64,000 bases of DNA. Source: Stropharia rugosoannulata (lineage: Eukaryota; Basidiomycota; Agaricomycetes; Agaricales; Strophariaceae). Under the pieces are notes generated by a model. That model had not been told where the DNA came from and searched no databases. It saw only the letters and a program-made list of their open reading frames with translations. A program made the position numbers and the translations under genes. Shown here in pieces: positions 1 through 64,000 of this stretch (position 1 is its first letter; each line of letters opens with the position of its first letter). The stretch is from positions 1,302,001-1,366,000 of the forward strand of contig JANCIK010000013.1 in the NCBI GenBank assembly GCA_028532985.1, in the 5' to 3' direction.

Positions 1-809
1 CAAGCTCAATACGAGCTTTTTAAAGCAGGTGGCTGATAACCAGGTTCTGCGGAACCAGATCCAGAGCCTGGAGGCGGAGAGGGATGAAGCATGGCAACAT
101 GCAGCTGAGATTGCGAACGAGCTGGACAGGATAGAGAGTCAGGCATCATCGCGGCGGTCCAGCCGCATAACTGCTGTGCGCAAGTCCAGCATCAGGGTAT
201 CCAAAGCTGGTTTGCGCACGCCAAGTCAGAGATTCAGCCAACTTTCCCTACCAAAGAGTCCCATGTCGCGCTCGCAGCGAGTACCTCCCTTGCCTTCTAT
301 ACATCGACACCGACCCCCCGAACTCTTGACCGATATCATGAGCCGCACTGTTTGTATCATTTTTTTTTCGTTTGGCAGTGATTGTTGTGCTTACGAAGTA
401 TACTTTTTAGTCTACCGCACAAATGACTTCACCAGGATACACACCTACTTCTGAGACCGAAGCACTGCTTGAGGCGCAAGAAGAACTTTATGCAATGCTA
501 GGTATAACGAACCCTGAACGGCCCAGGCGGTCAAGATCTATCAGTATCATGTCCGGAGGGTCCTCTGCGGCCCTTTCTTCAGCACATCACACTTTCCTTC
601 ATGCAATAAGGTCACCCGACACTCCTGCTATAAACTTACATCGGCGTTCGTCATTACCTGGAGATTCAACGTTGGCCGAAGCTTACAACGTCATGGCTGC
701 CGATGTATGTTTGCCCTGTGTGCATATTTCCGTGAAGCAATGTTACTGACGCATTTATCAGCGCAACGCAGTCCTGGCGACCATCGATATGTTATCTTCA
801 ACGGACTAA
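1..809 (+). CDS. 3' end of a coiled-coil, Ser/Arg-rich protein (partial)
   Basis: The reading frame is open at the left edge, so the gene starts outside the window. Three exons fit together: 1-349, 411-704 and 762-809, with introns 350-410 (GTTTGT..TTTTAG) and 705-761 (GTATGT..TATCAG). The first visible 40 residues are a charged coiled coil (QIQSLEAERDEAW). A low-complexity basic Ser/Arg segment follows (SRRSSR, RKSSIRVSK), then an acidic helical patch (ETEALLEAQEELYAML) and another Ser-rich tail. The frame closes with a TAA at 807-809. No catalytic motif is visible. This pattern suggests a cytoskeletal, polarity or signalling scaffold, but the family was not recognised. The exon joins are well supported because the two splice events keep the frame open. 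Confidence 0.6.
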
Positions 810-1070
810 ACGCAGTGATGGCTGGCTTATGTGCATCCACATACTATTTTATTTAATAATTTACTTTAATTCTATGTAGGGATAGCTTCACAGGGAGGAA
901 TTGTTGAAAAATTCATTGAAGACGGCTGTAACAGTGATTAAGTACATGGAAGGAGGTATACAACTAAATCTGATACAACGAAAGCATGAGTTGAGCAATA
1001 ACCCAGGAAGAGATAACGGAGCCATGGAAAATTTAAGAATAAAAATGAAGCAAATGGAGTATCGTCCGGA

Positions 1071-4000
1071 TCAGTGCCGGATGCGTTTCCTTCGTATCTG
1101 GATGTCAGGTATATCGCTCATCTCGTCTTGTAGGTTAACGTCAGCTCCGTTAACCTCTGCACGATCGTTTTCTTCTTCCTCATCTGATCTCGGGCGTTTC
1201 AAAGAAGAGCGGGCCTCATCAGGTTCTGCTTGAGCCTCCTCATGTTCCACCTGCGTCTCGTCAGGTTCTACATGTATTTCTTCAGGTTCCACACGACCGT
1301 CTTCGGAAGGCGTCAATGAAGGTAAAGGAGATCCACTTCGCGAGCCTGTGCCATCGTCAGGAGCCTGAGGCTCTGGCTCAGCTTGTGCAGAGGGCGATCT
1401 TTTGCGAACAGGCCTCCCGCGGCGCGCCTTGGGCGTGACAAGTTCGTGTTCGTCGCCCGTACTCTCTCCAGCAGTATCTGGATTGTTGCGCGCGGACCGC
1501 CGTGGCCTTGGCCGCGGTTGTGGCAGCGGCTCCTGGGCCTCATCCAGGGTCCGTTCACCTTCGCTTTCTTCGCCACTGGAGGCACCGGGGGCAGCGCCCT
1601 TCTTGCGCCCACGTTTTGCCTTGAGTACTGTGGCTGCGACTGTCTGTCAATACATGCGTGATATGTAATCATTATACACGCTTACGATTGTCCTTCGACA
1701 TGATGGCGCTCAGTCGTTTTTCATAAGCTCTCTGAGGCTCCCATATCTTGGAAGTTGCTGAGACTTCAACCTTTGCTTCAGATAGAACTTGGTCCATATG
1801 CGCTTTCCTGATAGCGATGCATTCAATTTATAAGATCGCAAGAGAAGGCAGGTACAACTCACACTTTAAGTGCATCTCGACTGTCAATTGCGTTGAGGAG
1901 CGGTATCAACACTTTGAAAAAGGCAATTGCGACCTTAAAAGACCGCTTATTCTCGCTGGCGTTATAGCCCGCGAGGCGTTTGCTGATCCAGGACAGTAGA
2001 TTGGTTTGTATTTGAATAATGTACTGACTGGGGAGACGCCGAATGACGGAAAGCTGAGTCCCTCGCACGACGAAACAGTTCGCCAGAAGCTTCGCGAGCT
2101 GCGTGGCGTTCGTTTCGTCGCGTACCAGGCCATCGAGCACAAGGGTATATGACTTGGAAAAGATAGATATATGAGCAAAGGCATCTCGTGAGAAGTGATA
2201 GAAAAGTATGCATACCTCTTCAAGGGCTCGTGTAATGGTTGCTACACTGATTTGGGGATTTTCCTTCATGATACTTTCTTCTCGAAGACCATCAACAACA
2301 ACTCTCGAACATGCATCGAAAGCAGCTTCAAGGCGACCGTAATGTGCCAGAATAGTTGCTCCATGATGGACATGGATAACGCCACACCGAATGGCGCGAA
2401 GGAATGTCGAGACCACATCGATGAAGAGATATTCCCGCTCCAGAAGATCCCGGGGATTCGTCTCCGCTACGTGAGGCATCAAATAGTGTTCTCTCAATTA
2501 AAATGGCAGTAGAACAGACCTTGTTGTGAGCGCTTGTTGGGTTTCGGTTTTTTAGCTTTGGTAGGTTTATCCGTATCCATTGCATTTTGGTCATCACTTT
2601 GCCCTGCAGCATCACTATCGTCGGAGTTGCCATTTTCTTCCTCATCATCGAGAAATTCAGCATATCTCTCGATCTCGGCCTGCATATAACCAGCACAGCG
2701 ATACTGTACTTCGTCATCGAGAGTAAGAGCAAGCGAAGCGGTCGGCAGAGGTGAACTGTCAGACGAAACTGCATTATGCGGTGCATACAGAACATGCAGG
2801 TCAAGTAGATGCTTGAAAGCCTATATACAGTGTTATCTTGATCAATAAGATGAAGCGGAAAATATACATCAAACACGTACCGCTCGTTTGACACCATCCA
2901 CAGTATTGGACTGGGTACCAACTGCATATTCAACGAGTTTCTCTAGCAGACTCTCACGCTGCTGCTGGAGAACTTCTTTATACCGTATGTCTTCCGGTGT
3001 AGGTTCCTCGACGGCAGTCAAACCTTTGGTCTTCCACAAAATGTGCAGCGTAAGCGCATGTAACGCGTGTCCGATCATCTGCTCCTGGAATAAGCAGACT
3101 GAGCTCATAAAGTTGTGATTTACTGACCGTCTCCTCTTCCTTGTATCCAAGTCTACCTCTCTCCACTAGAGCATTGAGGATATCCCATGCGCTACTCTGC
3201 TTACCACCTTCATCCTCTTCGATCCATGCTGTCATGTTACGGGTCCCAGCCAAGATACCAAGGCGTGTACACCAAGCGTTTAGAGCTAATACCTCATCCT
3301 CGGAAAAGGCCGCGACTTCGATTTCATCTCTCCCTGCAATGATATCGCGCAACTGGGTGGACAGTTCGTCCTCAAGTTCCAATATCTTGGTACTGTTGGA
3401 GTTGGACAGGCTGGTGGCTTCCATGAAGTATCGAATAGCAGCCATTGAATGCGAGAGGACCTTGGCAGAGGAATGTGACATGAACTGTTTGATCACATCA
3501 TCCCAAAGAGCTGTGTATGCCTAGGGCTAACATCAGTAAGATGCGCAGAAGACCAGTGTGTAACATTACCGAAATCATGCGCATTTCGAGGTAAAGGTCC
3601 AAGTTCATCAGTGTGGGGATGACTAGCACCTCAGCGATGCGGCCCTGATCGGACTGGTGTTTAATGAATAATCGGGGAAGACCTTTAATGAGCTCTCGGG
3701 TGATGTTATTTGAAACATTTTCTTCTTCACCCTGGATGAATATGGAGGTTAGATAGGCAAAATTCAATAACAGAAAACAACCAAACCTTCTTGCCATTAG
3801 CAGACTCCTCCTTTGCGAGCCGCAAAGCCGTCACTAGGACCTCTAAAAGTACGGCTTCTTCTACTTCCTCCAGCCGCCAGGTATCGGCGACCTGGAAATC
3901 GTCAACTTTCTTCTTGCCGTTAGCTCTCGCTCGAGAACTGGTTGTCGCGTCTTGGCCATTATCACCGGAAGCTGAGTGGTCCAAAAGTAACAGCTCAAGA

Positions 4001-6035
4001 AGCTCCTCCCAGCGTCCTAAGGATTCTATATCAGACCACAACGCCTCAACAGCCAATGCTATCCGTCCAAGCTTCTTTTCAGTAACAAGTGCAATGACCT
4101 CCTGTCGCCTATTTGTGCGCCGTGATGCACCGGCTGGCATACTGTCGTCCTCGGCCAGAGTGACGTCGCCCAGTTCAGACTCTTCTGCATCCCCCGCAAT
4201 GGAATCCAGCGCCCGTCCCCAACGAACAAAGAGCTTGGCTAGAACCTTAAAGCCTAAACGTTCAATGTCCTTGTCGCTTGGCTTGTTCTGTGCGTTAAGG
4301 AGCTCTTCCGTTTCCTCCTCCCAAACTGCGCGCACGAATGGGCTCACCGCCCGTCGGACTCGACCTTCCTCGTCAAAGAGGAGCAAGCAGAGCTTGTCCT
4401 TTTCCTCTTCCTCAAGTGGGAAGTTGCTCTCAATGTCACCGAGCACGTGGATGACTGCGACGCGTATCGACAGTTCAACATCTGATGTTGCCATTTCCAA
4501 CAAGCGTGACTTGAACCGCTCCGTGAAGTGGGTCAGAGAAGGTATGCTTTCTGTCTGATCGTAGACGTTTGATAATGCCTTCACGGCTTCGAGTCGAACG
4601 TGATTGTTCTCGTCAGAGAGTACCCACCCAACATAACGCAGATAATGAGCGTCGAGGAAATAGTCGGGATACTTTTTTAGCCACAATCCAATGGCACGGA
4701 CGCACTCTGCCCGAATATTTGGGTCAAGATCCCGGAATCGGTGGACGAACACGCTGACAGGAAACTGTAGGTTAAAGAAAAAACTTCTCTGGAAGAAATG
4801 TAACATACCCATCGACAAATTCTTTGATATAGGACTTCAGTTTCGTTTGTTGGCGCTTAATAGCCTGTCCTTTCCGCTCAATTTCCTTAAGGCTAGAATT
4901 TAGACCTTTGGCAGAAGCTTTCCTCTTTTTTTCACCTTCACGCTGGCGAGCAACAATTTCAGCCTCTTTGTCAACAGCCGCAGCAACGTCGCAAAGAGCC
5001 GTTTCAGCCTCCAGTGCGATCACAGTCGCGGTGTGACGAAAACTGCGAATTTGAGAAGATGACATGGAAACCACCCATTGTTGTAGGGTTTCCATCAATT
5101 GCGTTGAATAAAGTGAGCCCAAGTCGGCCGCAGAAATGATAAGTCGTTCAATCCATTCAGATAGAGACTTGCGGAAGCGCTTGAAGATGGCGAGTTTAGA
5201 AGTAAGAGGATAAACAGGTGAATTTTCCTGTTTAGAAGCGTGTTTGGTACTTAACGAAAGATTGTGGGATTTAGATTGCAAATACCTGTTTGAGAACTTC
5301 TGTGAAATCGTCGAGCGCACTCACGATTCCATCGAAGTCAACAACTTGATCAGCGTTGACAGAGTCGTTGCAGCCGCACGCACGGAGAACAAGGTTGATA
5401 AGTTCGGCGAGGGCGGCTTCCGGAGATTGTTGCAGAGATTCCAGGAAGTCTTCCGCGCTAGATTGTAATGGGGATGCAGGATTCATAATAGCATCTGTAT
5501 AATTTCAGTCGAACACTAACAACTAGGGATGATGATGATGATGATACTCACTGAAGAGCGGATTATCAGCATGGATATTAGTGTCTTTCGCTACCTGGTC
5601 AGCATCGTACGCGTTGTCTGCTTTGGGCTTCCTGCCTCGTCGCGCGGGTACTTTGAGCGGCTTGGAGACAAGGGGCTTCTCTGCTCGAGGCTTCTTCGCC
5701 GTTGGGGTCGCTTTGGGCTTAGGGGAGGATTTCCGCTTCCCTTTCCCTCCTTTCGTCTTAGTGGCCTCATATCCTTCATCAGCCTCCGATTCATCGTTTT
5801 CTTCGTCACTCTGTTCTAGCTGCGGTGGCTGCGCGTCCGCCTGCTCAGGCGCGTCGTCCCCAGTTTCGCTACTGTTGCGCTTCCGCTTCCTGTGGCTTGA
5901 GCTGGCTACTGATGATTCTCACGTCAGCAAAGTTGGGTATGAGTGGATTTATATGCGCCCACCTGAGATAAACGGCTTGACGGCCTTCCTATCTCTCTGA
6001 GAGCGCCTAGGCGCCGGAGAGTTTGTATCTGACAT
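1071..6035 (-). CDS. SCC3: Cohesin subunit Scc3/STAG (stromal antigen)
   Basis: Cohesin HEAT-repeat subunit that binds the kleisin Rad21/Scc1 and DNA to hold sister chromatids together in the nucleus. The start ATG is at 6035-6033 (MSDTNSPAPRRSQRDRK). The first intron begins after 5963 and exon 2 resumes at 5908. The N-terminus is basic and acidic low complexity with an AT-hook-like RRGRKPK. Next comes the conserved STAG helical region (SEWIERLI, LMETLQQWV) around 5250-4800. The family-diagnostic stromalin conservative domain lies at about 4760-4560 (FRDLDPNIRAECV, LRYVGWVLSDENNHVRLEA). HEAT-like helices follow, down to about 2000. The C-terminus, down to the TGA at 1071-1073, is a disordered acidic tail with a second AT-hook (RRGRPVRKRS). 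The gene has many short introns and an overall size usual for fungal Scc3. It is the only clear gene between 810 and 6040. Long antisense ORFs inside it are shadows. Confidence 0.93.
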
Positions 6036-9000
6036 GAAGGTGTGTGACAAGTCGCGTCGCGTTTGTTGTGCACGAGGAACAAGGTCACTACTTTAACACA
6101 GCCACGATTTCATTATGTAATTTGCTAGTAAGTACTTAACTTGCACTCAGAAAAAAAGCTTATCTATAATATTGAGTTCCCGCCAACCTCCGCTTTAAAT
6201 TTCTCTAACCATTTCGGAAAAGTCCTGCTCCCGCCTTCATCATGATTCCATCCTGGCAGCACCTCGTTGATTTACGTTGGGATGCCACCAAGACCATTTC
6301 TGCTGCTTTTTTCTTTGTCTTTAGCTTCTTCTTGGCTGTTTCAATCAAACGTAACAAAAGATTTGTTGCACTAAGTTATCCAGACAGGTCGTCCTTTCGG
6401 CGAAGCGTTGCCTGGAATCTCTGTTAAGAGTGCCTTAATTCATTGACTAATAAACTTTCTGTCTCTGCTCCAACATTTTCATATGCCTAATGCTTCAATC
6501 TTTTTTGCATAGCCCAGTCTTTTCTGCCCTGGAATTTTTACGCTTGTACAACTTGACAGACAACATTGTCGGAATAATCACAATTCCGACACCGCCATCC
6601 TTTCTAAGTCATCAAACTCACCTTGCCCAGTGCCCATTAGAGAAATCGTCCTGTTGTGGACGTAATCATCGCGATTTATAATGGGAACAAATCGTTAGAT
6701 AGTCGGATTTCGGTGTATAAAATGGTGCGTCCTTGGATTATCACTTCTATTTGTAATGATAGACATCGGTAGATGCTAATACTTTGAATCCAGAGCTTAT
6801 AGTAGATCTGAAATTATGCAGGACATCCGCGAAATGTTGCGAGAGATATTGCTCCAGTGTCGCATAGACTTGACAGCTCAATGAGCTTGCAGAATACTCG
6901 GTGCTATTCATCAACGAATCACGTAGTCACCCACTATAGCTATTCGGAAAACTAACGAGGCGCCCGAACGGTGAAGTCGGGCATTACAACTTTCGCCCTT
7001 GATATTGATTAAACCTTTGTTGTCCCGTTAGATATACTTAACCTCTCCGGCCGTTTCGACTTCCGATTTATGCTTTGGTACACGCGCTCAACTATCACCA
7101 TTACTCTGAACTGAAGGACAGGATATGAACATACCCCAGAGCAAACACGAATTCCTCCTAAACATATAGATATGATGGTTATCTCTACATGAAGTGCCTC
7201 GTGCGTTTTAATACTCTGAAGGTATACTTCGTGTCGTCACCGCAGGTGTCGGTGATGGGTGCAACCTCCGCTTGGTACGTTATATCGCAATTCAAGGCTT
7301 GATATACAAACAATATATCGAAGCTGCTGTGTTATTGTTGATCAGGAGAAATACCCATGAATCGACAATTGTCTCAGCTATGACATCTTAATATAAAATC
7401 TCATCTTCACATCGAACTGGAACTCGACGAACATTAATCGCTAGTGACATTTGAAATTTAGCTTCTCGCGGGCATGCTTTTGAAATAACTGTATGTAGTC
7501 CGTCGTGACAAAGTGCAAGATGGTTGAATCCTGCGACGGAATTGAATGAAGGGTTGGAGGGACCTGTTATCTTATCTGTCTCGCTAAATACGTTTCTTCT
7601 ATATTAGGTTCCGGGACCGTACGAACTCTGGTGCAACCACACGGCTTCAATTTAGACGACCTAACCGAGAACTGAGAACAAGGTCGGGTCTTCACCCTTC
7701 GACGTCACACCAGATTAGGCTAAACTGGCTGCCCCGTGAAGAAAGAAGTGAGAAGTTCAATCCTCTGGAGTGAACTACACGTTCTGGATTTTTCTGGCGA
7801 TCGAAGAGCCCTACCCGCCTCGTGTATACATGATAGCGCATTCGTCCCAGCATACATAAACCCTTCAAGTGAGTGTGACCCACTGAGAAGCAAGGCTCTC
7901 ATATCCCGGGGTATCGGGAAATCCAATTAGGAGGTCCCTTGTTTTACCCTGCACTGACATCACTGCTCGCCATACAGTGCTTTTCCAGCCATGCCAACAC
8001 TCCTCACAGTCCTCTTCGCCACTGAAGTACTGAAGACCGCAATAACCACTGCTTCGATGAATTGGGCGTAGCATCGATTATTATATGGTTACCTCACCAT
8101 TTTGGTAAGTAGCGATAAAACCTCAATTGGATTTAATAGCAGCATGACATTCAGAATTTTTCTTAGCCACAGATCATGCAATGGAATAAGTATCAGAGAA
8201 TGGTCTCATTCATCCCATTCCTGTCTGATTGCATCTGCAACGTGTGTGATATCGGCTTGGTACTTGATTGCAACCTGCCGATGCATCCAGGAAGTCCGAT
8301 GGCGCTGTATGCTAGTGGGAGTAAAAGTGATTTTTAGTAACGTTCATCAGTCTGTTCAAGTGCCCATCGCCAGATGGACATTATGCCCCAAGAAACCCAC
8401 TTAAGTTGGTGATTTGGTCCTTGTTTGGTACACGCTACCAGTCTGTTACCTCAGGTTGGTATAGGCCATGGGTTTGTAGAATTCGGACCTTCAAAGTGGA
8501 GTTGCATTTTGCGTGCACTGCACTTCTCAGCCTGAACAGAATCTTAGATCTATACTATGCTGTGAACTCCGAGGATGATGTTCCAGTTCGCCTGGATGTC
8601 GTGCCCAGCCCAATGTGTTTATAGAACTTAGACGATCGCCAGACATTCCGGCAATAGTAATAACCACAGTGTGGCAGGCTGCAGTACCCAAGCAGGACCC
8701 AACTTCCAAGTACATGCATGACTTGACCTGGCTTCCTCTTTTAAAAGACACTTTCAGGATGTAATTTGGCCGGCTGCAGTGTCTACGAGGTTCGAACAAA
8801 AAAAAAAAAAAACACGATACATATGTATACATAAAATTCCAAAAGCCCAACCAAGTGCCAGAATGTTGAACGTTGATCAATCAAAATATGTCTACAGATT
8901 GCTAACGTTAGTTTGTGTAGTACAGAGTTGGCACAGAGGCTCACGTCGCATAACACTCGCAAATTCTCTCTTCCGGTCGGCGATGGACCGGCACGGCGTT

Positions 9001-9927
9001 TTTGCATTGTTTACAATACAATCCATACAGTTCTCCGACATGTCTACCGACGCACTCAACAATCGCGGAAAGCCTGTGCTTGGTAGCCCTAGTCCTCGTG
9101 CCTATGTTGATCTGAATGCGCATCACGTCTTTGTCTAAAGCCACATCTCCAGAAAATGATGGTGTGGGTAGATGCTCCAACAGACAGGCAACATGGCAGA
9201 CCGTCGTTCGGCAGCATATTCGTCGCGTGGCAGCAAAACCTAGACAAACGCCAAACCCTAGCTCGTCCTCCTCTACTACGGCTTATGAAACCGACCAAAT
9301 TACGACGGTATACAGTGATTACAGTCAAAGTGCCATATACAGCCGTTATGATTGATTGCGCGCGGAAGGTATTGCGGTTCTTGAAGTCAGTTTCAAACAG
9401 CCTTTAGGTCCTACCGTACCTGCTGAGTAGTACGGTAGGTTGCATCGCTGATGCACGGTCGGCATGACGTGGAGGGGATCAACCAGTCTGGGATAGTCGC
9501 AGCAGTGTGACAATAATTTCTGATGCCACTCATGTCTGGTCTGCACAGCGGACTTTTACGACTGTTCAGCTGGGAAGCTTGTATCATCGATAATCAATCA
9601 TCGTGTTGGATAAATTTTCCAACATAGGCCATCCTTGCCAACAGGCCGGGACCTAAGCTGACAAACGCTGCATTCCAGCAAGGTTGTGATTTCATTTGCG
9701 GCTTTAGCGCTCACTTCGCGAGCTGTGCAAGATCATCGGTGCGTCTCGGCGCATAGTATACAATTTCACCATCGCACCTAGCCGGCTCGCGTCAGGGTTC
9801 AGTTCATCACAAGATCCTGAGTCGACGATGCTCAAGCTCGAATTCCCGTGCCTTCGGGAATCGCGACACTCTATAAGTAGCGGAAACCTATCTATCTTCA
9901 GAAATATCGACTGCTCTCTACTTCACC
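6036..9927. other. Gene-poor interval
   Basis: 3.9 kb with only short, unconvincing ORFs on both strands. I see no splice-connected reading frame and no recognisable domain. A poly-A tract lies near 8799-8812. The part next to 6036 should hold the Scc3 promoter. Degraded repeat sequence is likely, but I could not tie it to a family. Confidence 0.4.
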
Positions 9928-11451
9928 ATGTCCTGCCCATCCGAATCAAGGCCACTCACTTATGGCGACACCGTCAGGATATTCAACGCTTCCGATGTCC
10001 AAGAAGACCTCAACGACGCCTGCGGGAAGTTGGCCACGGTTATGGGCGCGCTGATGCAGAAATTTGACTCAATTACAAAGCAAATGCATACTATCGACAT
10101 GCTGAGACTTAACGCACCTTTGCGCCCGAAGTGGGACTTGGCCCGCCAGGTGAGTTGTATAGACTTTAATAACAGCGCCGATGATGATTGATGTGACTCC
10201 TCTAGGACTTCGCGGAATTGCTTTGGCAATTTCGCACGAATTCTAGTGTTATATCTGGACGACTGAAGCGTGAGCGTTCCCATCGCAGCTGCACTCTCTA
10301 CGCGGCTCACCTATGAGCAAGTCCTTTGTGCCTCCGTTTTGCCAATGGCGTCGCGAAATGTAGATGGTAGATCGGGTGAGAGATCGCCATATCAAACTGA
10401 GAATATTCAGGTGCTCAAGTCCTACATGGCCGTATGTTTGGTACCCCATATACCCGGCTTGCCTTGTTCTCATTGTTCAATTAGATATCTGCCGAACATG
10501 CTGCAATGACGAGAACCTTGGCGAATCGGACAGGAAGGCTGAGCGCCCACCTTGTGACATTCGTCGCCGAGTTTACGAAGCTTGCGACCCGCCATGCGGC
10601 AAGCGGGCAGTCAGAGATGTCTGACTTATCGCAGCAACTTTCCGATTTGGAAAGCTATATTCAGCGGTAAGTGCGAATTGCACACGCTGCATGTTTCCAA
10701 GGAGTTAACGCTAGACCTGCGACAGAGTTTTTACCGCGGTAATTTAATCTCGCGACTGCGTGTCTTCTAAACATTATTCTGATTTCTCTCAGACCAGTGA
10801 AATAAATAATGTGGATGTTACCCATTTGGCATATACGGCATCCCGCCTTGTCTCGTCTGCTGGTCGCAATACGGGGAGGTCAAGAATCACCAGGAAGCGC
10901 ATCGTGAGTGTCTTTTGCGCACCACGCGCCACCATTTAACTCACGGCGGATCCAAGGTTCTGGACGAAGATCTTCTAAATGTCGGCAGAGCCTATGAAAA
11001 TGCGGACCGTATGCCTCCTCACTCCAGGACATGTGGCATATTGACTCATTGTTCCACCACAGGAAAACGGAACGAGGTTGCGCATGCCCAATACGCCGCC
11101 CAGTTGCGTCAAGATCGTGCTGATCCTATGGCTGCCGCACATACTGCGTTATCAGCATTCGTGCTCGAACTTATGCTCACTGCCGAATCAGCGCTTGGGA
11201 TAATGCTTTCCATTTGGGCCCGACTCAGGGTGGACTGCAGCGAAGTCTACCACTGGGTCAAAAATCCGCAAATGGTATGACCTCGTTCCACAACCTTGAA
11301 CTTTTCCTGACAATTTTAGGCTGTCCCCTCTGTGATGACTTATCTCGAGACGGGCTGCACTGTTTACGCACCTCTGGCAAACGCACTAGATGTCTACGCG
11401 ACGACCATGGACACTTCCGTCCATCCCCCGGAACGCCGTGAAGTCCGTTAG
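9928..11451 (+). CDS. Unknown alpha-helical protein, multi-exon
   Basis: The family was not recognised. The start is ATG 9928 (MSCPSESRPLTYGDTV). Successive exons join in frame: 9928-10149; 10206 to about 10270; an exon near 10362-10431 (TENIQVLKSYMA); one beginning ISAEHAAMTRTLANRTG and ending SDLESYIQR; a 13-nt exon (RVFTA) near 10725; TSEINNVDVTHLAYTASRL; VLDEDLLNVGRAYENAD; KRNEVAHAQYAAQLRQDR; and AVPSVMTYLETG. The frame ends in TAG at 11449-11451. The product is about 300-330 aa, almost entirely amphipathic helix, without membrane segments or a signal peptide. Helical bundles of this kind (repeated A/L/T heptads, SDLSQQLSDLESYIQ) suggest a coiled-coil or pore-like fold, but that is inference. 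The introns have clean GTRAGT/YAG ends, which supports a real gene rather than a relic. Confidence 0.6.
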
Positions 11452-13678
11452 TTGCTCGTCACAGCCCTGCATTGCTCATGTACTACATATCTGTAACTTG
11501 CTGCATCTAGCCTACTATACTGATTCCATTAATCGTACATCCCGCATGTGTTCGTATCTGTTTTGCATAACCTGTATAGCATTTGGACTTAATTATTATG
11601 ACAATTCGTGATCTCCATCCTTCTCTCATGCGGCCACAACAATGGTATTCGGGAAGACATGGTTCCAAGTACATAGCATTGCTAAAGTTCGCAGTATCTG
11701 GAACCTTATGGTCAGCTAAAGCGCCAGTCTTACCATACTAGCGAAGTTACCAATTGATCGAAACAGATATACTCCTGTTTGATTTAACCATCAGAGCTTC
11801 AGCGCTTCAGCTTCAGCCGCAAGCTACCGTAAAGCAACTGATTTCCGCGAGATACATTATAATGACATTCATTCTGCTTACCCACACCAAACTTGCGGCT
11901 GAGAAAACACTTTCTGGTGGAGGACGAGTTAGCCTATTGATCACTTCTGCAACAGCCAGGCCTTCATGATCAATGACTGAAATAGCCTTCTACAACACCA
12001 GCTTGCAATGGGCATTGAATCTCACAAGTGCACAGATGTTGAATCGTCGTCTTGGGATTATTGGACATAGATTCATTAAACGTTGTAGAAATAGTATTAT
12101 TTTCTCTTCGCTACTTATTGCTATGGTGAGAAGCACTAAAACCAACTATTGAGGGGTATTTGGAGCAAATTGTCTGAAGGTCTGTTAACAGTAGTACTTG
12201 CGCCATCGGAACCAAGCATCCTGGATTGTGCGAGCTTAGCGGAATGTTTCGTAGCCATGCCCATTCTACAAATATCATACTTCCTTACACGCAAACTATG
12301 CTTGCATCAGGAACTTGGCCTATCCACGCCATACGGATATGTGGCATGGACTAATGGGGTAGTAATAGGCAGCGGGCAAACGCTTCTTTCATGAAAGCAA
12401 TACTTAAAACTCATTGAGATCCGAAGTCGTCGTACAGCTTGGGGGATGAACGTTTGAACGACGGCCAAAAAAAAACATATGCGAGCTGTAACAAGCTCTG
12501 CGTGTAGAAATTAAAGGCTGTGAGACACAAGTTGCGCCTGATAATGGTATACTACTTGCACTGATGTTTCGTAATTTGTGGATCGATTCTTATCGAGTAG
12601 AGCGGCCTAGATATGTTATCAGCTCAGATTATGCAGTCAGAAAAAAGTTGTGGAGAAACTGGCAAGTTCTTCGAGCTTCTGATTACCTATACAGTGCATA
12701 AAAGTAGTACTATGAGTACCCGTATTGCAGTTACGCCACATAGGGACCCTACCACACGGGTTCAGTGTCATAGAAAAGTTCTGCAAATCTAATTTTAGCT
12801 TGCTCCGCCGTACGGACTGATTGATGATGATTAGTAGCTGTTCTAAACCTGTTCTTCTACGATTTCACAACGATGAAAACAATGATTTTATCAATTTATA
12901 ACATGTAAAGATGGACAGTGTCATTTAGTCTTGGTACAAACTAAACTGGTTTACGCTCTAAATTGCGACCGGACATAAATTCAACGCCTGCCTTAACGGG
13001 CACATCAGGAATTGGACCCATGCTCTCCGCCGTTGCACCCCGAAGGGGGCCTGCCAGTCTATTATTGATTGATTGAATACTGAACATACATACGTGCCTA
13101 TACGTGCTCGCGTTTCCAAACGGCACAATGATCCGAGAATGTCGAGGATAACTGCTAGTGCTCACCCGTTCCGCGATGCAATTATGTAGCGTGATACGGC
13201 CGCATAGGGGTCCACTAGGGTCCACTTCGCGAAGGCTCAAAATGACTGCATACAGTGGCCTCGCTAAAACGGAACCGAGGATGTCTGGTAATCTTCATCG
13301 ATCTGCATGCATAGATGAAGCCATTTCAGCCACAAGCCGTGCGCACGCGACTGTACCTTTTTCCGACCTGTGCGGAACTATTCTATGTTTTGTTTCGAGC
13401 TGGGGAACGACTGTGCTTCTTTCCGTTATGTAAGGAGAAAATGCCTGAACAGACGTACAACATGGCTTATGCGATGGCTTCGAGAGATGTGCCTGAAAGC
13501 TTCAAGAAGATTTCGACGAAATGGGCTCAGTCTAATCGGGCTTTAGGTGAGCGGAAACAAAATTTGCGACCCAGTGACATAATTTTAGCGCTCGCGCTTC
13601 CGACATGCATTCATTTTATGTTTGAACGGTCGAGTGCCTAATAAGTAACTGGTCAGTTTCCACAGTAGTACTCCCACC
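11452..13678. other. Intergenic interval without a supported gene
   Basis: 2.2 kb with scattered ORFs of 70-110 codons. The best candidate is 13315-13641 (contains MPEQTYNMAYAMASRDVPESF), but it has no flanking splice structure or recognisable motif, so it is not called as a gene. The right end should hold the promoter of the membrane-protein gene at 13679. Confidence 0.4.
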
Positions 13679-14901
13679 ATGCATCAAGAGAGCAGCGTCG
13701 GTGCGTCGTCGACAGTCGAATATGATTGGTGGCGCAACTTTGATATGTCTCGATACTCTGTAAGTATGAAAATCATGATGCTGTAATGATCATGCGTTTT
13801 CAATGTATCCTTGACTTACGCACGCGATCTTATCCCTTCGAATCCCACTCCAATGTCCATATGCTGGGAGCCAGGAGTCACACTGCCTCGAGGCCTCATG
13901 TTCTGTGTTGAATGAGATGATTTGGAAGGTTGTCTCTTCTTTCGTCCACCACCATCAAGCCTAGTGTCCATGGTTTGGTTTGATGCTGGGCACCGTCGAG
14001 TTTTAATGCCATTGGTTTGTCCCAAGTTAGCTGTGGATGTCAACTCTTCTTTGACCTTTATTTTATTTTCCAGCTTGACAGGCGGGACGTGCCCCTGGAA
14101 AGAGAATTCTCGCTCCAACAGCTGCACTGCTACAACCTCCCGTACGGTGCTCTAGGATTCATATCCCATGTGCTCACGTATTATACCGTTGTTTGCATCT
14201 GCTACGGTCGTAAGCCTCTCTGGCCGTTCAAAAAGCTGCACAACTCCAAGCTGGATCTCTTCCTTGGCACCGTCGGCATCGCGCTGTGCATCATCATGTC
14301 CACGTTCACCATCGTGAATTGCAGGGGCACATGGCAGCTCCTCCTCATCGCCATCTGGAAGTTGAGTATGTCGTTGCTGAATGGGATCACGGCGCTGCAT
14401 GTAGCTATCATGGTGTTTAACGACCCCGAGCGCGAGGTGGTCAAAACGAAAAACGCGGCGTGGTGGGTGTTGCTGTGTGCGTCGTATCACTCTATGCATG
14501 CCTGTTCGCCTTCTGATAGTAGATACATTCTGACAGATATTCCAGGAATGCTGGCAGGCATGATTGGCCTTATGAATCTTGTGGTCAAAGTTGCGGCAGA
14601 GACGCCGGACCTTCTGGCGTTAACGATCGCTTTCTACTGCGTCGTCGGCGCCGGTTTGATCATTGGCACTGCAAGTGGTCTATACACCTGTATGAATCCG
14701 GAGCACGGGGGAAAGGCGCACAAGATATTTGGGGTGGGGTTCTTGGGCACTCTCGCCGGATTTATCGCCCTCGGCGCCTTTTATTCGGACTGGTCGTTGG
14801 GCATCATGCTGGATAATATACTGGGGACCCCGTCGGGGGATAACAGTGGCTTCTATTGGACTTATTTTGTAGCGAAAAGGTTAACATTGTTGAGCTTATA
14901 A
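13679..14901 (+). CDS. Multi-pass membrane protein of unknown function
   Basis: The start ATG at 13679 (MHQESSVGASSTVEYDWWRNFDM) leads into a long intron (about 13760-14073, TTTTCCAG acceptor). The main exon begins LDRRDVPLEREFSLQQLHCY. Hydrophobic spans follow: GALGFISHVLTYYTVVCICY, an LFLGTVGIALCIIMSTFTIV stretch, LLLIAIWKLSMSLLNGITAL, IPGMLAGMIGLMNLVV, LLALTIAFYCVVGAGLIIG and FGVGFLGTLAGFIALGAFY. That makes about six or seven transmembrane helices. A 60-nt stretch at about 14475-14534 (GTGCGT..CTGACAG) is probably an intron, although the frame reads through it. The stop is TAA at 14899-14901. Predicted multi-TM proteins of this layout are common and uncharacterised in Agaricomycetes. No transporter signature was recognised. 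Confidence 0.65.
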
Positions 14902-16616
14902 TGAGTAGATCAATGAGATTGCCTTGTACGAAAGTACTTGTTCAACGTTGTTTAACGCATTTATAGTGGCAGTGGTCCGTGCAGCACCGCTCAAATCAAA
15001 AATGTGGTTAACCGGTTATCACCGAGCGGAGTTTTAGGATAGTTATGTGCCGAAGTGCCGCTACTTTTGTTTGCACTCCGACAACTCTGACTCGGAGGTG
15101 CTACTTCTCTTTCTAACCAAACGCCCACTCGAACTGGTTACCACAGCAGCACGCAAACTCTGGAAAGCGTCTCGAAGCTCGTCAACATAAGATGATCTGA
15201 ATCTCACTCCAATGAGCTACCTATGTGGAGATACCTGTTCGACGTAAAGCGCTTCTACACCCTGTCTACACCAACATGTCATTGACATGTCATCTCGGCT
15301 AATAGGATGAAGGACCTCTCTAGTAATCTGTCAACTACTCTAACTTGAAGTGAGACTATGCTCGAACCTCCGGTATGCCACCCGTGTTGCTATGCTGGAG
15401 TCCAAAATTCAAAGCCACTAGCGCCCGACAGTCTCATGTGTCGAACACGCCTTCCTATTGATCACGTTGCGCTTCCATCTATATAGGCTATGACAAAAAA
15501 ATCTTGCTGTTTGAATATGGGGACTAAATACTAGACTTTGCGGAGGCAAACATGAGCTCTGTGTCGGTGGCGGTTACTGGGCGGGCGTGCAAAAGCATGC
15601 AGCGAGCTCTCCCCCCGGCTCTCCAGCAGACCTACAAGTTGGCCTCCGGGGATGACTAGCAGGGACCAAGCACCCCCCATCTATTCGGAAATCTATACAT
15701 CTCCGCAAACGGCTTTCCCCCATTCTGCCACTGCCATCCCTATATCCCTGCCTTTGAGGATGGTGCCCACTTTTTTGCCATGTCGACCTCTCGCTAACTC
15801 TACTTATCTCAGATGATACGTTCAAGATGCCGCTGTAACTGATGCTTGTTTCGGGTAGGAATGATAGTCTGCTGTCCTCACGAACATATGACATATGTGA
15901 CAGACTGTCCGCAGAAGTTAGAACATGACTCATCTCATTGCTTACAGGTGGAATACCATATACCGCCAGGCACCTCGCCCGACCTAACCTTTTCTCCGCG
16001 TTCGCAAGTCATGCCGTTGCTTTCTCTGGAAGCTAAGACTTTCAAATGTCATCATTAAAAGAACTAAATATCCTATCAAACTATCTTCAGGCCGCGAATC
16101 ACTGTAAAAGCATGCAGCTTTGATGCAGCTTACTGAGATAAATTTTGGTGACATTATCGGTGTATATCTTCAGACGGGGACTTGCAAAATCTGACCCTCG
16201 CAATCACGATTACAATGCTCTCATTCAAGATACTCACAGTTTGAACGACAAGGCTAGTGTTGCTGATCTGCAGAAGACACGGTTTCCTGAACATTATCCA
16301 GGTTTGCCTAATACATTAGTTAAACTCAACGAGTACCCTTCTAACAAGCTGTCACACTAGTACTAGATATTTTCTTTTCACGTGGTTTATGCTGTTTCCT
16401 TGTATCTGGATTCCAAGAATTCTGAAAGCGACGGTTTGGGAGTTTGCTCCCGCATTTATGTTTATACACCACAATGTTCAAAGGTCTGTCGCCTCCTAAG
16501 TACCATATTTATGGGACGTTATTCCGGAGGTTGGCGGTAAACACGGTATCGCTTGATAAAGCATGTATGTATGTCATAATGAATCATGCAACTTCAAAAA
16601 AAATTGGACTCACTGT
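14902..16616. other. Intergenic interval without a supported gene
   Basis: 1.7 kb. ORFs at 15574-15933 and 15846-16058 are short, overlap in antisense and show no domain or splice logic. Nothing further is supported. Confidence 0.35.
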
Positions 16617-17240
16617 TTACTGAAAGTATGTCAAGAAATGATTGATCAATACCATCTTATCCATTTCTGTCAGTTGCTCGCCGTCCACATCTGGTCCTAA
16701 CCTCGTGAGGAGATGGTGAATCATATCTGGGGACCACGTGGACACGGCCAGCAGATATTCTTCGGTATGACACCCAAAATCGATGAATGCTTTGGTGTAG
16801 CTGGCCATTGACGGAACACAGCTAGCGAGAAAGCAGGTAATCGATGTGGATTCGGCGTTCTCATCTCCTTCTACCGTTGCGCTTGAAGTCCCTCCAATTG
16901 AAGGCGGAGTATTATTGCAGGACTGAGTCGTGATTTCAGATTCGTTCATGCTACTGGATTGGCTTGCAGTCCATTGGGAAGGACCCGGCCGGTTGAAATG
17001 TCTGTTGATTTGACTGGAGCTCCCAAAGCTAGCCGCGCATGTATTTGTCTGGGAAGTTGAGGACATAGAATAGTAGCCTTGGCTACTATTTTGGACAGAC
17101 CGCTTATTTGTTTTTGGGTTCAACGTCGCGGTATATAGACCTTCCTCAACAGTATCGTTGTGTACGGTCTTCGGTGGCGAAGCAGAAACAGGCTCCATAG
17201 CAATGTAGGACGATGGCGTCAATGGAGGGGGTGATGCCAT
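16617..17240 (-). CDS. Small protein with disordered N-terminus and conserved-looking C-terminal helical domain
   Basis: Uninterrupted 207-codon frame from ATG 17240 to TAA 16617-16619. Residues 1-130 are Ser/Thr/Gln/Asn-rich and presumably disordered. Residues 135-207 change character and form a compact helical domain: CFLASCVPSMASYTKAFIDF, GCHTEEYLLAVSTW, DMIHHLLTRLG, MDKMVLINHFLTYF. This looks like the short 'xFLxSCxPxM...GC...L' module found near the C-terminus of many uncharacterised Agaricomycete proteins; that memory is not backed by a search. The sharp change from low complexity to hydrophobic-patterned sequence argues for a real coding gene. No function is proposed. Confidence 0.55.
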   Translation of the reverse strand: MASPPPLTPSSYIAMEPVSASPPKTVHNDTVEEGLYTATLNPKTNKRSVQNSSQGYYSMSSTSQTNTCAASFGSSSQINRHFNRPGPSQWTASQSSSMNESEITTQSCNNTPPSIGGTSSATVEGDENAESTSITCFLASCVPSMASYTKAFIDFGCHTEEYLLAVSTWSPDMIHHLLTRLGPDVDGEQLTEMDKMVLINHFLTYFQ

Positions 17241-18904
17241 CTGTGCTTCGTTCTCCAGTGTGCTACTCAGTCCGGCTTTTGAACGGGTCTATGTCAAGAC
17301 CGTCAATAAGGAACGGTGTACTCTATGAGGAACTGACTTTGGGTGCCTCTGAACTGCTGCACGAGACCTTTTTCCTCACAGGTCCTACTTCTTTTCTCTT
17401 TACAAAGCTTTTCAAACTTGAATGCCTCAAGGATATATATCTATGGAGGGCGTGCAGCTTTCCGTCTAATGCCTGGTCATCAGTGAAGATGTGAGGAAAT
17501 GTATCGACTATCTACTCGAGATGTCAATACTGAAGACGCGTTTAGTCAGAATGAGTTTCTGTACCTGTTTCTTGATCAGTTTTGTCTCTTCTGGCTGTTC
17601 ACTTGTCCTCTTGGACAAATCCATATGTTCTTGAACAGCAAACCCGACACAGTGCTAGTGTGAAATAATGATCAACCATATTAGATGTTCTTCGTATTCA
17701 AGGTAAAATTGCTCACTATTATCTGCCTAAATTCAGCATCTTTATCTTTACCGGTCATCTTCAAAGCTATCTTGAGCTGTTTGGATAAGCTCTGCGAGTA
17801 TGATTATGAGCTCGTAGTGGTCTTCAGATTTGCGGGCTCATGGAAGAAAATGACAAACGCTATTGGAGTCCTTTCTGTATTTGGCGTGACCACTTGAAGT
17901 CTCTGCGAAGGGGTAGGTGTCCTCTCTACATGGACGTATAAAGCAAGACGTACTGTCCATGGCCCTAATCTATATACCCCAGTCAAACCCCAGTGAGTTG
18001 GATATGATCTCAATATGATCTATAAGGCGTCCGGCTGAATCGAGAGAGATTTCGTAAGGTTGTATTTTTTGTTCGCGTTGAATTGGTCTGAATAGAGTGG
18101 GAGCAGAGACTACGAGATCAAAGAAGTGAGCCCCTGGAGCCTCGCAGAAATCTGGGGGTTTCTATCTTGTTTCGAGTGAAATAAGTACTAAGTTCCGCTT
18201 TACCACGGTCACATTAGTACACGTGTGGTAAGTCATTAGGTTGGCACGCATCCCGGCCAAGGACCAACCGTACGCATCTGAGTTGTGCATCTCACGCGCG
18301 CCTTGCTCTACTAATAATGATAAAAGGAGCCAGTTCGTATGGCAAATATACGAGCTGGTCTCATCTCTCTTTACTTGCCATCTTTCGTGGCACGTAAAGG
18401 TCAATTTCAATCTCACTTTACGACGATAGGCGCAATAAGACCCGGTTCATATACATCTCAATTCAAGGAATAATGCAGTAACGTTACGATACATACATTG
18501 CGTCTCTGATAAACGATTCCTGGACCGAGAATACAACAGATAATAATATGGCAGTACACAGATGCTACAATTGATACATGTAAGGAGGAATAGCCTACGC
18601 AAGAGCCCAATACGAAGGAAAGATCACATGCCGTCAAAGTCTAGATACGACAGAGATTAGACATATATGGCCAGGACGTTTCCAACGGAGAGTAAGGATA
18701 GTAAATAGAACAACAAGAACAAGAAAGATGGGGTGCCGCAATGACTACAGAAGCATTAACATACAAAAAATTTAAGTCCGAATCGAAAGTCCGTGTGAGG
18801 GGGTTGGAATGGGGAAGTATGTGATTGAGAGCGATATCGAAAGCGAATAAATCATACAGAGAAAGACAAGATGAATGGGGTAAATTTTTAATGAAGAAAT
18901 GCTT
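17241..18904. other. Intergenic interval without a supported gene
   Basis: 1.66 kb between the 5' end of the gene at 17240 and the 3' end of the F-box/WD40 gene. It has only short ORFs (for example 17213-17494 and 17685-17897) without recognisable content. Confidence 0.35.
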
Positions 18905-21797
18905 TCAAATAAAAAGTGATGTGTTGAGATCTTGCGAGAAATCCAAGATAGTGATTTTTTGATCGTGCGAAGTGCTGAAGCGGTCAAGATTAGTATGAAG
19001 GACACTGCACTCTCTTTATCACATTGGAACTTACCTTACGATACGGGATATATCAAACTTGACATCAAATATGTGGCTGGTGTGAGTGTCCTTGAAATCT
19101 CTTATCAATTTGCCTGTAAAACAAATCCAAATTATGGGCTCAACAAAGAGTCATAACAAATATTATTATTGAACCCACCACTGCTCAGATCCCATAGCTT
19201 GATATGCTTGTCGTAGCTGGCACTGACAAGACGACCACTTCGCGTGTCAAACGACAAGGCACGCACGAGAGCCTCATGCCCCACAAGAGTTCGAAGACAC
19301 TCGCCCGTAGACGCGCTCCAGACTTTAATTTTCCAATCATTAGATCCAGAAACAATGAGGTCATCCTAAATTTCAAGTAAAAACGTTAAGGCCTCTTTTG
19401 CAGTAAGACAAGTAACCGGAGTTAACCTTGAACTCGATGGAGGCTAACCCACGATCGTGCCCTTCGAACGTCCGAAGGCGTTCCCCACTCCCGATGTCCC
19501 AGAGGATCATCTTCCCGTCGCCACTAGCGCTGACCTAGACGGTCCTAAGCATCCAAATGTAGGAAATGAGCACTGAAAACATACCACTTTGCCGTTTTGC
19601 AGTCCGATCGCATTGACAGGGCCTTCGTGTCCGCGTAGCATGCGGTGAAGCTGCAGGGTATTCCTGTCCCACACACGGATGACAGCATCCTTCGAGCTGT
19701 AACCATGGGTAAGTAAATTTGGCGCGGACGCAGAGGGGAGTAGCGCAGCCTCACGTACCAGCTCACGATCCACTGCCGGTCAATCCTCAGATCGAGCACG
19801 CCACCACCGTGGCCATGCAATATCTGTCTGACCTCCCCTTTCACCTCCCTGTCCCCGTCCCCACCAGTGCTTCGCGTTCCCAACTCGTCAATACTCACGT
19901 CATCATCTTCATCGAGGGCGGCGCCTAAGCGGAGATCCCAGATACAAACAGAGTGATCACTGCTTCCACTGACCATGAAGCCAGTGCGCAGAGTAGGATC
20001 GCGCTTCCTTCGCATGTGTGTACCCTCCTGATTAGCAGCAAGGCTACCACCGAGGGGTGAGGGATTTGCGCCGAGTGTAGGACTGCCCTCGTCGGCATCT
20101 GGAGCGTCATTGTCCGCCCAATCGCGATCCCAGTCCTTCTCAAATTTGAGACACAACACGCTTCCCTGGTGTGCGCCGACAAGTGTGCCCAGGAGTCTAC
20201 CTGTACGCAAGCTCCATACTTTGATAGTGCGATCGCGCGAACCTGTAATAATACGCCGCGAATCGAACTCGAGGCAGTAGACACTACAAATTTTAGTTAA
20301 CGACGTGGTGAAAAGGTAACAACATCAGAAACGTTACATACCTGTCAAAGTGGCCAGATATTTTTGTCATCTTAGGCTCGTACGGTCGGTTACTGGTGCT
20401 CCCCACTTCCTCCACATTGTGTAAATGACTCCCCATCAGCAGGGAGGTAAGGGTAGTGCTGTTATAAACTCCACCCATGCGCCTCCTTGATGTATCACCG
20501 TCTCCCGCGGTTGGCACGCGTTGCGTACCCGCCCACCGCCTATCTAACACTAGCCTTTCGCGATAAAGCATACGCCAGTCTAGTTGCAGCGGCGCGTGAA
20601 TAACGGGGGCGTCGATCACCTCTGTCGATAAGTCCAAAACGCGTTTCGCTTTCGGGCCGACATCGATGAGGTCGACGTCCCAAGTTTTTCCGAGAGTCAT
20701 GCGCATGCTGCGCGGTGAACGCATGTCAGCGTCTACTGCGCGCCTAAGATCAACATTCCACCTGCCCAGAAACAGAGCGCGCCAAGTGTCATTGTCACTG
20801 GCAAGGCGGCACCATTTCCGTGAAACCTGTCGACAGGCGAGAATTGCGCGTAATGCCTCGTGCGCACTCGCATCAGGCTCGACGTTGCTTCTCCCGCTGA
20901 AGGAGGTAATGGCGCCTGATCGGGGGGTAAGGAGAGTGAGGACGTGTAAGGCTAGTTCTGTAGGAAGCAGCGATAGGATGTCTAGATTTACGTGTTAACT
21001 ATGCCCGCACCGGACATGCGACACGTACCTAATCCATCAATAGCCCTCGAGTCGATGAAACACGCTTCATCGTCAATTAACTCCCCTTCCTCGCCATCCA
21101 GAGGTGGTAGTTCAGAGTAGTTGATGTTCTTGAGATCACCTCTGCTCCCATTCCGCACAGAGAAGAAGCTGCCAACTTTATATTTACCTTTTCCTTTCCC
21201 AGTGCCACTCGGGTTAGCATAACGACGAGGTGAAGAGGTTCGCGAAGACACGGGTGAGGCTTGAGGTGCTTGAACGCCTCGAGGAGAAAAAATTGCTTCC
21301 CAAATACGCGGAATAAGGGATTTGAATGAATTGGATGGCCATGTCTCGTGTACCGAGCGATTCAGGCTGTTCATGGATGCAGAATGTGTAGTGGGGAAGC
21401 TCCCTGGAATTGCTGGCTGGTCATCCTCCGCATCAATGATAGAGAAGTCTGCCGTAGGTGCGGGAGAGGATGGTCGTACGTATCTCGCTTGCGAGGGTGA
21501 GCCAAAATTCAACAATTCAAGCTGAGGGAGTGGATCTGACGCAGTCAGAAATGAGGATCCTAGAGTCGGCGAGAACAAACGCGAAAAGCGGGGATCACTT
21601 GTACTACTGGGCGGATGCGATGGAAGTACATGCCGATTGAGTGTTAATACCGAAGACGATGTGCTCCGGTGGTGGGTGGCGGTGTGTTCATGAAGCCGGG
21701 TGTCGTAAGAGCTGGCCGTGCGACGCGAGGCAAATCTTGGCCTGGTGCTGGATGGTGGAGGTGAGGTCGACGGCCCAGCACGACTCGAGGACGCCAT
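18905..21797 (-). CDS. F-box/WD40 repeat protein (SCF ubiquitin-ligase substrate adaptor)
   Basis: The start is ATG 21797 (MASSSRAGPSTSPPPSS). Residues 1-270 are a Ser/Pro-rich disordered region. An F-box begins at about 20985 (LSLLPTELALHVLTLL, ACRQVSRKWCRLASDNDTW, WRALF). WD40 blades follow: HFDRYVTFVYCLEFDSRRI, GSRDRTIKVWSLRTG, SGSSDHSVCIWDLRLG, CSKDAVIRVWDRNTLQ, SASGDGKMILWDIGSG, SGSNDWKIKVWSASTG, SASYDKHIKLWDLSSG and a last blade ending TSHDQKITILDFSQDL. The stop TGA is at 18905-18907, reached through two small introns (about 19160-19097 and 19045-18973). F-box plus a C-terminal propeller is the Met30/Cdc4/Fbw7 architecture: the F-box recruits Skp1-cullin and the propeller reads phospho-degrons. 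An acidic loop (DEDDDVSIDEL) interrupts one blade. The orthology group cannot be decided by eye. Confidence 0.85.
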
Positions 21798-21984
21798 CGC
21801 CAGCGAGCTAGTCGTGGTCGGTGGATAAGAAACAATGAGCACCGGGCGAGACTTTGGGGCTGCTATGCATCACGTGCGCTCATCGACATCCTTGTTCAAA
21901 CACTGCACGTTCTACTTAATTGCTTTCTAATCTTGTTCTAATCCAACTCTGATCGACAACGAGCACTTGTTGAGCACTGAAGTA

Positions 21985-24900
21985 ATGGTCACCTCTAAAA
22001 ATCTATCATTTAGCGAATTGACTTGCAAAATGTTTGATGACAATCTAGTGAAACGCTATAACCGTGCAACGTCTGGACTTAATATTTGGGGCAAGACATT
22101 GAAAGACTTCAAAACTAGCAACAGAAGAAAGCTCGCTGAGTATGATTACGACCCTGACCCCGAACTTAAGCACGCCATTGACCCAGGTACATATATACTT
22201 TAGACCTTTTGTCAGACTGGCTAGGTTTAACATTCTCACCTCTTACTCACCAGATAATTATGTGGCCCGTTATGTGTTTCTTCATTATAGAAAGAAGATG
22301 GATGGATACACTGGTCCCCGCTGGAAAAGTCTTAGCTCTTTTAGTGCTTTGCCTGCAGACTTGTTGTATATCGTAAGTCCTCCGTCTTTTTGCCTGTCAA
22401 TATCTGAGCCTGCGGTAGATCTTCCAGGACCTTCATCCTATCAATCTATACAATCTTATTCGAACGACTCATAGCCTTAGGGCATTACTACTCGACAGTG
22501 GTACATCGAATATATGGGAGAAATTTTATTTGAACCACCCGGATATCCCATCATATCCTGAAGACTTATCGGCGCCAATGTGGACTTCTTTATTATTTGG
22601 ACCCGCCACGTGTGATGTCTGTTCCCGTTTACAGGCCGGTGGGTTTCCTTTCTTGCTGACCTTTAGGCTTTCGCACTCTGTAATTGTAGGAAAGCTGTCA
22701 TCGATGTCACTTACCGTTGGAGGTGTGAAAATTGTTCGGTGAGTATCGATTCTAGACGAAATATGTCCTTGCTAACTGGTGCACGGCACTAGGATATGGT
22801 CGACAACCCTGACGATACCTTGAGACCAGTTCTAGAAGATTTCATCAAGGACTCGCGTTTTAATTCCGATTCACGCTTATGGTACGACGTGGTTCGATAC
22901 ACGGATACTATAGGTTCGAGTTGCCAGTCGTCATAACTTGCAACATTTTGACCTTTTCAGCTCCCACACTTCGTATTCACCTTCACTATGTAGAAGTCGT
23001 TGATCGTGGGCAGTGGAGATTCTACAGACAAGACTTGATTGACAAAGCAAGAGAAACCGTCCATATTCTGGAGCACGTCCCTGACGAGGTTGATGCTGCT
23101 AAAATATACCAAAATTTTATTGGGGATAATATTTTTGGGACAAAGCAACGACTTGACGTACGTTACTGCAGCATTTTTTGTGCGCATTGAATTCAACATT
23201 TTTCTAGTGTTTCAATATCGGATAGCATGCCAACACATGCAAGAAATGGCAAACGGCCATAATGCAAAAATGTGCCTCCGAATATGTGGATTCAATTAGT
23301 TTAGCAATGATTGAACTGTAAGCTACTAATAGGCTTCAGCATATTTCATTAAGTTTTGTTGACCACCATAGCAGTTTTGTGTCGGAGTTAGAAGCCAGTG
23401 GACATAAAATTCGGGACATCCATGATTCTATTCAAGTCTTGAAGAACCATTTCTAGTCCATTGCTTTACAAGATTGGCTTTGCTTGAGACGACGAAAGCC
23501 AGATCAGATAGGTAACTAATTATAGCATTTTTGCGTATCAGATTAGGTACTCACATAAACCGTGGTTGACTGCCTCTAGTTATCCAGTTAGATCTCCCAT
23601 TTTATCACTCACTCACTCATATGGCTCATTCTAAATATATGGAAAATCTTCGGGCCTACGTACATCAGCGTAAAGAAAATCTGACCACATATTATTTAGG
23701 CTTTGTTCAACGTCGTATGCCACCCATTATATCAGAGCTGATGAACCGTCCCATCCAACCATGGTACATCAACTCCCCATCTTCCGCAAGTACCTTACAG
23801 ACCCGGCGTTGACTGCTGACCCCGTTCCAGAAGACGCAGAAAAGGCTGAAGAATTGTTGCGCTTCGTCCATTCTGTTATCAAGGATCGAAAAGATTTTTT
23901 GGTCCAACTTATGAATGCAAAAAGTCTAACTGCCGGCTTGAGTGTCGCAGCGGTCAAGACCCCCGGCACTGAAACTGACGTTTTGGAGTCCGCATTAGCT
24001 GTCTTCGCATGTACAGAGTGCAAACGAGACGGGAAATGGAATCCATCCTTTGCGACTGTTGGCATCTTCATTGGTTGGAGAGAAGCACTCGGCCATCATT
24101 CTGAATTCTGTTCCTATTACAAGACGCAGACTTGCAGCTATCATAAGAACATTCGACTAAACTTCTTTCTCCGTATCAGCGAAGAGGGGCAAGCTAGTGT
24201 CAACGCTATAACCAGACTCCTAGGCGTCGATCCGCTGTCTCTTACGCAAAATGACCTGGACGCGCGGGATGCACGATTCATCTGTCGAAGATGTGCTCAA
24301 CTCTCCGACCGTGTGCAAGGCTTGGATTGGCGCTCAGTTGTACGTGTTGGACATCCAGTCCTTTTTTAAACCACCAACCATAGTTGAACTGATTTTATTA
24401 TAGGTGAAACATCTTTTTCTTTCTCCGGTTCATGCAAAGTGCCTACCTGATGATCTAGTTGTTCTGTCTGACGACTGTACCGAAGCCTTGCGGCAAATGA
24501 AAGGACCGTATTCTTCAAATTCGAAGCTCTGTCTAGTGGCTTGGCTGTGCAATCATTGCTCTAGACAATCCAAGAGGACCGAGATTATCGAACATGTCAA
24601 GACAGTGTGAGTACTCATAAAAATTAATCATAAATTATGCTACATGATCTAGGTTATTAGACATAATATACACAATCCTGTCGCTGAAACTGATTATTTT
24701 ATTAATCACAATTTGATTAAAGGTAGAGCACTGACATGCGCGACATTATTTCTACAAGCGAAGTTCAACCATCAATGTCTGCGATGCCCCAAACTACTTG
24801 GTCTGCGGCTGGGAGCAAAACAGGATATGTTCAAACATCTGAAAGATAAGTAAGTCTTAAAATATTCAATTGTATTATCTCTCCTCCATCTAATTATTGA

Positions 24901-25017
24901 AGACATGGAGTTTTGACAGCTGACTTAATTGAAGGCGCTGACTGGCGCAAAGTGAAGCTCGTGGATGATGATACGTGGGTCACAAAGCAGATGCTTGATG
25001 ACGGCAAGGAGCTGTGA
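21985..25017 (+). CDS. F-box domain protein of Agaricomycete type with C-terminal Cys/His finger
   Basis: The F-box core is at 22349-22470 (SALPADLLYI, an intron, then DLHPINLYNLIRTTHSLRAL and LLDSGTSNIWEKFY). A cysteine motif follows (TCDVCSRLQ...WRCENC), then helical exons (LHYVEVVDRGQWRFYRQDL, IPDEV-like HVPDEVDAAKIYQNF, HANTCKKWQTAIMQKCASE). A large exon at 23761-24369 contains FACTECKRDGKW and CRRCAQLSDRVQ. Two last exons give HQCLRCPKLLGL...MFKHLKDK and HGVLTADLIEGADWRKVKL, ending in TGA at 25015-25017. F-box proteins act as SCF substrate adaptors; the Cys/His C-terminus is typical of a large expanded Agaricomycete family. The upstream exon at 21985 (MVTSKNLSFSELTCKMF) may be the true start; otherwise translation begins near 22299. 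The join around 23440-23760 is not clean, with a stop after LKNHF and a frame change before LPIFRKYL, so the gene may be damaged there. Confidence 0.7.
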
Positions 25018-25170
25018 TTTTCAGGGCTTTCTTCGGGCTTTCATTAATGTACGGGTTCAGGAACATTTGGCTCAAATAAAATGTCTTGTCATAAAATTCA
25101 AGTAAAAGGGCAATGATTGAAGCAATGTCACCCATAAACTACGCTCTCTTGACCACTCTTTGAGTCCTCC

Positions 25171-26737
25171 CTAGTGGCGATAATGGCGAACCTGTATTTA
25201 TCAATGAACATCGGGACGAAATAAAATAATAGAATCCGGATAAAACGAACTTGTATCCCGTTCAAAATCTCAATGTCATACTCCTCCCCCTTTGTGAATT
25301 CAGTTGTGCCGTAACTCTTGACGCGGGCACTTTCCCACTCGTCGCTCGTTGGTATGATATTGTTGAAAATTTTGCGACCCTCCTTTTGCACCTTTGCAGT
25401 AGGAAAAAGATCGAGCGGCACGCCATCTATGATGTGAGCAAAGTGGAATACTCCCAGCCGGCGCCGACTATACTGATCCTTTGGTGGACGGACGACTTCA
25501 CACAGGGTCAGAAACCAATGAATCTTGATTCTAAAGAGAAATATACACACCTCTGTGCATCGTTCCTCTCAGTATACCACCGCTCATGAAGGACAACTGA
25601 TCGCCAATATTGATCACGTATGCATTCTCCTTGTGTTTTACATACCGCCAGACATTGTCTGGCATAAGTACCTGGAGTGCCGTGATCGGCTGTGAAAGGA
25701 GACAGCTAATACTATTGAAGTCAGTATGCCCGGAGAGCATAACTCCATTGGTTGTTGCCGCTTCTTCCGGCGTCAGTGGGTCATAGACCATATATCTGAA
25801 AAGCTTTGATAGAGATGGATAAATTTGAAAAATACATGAGAAGAGGATATGAAAGACGTACATCATCTCCTTTGATTCCATCTTTTGTTTCATGCAGTCT
25901 CCATAGGTAACCTTCCTCCAGACCCAAGATACCTTCAATTAGCGACGCAACACGCTTAAGAACTTTTTGCCGAGACTCCTGAGCCCACGCATGTTAGAAC
26001 TACTCTAAACATTGGTCGATGACTTCACTCACTTCTAGGAAATCCTTAATCTCATCGATGTACGGTTGAAGAGCTTGTGGATGCCGCGACACAGGATCAA
26101 TTCTATAGGAAAATCATATATCATCTTTGAGGGGCCCGAATAGATTAGAGCATACTGGTTCAAGTATATATTGTACTGTTCAATTCTGTCACGAACTCCA
26201 TTGCTGATTTCCCAGTAGTTCTGAAGCTATAACATATGAAGTCGTTCGCATTTGTACCCAACAAACTTGGCAGCAGCGGAAAGTAAATACCTTGTAGCCT
26301 CTGAAAGTTCCTTTCTCCTTAATCGGTGCAGCCAACCTCTCCTTCTCATCCCTAGGGACTTTCTCCAATGCAATCTCGCCGAGAGCGAACTGACGATTGA
26401 TCTAGTCCAAGGCCACAAATGATATGGCAGTTAGCAATTTAGCGCCCGTTTGCCGAGCTTCGGCACACACCGTTTCCGGGTTGATGCCGTGCCCGACGAC
26501 ATAGAAGAAACCATCACGCTCCAGGGCAATGCGCACTGTCTCAACCAACTCCTGCCTATGTGTGTCATATTTGGCCAAGTCGACGGTCAAGATATCAGCC
26601 CACTCGATGTCTTCCTCTGTGACAGGGGGAGGGTTCCATGGAGGTAGCGACAGGCGGTCTTTGCCGATGGTCGATAATGAACCACTGGACGCGGGGGTAG
26701 ACGAGTGTGCGATGGTGTTAGTGACAGTTGAAGTCAT
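25171..26737 (-). CDS. 2-oxoglutarate/Fe(II)-dependent oxygenase (isopenicillin-N-synthase-like fold)
   Basis: The start is ATG 26737 (MTSTVTNTIAHSSTPAS). The N-terminal DIOX_N-like part reads WADILTVDLAKYDTHRQEL and ERDGFFYVVGHGI. The catalytic double-stranded beta helix is near 25780-25450: GHTDFNSISCLLSQ supplies the HxD iron ligands, and GTMHRVV the distal His. The downstream Arg that binds 2-oxoglutarate is probably in SRRRLGVFHF, where the usual RxS reads RLG. LQVLMPDNVWRYV and NIGDQLSFMSGG are the typical strand motifs between them. The gene has several 50-60 nt introns. The last one (donor GTTCGT at about 25245, acceptor ATACAG) gives a short end QVRHYRH and TAG at 25171-25173; reading through it would end at 25128 instead. 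The substrate cannot be inferred. It lies head-to-head with the DUR3 relic. Confidence 0.82.
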
Positions 26738-27204
26738 CTGAGGTATGGTAAGTGTTCTAACGCAGACCATCTTATACTTTGGCGTAATGATACAATGGAT
26801 TAGCTTTGACGCGTTTCTCGACTGTTCGCGTCAAGTACGCCCTGTTTTGCGCGAGTGGAACCACGAAGCACGCAATCTATCCTTTGCAAAATGCCTTACC
26901 TATCTGAACTCGTTCGTCTAGTCATGATTAATGCCAGCTGCATCCTGCCCACTGACCACCCGACGACCGTGCTTTTGCCTGTGAACGACCCCTGTCCGAC
27001 TGGCGAATTGGCATTTGTTCGTACTACGTGAGACGCCACGAGAATGTTGCCATCTACTACGCAGAGCGATGTGCCAATTCGCTATTCGCTATTCGCAAGA
27101 TCTCCTGCTGATTGGAGCGCCCAAGATAAGATGTGCTTCTATCAGCCGGGCTTCTACAAGATAGTGTAAATGTCCAGCAGTCCTGCGTCCTCAGCGACAA
27201 TAAT

Positions 27205-28250
27205 GTCCCCTTAGCCTCTTCCTCAGGAAGCTGGCTATCTCGTTGTTCTCGGACTTGGGCTTGCATTTGCACTTTTCATGAATGGAGTCACTTGGATTCA
27301 GAAGACATTCTCCCAATACTCGCCAAACTCTGCTTCCGAGTTTTCCGCTGCCAGTCGTTCCCTAAAGACGGGCCTCGTCATTGCTGGCATCATCAGTTCA
27401 TGTAGGTTTTTTTCTGCTCTACGTCCTTACAGTATTAAATTCTCCTTCCGCATCAAGGGACGTGGAGCCTCACTTTTCTCCAAAGTGCTACAGAGTCCTA
27501 TGTGCTGGGTGTTTCGGGTGGTTATTGGTGTGTACAATGCTTTGCTGACGCCCTTCTGACCCCGAAACGTAAGAGAACTGATTCACCTTATTTATAAATA
27601 AGGTACGCCATTGGAGGAACAATTTGCAGTCATGGTAAGTCTTGCCAATGACATTGATGGAATCTTCAGCTCATACCCCTGGTATATGCAGTCGATCATC
27701 AACGGTTTTGGTCTAGTAACGTGCGACCAGGGATACTGGCCTCGCGTCATTGCATCCAATCCTACAACAACTGCACGGGCATATTTCCTAGGTGGCCTGG
27801 CATGGTTTTCTATATCATTTTCATGCGGTACTATGCTGGGGTTGACCGCCCGGGGTCTCTCTACACTGCCTGACTTCCCCGTCCCCACCGATCATGAGGT
27901 TGTACCCGCACTTCAGAGGACATTCAAAAAGTATACAGTTATCTTTGCAGTGCTTGCTATAATTATCACCTTTGTGAGTTGAAAGTAATGCATCCCACGA
28001 GCGGTTCATTAATAAATGCCACAGATTATTCCCGCACCACTGGGAGGTGTCCCGTACATATTTTCGGTGCGGTTTTTCACGGCGTACGTCGGCGTCATGT
28101 TTGTAAGCATTTTTGGGACTTGCATCAATGTCACAAAGCTGATCTCTTCAATAAATTTGGCTGTTCTTCGCATTCTTCCTGGTCGTTATCCTCCCCCTGA
28201 TTGAGTCTAGAAAGGCACTGATGAGAATCGGCCGTACATTGCTGCAGTTC
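27205..28250 (+). pseudogene. Relic of a DUR3-type urea/polyamine symporter with two large internal deletions
   Basis: Pieces of a sodium:solute-symporter-family urea transporter (DUR3) appear in correct order but most of the gene is gone. Piece 1 (27211-27410) gives LPQEAGYLVVLGLGLAFAL, NGVTWIQKTFSQYSPNSA and AASRSLKTGLVIAGIISS. Piece 2 (27470-27640) has LQSATESYVLGVSGGYWY and AIGGTI. The family then normally has about 150 more residues before the next recognisable block; here piece 3 (27690-27890) follows at once with DQGYWPRVIASNP, RAYFLGGLAWFSI and LPDFPVPT. A second deletion, covering the long symporter core, precedes piece 4 (HEVVPALQRTFKKYTVIF, IIPAPLGGVPYIFS, LVVILPLIESRKALM). Introns are still recognisable. 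With perhaps two thirds of the membrane core missing it cannot be a working transporter. An in-frame TAG sits just before piece 1 unless it is a splice acceptor. The stretch 26738-27204 upstream holds no supported gene. Confidence 0.75.
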
Positions 28251-28646
28251 AAAGTACGTTAGATGTTTCTGTAAATGTATTTGAACCTTTATGAGACACC
28301 AAACATGTATACCCCCCTGGTTGTCCGAGTCATCAAACTGGATCTCCTCTCTCTCGACATGTGCTGTTATATCTTCGACGAACTCAGTACATACATAGTT
28401 CAATTTACACAACGGAGGGAAGGCTTGGCGTCTACAAAAGTAAAATTTCTATGCGGAGCTCGACACTGAACTGACATGATATCATCTTGCAATGAGCTCC
28501 AAGTAAACGGACAGCTACAAATGTAGAACCTTCATCTGTGACCCAAGCGATGATGTAGACTGTACAAGGAAGGCCTCACCTCCTGGAGTCAGTGCAGCTC
28601 ATCGCCATTACGAGGTATTCTGGCTGGCTCACCCCCGCCGCTCCAG

Positions 28647-28654
28647 TGACGTCA
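28647..28654. promoter_or_regulatory. CRE/ATF-type palindrome TGACGTCA
   Basis: A perfect 8-bp TGACGTCA palindrome lies 86 nt upstream of the ATG at 28733 and about 20 nt before a TATAAAA. This is the canonical bZIP (ATF/CREB) binding site. Its position suggests bZIP control of the DUF2156 gene; that is inference. Confidence 0.5.
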
Positions 28655-28672
28655 CGTAATAACCTTATTCGC

Positions 28673-28679
28673 TATAAAA
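28673..28679 (+). promoter_or_regulatory. TATA-like box
   Basis: TATAAAA about 55 nt upstream of the presumed start codon at 28733 (27 nt upstream of the alternative ATG at 28703). This is a usual distance for a core promoter element. Confidence 0.4.
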
Positions 28680-28732
28680 CACCCAAGCCACTGGTCCAGC
28701 AAATGCATTACCTTAACACAACGCAAAAAAAT

Positions 28733-30157
28733 ATGTCGACATCAGACAAGAACGCTATCGCTGACCTCGTTGCCAAGTACGGCTCGTCCAGTGCCACGGC
28801 CTGGCTCGAATTCGAACGCTACAAACTCTGGCGCCCGTCGGAGCCCGTCCCGGAGTCGTCGTTTACGCCGGTGCAGGGATACATGGAGAGGGACCCATAC
28901 GTCTTTGCGTGGGGCAACCCACTCGTGTCAGACCCTGCTGCGCTGCTGGGTGTCGCGCGCCAGTTTGTGGCTTTCTGCGAAGCCAACGGCAAGCGGCCCG
29001 TGTGGGCATGTGTCGACCGAGATCTAGAGGAGGTGCTCGCAAGCCCCGAGTTTGGGTGGTCGACCGTGTCATGCATATACGAGGACGTCGTGGATCCCGA
29101 GCATGTCATTGAGTTGACGTCCCCCGACGCTAAGGGAAAGGAAGGGCAGCATGTTATCAAGGATTTGAAGAAGAATCTGGCGCGCGCGGAGAAGTACCAT
29201 GTAAAAGTGAAGGAAATGAAGGCGACAGAGTGGACTGACGAGGAAATGATCGCTGTGGAGAAGGGAATCAAGGACTGGAAGGAGAGCAAGAGTGGAGTGC
29301 AGATTGCTTCGACGACAGGCCAGCCTTGGCTCGATTCGGAACACCGGCGGTACTGGCTTGCCAGACAGGAGGGAAAGGTACGTACATGCGCCGATTTTGA
29401 GCGAGGCCGCCAGTTCGCTGACAAGTACTGTGTAGCCCGTTGGACTCCTCATCCTGACTCCCATACAGTCTAGCTCGTGGCAGATCAAGAACGCAGTCTC
29501 CTTCCCTTCAGCGCCGAAAGGAACCTCGGAAGCGCTTATTTACACCGCCCTGAAGGATCTTCACGAGGAGCAAGTGGAAGCCCAAGCCAAGGGAGAAAAG
29601 ATACCCCATCCCGCGCACGGGAACATTGATACCACACCGGTTCGGCCCCCTTCTACTGAAGGTCAGGCAGCAATCGCATCCACTACAAATTCGGACGCTG
29701 CAAGCGAAGTCAGCATACCCATCGAGCCCTCCAGCGACGATCTTCCGTCCACAGAAACCCAAGGACAGCAGACGAACGGTGCTACCAACGACATCAATGG
29801 GAAGGAAAGCGGACACTCGCCAGACGTTTCGAAGACGCATAACCGCGACGATGACCGGGTAACGATTACGTTCGGTATCAGCGCGTCCCCCGAATTCCAA
29901 GCCATTCGTAATCTTGGTGGGTGGAAGGTGAAGGCTCTAAGCAAGGCATACAAGAAAGTGGCCTCTGGAGCGAAGCTGATTCAACGTGGAGAGTTCAGAG
30001 TAAGTGACCCATGATTTATCGGCCTGTTTGGCGAAAGCTAATCTGGCCTTCACAGAGCAAATTCGATTCCGAGGCGGATCCAATGTATGTGTGCTACCCG
30101 GAAAGCGGTTTTGGTTTCGATGGCGTTAACTCGTTGCTTAAAGTCCTGAGGAAGTAA
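28733..30157 (+). CDS. Free-standing DUF2156 (LPG-synthase C-terminal-like) aminoacyl-lipid synthase homologue
   Basis: Three exons fit exactly: 28733-29377, 29469-29999 and 30056-30157 (TAA). The start MSTSDKNAIADLV was chosen over ATG 28703 because it begins the folded part. Core motifs are DPYVFAWGNPLVSDPAALLG, RQFVAFCEANGKRPVWACVD, HVIKDLKKNLARAEKY, WQIKNAVSFPSAPKGTSEAL, and at the end ASPEFQAIRNLGGWKVKAL with YVCYPESGFGFDGVNSLLK. These resemble the duplicated GNAT fold of DUF2156 proteins. Known members transfer amino acids from aminoacyl-tRNA to phosphatidylglycerol in bacteria and to ergosterol in fungi (ErdS for Asp, free-standing ErgS for Gly). No tRNA-synthetase domain is fused here, which fits the free-standing class. 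A Ser/Thr-rich linker of about 95 residues (exon 2) interrupts the second half. Substrate and amino acid are unknown. Confidence 0.65.
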
Positions 30158-30483
30158 TCGCTGGGAATGGACTTGCACACTGTTCGAATTCTAATATCAT
30201 ACACGCAATACCATCATATAGTATACCTATCATTGTTTGCATATCTGTTTTATATAATGTAGTTAACACAATGATATATTCGTGAAAGCTGGTCACGTAT
30301 CTTTGTATATGACTTGTTGGGGTATTGGTGGAAGAAGTTGTCGACAAAAAGACTACATAGCCAGGCGGACGTGGGAACATCTACTTCGCCTGCCCTAAAC
30401 TCAAAATTGACGCGTCGCGTCGTCGTCGCGTCCGTTGTTCTCTTATTCGCCACCCTCGTCTTTGTGCTTTCCTTTCCCCAAGT

Positions 30484-33790
<3,307 letters not shown>

Positions 33791-34415
33791 TTGTTTCGGC
33801 TTTGGAGTTTTTCCTTTCTAATACTGTATTCCTGCTGTTTACATATGTACTTATCTATTGTGTCACTAGGAACGGGGAGTCTGTTGTACCTTTTTTAATA
33901 AGAAAAAATCATTTCTTCTTACGGCGCCTGACCGCCCGGCGCCGACCATACATCTCGTCTTTTCTCCTTTGTAGGAATTTGTTTGACTTGGGACTGTTGA
34001 TGCGCCTTCGATGCCCTCGCTCAGTCGCCGGATACTGGATACTCCCATAACACTTATGTATTCGTGCATTTGCTTTCCTTCGAAAAATTTGTGTTCCTTT
34101 TGCAAGAGCACAATTTTTGCTATTTGTTTATCCTGGTAAAGCTTCACTTTTCTGCCAGTCATATGAGAGCTGATGACATGCCAAGCAAGAACAGCGGTGA
34201 CAGCCAATCATGGTCAAGCATTCAACTCGTCGACCCTTCTAGGCCCAATATGTTTATACTGCTCTTAGATATGAACGACTTGTTTGTCCGCGTGAACAGG
34301 ACCAATCAAGGCTATTTGAAGGTGATTGTGGCTGTCTGAGGCAGTCGTACTGTTCGTGCTTGGTTCGTGCACCCTTGACTCCCGCATATTCCGAACATAA
34401 ATACCTACTTTCACC
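33791..34415. other. Intergenic region
   Basis: 625 nt between MCM4 and the dehydrogenase gene, both on the plus strand. It holds the MCM4 3' end and the dehydrogenase promoter. No gene is supported; the ORFs here are short and pyrimidine-rich. Confidence 0.4.
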
Positions 34416-35640
34416 ATGAAAGTTGCGGTCTTCGGTACGGCACAAGTAGGCTGGAAGGTTCTACTTACTATGTAGCTTCTGACATCGGTGGCAATGTACC
34501 AGTACGATCTGGATTCATTGACGAAAGCGATCCCGGACGATTTCGCCATCGAATACACCTTCCTCGACCCCCTCCTCGACGAGAAGACAGCCGTGCTCGC
34601 AGCAGGCCACGATGCCATCTGCATTTTCGTCAATGACATATGCAACGCTGCTGTCATTGACAAACTCCATGTTCTCGGTGTGGTACGTTCATTTTGTCTC
34701 GCATAGCTAATATTGCCACCGAACTCCACACTTGCAGAAATACATCACGCTGCGCTGTGCGGGGTACAACAACGTCGATCTCAGCGCGGCGGCAGCGCAC
34801 GGTATACCAGTCGCGCGTGTGCCCGCGTACTCGCCCGCCGCAGTGGCCGAGTTCACGGTGGGCATGATCCTCACCGTCGTACGCAAGTACCACAAGGCGT
34901 ACAACCGCGTGCGCGAGGGCAACTTCCTGCTCGACGGCCTGCTCGGTATGAACATCGCCGGGAAGACGATCGGGATCGTCGGCACAGGAAAGATTGGTCT
35001 GCTAACGGGGAAGATCCTCGCGCGCGGGTTCAGCGCGGAGGTTATTGCGTACGACCCATACCCCTCGCCGGAGGCAGCCGAATGCGGAATTATGTATGTT
35101 GACACTGTTGAGGAGCTGTTCAGGCGGGCGGATATTATCAGCTTGCATTGCCCGCTCACTCCCAGCACGGAGTACATCATCAACGACAACAGTCTGGCGC
35201 TGACGAAGAAGGGCGTTATACTGATCAACACGTCTCGTGGCGCACTGATAGACACGTATGCATTAATCCGGTGTGTACAACAAGACGTTTGTTGAGCTTA
35301 TACACTACTGATCAGACTTACAGGGCACTGAAAAGCGGACACATTGCTGCGGTCGGTCTCGACGTTTACGAGCGCGAGTCTGGTTATTTCTTTGCAGATT
35401 CAAGTGCAAAAGTGATAGCGGACGACAGTTTCGCGAGACTGCTATCGTTCTACAACGTTTTTATGACGTGAGCCTTCGCATTCTACCAAAAGTACTCACT
35501 GACTCGACGATGTTTGCAGTGGGCACCAAGCATTCCTCACCCAGGAAGCTCTGGACAACATTGCAACAACCACTGTAAAGAGCTTGCGTAATTTTTCTTC
35601 AACGGGTACAACAGATAAGGAATTGCTGGTGACACAATGA
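34416..35640 (+). CDS. D-2-hydroxyacid dehydrogenase, D-lactate dehydrogenase type
   Basis: NAD-dependent reduction of pyruvate or a related 2-oxoacid to the D-2-hydroxyacid, presumably cytosolic. Exon 1 is 34416-34445 (MKVAVFGTAQ). Intron 34446-34502 joins it to YDLDSLTKAIPDDFAIEYTF. The substrate domain has ITLRCAGYNNVDLSAA. The Rossmann motif is GIVGTGKIGLLTG, with the NAD-selecting acid in VIAYDPYPS. The catalytic Arg is in INTSRGALIDT, the catalytic Glu is expected near GLDVYERESGYFF, and the catalytic His is in GHQAFLTQEAL. The frame ends with TGA 35638-35640 after small introns near 35270 and 35470. Length and motif order match the bacterial-type LdhA family. Related glyoxylate or hydroxypyruvate reductases are less likely because of the YDPYPS and GHQAFLT motifs. 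Confidence 0.87.
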
Positions 35641-35666
35641 AGTAAGTAGATAGACCGGAGAAGTAT

Positions 35667-35975
35667 TCACGTACTAAAATCTCTCATTAGTGGGCGGAGT
35701 ACGTTCATATTGAGGACTCGGAGTTGCTGTGGCTCGGACTCGTTCAAAGCTTCAGGTACAATTTCGGCTTCGATGGGGCTAGGCGACCTGATGGATGTCT
35801 CCTCAGAAAGAAGACTCAGCTCGCCTGGGAAACTAACGTCTTTGTCTATGAAATAAGTATTGCTTGAGAAAGTTGCTGGCATAATCATTAAGAGCGGCTC
35901 ACCAACACGTTTCTTTTTCCTACCTGGCCAATGCTGTGTTTCAGCATCAGCACCAGTGCGACTTCGCTTGGGCAT
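35667..35975 (-). CDS. Small unknown protein, basic N-terminus (tentative)
   Basis: Starts at ATG 35975 (MPKRSRTGADAETQHWPGRKKKR), with a nuclear-localisation-like basic cluster. The frame continues through DKDVSFPGELSLLSEET and SPSPIEAEIVPEALNESEP. A small intron probably removes 35905 to about 35848 (donor GTGAGC). The C-terminal end near 35667 is unsure. It is convergent with the dehydrogenase gene. No family was recognised. It could be a short genuine gene or the edge of a relic. Confidence 0.35.
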   Translation of the reverse strand: MPKRSRTGADAETQHWPGRKKKRVGEPLLMIMPATFSSNTYFIDKDVSFPGELSLLSEETSIRSPSPIEAEIVPEALNESEPQQLRVLNMNVLRPLMRDFST

Positions 35976-36202
35976 GTTTAAAGTAGTTGATGGTGAGACA
36001 CGATGAGTTAGATGGTGAAGGAAAGTAGGAAACAAGGAAGAGTGAGTTGGTGAAGGGGGCCAATTTTTTTTGCGCTTGGCGGGCGGAAGAAAGGGCCACT
36101 TGTTGAGCCACCCAAGTCAGACATGGTGGAGTCGACTGTGGCCCACTTTCCAACGGACTACAGACTCACAGCATGGTGCGCAGAAAATACTCAGTATATG
36201 CC

Positions 36203-37007
36203 ATATATGTAGTGCTGGTAAGCGTCTTCATGTTCAAGGACGTGCACCTTCGAATTTTGTGGAACACGATGCGTTTGCGGAGGGGCGGTGGAGGAGGAAA
36301 ATGAGGAGGGTGCGCACATTGAATCTTGATGAATGGTTTCTGTATCAACCGGTGCGAGTCTTCTTTCGAAATCTTACAAGTTGAAACAGAGAGTCCTTTG
36401 GCAATCTCCGTGGCTGTACTGTACTCAGTTGCTAGGCCCGTGTCAAACACCTGCTGGCACTTCTTGCTCAAGCTCGTAGTCGGGTCGTAGCGCCATTTGT
36501 AAATTTCCGCCGTGGCGCTTGTATTAATTTCTCACGGTGACTTGGACTGTGAAGTTGCTGTTACGAAGCATCCGAAGCACTTTTGTACATGAGCCAACAG
36601 AGAACTGTACTTTACAGTAGTTCTAATGGGAAGTATGTCAATACCTTGACTTATTTTTTTTGCTTATTTCTGTCCATGCATAGGTATAGAACGATGATCA
36701 ATATATGACGTATGGTAGCTGTCATACAAAGTATATACTCTATGAAAGCGTCACCTATGCTGCTATGCAAGTGCTCATTTATATTGGCTACCCAGACCAT
36801 CCGCTATAGCCTATCCAGCGAGGCTAGTATGTACTCATAATCGCTGCCTTTTAATCAACCCCTCTAGTAGATTTCTGATAGGTACCAGCCCCGGAAAACA
36901 TCCTACAGATCATGGACAGTCTTGAGTCTTTCGCGACATCATCCGTATTCGGGCCTGACCAGCGAGGACCAGCACCAGATACAATAGTCAAGTCGTCAGA
37001 CTCGGTT
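36203..37007 (+). repeat. Segmental duplication, copy A (5' region and first codons of the BTB gene)
   Basis: This 805-bp stretch recurs at 52141-52971 in the same orientation with scattered substitutions and small indels. It covers the region upstream of the gene at 36912 and its first 96 nt. Similarity starts at ATATATGTAGTGCTGGTAAG and stops abruptly after GTCAGACTCGGTT. Confidence 0.9.
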
Positions 37008-37861
37008 CTGTTCTATGTCAATTCCACGATAATCTCAGAAACCTCTCCGCAGTCAATGAAAGCGCTGTGCGGTACTATCCGCAACGACGAACGGCCGAGC
37101 AGTGGTAGCATGACAGTGGCAGATGTCCCAGAGACAGCGGCAGTCCTGGGCATATTGCTGCATACAATGTACCGCGCGTCCTGTGCTACGTCGTTCGCAC
37201 CGAGCTTCTCCGACTTGGAGACTGCAGTGCGGCGCATGCCCGAGTACGGACTATGTCCCAAGGTGCATATATGGAAGACGGCATCCCCGACCATATTTGA
37301 CCTGCTGCTCTCCTTTTCCCCCCAGCACGCGCTTCGGATATATACGCTAGCAGCCCAGTTTGACATATATGAGCTCGCAGCCGGATCCTCCTCCTACCTT
37401 CTGTCGTCCAAGGCGTTACCGTCCCTCAGCGATGAAGCAGCGGAAGCCATGGGCGTGGTCTACCTGGTCCGCCTCATGAGGCTGTATTTGTCCCTTGAAA
37501 ACGAGCTGAGGAATATTGTAATGCACCCGCCTCGCCTGCATAAAGAGACAGGAGCTTGCAAATTCAGTGATCAGCGTAATCTATCGGAGGCATGGGTCAT
37601 AGCCGCGACGTACGCTTCATGGGAATCACTGAGGCCTGGTAGGATACAGTAATCTTACTTTCCTTTCGTGGGCATTGACAATCTCTATATTAAACAGACG
37701 TCGCGTCTGTGCAGGACTTGCGGGATACCTTTTTAGCAATTGCGAGGCACATTCAATGTCATCGTTGCATGGAAATGCTCATGCACAGAGTAGATGCAGT
37801 CTCTGTTCAATGGGCCAAAGTAAAGGTCAGGAATCTCAGTGCAGTAATTTATACGAACTGA
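36912..37861 (+). CDS. BTB/POZ-like domain protein
   Basis: Two exons, 36912-37638 and 37698-37861, separated by an intron (GTAGGA..AAACAG); TGA at 37859-37861. The product is about 296 aa. The N-terminal part has the layout of Agaricomycete BTB proteins: DTIVKSSDSVLFYVNSTIIS, a peptide where 'S.D...F.VH...L...S' is expected, then SGSMTVADVPETAAVLGILL and a helical C-terminal half (ALRIYTLAAQFDIYELAAGS, AWVIAATYASWESLRP). The second exon gives DVASVQDLRDTFLAIARH and CHRCMEMLMHRVDAVSVQW. BTB proteins dimerise and often bridge to cullin-3. Its 5' end and promoter are duplicated at 52141-52971, where the coding part is cut off. The downstream 37862-38257 shows no gene. Confidence 0.6.
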
Positions 37862-38257
37862 AACAAACTTTATTCTCAGCGTACCATCTGATGGTCCGAT
37901 TTATGCCTCACAACCTCCCCTACTAGTGTCGTTACACAGCATGAGCCGTTTCCTGTCAGGAGGGATAATCGTCGAGAAGATAAAGAGCCTAGCGTCCTTT
38001 AGCGTCCATCAGGCGTGAGCCGGTCTCTGTCACGGTTCAAGAATGTAATCATATGGCTCAGTAGCACGTTGTTCGTCTTCTGACGGCCTAAAAATATGCA
38101 TAAAGTTGACATGTCGTGCAAGGGTCGGACTGCTGGCCCTACAATGCTAGATGGGTCCATGAGAAGGGCGGAAGGATGCTCTTATATATGCGCCTGTAAT
38201 TCTTCTGCGAACACATTAGAAACAGAAATAGAAACTAATAGTGCTTGGTTTACATAC

Positions 38258-39712
38258 CTCAAAGTTAGCACTTTCGTACTCGTGCGCCTCCGCAGTGAGC
38301 TGGAAGGCCCCGTGAGCCTTCAACGCTTGACCCATCTCGAGGTACCGAACAGCCGTGTCTGCCAGTTGGACGATACACTGCGTACGTACATCGCACCGAC
38401 ACTTCCGGATCGTGTACCAGATGCTTGATATTACTATCATCAACTGTGGGGGAGTAAGAAAGAATATGCAGGAGCAGTAACTTGAACCGCCTACGATTTG
38501 CATCAACGTCTGCAGAGCAGCAGACCGAACAAGGGGCGCTTCGTCGTGTAGGAGCTCAATAATATATGGAACCATGCGATCAAGTTTGGCTTCATCTGTC
38601 AAATGACAGGCCAAGGCAAGAAAGACATCAAGGGCCCGGACTTTCGAGCTGGGTAAAGTACAATTGCGAATGTTGGAAGTGACGATGGCAAGGACAATGA
38701 GGGCGGGCCCGTCTTTGTGGGTATCATTAGCTTGTCTCTTGGCTACAGACTTGAATGCAATCACCTTCTGTTGCAGCAAATCAGCCGTTGCGAACGGGGC
38801 GCGCAAACTGGAATCGCGATTGGGGATGTGTAGCTCAACAGGTAGAATATCCTAGACTTTGTATAAACTCAGCTGACAATGAGTACGGCAAGCGGCAGCA
38901 CAGACCTGGAATGATTTGGAAGCAGGGCTTGATGGGGGCATCGGAATCGTCATGACTTTCAGGTGCCATGTAGGACTGTCTAATCTGTGGTCGCAATCGT
39001 TATGACGTAGTCTTTGTTGGGCTGGCTCAAAGTGAACATCGATGTCCCTTAGAATAGCAATTCCGCTATTACACATCCCGCGCTGAAACAGTCCATGGCT
39101 TCTGTGACCTTGCCGTCGCGCTTGCCCTCTTCATCCATGGCTATTTTCGATTTCTTCGCGCTGATTTCAGGGTTACTTTCTGTAGTATAGAAGCGTTCTG
39201 GAGCCAGATAGCACGTACGCCTCCCCGACATGTCAAAAAACAATGAGGAATTCGAAGGGTCATCAAGCGGAAGATACATGGGCTTATACGACACAAAATC
39301 TGTGAGGTAAATCCAGTTCCAAGACGTGACGAGAATGTTCTCTGATCTCTACTACACTGAGGAATGGTCGGGTACTGCGAACATTTAGTGAATATTCCTA
39401 TGAAACAACGTTTACTCACCTGATACGGTCATACAAATTACTCGCCATCCATTGTCTAATGATATAGCCAGCTTTCTCCGCTCCACAAAGGTCTGATAGC
39501 TATAGACATCGGTGATGTCAAGTAGTGCCTCTCTGACCACTACCAAGATGTGTTATAGATCGGCCCCCAAATGCAAAGTTTCGGGACTCACTCTTTAATC
39601 GTCGCTAATATGACCTCAAGGTTAAACCAGGGTCTAGTTTAACGAATATCTTGATGACAAGGGATCCATTGCGGTGGCGACGTTTCACTGTCTTGAGGAA
39701 ACGCGCTGACCA
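38258..39712 (-). pseudogene. VPS15 (PI3-kinase regulatory kinase) pseudogene, truncated at both ends
   Basis: Fragment of the VPS15 pseudokinase/HEAT/WD40 protein of the Vps34 complex. It starts at SARFLKTVKRRHRNGSLVI near 39710, without the normal first residues. Kinase-domain pieces follow: AGYIIRQWMASNLYDRIS, NWIYLTDFVSYKPMYLP, RRTCYLAPERFYT and MDCFSAGCVIAELLF. The HEAT part reads DGPALIVLAIVTSNIRNC, KLDRMVPYIIELLHDEAP and QCIVQLADTAVRYLEMGQAL. It ends at a splice donor at about 38258 with no further exon, so all WD40 repeats are missing. I see three lesions: a TAG at 39605-39607 (RSY stop RRLK), a one-base deletion at about 39480 (before the EKAGY-equivalent), and a TAA at 39049-39051 directly after AELLF. 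The segment between TSMFTLSQ and the HEAT repeats is also mostly deleted. A working VPS15 must lie elsewhere. Confidence 0.85.
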
Positions 39713-40325
39713 AATGCTTGCATGTTGTTAGTAGCATACAACTGGAGAATGCCAAACGAACACACCTACAATAGCTCACGCGATAGCAAGTTCACCTATG
39801 CCCTTGGCTCGTACGGGTTACCGCAGGACTGCATTGTACGCAATATAGAGTAAATATTCCCCGGGCTGCAGATCTGCTGGGAATAAATTAGTCCCAATTT
39901 GCGAGATGATCTTGCCTGGTGCACGATCCTTTGCCTAAATGTCGCCCATCCCCGAGCAAGGAGCATCGCGTTGCGTCGCGATCTGGCATGGCGCCGGAAG
40001 AGTAGAGACACATGGAGAGGGCGAAGGGGACTCGGATCGGGTGCGGATGTGTACATAACGGGACACTAAGGCCATAGTTGCGGGTACGATGCAGTAGGGA
40101 GGGGTCCGGTAGGTCCCGGTCAGCGGTGGCGAGAGTGGGAGACTGGCTGCGCGACCTGACTGCGGATACGAGGAAAGGATCTGGCTTCGACGCTTGCCAG
40201 ATGGGAAGGTCCACTTTAATCCGGCGCACAGGGGGCGGAGTGCAGCAGAGTAGCTGTCGCCGCCGACCGGCTCGACTCGAACACCACTGTACATCCAAGA
40301 AGGGCGAGTGGAGTTCAGGGCATCT

Positions 40326-40660
40326 GGGCGCGTGAGAGTGAATGAACGGCGGGGGCAGTGGTATAGTGAACGAGCTGAGCCTTGAATCTTCCGCCTTAAA
40401 GACCGCGTCCAAAGGAGGTCACTGCGGGTGTACTGGGTGCGGACGGAAGTCAGTCTGTGGATCGTCGATGTCCTGTGATTGAACGAGGGCAAAGACGGCC
40501 TCAAAGCTAAGCAGATACAGCAAAACGCAAGCTGTCGACCGCGAGCCGGGGAGGAAGGGAATAGACGGAGACGTGCCAGAATGCTAGCGCTTGCCCTATG
40601 CCATCCGCGTGTGTTTGGATTGGCATCCGCGCCTATGCTTTGGTTGTTGACAGTAGTGTT
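40326..40660 (+). repeat. Dispersed 335-bp repeat, copy 1
   Basis: Nearly identical to 46917-47250 in the same orientation (roughly nine of ten bases by eye). Shared landmarks include GAGCTGAGCCTTGAATCTTC, GATGTCCTGTGATTGAACGA and GCGCCTATGCTTTGGTTGTT. No coding signature. Function unknown. Confidence 0.85.
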
Positions 40661-40667
40661 GCCGCCA

Positions 40668-40770
40668 CATCGCAGTGACTTCACGGTCACTGTGACTGCA
40701 CTGCGAGATTTCGGACTCCGCCACACTTCACAGCCTATCGCAGTCGCTGTGAAGCGCTGTGAAGTCGCCG
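40668..40770. repeat. Short hairpin-rich TCACAG/CTGTGA element, copy 1
   Basis: About 100 nt of imperfect palindromes built from ACTTCAC, CACTGTGACTGCACTGC and GCTGTGAAGCGCTGTGAAGT. The same motif set occurs at 43903-43999. It looks like a small foldback or MITE-like element. Confidence 0.5.
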
Positions 40771-42587
40771 GTTCTTGATCAGTCTCCGTCTTGTCTACTG
40801 TCGCCCCAGTCGCTCCCTCCTCGGGATGCTGTAGTACTTCGCTCACATGCATGATCGCAATATAGTTTCAGCGCGCCGACCACTCAAAACAGTGACTCCA
40901 AGCTCGTTAATGGCTCAGGGCCATGTATTCTACTTGTTTCTGGTGTGTTCGATGTCTATGCAATATCCACTTGTTCATTATCGTGCCCCAAAACTTGTGA
41001 GGAGTTAAGGAAAGAGGAAAAAGCATAAGTGTGCTTAGCGTTAAACAACAGCCAACATTTGGTTAACATTCAACCCGCTGTTGCCGCCGGCCTCGTTGTT
41101 CCTTGATTTCACCCAGGCATTATAGCATTTACACCAGCCAGGCCCTGCAGTAAGATATTAGAATGCAAAGTCTTCAATCCCAGGCAGCCGTAGATACTTT
41201 TGTGCATCTGAGCGGGTGAGCATAATTAACAAATTGGAAATGGTTCTTTTAACGTAGCTAATATTATTATCATTCCTCTGGCATTGACAACGCCGTTTTC
41301 TACTATGTACATTGTCCTACAAAATGATTCCAAAGCCTGGCTGAAGCTTGGCCGGGGTAAGAAAATAATCTTGCTCTAATTCTGCTCTTGTTATTAAAAT
41401 TACTGACTATTGACTGATTATCTTGCTTGTCGCTGCACATAAATTACTTATAATCCTTGCAGGGTACGCCGTGCGCTACACATGTCGCGACGCGTCACTG
41501 CTGGGCATCATGTGATATGCCGGACTCTATGAACTTCTTGGAGGGAGCCGTGGAGTTTCCGAAATCCAATGGTTCGCAGTAAGTTTGGGAATTGGAAACT
41601 GCTGCGGGCAAGCGGCGATCACTCTGCGGCACTTCCGACGGGCCGTTCTCTCTTTACGTCAAAATAACGTTAAAAATGTTGTCTACATACCTCTGACCAC
41701 CCTAGCTCATGCAAGCATTACACTTGAAAGACACTACTTAAAAAACTGTTAGATACCAACAAATTCTTACTGATCTTCGAATAAAATTGCTCCGGGAAGT
41801 CAGCCGCCTTTAGTACTAAGTTAACCTACAGCCTACCTTGAAGCCAACATTTATGCTTAGTACTGACAACTTCAGCCGGCCTCCTAGTTGCTTCCTAGAT
41901 TCCTGCAGTTAACCCGCCTTTAGTAACAGGATGATGAATGTTATAGGTGAGACCCCTGCATGTGGAATTAACTTCAGGTTAATGTATGTATACATCTGAG
42001 CCCGCATAGACTCGTACAATTTCTCTCTTTTCTTCTCTTTCCCATTAGATGGCAGCCTGAGCCGTCATTATGTACGCTTAAATTGCCGTGTCAATAAGCG
42101 GCACGCCCGACACCTCAATAGCGCAATCTTGGAACTGCTACTGGCGAGTAAATGAACACCTGCTTGTGCGGCTTCATTGAGAACAAATTGAGAATGGCAT
42201 GCCCGCCTTTGTGACTCGTCATTCATGCCCTGACAGGCTAAGTTTTGGCCTTGGTCAAACAATGGTGAAATTACTTACCATGAAATGCATGTATGAAGAC
42301 TAAATGAAGACCAAATGAAGACTTTCAAATAATTTTTAGCATGTAATCGGAAGGTGGTCATGATAACTTGATTACTATTGTCATTATGAGATAGAGAAGA
42401 GGCCCGTGACTAAGTAAGAGGTCCTCTTTGAGTCCTCTCCAAGTTGGCATGAAGTCATAACTTACAAGGTTGGTGTTCGGTGAATGCCACCGCAACTCGT
42501 GACGATCGCCGCAGTTTCAAATATACACATGCCCTCATGGTTCGAAGTTACTACTTAAAATGGTTAGATTTGCTGCCTGGTAATAGC

Positions 42588-43591
42588 GAGAACATCGGGT
42601 CCGCTAGGCCATAGCCTCTGGCCTGTGGCTTGTGGCCTCGGCAGTCTGCGGCAGCAAATGATTAACTAAGCAACTTGAATCTCCGCGCGTACCGTTTCTA
42701 GTAGACACTACGCTGTATAACTCATAATTCCACCTGTAACACCCACCTGTACGATCACACAGTGTGAACCATTTGACCTTCTCACCTGCTAAGGGCAATA
42801 GCGACCCATAGCTCGGTGGGGACTTGGTACGTATTCTGCCATCGTTGATGGCTGTTTGGCGTCGTCGCCATCAGGGTCTCCGGCAACGTCGCTCCCCGGC
42901 GTCACGCGATCACCCGAACCCGTGCTCACCGTCGTCGTCGTCCGGCACATGCCGTGCTCATCGTCGCCGACAACGACAACGACTTCCTCACTTAAAATTC
43001 ATCTCCAGCTTCCGTTTTTTTTTTTTTACAGTAGCATGTAGTAGGATAGAATGACAATATACACTACGAAGAATCTGCAGACATTGTCACTAAATGGAGT
43101 AATTCACTCAATGTATCTACCTCTTCATCCTCTGCTGCCTGGTCAAGCTCAAGATCATTATGATCCGCCCAAGTCAACTTCCGCAGCAGTCTGCAATGGG
43201 GTATTCAAATGAGAGAAGTCATCTGCGCACATACGTCTCCCTGAGAACCCGGGAAGGTTGTAGATCTTCTGAATAATCTTTTCATGGTGCTGATTAAATC
43301 GGCCCCGCTCCATCCGATGCAACCATATCTGGTGGCTAAGAATGGGGTCCTCATGCAGAGAAACAAATATATTAAATAAGGGTTAAATACAGGAAAATGG
43401 TTTTGATGCTAGTATAGAGCCGATGCGATGCAAGGAAGGGACGTTGGACGGTCGTTCAACAAGAACTTGCAAGGAACGGCAGTGTGTTTGGCGCTGTGTC
43501 AGTCACAAGGTAGTCGGCAGATTCTGCCGGCCGGGTGCGCCGAGGCCACAGGCCAGAGGCCAAGGCCAGCCCAAACGGATCCGATGTTTTG
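42588..43591. mobile_element. 1.0-kb DNA transposon E1, with mismatched target duplications
   Basis: The left end is GAGAACATCGGGTCCG at 42588. The right end, read on the minus strand, is CAAAACATCGGATCCG from 43591. GC-rich sub-terminal sequence is shared between the ends (CCTCTGGCCTGTGG). The flanking 8-mers are GTAATAGC on the left (42580-42587) and GAAATCTT on the right (43592-43599). They do not match each other but match the two flanks of E2 at 44021-44087. Eight-base target duplications fit hAT or KDZ-type elements. The interior carries a minus-strand coding remnant (43080-43380). Confidence 0.7.
43080..43380 (-). pseudogene. Two-exon coding remnant inside E1, transposase-tail-like
   Basis: On the minus strand an exon reads LSHQIWLHRMERGRFNQHHE then KIIQKIYNLPGFSG. 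A GTATGT..TTGCAG intron (about 43240-43197) follows, then LLRKLTWADHNDLELDQAAE. The pattern 'hRMERGRFN...I..LPGFSG' recalls C-terminal parts of large basidiomycete cut-and-paste transposases (KDZ or Plavaka groups). This comparison is from memory. The fragment is too short to function. Confidence 0.35.
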
Positions 43592-43933
43592 GAAATCTTC
43601 AATGCCGTGATCGAAGCAACGGAGGCACGTGAGAACATCGAAATCAACGGCGGAGACGATGTCAATGACTCGAGTCCGTATACCGACCCACTCCCAACTC
43701 GTCGCGAGGTTCTTCAAGCTGTGTCTACAGTGCGCCGACATGTGAATAGCGTCAATGATCCATTTGCAAGGAAAATGGAGTCGCTTCTGGGGTCATTTAA
43801 CAGGCAGATGCGCTTACAGATCAACAAGGGTCTACGAGATACCACTTTGGACCAGTATTTTAAACATTTTTCTCGGACACGAGAAAGGCCATATAGTGCT
43901 GCTGCACAGTGCAGTGCAGCCGCAGTGAAGTGA
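43592..43933 (+). pseudogene. Tigger/pogo-type transposase C-terminal fragment (inverted piece)
   Basis: The open frame EIFNAVIEATEAREN, RREVLQAVSTVRRHVNSVND, PFARKMESLLGSFNRQMRL and DTTLDQYF corresponds to the extreme C-terminus of DDE_1 (Tigger/JRK-like) transposases as found in basidiomycetes. The preceding part of the same protein lies on the opposite strand at 44096-44454. The frame runs directly out of the end of element E1. Confidence 0.6.
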
Positions 43934-43999
43934 ATCTTAATGGACTGTGAGACGCTTCACAGTGGTCACAGTGTGCTGTGAAGTGCTGTGAAGTTGAGG
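43903..43999. repeat. Short hairpin-rich TCACAG/CTGTGA element, copy 2
   Basis: Imperfect palindromes (CTGCACAGTGCAGTGCAG, CTTCACAGTGGTCACAGTG, GCTGTGAAGTGCTGTGAAGT) related to 40668-40770. It lies just 3' of the transposase C-terminus fragment. Confidence 0.5.
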
Positions 44000-44020
44000 T
44001 GGTGATGACAAAGCTATTAC

Positions 44021-44087
44021 CAAAACATCGGATCCGAGGCCACAAGCCACAGGCCAGAGGCCATGGCCTAGCGGACCCGATGTTCTC
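44021..44087. mobile_element. 67-bp deletion derivative (E2) of element E1
   Basis: The ends are CAAAACATCGGATCCG at 44021 and, on the minus strand, GAGAACATCGGGTCCG from 44087. The minus-strand first 54 nt match the start of E1 with one visible difference. Flanks are GCTATTAC (44013-44020) and AAGATTTC (44088-44095). These are the reverse complements of the two different 8-mers that flank E1. Confidence 0.75.
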
Positions 44088-44095
44088 AAGATTTC

Positions 44096-44454
44096 TTATC
44101 TGATGTTTCTATCAGCATCTCCAATTCACCCTCAGGATTGAGCAAGTTGTCGATGTCCATTCTGTTAACTCGTTGAAGAGCACCAGTTGCAACCAAACTG
44201 TCAAGAGCCGTTGATACCTGAGCTTCTGCCTGTGCCACTGGATTAAGCTGAGTAGATGAGTGGTGAATAAGTGTCGAGATCGGCACCGAGGGGGGTGAGA
44301 TTGGTGCATCATCTGGCATGCTTTCAGGTATGATTCCCGCTTTTCTCCAGCAGTTACGAATGGTTGTCGTGTCCACCTCACGCCAGGCTTCATCAACCAA
44401 CCGCATTGCTTCAAGCTGATTGGGCGTGACTTGCCTCTTAGAGGGAACGGTCAC
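44096..44454 (-). pseudogene. Tigger/pogo-type transposase fragment upstream of E2
   Basis: Minus-strand frame KRQVTPNQLEAMRLVDEAWR, EVDTTTIRNCWRKAGIIPES, SALDSLVATGAL-like TALDSLVATGALQRVNRM and EGELEMLIETSDKK. This matches the post-catalytic part of DDE_1 transposases, where 'AW..V...TI.NCW...GI' is diagnostic. The catalytic domain is absent. The frame is broken by insertion of E2 at GAAATCTT; the rest of the protein has been flipped to the plus strand (43592-43933). Confidence 0.65.
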
Positions 44455-44672
44455 CGGTCTACATCGCCATCAACTTCTCGATCATTGAACATGATCGAAC
44501 CTTAATTTGGAACGGCCATCTTGCAACTGCCTACCCGATTGCCCCAATTTGCTTGACCATCTTGCAATTCCCTAAACATTGTTTGAACGTTGTTTGAACG
44601 TTGTGCAGGATTGAAACTATAAAGTATAGTAGTACTGTGTAAGGCGACCACAAACAACTGTCCCTCTCATAA

Positions 44673-45374
44673 ATGTCTACACTGTCAGCCCAACCTGGAA
44701 CAATGAATAGTATAATCAATGCAGGATCCCAATTATCCATAAATCCAACATCACCGTAAGTCTTTACGCTCTTGAGTTTTTGTTATTGTGTAGCATTAAC
44801 CACAATCTAGAGCTCCATTACGTTGTCCACCACCCACCGAATATCGGCAAGCTTCCATAGAAACAGAAATCCAATGGACAAGGATTGTCATATCCATAAT
44901 GACCCTCGGATCATCAGTCATATACATGGACAAACTGGCACATATCACAAGCACTAACGGCACCGAGCAGGAGTGGGGTGCATTTATTACATTCTGCAAA
45001 TGCAGCTGGAGATTCTGTGTCGCCGCAGCAATTGGGCACATGTGAGTAGTACCCTACCGTGTTTCGAGGGATTATTGGAAGCTAATTCAAGCAGTTGTCT
45101 TGTCAGCTATTTTATTCTCCAGGTTTTTCCAGGCCTGGGGGTCATCCTCTTTATATTGGACACGACAAGCATTGCGATTGCATATGCATTTCACAGCTTT
45201 TACAAATGGATCACCAAAGATACAATCATTGAAGCGGGTCTGTACATAGAATCGGTGTCACCGCCAATGTCGGAAGTTCAAAAGTTTGGCGCACTTCTTT
45301 CATTGCCGCTTACAGTCTTGCTGTTTTCATGTATGTTGAGTCATCTTAGATGGATAGTGCCACTTTTTATCTGA
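44673..45374 (+). CDS. Small membrane protein of unknown function
   Basis: The start is ATG 44673 (MSTLSAQPGTMNSIINAG). Intron 1 begins GTAAGTCTTT near 44758 and ends at ATCTAG. The second exon reads APLRCPPPTEYRQAS and WTRIVISIMTLGSSVIYMDK up to CVAAAIGHM. A further intron (GTGAGT, about 45041) leads to the frame VFPGLGVILFILDTT, IAIAYAFHSFYKWI and FGALLSLPLTVLLFSCMLSH, stop TGA 45372-45374. The product is about 200 aa with three or four hydrophobic segments. The exact acceptor of intron 2 (CTTGTCAG or CTCCAG) is uncertain. No family was recognised. Confidence 0.45.
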
Positions 45375-45639
45375 GAACGGTGTGTTTGTTTTGTATAATG
45401 TATTTTATATATGGACGTAGTACGGTTATTCGGTATACCAGTATGATTAATAATGTATATCTATTGAACGAGAACAGACGCCGTGCCGTGCGCATGTGCA
45501 TGAGGTGATCGGGTGCCAGGTTTCCTTTGTATTTTGAGATTGCCAGGGCAGTACACCTTTTTATTTTTGGAAACTGAAGCCATATCCCCGCACATGCACG
45601 CACATTCCCGGTGCGTGCAATGTGCGTGCATGTCCCACG

Positions 45640-46545
45640 GTGTGAAATGGCATCAGAATTACTGGCAAGCACATATATTTAAGCGCCCACAGTGTCGCTG
45701 ACTTGGTATGCTGACAGAGTTCCCTGGTCCCCTTTCCTGTCCTCCCATTCACGCTATATATCAGCCATAGTTGCCTGGGGCTGGCCAGGACAGGGCAGCC
45801 TGGGGGCCAAGAGGCTGTCAATGGCGAAACATATGGGCGTGTTGGTCGGGGTGCTAGGGTGCATGGGCGGCTGTGGGATGGGGTAGACGGATGCAGATGG
45901 TACCCTGAAGCGGGGTAGGTGGGACAGTCGGGTTAAAGAGGCGGGGGCGGGTCCGATAAGGGATGAACGATGCCGGGTGACCAGGATGCGCTGAGAACGG
46001 CGGGGTGACGCGAGAGCTCGCGCGATAGGGACTGCACGCAACACGACAACATGGACGAAGTATTCCAAAAGTATTCCGTGAGACAAGACGCACCCGACCA
46101 GGAGTCTTGAACAGGTCTGGACGCAGCCGTGATTATTATCTATACTTCACAAGGTTATGGTTAGTTCGGATCTCTTTGTTGCATTTGTTTCTCGTATGCC
46201 AATACTTTACAGGAATAACAAGCTGTCTGACAGCGCACCCTATGAGTCTCCATCCCCACCGGATTAGCCGCCTCAGTACGATGCGTCAAGCATAACCACG
46301 CGCCAAACCTCGTTCATTTCTCGAGGGTCGACACCGCACAGGAATGTCCAACTCTGCCCTCGCAGTGCTATATACCAAATGTTACCATAAATCTATATTT
46401 GCCAGTGCGGTCCAGCCGCGGCGCGTCCCATGGCTCTTATGTGCATGGTTTTGTACATGAACGATTAACGGAGCTCCAAATGCAACCAACACTCACCGTC
46501 CTTCAAGAACTTCAGCAGCTCAGCTAGTGGCATACACCCCTTGAA
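45640..46545 (+). repeat. Tandem segmental duplication, copy 1
   Basis: About 0.9 kb repeated in direct orientation at 47275-48382 (offset about 1.8 kb). Shared landmarks are TATTTAAGCGCCC, GAGAGCTCGCGCGATAGGGA, CCATCCCCACCGGATTAG and CTCACCGTCCTTCAAGAA. No intact gene. It contains the MCM-like relic at 46141-46230. Confidence 0.8.
46141..46230 (+). pseudogene. MCM exon-intron-exon relic, copy 1
   Basis: TACTTCACAAGGTTATG, then GTTAGT at the donor position, then an acceptor context CTTTACAG followed by GAATAACAAGCTGTCT. This mirrors the functional MCM4 junction at 32820-32908, which encodes LHEVM, an intron, then EQQTVS. Each half differs from it by about two bases. In the relic the second exon reads E-stop, so it is dead. 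Confidence 0.55.
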
Positions 46546-46916
46546 CCGTGAACGCGCCACGAGCGGAGTGCAGCAAGGTAGCCGTCGCCGCCGACCTGCG
46601 TATTGGATGGGGTTTCTCGAGTTTCGACGTCGCCCATGTAGGACTGACCCATGTCCACATCTAGATTCAACCGCCGTACCCACTGATATGACTGTCCTTC
46701 CGCTCGCCGAATCTGGTAGTACGACAGTCCATGAAGTTTGCCGGCTGCCCTTGCCCTCGGGCCTCAGCCACGGGCACTGACCCGTCGTGCGTCACTCGTA
46801 TGCAATGCATAGGCGTTGAGCAGAGCATGGCGTGCCCATGCGTCCCTTCGAAGGCGATCTGGTAAGTTCTTGACTCGACTCAAACACGTCTGTGTATGCA
46901 ATGGTCTAGGGCATTT

Positions 46917-47250
46917 GGGCGCGTGAGAGTGAATGAACGGCAGCATGAGTGGTATAGGGAACGAGCTGAGCCTTGAATCTTCCGGCTTAAAGACCGCGTC
47001 CAAAGGAGGTCACTGTGGGTGTACTGGGTGCGGACGGAAGTCGGTCTATGGGTCGTCGATGTCCTGTGATTGAACGAGGGCAAAGACGGCCTCAAAGCTA
47101 AGCAGATACAGCACAACGCAAGCTGTGGACCGCAAGCCGGGGAGGAAGGGAATAGACAGAGACGTTCCAGAGTGCTAGCGCTTGCCCTATGCCATTCGCG
47201 TGTGTTTGGAATGGCATCCGCGCCTATGCTTTGGTTGTTGACAGTCGTAC
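46917..47250 (+). repeat. Dispersed 335-bp repeat, copy 2
   Basis: Direct-orientation partner of 40326-40660. It sits between the two tandem-duplication copies. Similarity ends just after GCTTTGGTTGTTGACAGT. Confidence 0.85.
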
Positions 47251-47274
47251 TTAGCATTCCGTGCAGCGTTTATT

Positions 47275-48382
47275 TCCCACGATTTGAAATGGCATCAGAG
47301 TTACTGCCAAGCACAGATATTTAAGCGCCCAGTCGCTGACTTGGTATGCTGACCGGGTTCCTTGGAAAGTCATCTATGTGGAAACATCGAGGTGAGTCAT
47401 AGCCATCCTGTACGCAGTCATCCAGTTCAACCTCAACTTACACCTGAGTAGGACACGGGCTCGAACTCAGCCCCAAAACTCAACTCTTCCTTTAGCATAT
47501 CACCCCGCTCAAACTTCTTCACCATCCTGGCGCACTCACGCCAGCCATTATTTCGCCATTGACAGCCTTTTGGCCCCCAGGCTGCCCCGTTCTGGCCAGT
47601 CCCAGGCAGCTATGGCTGATATATAGTGTGAATGGGAGGACGTGGGAGGGGTGCGGACACGCCAATGGTGTGTATGCGTGTTGGTCGCGCGTGGGCGGCT
47701 GTGGGAGGGGGTGAACGGATGCAGACGGTGGCCTGAAGCGGGGCAGTCGGGACAGTCGGGCTAAAGAGGAGGGGAACGATGCCAGTCCCGAATAGTATGC
47801 GGGTGACCATGATGCGCTGAGAACGGCGGGGCGACGCGACGCGAGAGCTCGCGCGATAGGGACTGCACGCAACACGACGACATGGACTAAGTACTGCAAA
47901 AGTACTCCGTGAGACAAGATACACCCGACCAGGAGTCTTGAACAAGTCTGAACGCAGCCGTAATTATTATCTATACTTCACAAGGTTATGGTTGGTGATC
48001 TCTTTGTTGCATATGTTTTTCGTATACCAATGCCTTACAGGAATAACAAGCTGTCTTACAGCGCACCCTATGAGTCCCCATCCCCACCGGATTAGCAGCC
48101 TCAGTACGATGCATCAAGCATAACCACGCGCCAGGCCTCGTTCGTTTCTCGAGCGTCGACACCGCACAGGAATGTCCAGTGCCACCTTCTACCCTCGTGT
48201 TATATACCAAATGTTCTGCATTCCGCCCGCTGACAGTACCTCAAATCCATATCTGCCGGCCGCACTCGGTCCAGCCACTGGCTCCTGTGTCCATACGAAC
48301 GATTAACGGAACTCCAAATGCGACCGACACTCACCGTCCTTCAAGAATCTCAGCTGCTCAGCTAGTCGCATACACCCCTTGA
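47275..48382 (+). repeat. Tandem segmental duplication, copy 2 (with an inverted internal piece)
   Basis: Matches 45640-46545. At about 47555-47625 the sequence TGGCCCCCAGGCTGCCCC and its surroundings are the reverse complement of the corresponding part of copy 1 (about 45756-45825), so a small inversion separates the two copies. Confidence 0.75.
47972..48058 (+). pseudogene. MCM exon-intron-exon relic, copy 2
   Basis: Duplicate of the relic at 46141-46230 within the second tandem copy: TACTTCACAAGGTTATG, then GTTGGT, a short intron-like stretch, CCTTACAG and GAATAACAAGCTGTCT. It is disabled in the same way, so the decay or capture predates the duplication. Confidence 0.5.
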
Positions 48383-49572
48383 AGTTTCACTGGCCACCGT
48401 CGTCAGCGTCGCCACGAGGTTCGCTGGTACGGGGTGTCGCCACGCGCGGATGTCTGCATCGCACGAAAGATCGGAAGTACAGCATCGCGTTCGTCGAGTG
48501 AGTGCCAGTGCCGCATGTCTGAGTATGCAATGGTTAATATGAATATCTCCATGTAGGGAAACAGCCCCTCGCGATTCCATTTGAGCGCCGGATTAAAACA
48601 AACCTCTTACTTTGATGTGTCTCGCCCTGAGCTTCGTTGCATGCCTACGCTCACGCAAAGGGGCCTATTAGAACGGTTCTCATTACTTGGTTGTTGGCCA
48701 GTCTCGGGCAAGGATAGGCTAGACGGTGGAAAAAAGGTATGATACAATTTAATTGGTATGTTTTCGAGAGGCAGGGCAGTCCGCGGTCTTCATGTCTGCT
48801 GCCGCAAACTACGACACTGTTTGTGGCACTACCCCGTGCATTAGAACTGTGAACAGGAAAACAGGGCGCTCATTATATCTAAAGCTCTTCGCCGCAGATC
48901 CGAATCCAGGATGTACAGGTCATATGGTAACATTTCTATCAATACTAAACGGCTACTCATCACACTAACACGAATATATGTATTAAGAACCCGATAGGTG
49001 TTATATATAGCATATGAGCACTCGACTCTATGCCTCTGTCCGCAGGAGAGCGCACGGCTATACTATGGAGTGTGTCCCCGTCTACTAACTGAGACGTTTT
49101 CGTCCGGCCCATCGTCACCAGAAATGCAAGTACAGTACCTACTCGTTGCACCAAAGTAAAACGGCATCCAGTTGTGTCTGTCCACCATTCGATACGGGAT
49201 ATGAATTGAAGTAAGCAAAAATAAGCTGACGTGCGGTGAGAACGGCTTGATGGCACTGCATGGTGGTGCGCCCAAGTATAAATATACGGGGCGTCGAGAC
49301 GCTCGCCGCTACAGCTGATGCTACAATTTCTCGATATCTCTGCGACTGTACTCCATCCAACACTGCAGTAGGTATTGCCAAGTGAGGAGATACTCCCTAT
49401 GCCACAAGCCGCCGCAGAGTCTGTACCTATTTCTTTTGATGTATTGTTGGAAAGAGTGGCACGAAGCGCCTATTTTCGGACAATGAAATATGACGCAGGG
49501 CATCACTTGACGGACGCCGTGTAATCTTCCTATAAGTGTATTCAGATATCGGTTTCGGCTGCCCATCTCGCA
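48383..49572. other. Interval without a supported gene
   Basis: 1.2 kb. The minus-strand frames around 49139-49566 (for example VQSQRYREIVASAVAASVST) could be a small relic with introns, but they cannot be joined convincingly. No domain was recognised. Confidence 0.35.
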
Positions 49573-51861
49573 ATGCTCCCATTACTCCCCCTGCTGCCAA
49601 CCTCATCCGTCAACGCAGTTTCTGCCGCCAACATCTCCTTTGAAATTCTTCGAGCAGTTTATGATACTGCACCGTCTGCATTCCAGGATGGAATGAATGA
49701 TGATCTGCTTGAAAGCCTGCGCTCTTTTCAAACCGCCATCAGACTCGCCGACCTTGTTGTTATAAAGAAATGGTTGAATGACCAACAACGACAGGTCTTG
49801 GAGGCAGCCATTCAAGCGTCCCTTACAACTCTTAGTAAGTTTTGTAACCACAAAATTGCTAACAAAATTACAATTGACAACGGGAAAACAGGTCCCTACG
49901 AAAATGTCAACCTTTGGGGACAATTCACTTTACAAGAGTGGGAGGTCTTTGCCAATAAAGTCTGTGAACATGCAGATACAATAAAATCCTATACATTTAC
50001 ACCTGAAATGTAAGAGACATGTACATTTTCCTCAAGCAGCAGTTTCTTCAAACAAAATTATTGATGCATCTTACTATTAGAAATATCAAAAATTCATATG
50101 TTATGGGGAAATTTTCTAGTGATGAATATACACAACTTTTGCTTCTTCGGAAACAAAAACAATCATATTCAAAAGAAACAACAAAATATGAGACCATTGA
50201 TACAAGTGAGTACTCCAATAAGAGTCAGGGATTTTAGGAGTTACTAATATATTTTATTTTTGTGGGAAGCACAACGTGTACTAATTTATCAGAGTGATCA
50301 CTACAAGGATGGATGGAAATTCTCATTAATAGTGACAAAAAAGGTAAGAAGGCTTTCACAGTTGTGCTCTGAGTTTTGACACAACCTTGACTATATTTCC
50401 ACAGGAAGTAGGTGCAATGTAACATAGTATGCTACATGAAGTTACTAACTCTATACATTTTGGGCATTTTGTCTAGGCAGTAAGTATATTTCAATGGATG
50501 CAGCCAATATACAAAACATTCAATTTATTTTTAGGATGTATGTAAGCTTTTTCAAACATGATTGATTTTTATTCATTGCCTGGACTTTGCTTGTAGGAGG
50601 TAAATGATATCTTGCATCTTTATGATATGTATCAAGTATTGAATGTTTACTTCTAGCTTGTATGTCTACATTACTTTCTATTAAGAATCAGTCTAATGTG
50701 GTGTTATATATTACTACCTAGGATGTATGTATCAAACCATTGATTTCAGAAGTACTTATTACTGACTACATGACTCTGTAGAAGGTATGTGACCTGCTTT
50801 ATAGCAAATTATACTCTTATTTACAGTATATGTAATTTCTGATATTAGTTGGTATGTGGTCATGAATTTATATATTCCAAGCTAATGTTGCTATTTAGTT
50901 TGTATGTGCCATTTTCAATGGAAGATATGCCAAATTAACAAACATTTAAATGACTTGCATCCAAACTTAGATTGTGAGTTATTACTATTATATCTTACTT
51001 AGATTGAATCAAATTATTTATGCTTTTAGGAAGCAAGTACCTGTTTAACTAATTTCCATGGAGATTCTGACAAGTATTTTCTTCCACTAAAATACAGGAT
51101 GTAAGCAATACAAAGTTTTGGCATCTATTTATTGGATACTAATTTTTGGCAATAATTTGAAGGAGGTATGTGAAAGGGTCTGATATTAATTCTGGCACAT
51201 TTTAAATTGAGTCATTAATCTGCTCTACCCCAGTTTGTAAAATATTCTACATAACCATTTGTCCTTTTCTTACCATTTTACCACTACTTTACAGAAGGTA
51301 TGTGTGCCAAGAACAAGCTATATAATCTTGATTATAACATTACCTTGACTAATAATATTCAGATGGTAAGAAGGATTTTTTTAGCTATATTCTCTGATCT
51401 AACTGCTTTATGTCTAGGTGGTAAGATATGTAATTCATTCAATCAAAAAATGTTCTATTAACAACATTTCCTATATTTCCATTATTTCTAGCATGTGAGT
51501 ATTCTGTTTATTTGAGATACTGTCAACTAATTGCATCTCTAGCATAGAGTATGTCTTAGTCCACTTCTATTGATTATGATAAATACTATATTTATCCAAT
51601 TAATATTTTCATTCTTAGCGTGTATGTGATTTATTCCAATATGTCTAGTCCAACTGTGAATACGATTTATATATTTACAGCTTGTAAGTATTTTTATGTT
51701 CTTCTGGTCATGCTGTACATAATCTGACATAACATTGGTTGCATAGAGAGAACAGAAAATAAGGGATTTGGAATTAGCTATGTGTGTTATCAATTACTTA
51801 TTCAACAATGCTGATAATGTTGCATATATGTAGGGGAGAAGGATATCTGAAGGGTAAATAA
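49573..51861 (+). CDS. Unknown 235-aa protein encoded by 27 exons, 20 of them single codons
   Basis: The start ATG 49573 opens MLPLLPLLPTSSVNAV. Ordinary exons are 49573-49834, 49892-50009, 50081-50205 and 50270-50343, together 579 nt or exactly 193 codons. They read helical, soluble protein: ISFEILRAVYDTAPSAFQDG, WLNDQQRQVLEAAIQA, NLWGQFTLQEWEVFANKV, SSDEYTQLLLLRKQ, QRVLIYQSDHYKDGWKFSLI. From 50405 to 51683 the frame runs through 21 microexons (22 codons; see the array entry). It then enters exon 51747-51781 (REQKIRDLELA) and exon 51834-51861 (MGEGYLKGK, TAA at 51859-51861). Total coding length is 708 nt without an internal stop. Introns are 47-71 nt, GT-AG except one GC-AG, several with TACTAAC-like branch sites. 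The family was not recognised. Base composition is much more AT-rich than the neighbouring genes. The start codon could lie further upstream. Confidence 0.6.
50405..51683 (+). other. Array of 21 consecutive microexons (twenty of 3 nt, one of 6 nt)
   Basis: Each unit is an acceptor AG, one codon, then a donor. First bases and codons: 50405 GAA, 50477 GCA, 50535 GAT, 50597 GAG, 50657 CTT, 50722 GAT, 50782 AAG, 50849 TTG, 50899 TTT, 50971 ATT, 51030 GAA, 51098 GAT, 51163 GAG, 51234 TTT, 51295 AAG, 51363 ATG, 51418 GTG, 51492 CAT, 51543 CATAGA, 51619 CGT, 51681 CTT. Donors are mostly GTATGT, GTAAGT, GTAAGA or GTGAGT; the donor at 51033 is GCAAGT, a consensus GC donor. Acceptors are mainly TAG or CAG, once AAG. 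All introns are phase 0. The encoded peptide is acidic then basic and helix-like, and continues naturally from VTKK into REQKIRDLELA. Confidence 0.6.
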
Positions 51862-52140
51862 GTGCCCACTACTTGCTGCCCTCATATGTGTGACATGTTG
51901 TATTCAAGGTATGTTGCTGTGAAATCTTTTCATTTGATAAAACTGTGACATTATCCGGAACCTGTAGAAGAAATTGGCGCTTACTTTGATTGTGAAGAAT
52001 GCAGACATGGCTAGATACGGAAACTGAATGACAGCACTTGTTTTTTTTTGTATGAACGATTTGGAAATTTGACCGTTTTATGCGTGATTTCTGACAAGGC
52101 AGGAGGTTAATCAAAAAATAGATGTGATTTAATTATTTGA

Positions 52141-52971
52141 ATATATGTAGTGCTGGTAAGCATCTTCATGTTCAAGAATGTGCAGCTTTGAGTTTTGTGG
52201 AATGCAACACATTTGCGGAGGGGGCAGTGGAGGAGGAAAATGAGGAGGGTGCCTGCATTGACATAGATTAGTATGTAATGGTCTCCGATATAGTTTCCGT
52301 ATCAGCCGGTGCAAGTCTTCTTTTGAAATCTTACAAGTTAAAACAGAGAGTCCTCTGGCAATCTCCGTAGCTTTACTCTACTCCATTTCTAGGCTCATGT
52401 CAAACACCTGCTGGCACTTCTCGCTCAAGTTCGTAGTCAGGTCGTAGCGCCATTTGTAAATTTCCATTGCTCAAGTCGCAGTGCGGTGCTTGTATTAGTT
52501 TCTCACAGTGACTTGAACTGTGAAGTTGCTGTTACAAAGTATCCGAAACACTTTTGTACATGAGCCAACAGAGAACTGTACTTTACAGTAGTTCTAATGG
52601 GAAGTAGGTCAATACCTTGACTTATTTCTTGTCATTTCTGTCCATAGTTATAGAACGATGACCAATATATGACGTATGGTAGCTGTCATACAAAGTATAT
52701 ACTCTATGAAAGCGTCACCTATGCTGCTATGCAAGTGCTCATTTATATTGACTACCCAGACCATCCGCTATAGCCTATCCAGCGAGGCTAGTATGTACTC
52801 ATAATCGCTGCCTTTTAATCAACCCCTCTAGTAGATTTCTGATAGGTACCAGCCCCGGAAAACATCCTACAGATCATGGACAGTCTTGAGTCTTTCGCGA
52901 CATCATCTGTATTCGGGCCTGACCAGCGAGGACCAGCACCTGATACAATAGTCAAGTCGTCAGACTCGGTT
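52141..52971 (+). repeat. Segmental duplication, copy B (truncated BTB gene start)
   Basis: Direct copy of 36203-37007. It includes the upstream region and the first codons MDSLESFATSSVFGPDQRG of the BTB gene. It breaks off at GTCAGACTCGGTT, where unrelated AT-rich DNA begins, so this copy cannot encode the protein. Confidence 0.9.
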
Positions 52972-53699
52972 CCATCAGGAAAAACACTTTTTTGAAAAAA
53001 GTCTTTTAATTTTTCAAAAAGACTTAAAAAGACTTAAAAAGACCCCAGGAGACCTGGGTCTCTAGGAGACTTAAAAAGCAAAGTCTCCAGGTATTAAAGT
53101 TAAAAAGACATTAAAAAGACTTTATGAAGCAATAAAAGACAATAAAAAGTGTACTTTAAGACATCACAGTTCTTTAAAAAAAGCAAAAAAAAAGTAATTT
53201 AAAGCGCTCTTGAAGCAATCAAAAGACATCAAGTGCTTCAAATAAAGTATAATAAAAGACCTTGCTAAACATTTAAAAGATATAAAAAAACCACATTAAT
53301 ACATTATCAGGCATATTTAAAGATCCTAAAAGATTCAAACAAGGTCTTTATATAGCATATTAATAGCTTTTGTAGACACTAAGAGAAACAAATAAACCCA
53401 CTTAAAGATATAAAGGCACAACATAATGTCTTTTTTTAAAAAATATAAACATTTTTAGAGCTTTAGAAAGACCTAAAAGAGTACAAAAGAAGACTCTTGT
53501 GATATCTCGTAGTATCTTTAAAACACTTCTCTATAGCACATTAGCAACCTTAGAAAGCTATTTAGAGATCTTATGAGACTTTGCAATCGCTCAAAATAGT
53601 GTATTAATTGTAGCCTTTTATCTAAAATAAGTATACGAGGAATCAAAAGAACGATTATAAAAGAAGGCATTATAAAAGAAGGCTAGATAACAGTATAAA
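52972..53699. other. AT-rich low-complexity stretch with recurring TTAAAAAGAC
   Basis: Begins with AAAACACTTTTTTGAAAAAA and contains many copies of TTAAAAAGAC or AAAAGAC between 53000 and 53300. A small inverted motif (AGGAGACCTGGGTCTC) lies near 53047. No coding frame. It borders the truncated BTB copy on one side and the gene at 53700 on the other. Confidence 0.6.
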
Positions 53700-55632
53700 C
53701 TACAAATCCAGTGGTAATGCTGGCTCTGCCTCTGGTAGTACTGGTATAGTCGCATTCAAAGTTCCGAAATCAAAATCTGCTAAATCATCTGTTTCGTCAT
53801 ACCCAATAAACATATCTGACGAGCTATAAACATAATTAGTAAGGGAAAAAACCAGCGAACAAATTAAACCTACCATAGCTGTTGGAAAGCATCTTGCCTC
53901 CACTTTAAAGCCCATCCACTAGACTTCTGCTCGAGAACCATCCAGTTACCCATATGGCGACTATATCTATAGCAATATGATTAGTAGTGCAAGGTAATAA
54001 GTAATAGCAGAAGCACTGTACAAAACTCTAATAGTCGTTTCGTCAAAATTCTTCCGACTCTTTGTACCATGGCCTTCCTTGAGCTCTTGTAACGAATGCT
54101 CCATCTAAACCAATTGTGAGTAAGGATAGACTAGCGATAAAGTAACATTAATAGAAACATACAGCTGCTAAAGTAATCACAAACATCGATGGTGGTAATG
54201 CCTTGTCTATTGCTAATTGCCAAGTAACCAGAGTCGTCGAACTATTTGCTCGTGTTGCAGTCTTGAACCACAACTCTTCAATTATATGAAGCATCTTCTC
54301 TGACTTGAATGGCTGTCCTCCAGTCGTCTTGGCCTAATACTCCTATTAGTATGTTAAATTATGAAAAAATATTACTTACAGTTGTATCGACTTGATCGTA
54401 CATGAACTTCGCCTTTTCCAGGAGCCAGGTGATAATTTCTTGATCTTTCTTCTTATTGATACCAAGCCCATATGCATTCTGGGTCGCACTGGCAGCAGTA
54501 ATTACCGAGCTCATGAATTGTGAACGAGCATAGGAGATCTAGTACTAGTCAAAATACTTAACCAAATGAAATAATATAACTTGTACTCACATAGCGAATG
54601 ACGAGTGGCTTTGTAGCTCTTTCCTTTGAAACCTGGATAACAAGGGGGGTATTATTGCCTTGCTTAGCAGCTTCACAGAAAGCTGTCCAGCAAGCATCGA
54701 TTCGGTCTGGACCTACCCCAGCAGTCCAGAAGCTTGGGCTATACACCATGTTAAAGCGAAGATACTTCTTCGCCTCTATAGCTGTATCCATAACATATGG
54801 TGGCAAACTATGCTTCGTCACCTTCTTTGAGTGCAAGGAAAACCCACTGTTCTGACTTTCCAAAAACGAAGCAGAAGTCTTAGAGGAGGTTGTTGACGAT
54901 GGTGCAGAGCTCTTGAAAGAGGTTGCCACAGACTCCTGGGATCGCCGAGTCCCAAGCCTCTTCGATGACTATAGAATATTATTCAAGGTTAGTTCTATAT
55001 TGAATAGCTACAAAGTGCTTACTTTATGCTCGGAATCCGATAAAATAATAATCTATATACGATAAGAAGAATAAGTATAGCATATACCGATAGTACTAGT
55101 AGAGAACATACCTCATTTCTGGCCATAGGAATATCATTAACCCCATCGTCATGATCCTCTTCATTGCCTTCATTTTCCCCATCTTCCAAACTATCGTCAG
55201 TAGTATCCCCATCGTGCCTGTTAGTATTTGTCGCTTCGCCAAAAACCTGATTGCCTATGTCGAGTTCTTCCCTGTCGAGATTGTCAACTCTTGGTCGTTT
55301 AGCTGCTCTATTGCTGTCTTCTTCATTACCATCAGAGTCTTTTTCATTCTCGTTTTCCTCGCCCATAAGTCTTTTGTTGCGAGCAGTAATCTCTAGCCAA
55401 ACCCATTAGTATCGTTTCAGCAAGGAGACAAATACATACCTTCTTCTTTCTCAGCCTCAGCTTGCTTTGAAGTACTCGCATGCTGCTTGAGTATCTGTTG
55501 TATCATGTCCTGAGGTATATCATTTATAGTTAAATTCTTTCCCTTGTTAGAAGCTCTTGGCTTCCTTTTCGATGCTGCCGACTTGCTGGAACCAGACTTC
55601 GCTTGGGAGGTAGTGCTTCTGGTGTTGGCCAT
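53700..55632 (-). CDS. Unknown Agaricomycete protein, possibly DUF6532-like, in the Plavaka neighbourhood
   Basis: Start ATG 55632 (MANTRSTTSQAKSGSSKSAA). The N-terminus is basic, then acidic and disordered (KRKPRASNKGKNL, ENENEKDSDGNEEDSNRAAK, DDSLEDGENEGNEEDHDDG). A folded region follows in several exons: KYLRFNMVYSPSFWTAGVG, DRIDACWTAFCEAAKQGNN, ISYARSQFMSSVITAASATQ, KSEKMLHIIEELWFKTATRA, LPPSMFVITLAA, and the end VLEQKSSGWALKWRQDAFQ with LPEAEPALPLDL and the stop at about 53700. Introns are short with GTAAGT-type donors. The order of motifs (a region after 'ARSQF', then 'I...WF', then 'P..M.....A') recalls the DUF6532 domain of Agaricomycetes; this is uncertain. Its orientation matches that of the Plavaka transposase, so it may be a passenger or companion gene. 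Confidence 0.5.
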
Positions 55633-56350
55633 AGGGATAGAAAACAAATAGAAAGCAGTATGAGTAAGCTTGCAAAAATGAATGCTTATAAGCAGGAAGT
55701 AATTGCCAGGTGTATATTTTACGAAGGGAAAGACACGATACGAGCAACTATTTCCGGTCTGACTAAGCTGGAATGGCTTATATAATATAAAAAGATAGCG
55801 ACTACCGAGTACAGCTCTACCATATAGTTTGGTATGCATATTTACTAGACCAGTTATTAATTAAAAAGGATGTGCATCTATCAAGTATATTATCAGATGT
55901 CCATTCATTAGGCATTGGGGCAAGCTTGGGAAATACTGGAAATAGCATGCAACTTTGCCGAATATTTGAGACTGGAATAATTGAGCACCAGGCTTGAGTA
56001 CCTGTCGGATTGGCACCTGCTAAAGGTTCCATCTTTTGATTAGATACATGTTACCATTAGAAACAGATGGCTGGGATGGTATTGGTGAGTACCACTCAAT
56101 ATATGCTAATGGCGAAGTTGGCCAATTGTGAGGGCATCTTGTTGCCCTAAGCGAGTATCCAAAACCTTCGGAAGAGTAAAAATAACCTTTACTCTTCCTA
56201 TTCTTGTGCCTTGATTAAAAGAATTAGAAGTGCTATAGCAACATATAATCTACATACCTATAAGCCCAGTTGACTCTGCTTTATCATTAACCATAGCTAT
56301 AACAGTATCAAATTTTCCTAAACTGTTCTGTTGTGATATTGGAATAGCTT

Positions 56351-57209
56351 TCACTGAGTCTTTTTCCCTGTATTATCGTCATCAAGACTGGTAGGACTAA
56401 AGCGAAGTATGTTGTAGACATCAACTCGTGTAAAGGGTAAAGTAGCCTCAGCTAAAGCTTGTTGCGATAAAGGCTGGGACCGGAGACCATTAATAAAGAC
56501 CTTCAGTGAGTGAATAAAGCCACGAGCATTATGCTTCTCCTGGATTAGAGAAAGCATTCTTTTAGGATAATTGGGATATTTTGCAAGGGATTTGACTGAT
56601 TTTGGTGGTTTATTTAATGGTGTATTCATTTGTAGATTTGCTTCAAAGCCAGTAACTTTTTCCTGTCGTGAAAGCCAAGTAACCATTTGAGGAAACTCAT
56701 CCCGTTGATTACTTGCTCTCCAACCATCCTTTGCAAAGTCGATGTGTAGTCGTTCAAACATCTCAGTGTTATAGTTGTCTGTTGTCCCAAAGAGCTTGAT
56801 AGAATCAACATAATGCAGCAAAGAGTGAAACTTGGGGATATTGAAGTTGTCTCGTACACCAACATTGAGAAAGTATGCTTTGTGTTGGTGAAACCGCTTC
56901 AGAGCATCGGTCAAATACTCTAAAGTAGTTGTATCATGGGTGGGATATTGGGCAATATAGATAAAGTCTAGCAGTGCTGTAATTGCCTGGGCAGCTTGAG
57001 TTGGAATACTTCCGACTAAGCAGCCTAGAAGAATTTTAGCCATGTTTTTCCGTTCAGGCCCAGTTACTTGAGAGAGAGATGTAAATCCATTTTTGAAGTG
57101 GCGAACTCCAAAGGAAGGTGGAAGACTTTGAATTCTCCGATCTAGCTCTCCTTTCTGTAAAAGCTTTCCACACCATGAGATTAGATGCTTTAGGACCCCT
57201 TGATAAACA
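56351..57209 (-). pseudogene. Plavaka-type transposase, C-terminal half
   Basis: Read on the minus strand from about 57209: YQGVLKHLISWCGKLLQKGE, RIQSLPPSFGVRHFKNGFT, SLSQVTGPERKNMAKILLG, DNFNIPKFHSLLHYVDSIKL, DNYNTEMFERLHIDFAKDGW, then a Lys/Pro-rich tail ending about 56351. The motifs 'GVRHFKxG', 'SQVTGxERKxM', 'FNIPKxHxLxHYxxSI' and 'TExxERLHIDFxKxxxRAxN' are those of Plavaka transposases, the CACTA-related elements widespread in Agaricomycetes. The N-terminal half lies at 59611-61338, separated by an inserted 2.4-kb element. Confidence 0.8.
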
Positions 57210-58230
57210 TCACGAAAAAGACTTTTGATCGGAGGGCACTTTAGGAAAGTGCGATCAGATCATCAATTGATGGGGCCTTTAACTACTTTAGGATGTCATG
57301 AGATGCCTTGGCATGTCCTGGCATGCCCTGGCATGCTTTGAATTTCCATGCAACGTGGGGAAATAAAGCCAGCTTGAACGACTTTTCCCACCTTCATTGT
57401 TGATTTTCAAACATTAAAATTATACACATTATGTGGGTGACATGCCCATTTAAGTACTTCAAATAGTGCGATAATTTGATTATGTAAGCCTATCCAATAT
57501 CGCACTAAGTCGACTAAGTCCTCTAAGTTCACTTGCACTTCACTCTCATGTTCCCCACTCCCCTTCCTCAACTTTTCTTGTATGCTTAGGCTCTACTCTA
57601 CTCAGGCAGTCCTTGGTGGCTGCTACCTTGTTAGATCTGGTCTAGAGCTTGGATTTATGTCAGGAGGGCAAATGTGGATGGAATAGGCCCATCCCTATAG
57701 AGATTGCTTTATATCGTCGGAATGGTGAACCGCATTATCAAACGGTTTTTTGGTACGTCTTTAGCTCATTTATACGTTTCTAACGCACCCAAGAACACTC
57801 CAAACGAACCAGTATTCGATGCGCAAACTGGTGATCATTTTGGGACCCCTATTGGAACATATCACCATTTTCTTTCTTTTCTGTTTCTTCCAAGCCCTCG
57901 GTCGCCCCGGATTCATAATGTGGGCAATTATGCGATTCTAACGAACCCAAGACCGAAGATTTTGGATGTCTGGAAGGCCAGAACCAGCTATGTCTCTCTC
58001 CTTCCCCTGTTTTCCGATGTTTTATCGGTTTTAAAGGTATGTATTGGGTTTATTGCATCGTTCTTTTCACATATGAGCTCCTGAAGATTAGGGGATTCTA
58101 TCGAGTACTTGAACGTTCGATTCTGACGCCTGGAAGCCGTCCAACTGTGATGTGCTCCTCCTGCCCCTAGACTTCCTCTGCTTGAAAGTCCCATAACTCC
58201 GGATCCTGTCTACCTTCACTCTCAATTCTT

Positions 58231-59387
58231 TTTGCACCTTCAAGACCATCTTAGTCCTCTGCAAACCGTCCCCAAGATCATGCTAATCCATCCTGTACTT
58301 GCCAAGTACCATCTTATAGGTGTCAAGTGCCCTTAGGACGCATTTTCCCTCATATATCTGTCAATACCCGGCCAAACAGTATGATTTCTGCATTTCCTGG
58401 TTCGTCTCATTAATACCTATTGAACAGTACCATTAATTGCGCGATTTGACAAGCTTGAGGGCGATCTCACTCTGTGTGTCCTCCTTCCCCTGGATGGGAC
58501 AATTTAATTCATAGGTGCGCTTCTGGATATCCTGAGTGTCTCAAACTTTGGGAAAACTTACTCAACTACATAAGGTACCTGCTCCTGCGACGGCTTAATT
58601 TTTGGGGCAACCAAGCGTCCTTCATCTCAAGTTGCTAGTCAACTTCGGAGTTTTGAAGTATTTCTTTGATTCTGACATAGGTTCGTCTCCAATCTCCTTA
58701 ATTCTTTCTATGATGAACTCACCTTGATTGTAGCTTTCTAAAAAGCCCTCAAACGCTATATATCGTCGCTTGGAATCCAAAAATCCGCCATGTGCTCCTC
58801 CTCCCCCTCCCTCCTCCAGGTAAAGTACTTCATATCTTGGGTTCCAGTTCGTATTTTTGGCTAATTCTTTTTGGAGTCTTTTACTATAGATATGTATCGA
58901 CTAATCGACCAGTTTACGGCGTCCGATACGCCCTCAATATCCGATGTCCCTATTGACCATATGACTACTATTGCAGACTTAAATATCATCTCCCTCCTTC
59001 AATTTTCAACAAAGGCCTTCGCAACTTGGCATGTTTATTCACCATTTATGTGGGGTTTGAACGTGTTTCTTACACAAATTTTGAGACTCCTGGATGCCTG
59101 TGAGTAGCCATGTCCTCCTCCATCTCCCTGTCTTGGACTAATTTTGCTCTAAGTCAAGAACAACTTCTTCAATTGCATCGCGGTTTTTTTGAGCTTCTTC
59201 GCGTTAATTCAGGCTTTCTAACGAGCCCCTGAACGCGTTATTCTGAGCAGAATTACCATCTTCATAAGCGCCCTATCACTGTGTTGTATTATATGTATTT
59301 ACATGAATACTGTATTATCTAGTGTAGTTAGAGTCAATATATAACTTGTTTTTTATAAGAAGTTTGAATAGTACTTGTTAAATGGCA
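58231..59387 (+). repeat. 1.15-kb inverted-repeat arm, left copy
   Basis: Its reverse complement recurs at 62329-63455. Landmark pairs: GACTAATTTTGCTCTAAG near 59135 and CTTAGAGCAAAATTAGTC near 62535; GTACTTGTTAAATGGCA at the inner end and TGCCATTTAACAAGTAC at the other. Similarity runs to TTTGCACCTTCAAG at 58231. Confidence 0.85.
58889..59099 (+). other. Open exon-like segment conserved between the two arms
   Basis: The frame reads DQFTASDTPSISDVPIDHMT, then LNIISLLQFSTKAFATWHVY, SPFMWGLNVFLTQIL and LLDA, up to a donor GTGAGT at 59100. The other arm (62594-62810, minus) keeps the same frame and donor with about ten amino-acid changes. It could be one exon of an uncharacterised element-encoded gene. 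Confidence 0.35.
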
Positions 59388-59610
59388 TTATATGTAAACA
59401 TCTTTGAATGATACAAGGCCCATCTGGTGGATCCTAGGATGCCTTGAGCTGCCCTGGATTGCCTTGGGAAAGTTGTACCTGGTTGTTTGCAGAGGGACCT
59501 TGCCCTGAGTGCACCTAAGGGCCCTGGCTGCTTTGCATGCCCTGGCTGCCTTAGGATCTCTAAGGCAGTGCCAGGGAGATACAAAGCCCCTGGGGACAAA
59601 AGTCATTTTC

Positions 59611-61338
59611 CTGATGAAGCTGGTGTAATACATCAGGTGTTAATGACTGGTGAATGTCGGTCAGAGGAAAGTCTTCCCAAAAAGGCTTGAATACACTGCC
59701 TGCAACATTATGGGACATGCAATATTTATGAAACTGGTTCTGGTTGTCTCCCGAATAAAGTTTGGCCTCTTCAATGGTGGATTTTGTCCATCGCTGAGTT
59801 CTGAGCTCCGATAGTGCTTCATCTCCAAGATTATTGGCCTTTGCTTTGCATTTGACACAAGTCCCATATTTCGTACAAGAAACAAGACATTGTTCAGGAT
59901 AGTCGGCAACATAGCAAGTAAGGATAGGAAAAACAAGACGAGTAGCACCATCAGAGCTTGCCATTTCTATGCCCTCATTTCCAGCTTTAATGAGAGGTTC
60001 TAAAACGATTTTCATCGATTCATGGAAAAGCCTTTGAACTCTAGATCGGTGTTCATTTTCACTCATTTGTGATCGGTTGATTTTGTCAACTGAAAGGTAG
60101 GCTATAAGGATGGTAGCATGGGAAGAGGGCTTTCTTCTTGTTGCTTTAGGGATGTTTCCAATCGTAAGATAAACAGGATAGGCTGATTTTCCCCCTGAAA
60201 ACTGGGTTAACTGGGTTTTGTCTGTAGCAATTATGACAGGAGCTAAAGTAGCTCCAACTGGAAGTCGGCTCTAAAGTGAAGTAAATACAACTTGCTATAT
60301 CAAGAATTGCAATTTGAATATAACATACCTGAAGAACACTCCACCATTGACCTGTCCACATTTCATTGAATATTCGCCCATCTTTACGAGGACTAGTATA
60401 CACCTTCTTAGGCTTAAATTTCATCATAGGCGACAGATGGGGGTCCTTCCAAAGAGACTCGATGGCTTGTATTGGATTACGATGCCGAATAGTATATACT
60501 TCATTAGGTTTATCGGCAAATCTTAGTTTGCGAGTCTTCCATTCACCTGCTTTCTCGGGCATAGAGTCAAGTTTCTTGTGCAAACCCCGAATATTATGGT
60601 ATGAGAGGCCAAGCTTTTCGACAACCTTGATAGTTTGAGTTAGTAAATACAATTGTATTAGTAGTATTGAACTTACCCCAGGAATTTTAAGTAATCGGTC
60701 AAATGCATTATGGCCTGGCCCATCGTTAACTGCCCATTGAGCTATTTTCCAATCTAGCTCTGAATGAAAGGGATGAAACTTGGGATCCACTCCCTCTTGA
60801 AGCATATGAACATCACCATCGCCATCCAAAGTGTGGATATGTGGGTTACTGGTTGCTTGATATCGAAGAATTCTACCAGCAGTAGGATGCTCTTCTTCAA
60901 TCCTTTCATCGTCATCATCATCATCTAGTAATCGCTTCATTGACAGCACTCTACTGCGATAAGCAGCAGTTTGAGGACCTGGGCCTGCCTCACCCTCCAA
61001 GTAGTCGTCAGGACCTGGAATAAGAGCAAACTCATCTACAATATTGTCGAATTCCTCATGAAAAAGTCCTCAAGATCTTCGCCATCTAATTCTTCGGGTG
61101 TTTGGTTACTAGCTTGCTGTCCAGTATTCAGGGCACTGCTAGCAATGTTGTCGTTGGATCCAAGGTCGTACTGTATTGGGGCATTTTCTTGTATCTCGTA
61201 GGTGTTTTCAGCATTCAAATCCTCTAGTTTTTCCTCCATATACCAGGAGCAAGATCGTGATGAGGTTAAATGGGCATTTACCCCACCCCAGGTTTTGAAA
61301 AATCTTTCGCATCCAGCAGGGCATTCAAAGTTGGGCAT
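59611..61338 (-). pseudogene. Plavaka-type transposase, N-terminal half, frameshifted
   Basis: Starts at ATG 61338 with a C2H2-like finger (MPNFECPAGCERFFKTWGGV...LTSSRSCSWY). It continues through PGPDDYLEGEAGPGPQTAA, ATSNPHIHTLDGDGDVHM, HPFHSELDWKIAQWAVNDGP, KAIESLWKDP-like QAIESLWKDPHLSPMMKFKP, IFNEMWTGQWWSVLQ, TLAPVIIATDKTQLTQFSGG, KSAYPVYLTIGNIPKATRRK and DIHQSLTPDVLHQLHQ. These are ordered Plavaka motifs. A run of five T (minus strand; plus 61061-61065) breaks the frame between EDLEDFF and HEEFDNIVDEFALIPG; six T would restore it. Together with the insertion at 59610 the gene is dead. Confidence 0.82.
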
Positions 61339-61499
61339 TGCTTATCAGACTCCAAGAGAGATAGTGGGGGTTTTGGTACAACTCTCGGTTGCATTCTCAC
61401 ACATATATCTAAAGTACCAATTACAATTGTGCTATTAAAAGCTGTAAGCTCACGATTGCCAACCATATACACCAAATCGATTTAACATACCTATTTATA

Positions 61500-62220
61500 T
61501 AGTATATTTCCGTGAGTAAGCTAAGGTCTTCTTTGCATATCTGATCGTTTTGCTAATAGAAGCTGCTTTTGTCGAAGCAATGCAAGAAGCTTTACTCTTT
61601 TATTGCTCTTATGGCGATAAATGGCTTCCAAAGCTTTTGACTTACGATACAATCGCCGATGGTACCGAAGTGTCGTTTGCTGCAGCTCAATACATTTGGC
61701 CTTTAGTCTTTTGTTGGCAGCTGGTCTGGGCCAATATGGCAATGTAAGCTAAATAGTATGAATAGTATATTAGCAATAGCAGTTTGGAGGCAGTTTGTAT
61801 AAGTGCGATTTTGAAATAGTACATACCTGTTCATCCGAAAATTGGGGCCATCTATTATATTTCAAAGTATAAGCATTGTAATATTCACTACAATCTGAGA
61901 AGTCTTCAGGATGGAGTATTGCATAATCCAATGACAGACAATGCTGGTAGGACTTAGTAGATTCGGAATAGACATAGAGAAATACATACTTGGGAAGAGT
62001 CGGAAGAGTCAATGTTCTCAGGAGCTGCATCATCGGAAGTAGCAGGAGCAAGCAAATACTATAAGTACTAGTAATTAGCAGGCTGTTTCGGGAATGGCAA
62101 GGTTATAGTAATTACTCTTTCTTGCTCATAGTAAACTGAGCTTTCAACCTCATCACTATTGGGAAGCATGAAATTTGGGGTTTCAGCGAAGTCAAGTGAA
62201 AGGTCTCAAGCTGGTAAATA
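61500..62220 (-). CDS. Possible small multi-exon gene upstream of the Plavaka transposase
   Basis: Minus-strand fragments that look coding: ETPNFMLPNSDEVESSVYYE, SDDAAPENIDSSDSSQ, HCLSLDYAILHPEDFSDCSE and YYNAYTLKYNRWPQFSDEQ, joined by short intron-like gaps with GTATGT donors (for example after SDEQ at about 61830). Start and end are not defined and no family was recognised. It may be a passenger gene of the transposon or a decayed host fragment. Confidence 0.25.
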
Positions 62221-62328
62221 AATCATGTGATTATTGTTAATGATTCCGGGACTACAACAGGAAACTTTGGGCAGAGTTGTGAATGTAATATTGATTGATT
62301 TGGTATGCAAAATACATGAAATGCATTT

Positions 62329-63455
62329 GCCATTTAACAAGTACTATTGAAAATTCTTATACAAAACAAGTTATATATTGACCCTAACAAGACTAGATAC
62401 ATATTATACAAAACATTGATAGGGCGCTTATGAAGATGATAATTCTGCTCGGAATAACGCGTTCAAGGGCTCGTTAGAAAGCTTGAATCAACATGAAGAT
62501 GCTCCAAAACCGCGAGGCAATTGAGGAAGTTGTTCTTGACTTAGAGCAAAATTAGTCCAAGACAGGGAGATGGAGGAGGACATGGCTACTCACAGGCATC
62601 CAGGAATCTCAAAATTTGTGTAAGGAACGCGTTCAAACCCCACATAGATGGTGAATAAACATGCCAAGTTGCGAAAGCCTTTGTTGAAAATTGAAGGAAG
62701 GGGATGATATTTAACTCTGCAGCAGTAGCCATATGGTCATTAAGGAGGTCGGATATTGAGGGCTTATCGGCTGCCGAAACCTAGACGAATAGTCTATAAC
62801 TATGTGTAGTAAAAGACTCTAAAAGAATTAGGTAAAAATACGAACAGGAACCCAAGATATGAAGTACTTTACCTGGGGAGGGAGGAGGAGGAGGAGCACA
62901 TAAGTGATTTCGGTTCCAGGCAATGATATGAAGCGTTTGAGGGCTCGTTGGAAAGCTACAATCAAGGTGAATTCAGCATTGCAAGAATTGAAGAGATGGA
63001 AGACGAACCTATGTCAGAATCAATGGGATACCTCAAAACTCCGGTTGGACACAACTTTAGATGCAGGATGCTTGGTTGCTCCATAAGTTAAGCCGTCGTA
63101 GAGGCAGGTACCTAATGTAGTTCAGTAAGTGTTCCCAAAGTTTGAAGGACTCAGGACAGCTGGAAGCGCACCTATGAATTAATCTGTCCCATCTAGAGGA
63201 AGGAGGACACCTGTATCGACATCGCCTTTATACCCACTAAATCGCGCAATGAATGGTACTGTTGGATAGGTATTAATGAGACGAATCAGGAAATGCTAAA
63301 ATCATACTGTTTGGTTGGTTATTGGCAGATATATGACGAAAATTGTGTCCTAAGGGCACTTGACACCTATAAGATGGTACTTGTCTAGTACAGGATGGAT
63401 TGGCATGATCTTGGAGATGGTTTGCAGAGGACTAAGATGTTCTTGAAGGTGCAAA
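62329..63455 (-). repeat. 1.13-kb inverted-repeat arm, right copy
   Basis: Reverse-complement partner of 58231-59387. The two arms enclose about 2.9 kb that contains the N-terminal half of the Plavaka transposase. Transcription across both arms would give a long hairpin. Confidence 0.85.
62594..62810 (-). other. Exon-like segment in the right arm
   Basis: The frame keeps SDLLNDHMATAAELNIIPFL, QFSTKAFATWHVYSPSMWGL and NAFLTQILRFLDA, followed by the same GTGAGT donor as the copy at 58889-59099. Open in both arms despite nucleotide divergence. Confidence 0.35.
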
Positions 63456-63776
63456 TGTGAGAAGAATGCTATATCCCCAGCCTACACCCTTTGCACTATG
63501 GTTATCTCCCAGACACTAGCAATCCACATCTTACTATGACTTAAGCAAGATTAAAACCCCACTATAGCCTGTAAGAAGTGTATTACCAATGTCTTTAGAT
63601 CCACTAGCAGGAAAGGGTTGAGTGGGCCCAAAGCCAGTAAAAAGACAGAAACAGGACAGAAAGAGTAAGGGCAGTGGTGGTATTTGGCTGGTGTCGCTTA
63701 CCTGATCGATGTTCAAGCTTGATCGCCAAATTTAATTCTTTATCTAATCTTCATCAGCAACCACCACATCGCCAGA

Positions 63777-64000
63777 ATGGCTCGCCTTTCGAAGCCAGCC
63801 AAAGCTCGCATTGCCCAATCTACTGTTTCTACTATTTCCAAGAAAGACCTGGAATCCTTACTTCAGTTTCTAGAATCTGACACTACTGCTCTTCGCTATC
63901 TCAAATCTAATAATAGAGCTGCCTTTGCAGCTTCTGCCAAAGCCTCTGAACTCGGTGCAGTCTATTTCTCTGGCAGCTCCTTTCCTAGCATATATGAAAC
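63777..64000 (+). CDS. 5' end of an unknown gene running off the window
   Basis: ATG 63777 opens a frame with no stop up to base 64000: MARLSKPAKARIAQSTVSTI, SKKDLESLLQFLESDTTALR, YLKSNNRAAFAASAKASELG, AVYFSGSSFPSIYE. About 74 codons are visible, with a basic N-terminus followed by helices. The reading frame is also regular in codon composition (many TCT/GCT). No family was recognised; given the surroundings it may belong to a transposon. Confidence 0.45.
   Translation, partial: MARLSKPAKARIAQSTVSTISKKDLESLLQFLESDTTALRYLKSNNRAAFAASAKASELGAVYFSGSSFPSIYE

Follow-up and report, generated by a model that had tools for sequence, protein, structure and literature searches.

The window is a 64,000-nucleotide stretch of the genome of Stropharia rugosoannulata, and all coordinates given here are those of the whole 64-kb stretch. 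A predicted gene lies on its plus strand. The gene model was rebuilt letter by letter from the window sequence and comes to 708 nt when spliced, a predicted open frame of 235 amino acids and a stop codon. Exon 1 (49573..49834, 262 nt) contains the start codon ATG and is followed by exon 2 (49892..50009, 118 nt), exon 3 (50081..50205, 125 nt), and exon 4 (50270..50343, 74 nt), which ends in phase 0. These four exons add up to 579 nt, or 193 codons. The gene closes with exon 26 (51747..51781, 35 nt) and exon 27 (51834..51861, 28 nt), which holds the stop codon TAA. The space between exons 4 and 26 is taken up by an array (50344..51746) in which 22 introns separate 21 predicted microexons; 20 of these are 3 nt long and the other is 6 nt. 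All of the array introns are in phase 0 and 47-71 nt long. These introns are of ordinary size for the gene, since its other four introns are 57, 71, 64, and 52 nt. The array codons make up residues 194-215 of 235, in the C-terminal part of the predicted protein. An earlier note on this DNA had described the run of 21 microexons, 20 of them one codon long, with phase-0 introns of 47-71 nt, and the letter-by-letter reading agrees with it. The rebuilt model likewise confirms the 193 codons of the first four exons and the uninterrupted 235-amino acid frame.

The array stands out in its surroundings. A scan of the window's plus strand for a strict acceptor-NNN-donor motif gave 23 matches in 64 kb, and 18 of these are inside the 1.4-kb array. 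When the acceptor and donor were set at other spacings from 0 to 15 nt, the array gave at most two matches each on the plus strand and at most one on the minus strand. No chains of four or more tiny exons were found elsewhere in the window, with both strands searched. The survey for codon-exon arrays consisted of this motif scan of the window and a similarity search of the genome, which returned four copies. Among the best candidates of the genome search, the DNA of the array region had no matches beyond the four copies, apart from a 60-nt stretch of the 3' flank.

Several other kinds of sequence were considered for the array and rejected. The array is not a tandem repeat, as there was no TRF match and the intron cores are unrelated. 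A repeat search gave short and weak repeats alone, of up to 29 nt. Introner elements, which spread by mass intron insertion, were rejected because the array introns are no more alike than shuffled sequences. The 231 pairs of array introns had a mean score of 13.8 as compared with 13.5 after shuffling, and the best score was 27 with null maxima of 21-29. Recursive splice sites with zero-length exons were rejected as well, as every copy has exactly 3 (once 6) codon-like, varying bases between the splice sites.

A protein search of the organism's own genome (48 Mb, 20 contigs) identified three further copies of the gene, P1, P2, and P3, all on contig C13. P1 is located near 1,411,950 on the minus strand, P2 near 1,614,513, and P3 near 1,626,022. 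A DNA search found the same four places among its best candidates, with 89-90% identity over about 2.8 kb, and the duplicated unit extends some kilobases upstream. The whole array is present in all four copies and every exon length of the array is kept. After removal of the 26 introns, the frames of the window copy, P1, P2, and P3 are 235, 239, 237, and 239 amino acids, and all are open; the figure for P3 counts exon 3 from a lost acceptor. In P3 the exon-3 acceptor has changed from AG to AA. The next AG is 24 nt further on and keeps the frame, which is then 231 amino acids and open. This lost acceptor could be a sign of early decay. Seven places in the genome have STE3 matches, 22 in all, and five of these form a cluster on contig C10. 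This is presumably the arrangement of mushroom-forming basidiomycetes and points to an agaricomycete, unlike the truffle. Ascomycetes generally carry one STE3. A search of the assembly for 5.8S rRNA gave no match.

The codons of the microexons, all on the plus strand, were read from the alignment of the four copies and are given in the order window/P1/P2/P3. Microexon 1 (50405..50407) is GAA (E) in all four copies. It is followed by microexon 2 (50477..50479; A; GCA/TGG/GCA/TGG), microexon 3 (50535..50537; D; GAT/AGA/AGA/GAA), and microexon 4 (50597..50599; E; GAG/AAG/AAG/GAG). Microexon 5 (50657..50659; CTT, L) is invariant, while microexon 6 (50722..50724; D; GAT/AAT/GTG/TTG) and microexon 7 (50782..50784; K; AAG/GAT/GAG/GAG) vary. 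Microexon 8 (50849..50851; TTG, L) is again invariant. Next are microexon 9 (50899..50901; F; TTT/GAA/TTT/TTT), microexon 10 (50971..50973; I; ATT/GAG/AAT/AAT), and microexon 11 (51030..51032; E; GAA/GAT/GAT/GAT). Microexon 12 (51098..51100; D) reads GAT/GAT/AAT/AAT, microexon 13 (51163..51165; E) reads GAG/TGG/GGG/GGG, and microexon 14 (51234..51236; F) reads TTT/CGT/GAT/GAT. The invariant microexon 15 (51295..51297; AAG, K) precedes microexon 16 (51363..51365; M; ATG/AAA/AAA/GGG), microexon 17 (51418..51420; V; GTG/ATA/TGG/CAT), and microexon 18 (51492..51494; H; CAT/GAA/GAT/GAT). Microexon 19 (51543..51548) is the one of 6 nt, CATAGA (HR); its CAT is invariant and its second codon is AGA/AAA/TAT/AAA. 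Microexon 20 (51619..51621; R; CGT/TAT/CAT/TAT) and microexon 21 (51681..51683; L; CTT/TAT/GAA/GAA) complete the array. The earlier note had no relatives to compare, so that the four-copy family and the hypervariability of the codons were beyond its view.

The triplets vary between the copies as codons would, and the introns do not. Over the six copy pairs, the microexons have 0.376 differences per site, the array introns 0.068, and the other introns 0.058. The corresponding values for exons 1-4 are 0.080, 0.055, 0.128, and 0.176. Divergence of the microexons exceeds that of the array introns in each of the six pairs, and overall the array codons are about five times as divergent between copies as their flanking introns. 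In the four copies, 40 of 66 microexon columns are variable as compared with 168 of 1337 intron columns (Fisher p = 1.3e-18). Sets of 22 random intron triplets, drawn 20,000 times, had a mean of 8.6 and a maximum of 23 variable columns, and 40 was never reached. The limits of the variation are sharp. Among the 20 three-base exons, 15, 11, and 11 columns of 20 are variable at exon positions 1, 2, and 3; in the flanking columns this is 0 of 20 at each AG and GT base and 0-5 of 20 elsewhere. Variation at all three bases is seen in nine of the 22 array codons, while 7 of the 1292 overlapping intron triplets show it. Of the 22 codons, 17 are variable, all 17 with an amino acid change, and no codon has synonymous changes alone. 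The 88 array codons of the four copies include no stop codon.

A dedicated process that hypermutates or replaces the triplets could also be imagined in place of ordinary mutation and selection. It would account for nine codons that vary at three bases between introns of about 7% divergence. However, the amino acid is altered in 17 of 17 variable codons, the 88 codons are free of stops, and five codons on one helix face are constant. A block of exon 3 that has no microexons also varies likewise. Codon-targeted hypermutation is very unlikely.

The splice signals of the array have been kept in the four copies. All 84 acceptors are AG, and the donors are GT in 80 of 84 and GC in 4 of 84. The single GC donor of the window array, at 51033 behind microexon 11, is the same in all four copies. 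In the window copy, the donors GTAGGT (50408), GTAAAT (50600), and GTAAAA (51237) depart from the consensus. None of the 88 splice dinucleotide columns is variable, although at the rate of the introns about 12 of them should be (chance about 2e-6). The introns differ in length among the copies in nine of 22 cases, and there are no gaps in the microexon columns. In 21 of the 22 introns, all four copies share a branch-point-like YTNAY motif at the distance of a branch point; a conserved YTNAY was not found in the remaining one in the four-copy alignment. Column shuffles gave a mean of 14.6, and 21 was reached in 0 of 200 shuffles. The stricter CTRAY is kept in seven of 22 introns (shuffles, mean 2.1, maximum 6).

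The array might be read as one long non-coding intron, or as a decayed region, in which the exon pattern is accidental. The unusually small exons, the three off-consensus donors, and the lost exon-3 acceptor of P3 would fit such a reading. Yet an intron of 1403 nt would far exceed the 52-71 nt of the gene's other introns, and the crowding of 18 of the 23 plus-strand motif matches into 1.4 kb would have to be an accident. The variability is bounded exactly by the exons, and the frame and splice sites are kept in four copies, which leaves this reading extremely improbable. Other readings in which the triplets are untranslated fail for the same reason, because variability, frame, and splice sites together show sharp exon limits. 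The triplets of the array are very probably coding exons, as judged from the four aligned sequences.

The coding sequence outside the array shows two patterns. Exons 1 and 2, of which exon 1 is open in all four copies, have a dN/dS of 0.44 and are constrained. Exon 3 has a dN/dS of 3.2, and the microexons have 2.7, a soft value, since each pair offers about 11 synonymous sites and the dS depends on path averaging. The intron comparison carries the argument for selection because the microexon dS is soft, and selection is here deduced from four copies of one genome, which are few and among which recombination would inflate such tests. The codon map places the hypervariable part of exon 3 in a block at about residues 131-142 that is uncut by introns. 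This block is hypervariable without microexons, and therefore the cause appears to act on the protein and not on triplets flanked by splice sites.

Exchange among the copies was explored through sites that divide them two against two. There are 72 such sites, and they join the window copy with P1 in 32 cases, with P2 in 20, and with P3 in 20. The 72 sites fall into 26 runs where 47.7 were expected, and none of 10,000 shuffles was as low. The array introns alone have 12 runs and 17.5 expected (138 of 10,000 shuffles). When the sites were thinned to a spacing of 5 nt or more and the microexons excluded, there are 25 runs as compared with 29.7 (817 of 10,000), and 12 as compared with 16.0 in the array part (510 of 10,000). 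Exchange by gene conversion among the four copies is suggested by these alignments, and suggestive is as far as it goes, since the mosaic signal comes partly from neighbouring bases that changed together. A further possibility is that the codons are ancient polymorphisms of old allelic lineages under balancing selection, with introns that recombination has homogenised. Each of the three copy groupings is backed by some sites and the triplet differences are far above intron divergence, as such lineages would have it. Nevertheless, the codons are about 60 nt apart, and in seven of the eight microexons with two-against-two sites the grouping is the same as at one or more of the intron sites next to them. 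Exchange would therefore carry the codons along with the introns. The copies also come from the single genome examined, and old lineages seem an improbable source of the pattern.

The 22-residue array segments of the four copies are EADELDKLFIEDEFKMVHHRRL, EWRKLNDLEEDDWRKKIEHKYY, EARKLVELFNDNGDKKWDHYHE, and EWEELLELFNDNGDKGHDHKYE. Residues 1, 5, 8, 15, and 19 of the 22 are invariant, and all five share one heptad a/d register (p = 0.003, post hoc). The segment ends in E in two of the four copies. There are 53 distinct codon states in the array, and S, T, P, Q, and C are absent from the residues they encode, as compared with 53 of 193 residues in exons 1-4. None of the 53 ends in base C. The bias against these residues may partly reflect base constraints on 3-nt exons. 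The composition and the constant residues suggest that the segment is suited to a charged helix with one constant face. The earlier note had proposed an acidic-to-basic helix. The helix-like segment still stands, but the charge trend is a property of the window copy, as 17 of the 22 residues vary. A single-sequence structure model of the N-terminal read-through stretch was poor (pLDDT 45) and was set aside.

The proteins were searched for domains and relatives. Pfam scans of the four proteins gave no NACHT, NB-ARC, or ANK match. With no nucleotide-binding domain in any of the four by these scans, membership in the NLR receptors was ruled out. The genome has at least 51 NACHT matches, none of them on contig C13 among the matches listed. 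DUF7709 alone appeared in Pfam, under the cut-off, at E 0.13 for the window protein and 0.056 for the best of the four. There was no significant match to the PDB sequences, and the best E of a profile search there was 0.062. A protein collection gave no match at E <= 1 in searches over 356, 18, and the best 7998 candidates. The query for the 18 candidates was translated unspliced from exon 1 through intron 1 into exon 2, and the 7998 candidates scored were those that shared the most words. One possible reason for the lack of relatives may be that gene prediction misses 3-nt exons.

Runs of tiny exons have been described in other organisms. In schistosome micro-exon genes, tiny exons with lengths divisible by three follow one another in runs, and the variation of these genes is said to come from skipping. 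The exons of those genes are longer, and in the Stropharia family, by contrast, the codons themselves differ between copies. Among the best matches listed from open-licence PMC papers, no report was found of codon-sized exon arrays in a basidiomycete or of hypervariable single-codon exons.

The closest likeness is to the nank (NACHT-ANK) genes of Tuber melanosporum. Descriptions of these genes speak of 3-bp mini-exons by the dozen, or of tens of codon-sized microexons, and state that the receptor is diversified by their alternative splicing (PMC9815663; PMC10197012; PMC4986451; PMC3689799). The primary source that these papers cite is Iotti et al. (2012, Fungal Biol 116:261). From their descriptions, the two systems share many consecutive 3-bp exons, here 20, with a further exon of 6 nt, in the predicted models of all four copies. 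Both are also expanded families with the microexons in the C-terminal part, which in the truffle is said to diversify recognition. Unlike nank as described, the Stropharia family encodes small orphan proteins that have no NACHT or ANK match. In the Stropharia family, the hypervariability of codons was measured against conserved introns. The earlier note knew of no gene built in this way. That claim has to be lowered to a variant of a known architecture because of the truffle reports, and codon-sized microexons in fungi are, on those accounts, already known. What appears to be new, on comparison of the four predicted genes, is a basidiomycete family outside the NLRs in which most one-codon exons are hypervariable and the introns are not.

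Other systems are more distant. The NWD incompatibility receptors of Podospora anserina have hypervariable WD repeats (PMC4986451). As that paper describes them, a few positions per unit are under diversifying selection in a conserved scaffold, as is probably the case here, and the units are exchanged among family members, as is suggested here. Whole WD repeats are swapped there, whereas the units here are single codons separated by introns and without an NLR domain. Aphid bicycle genes also form a fast-evolving family with very many small exons of one phase, and their internal exons are nearly all in phase 2 (PMC9168663). The array, compared with them by description only, differs in being of phase 0 with one codon per exon. 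Plant microexons of 1-15 nt indicate that exons down to 1 nt can be spliced (PMC8831610). According to that account they are mostly single or adjacent and conserved, unlike the run of 21, and are not described as hypervariable.

Alternative splicing could be the main device of the array, with each codon an optional cassette and many helix variants per gene. The 21 exons are all multiples of three in phase 0, so that any subset of them stays in frame, and exon 4 joined to exon 26 is in frame too. The truffle, with its reported alternative splicing (PMC9815663; PMC10197012; PMC4986451; PMC3689799), would be a precedent. On the other hand, with 0 of 88 splice dinucleotide columns variable, there is no general sign of weak optional sites. 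Skipping would also throw the heptad pattern of constant residues out of register, and it is evident from the codon differences among the copies that what the array encodes is itself important. Combinatorial splicing as the main device is therefore unlikely, although it has a better chance than the old allelic lineages.

The preferred reading is that the triplets are single-codon exons that jointly encode the fast-evolving face of a recognition helix. The coding part of this reading is much the firmer, and the whole is somewhat more likely than not. Each intron of about 60 nt would be recognised and removed as a unit by intron definition. Such recognition sets no lower limit on exon length, and an exon can therefore shrink to one codon. 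The 22 codons are predicted to join in frame to exon 4 and the last two exons because all junctions are in phase 0. The resulting segment would probably be an amphipathic helix, with the five invariant residues on one heptad face and 17 residues that vary. Diversifying selection would favour the amino acid changes, as the contrast with the introns indicates. Blocks of introns may be passed among the four copies by gene conversion, together with the codons that they enclose. Codon skipping, which keeps the frame in any combination, may add variants. To judge by the hypervariable fungal receptors, what the helix binds would most likely be a protein, either non-self or a partner. The recognition function rests on analogy because there is no homologue outside this genome.

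A wider proposal is made more tentatively and is the less probable of the two. One codon per exon may have evolved independently in a basidiomycete as a device for diversity. Every residue of a recognition helix would have an exon to itself, and recombination within introns and optional splicing would reassort a binding surface residue by residue with no loss of frame. If so, this family and the truffle receptors would belong to a general fungal class of codon-cassette genes, one that would have escaped notice because exons of 3 nt are missed by gene finders.

The comparison of copies indicates that 3-nt units flanked by splice sites behave as codons under strong diversification. The divergence of the array introns, in contrast, is similar to that of the introns elsewhere in the gene. 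On the published descriptions of the truffle receptors, this would be a second case of codon-sized microexons, in a basidiomycete and in an unrelated protein. It suggests that a variable segment of 22 residues can be invisible to routine annotation. It will be interesting to determine how the spliceosome handles 21 tiny exons in a row, a question that can be put here to a small, cloneable gene, and whether codons separated by introns are a way to diversify a recognition surface.

The splice sites of the gene were compared among its four copies, which are the window copy and the paralogues P1, P2 and P3 on the same contig. There is one GC-AG intron in the microexon array, with its donor at window position 51033, and the copy alignment has GCAAGT at this donor in all four copies. 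Intron 1 (49835-49891) is 57 nt in length and contains no in-frame stop in the window copy. Thus, its retention there would keep the reading frame. In copy P1, a TGA lies inside this intron. In copy P3 (L025), the exon 3 acceptor has been changed from AG to AA, and the next AG is found 24 nt downstream of the lost acceptor, in frame.

The region upstream of the gene, 45600-49400, belongs to the duplicated unit; pieces of it were found again beside each of the three other copies. A 341-bp piece from this region has a further match at 40317-40657. Separate from the four copies, 60 nt at 36203-36262 match the 3' flank of the gene at 90%. A Pfam match to a Plavaka transposase (PF18759, E 4e-82 and 3e-17) is also present in the window, on the minus strand at 59560-61069, in two overlapping open frames.

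Elsewhere in the same genome, five STE3 pheromone-receptor matches are clustered at about 604,800-639,200 of contig C10, which we take to be probably the B mating-type locus. This cluster and the array family, located on contig C13, are on different contigs.

Hypervariable codons were also identified in exon 3 (50081-50205), at approximately residues 131-142, where there are no microexons. In the comparison of the copies, the codon changes in this block are of the same style as those in the array.
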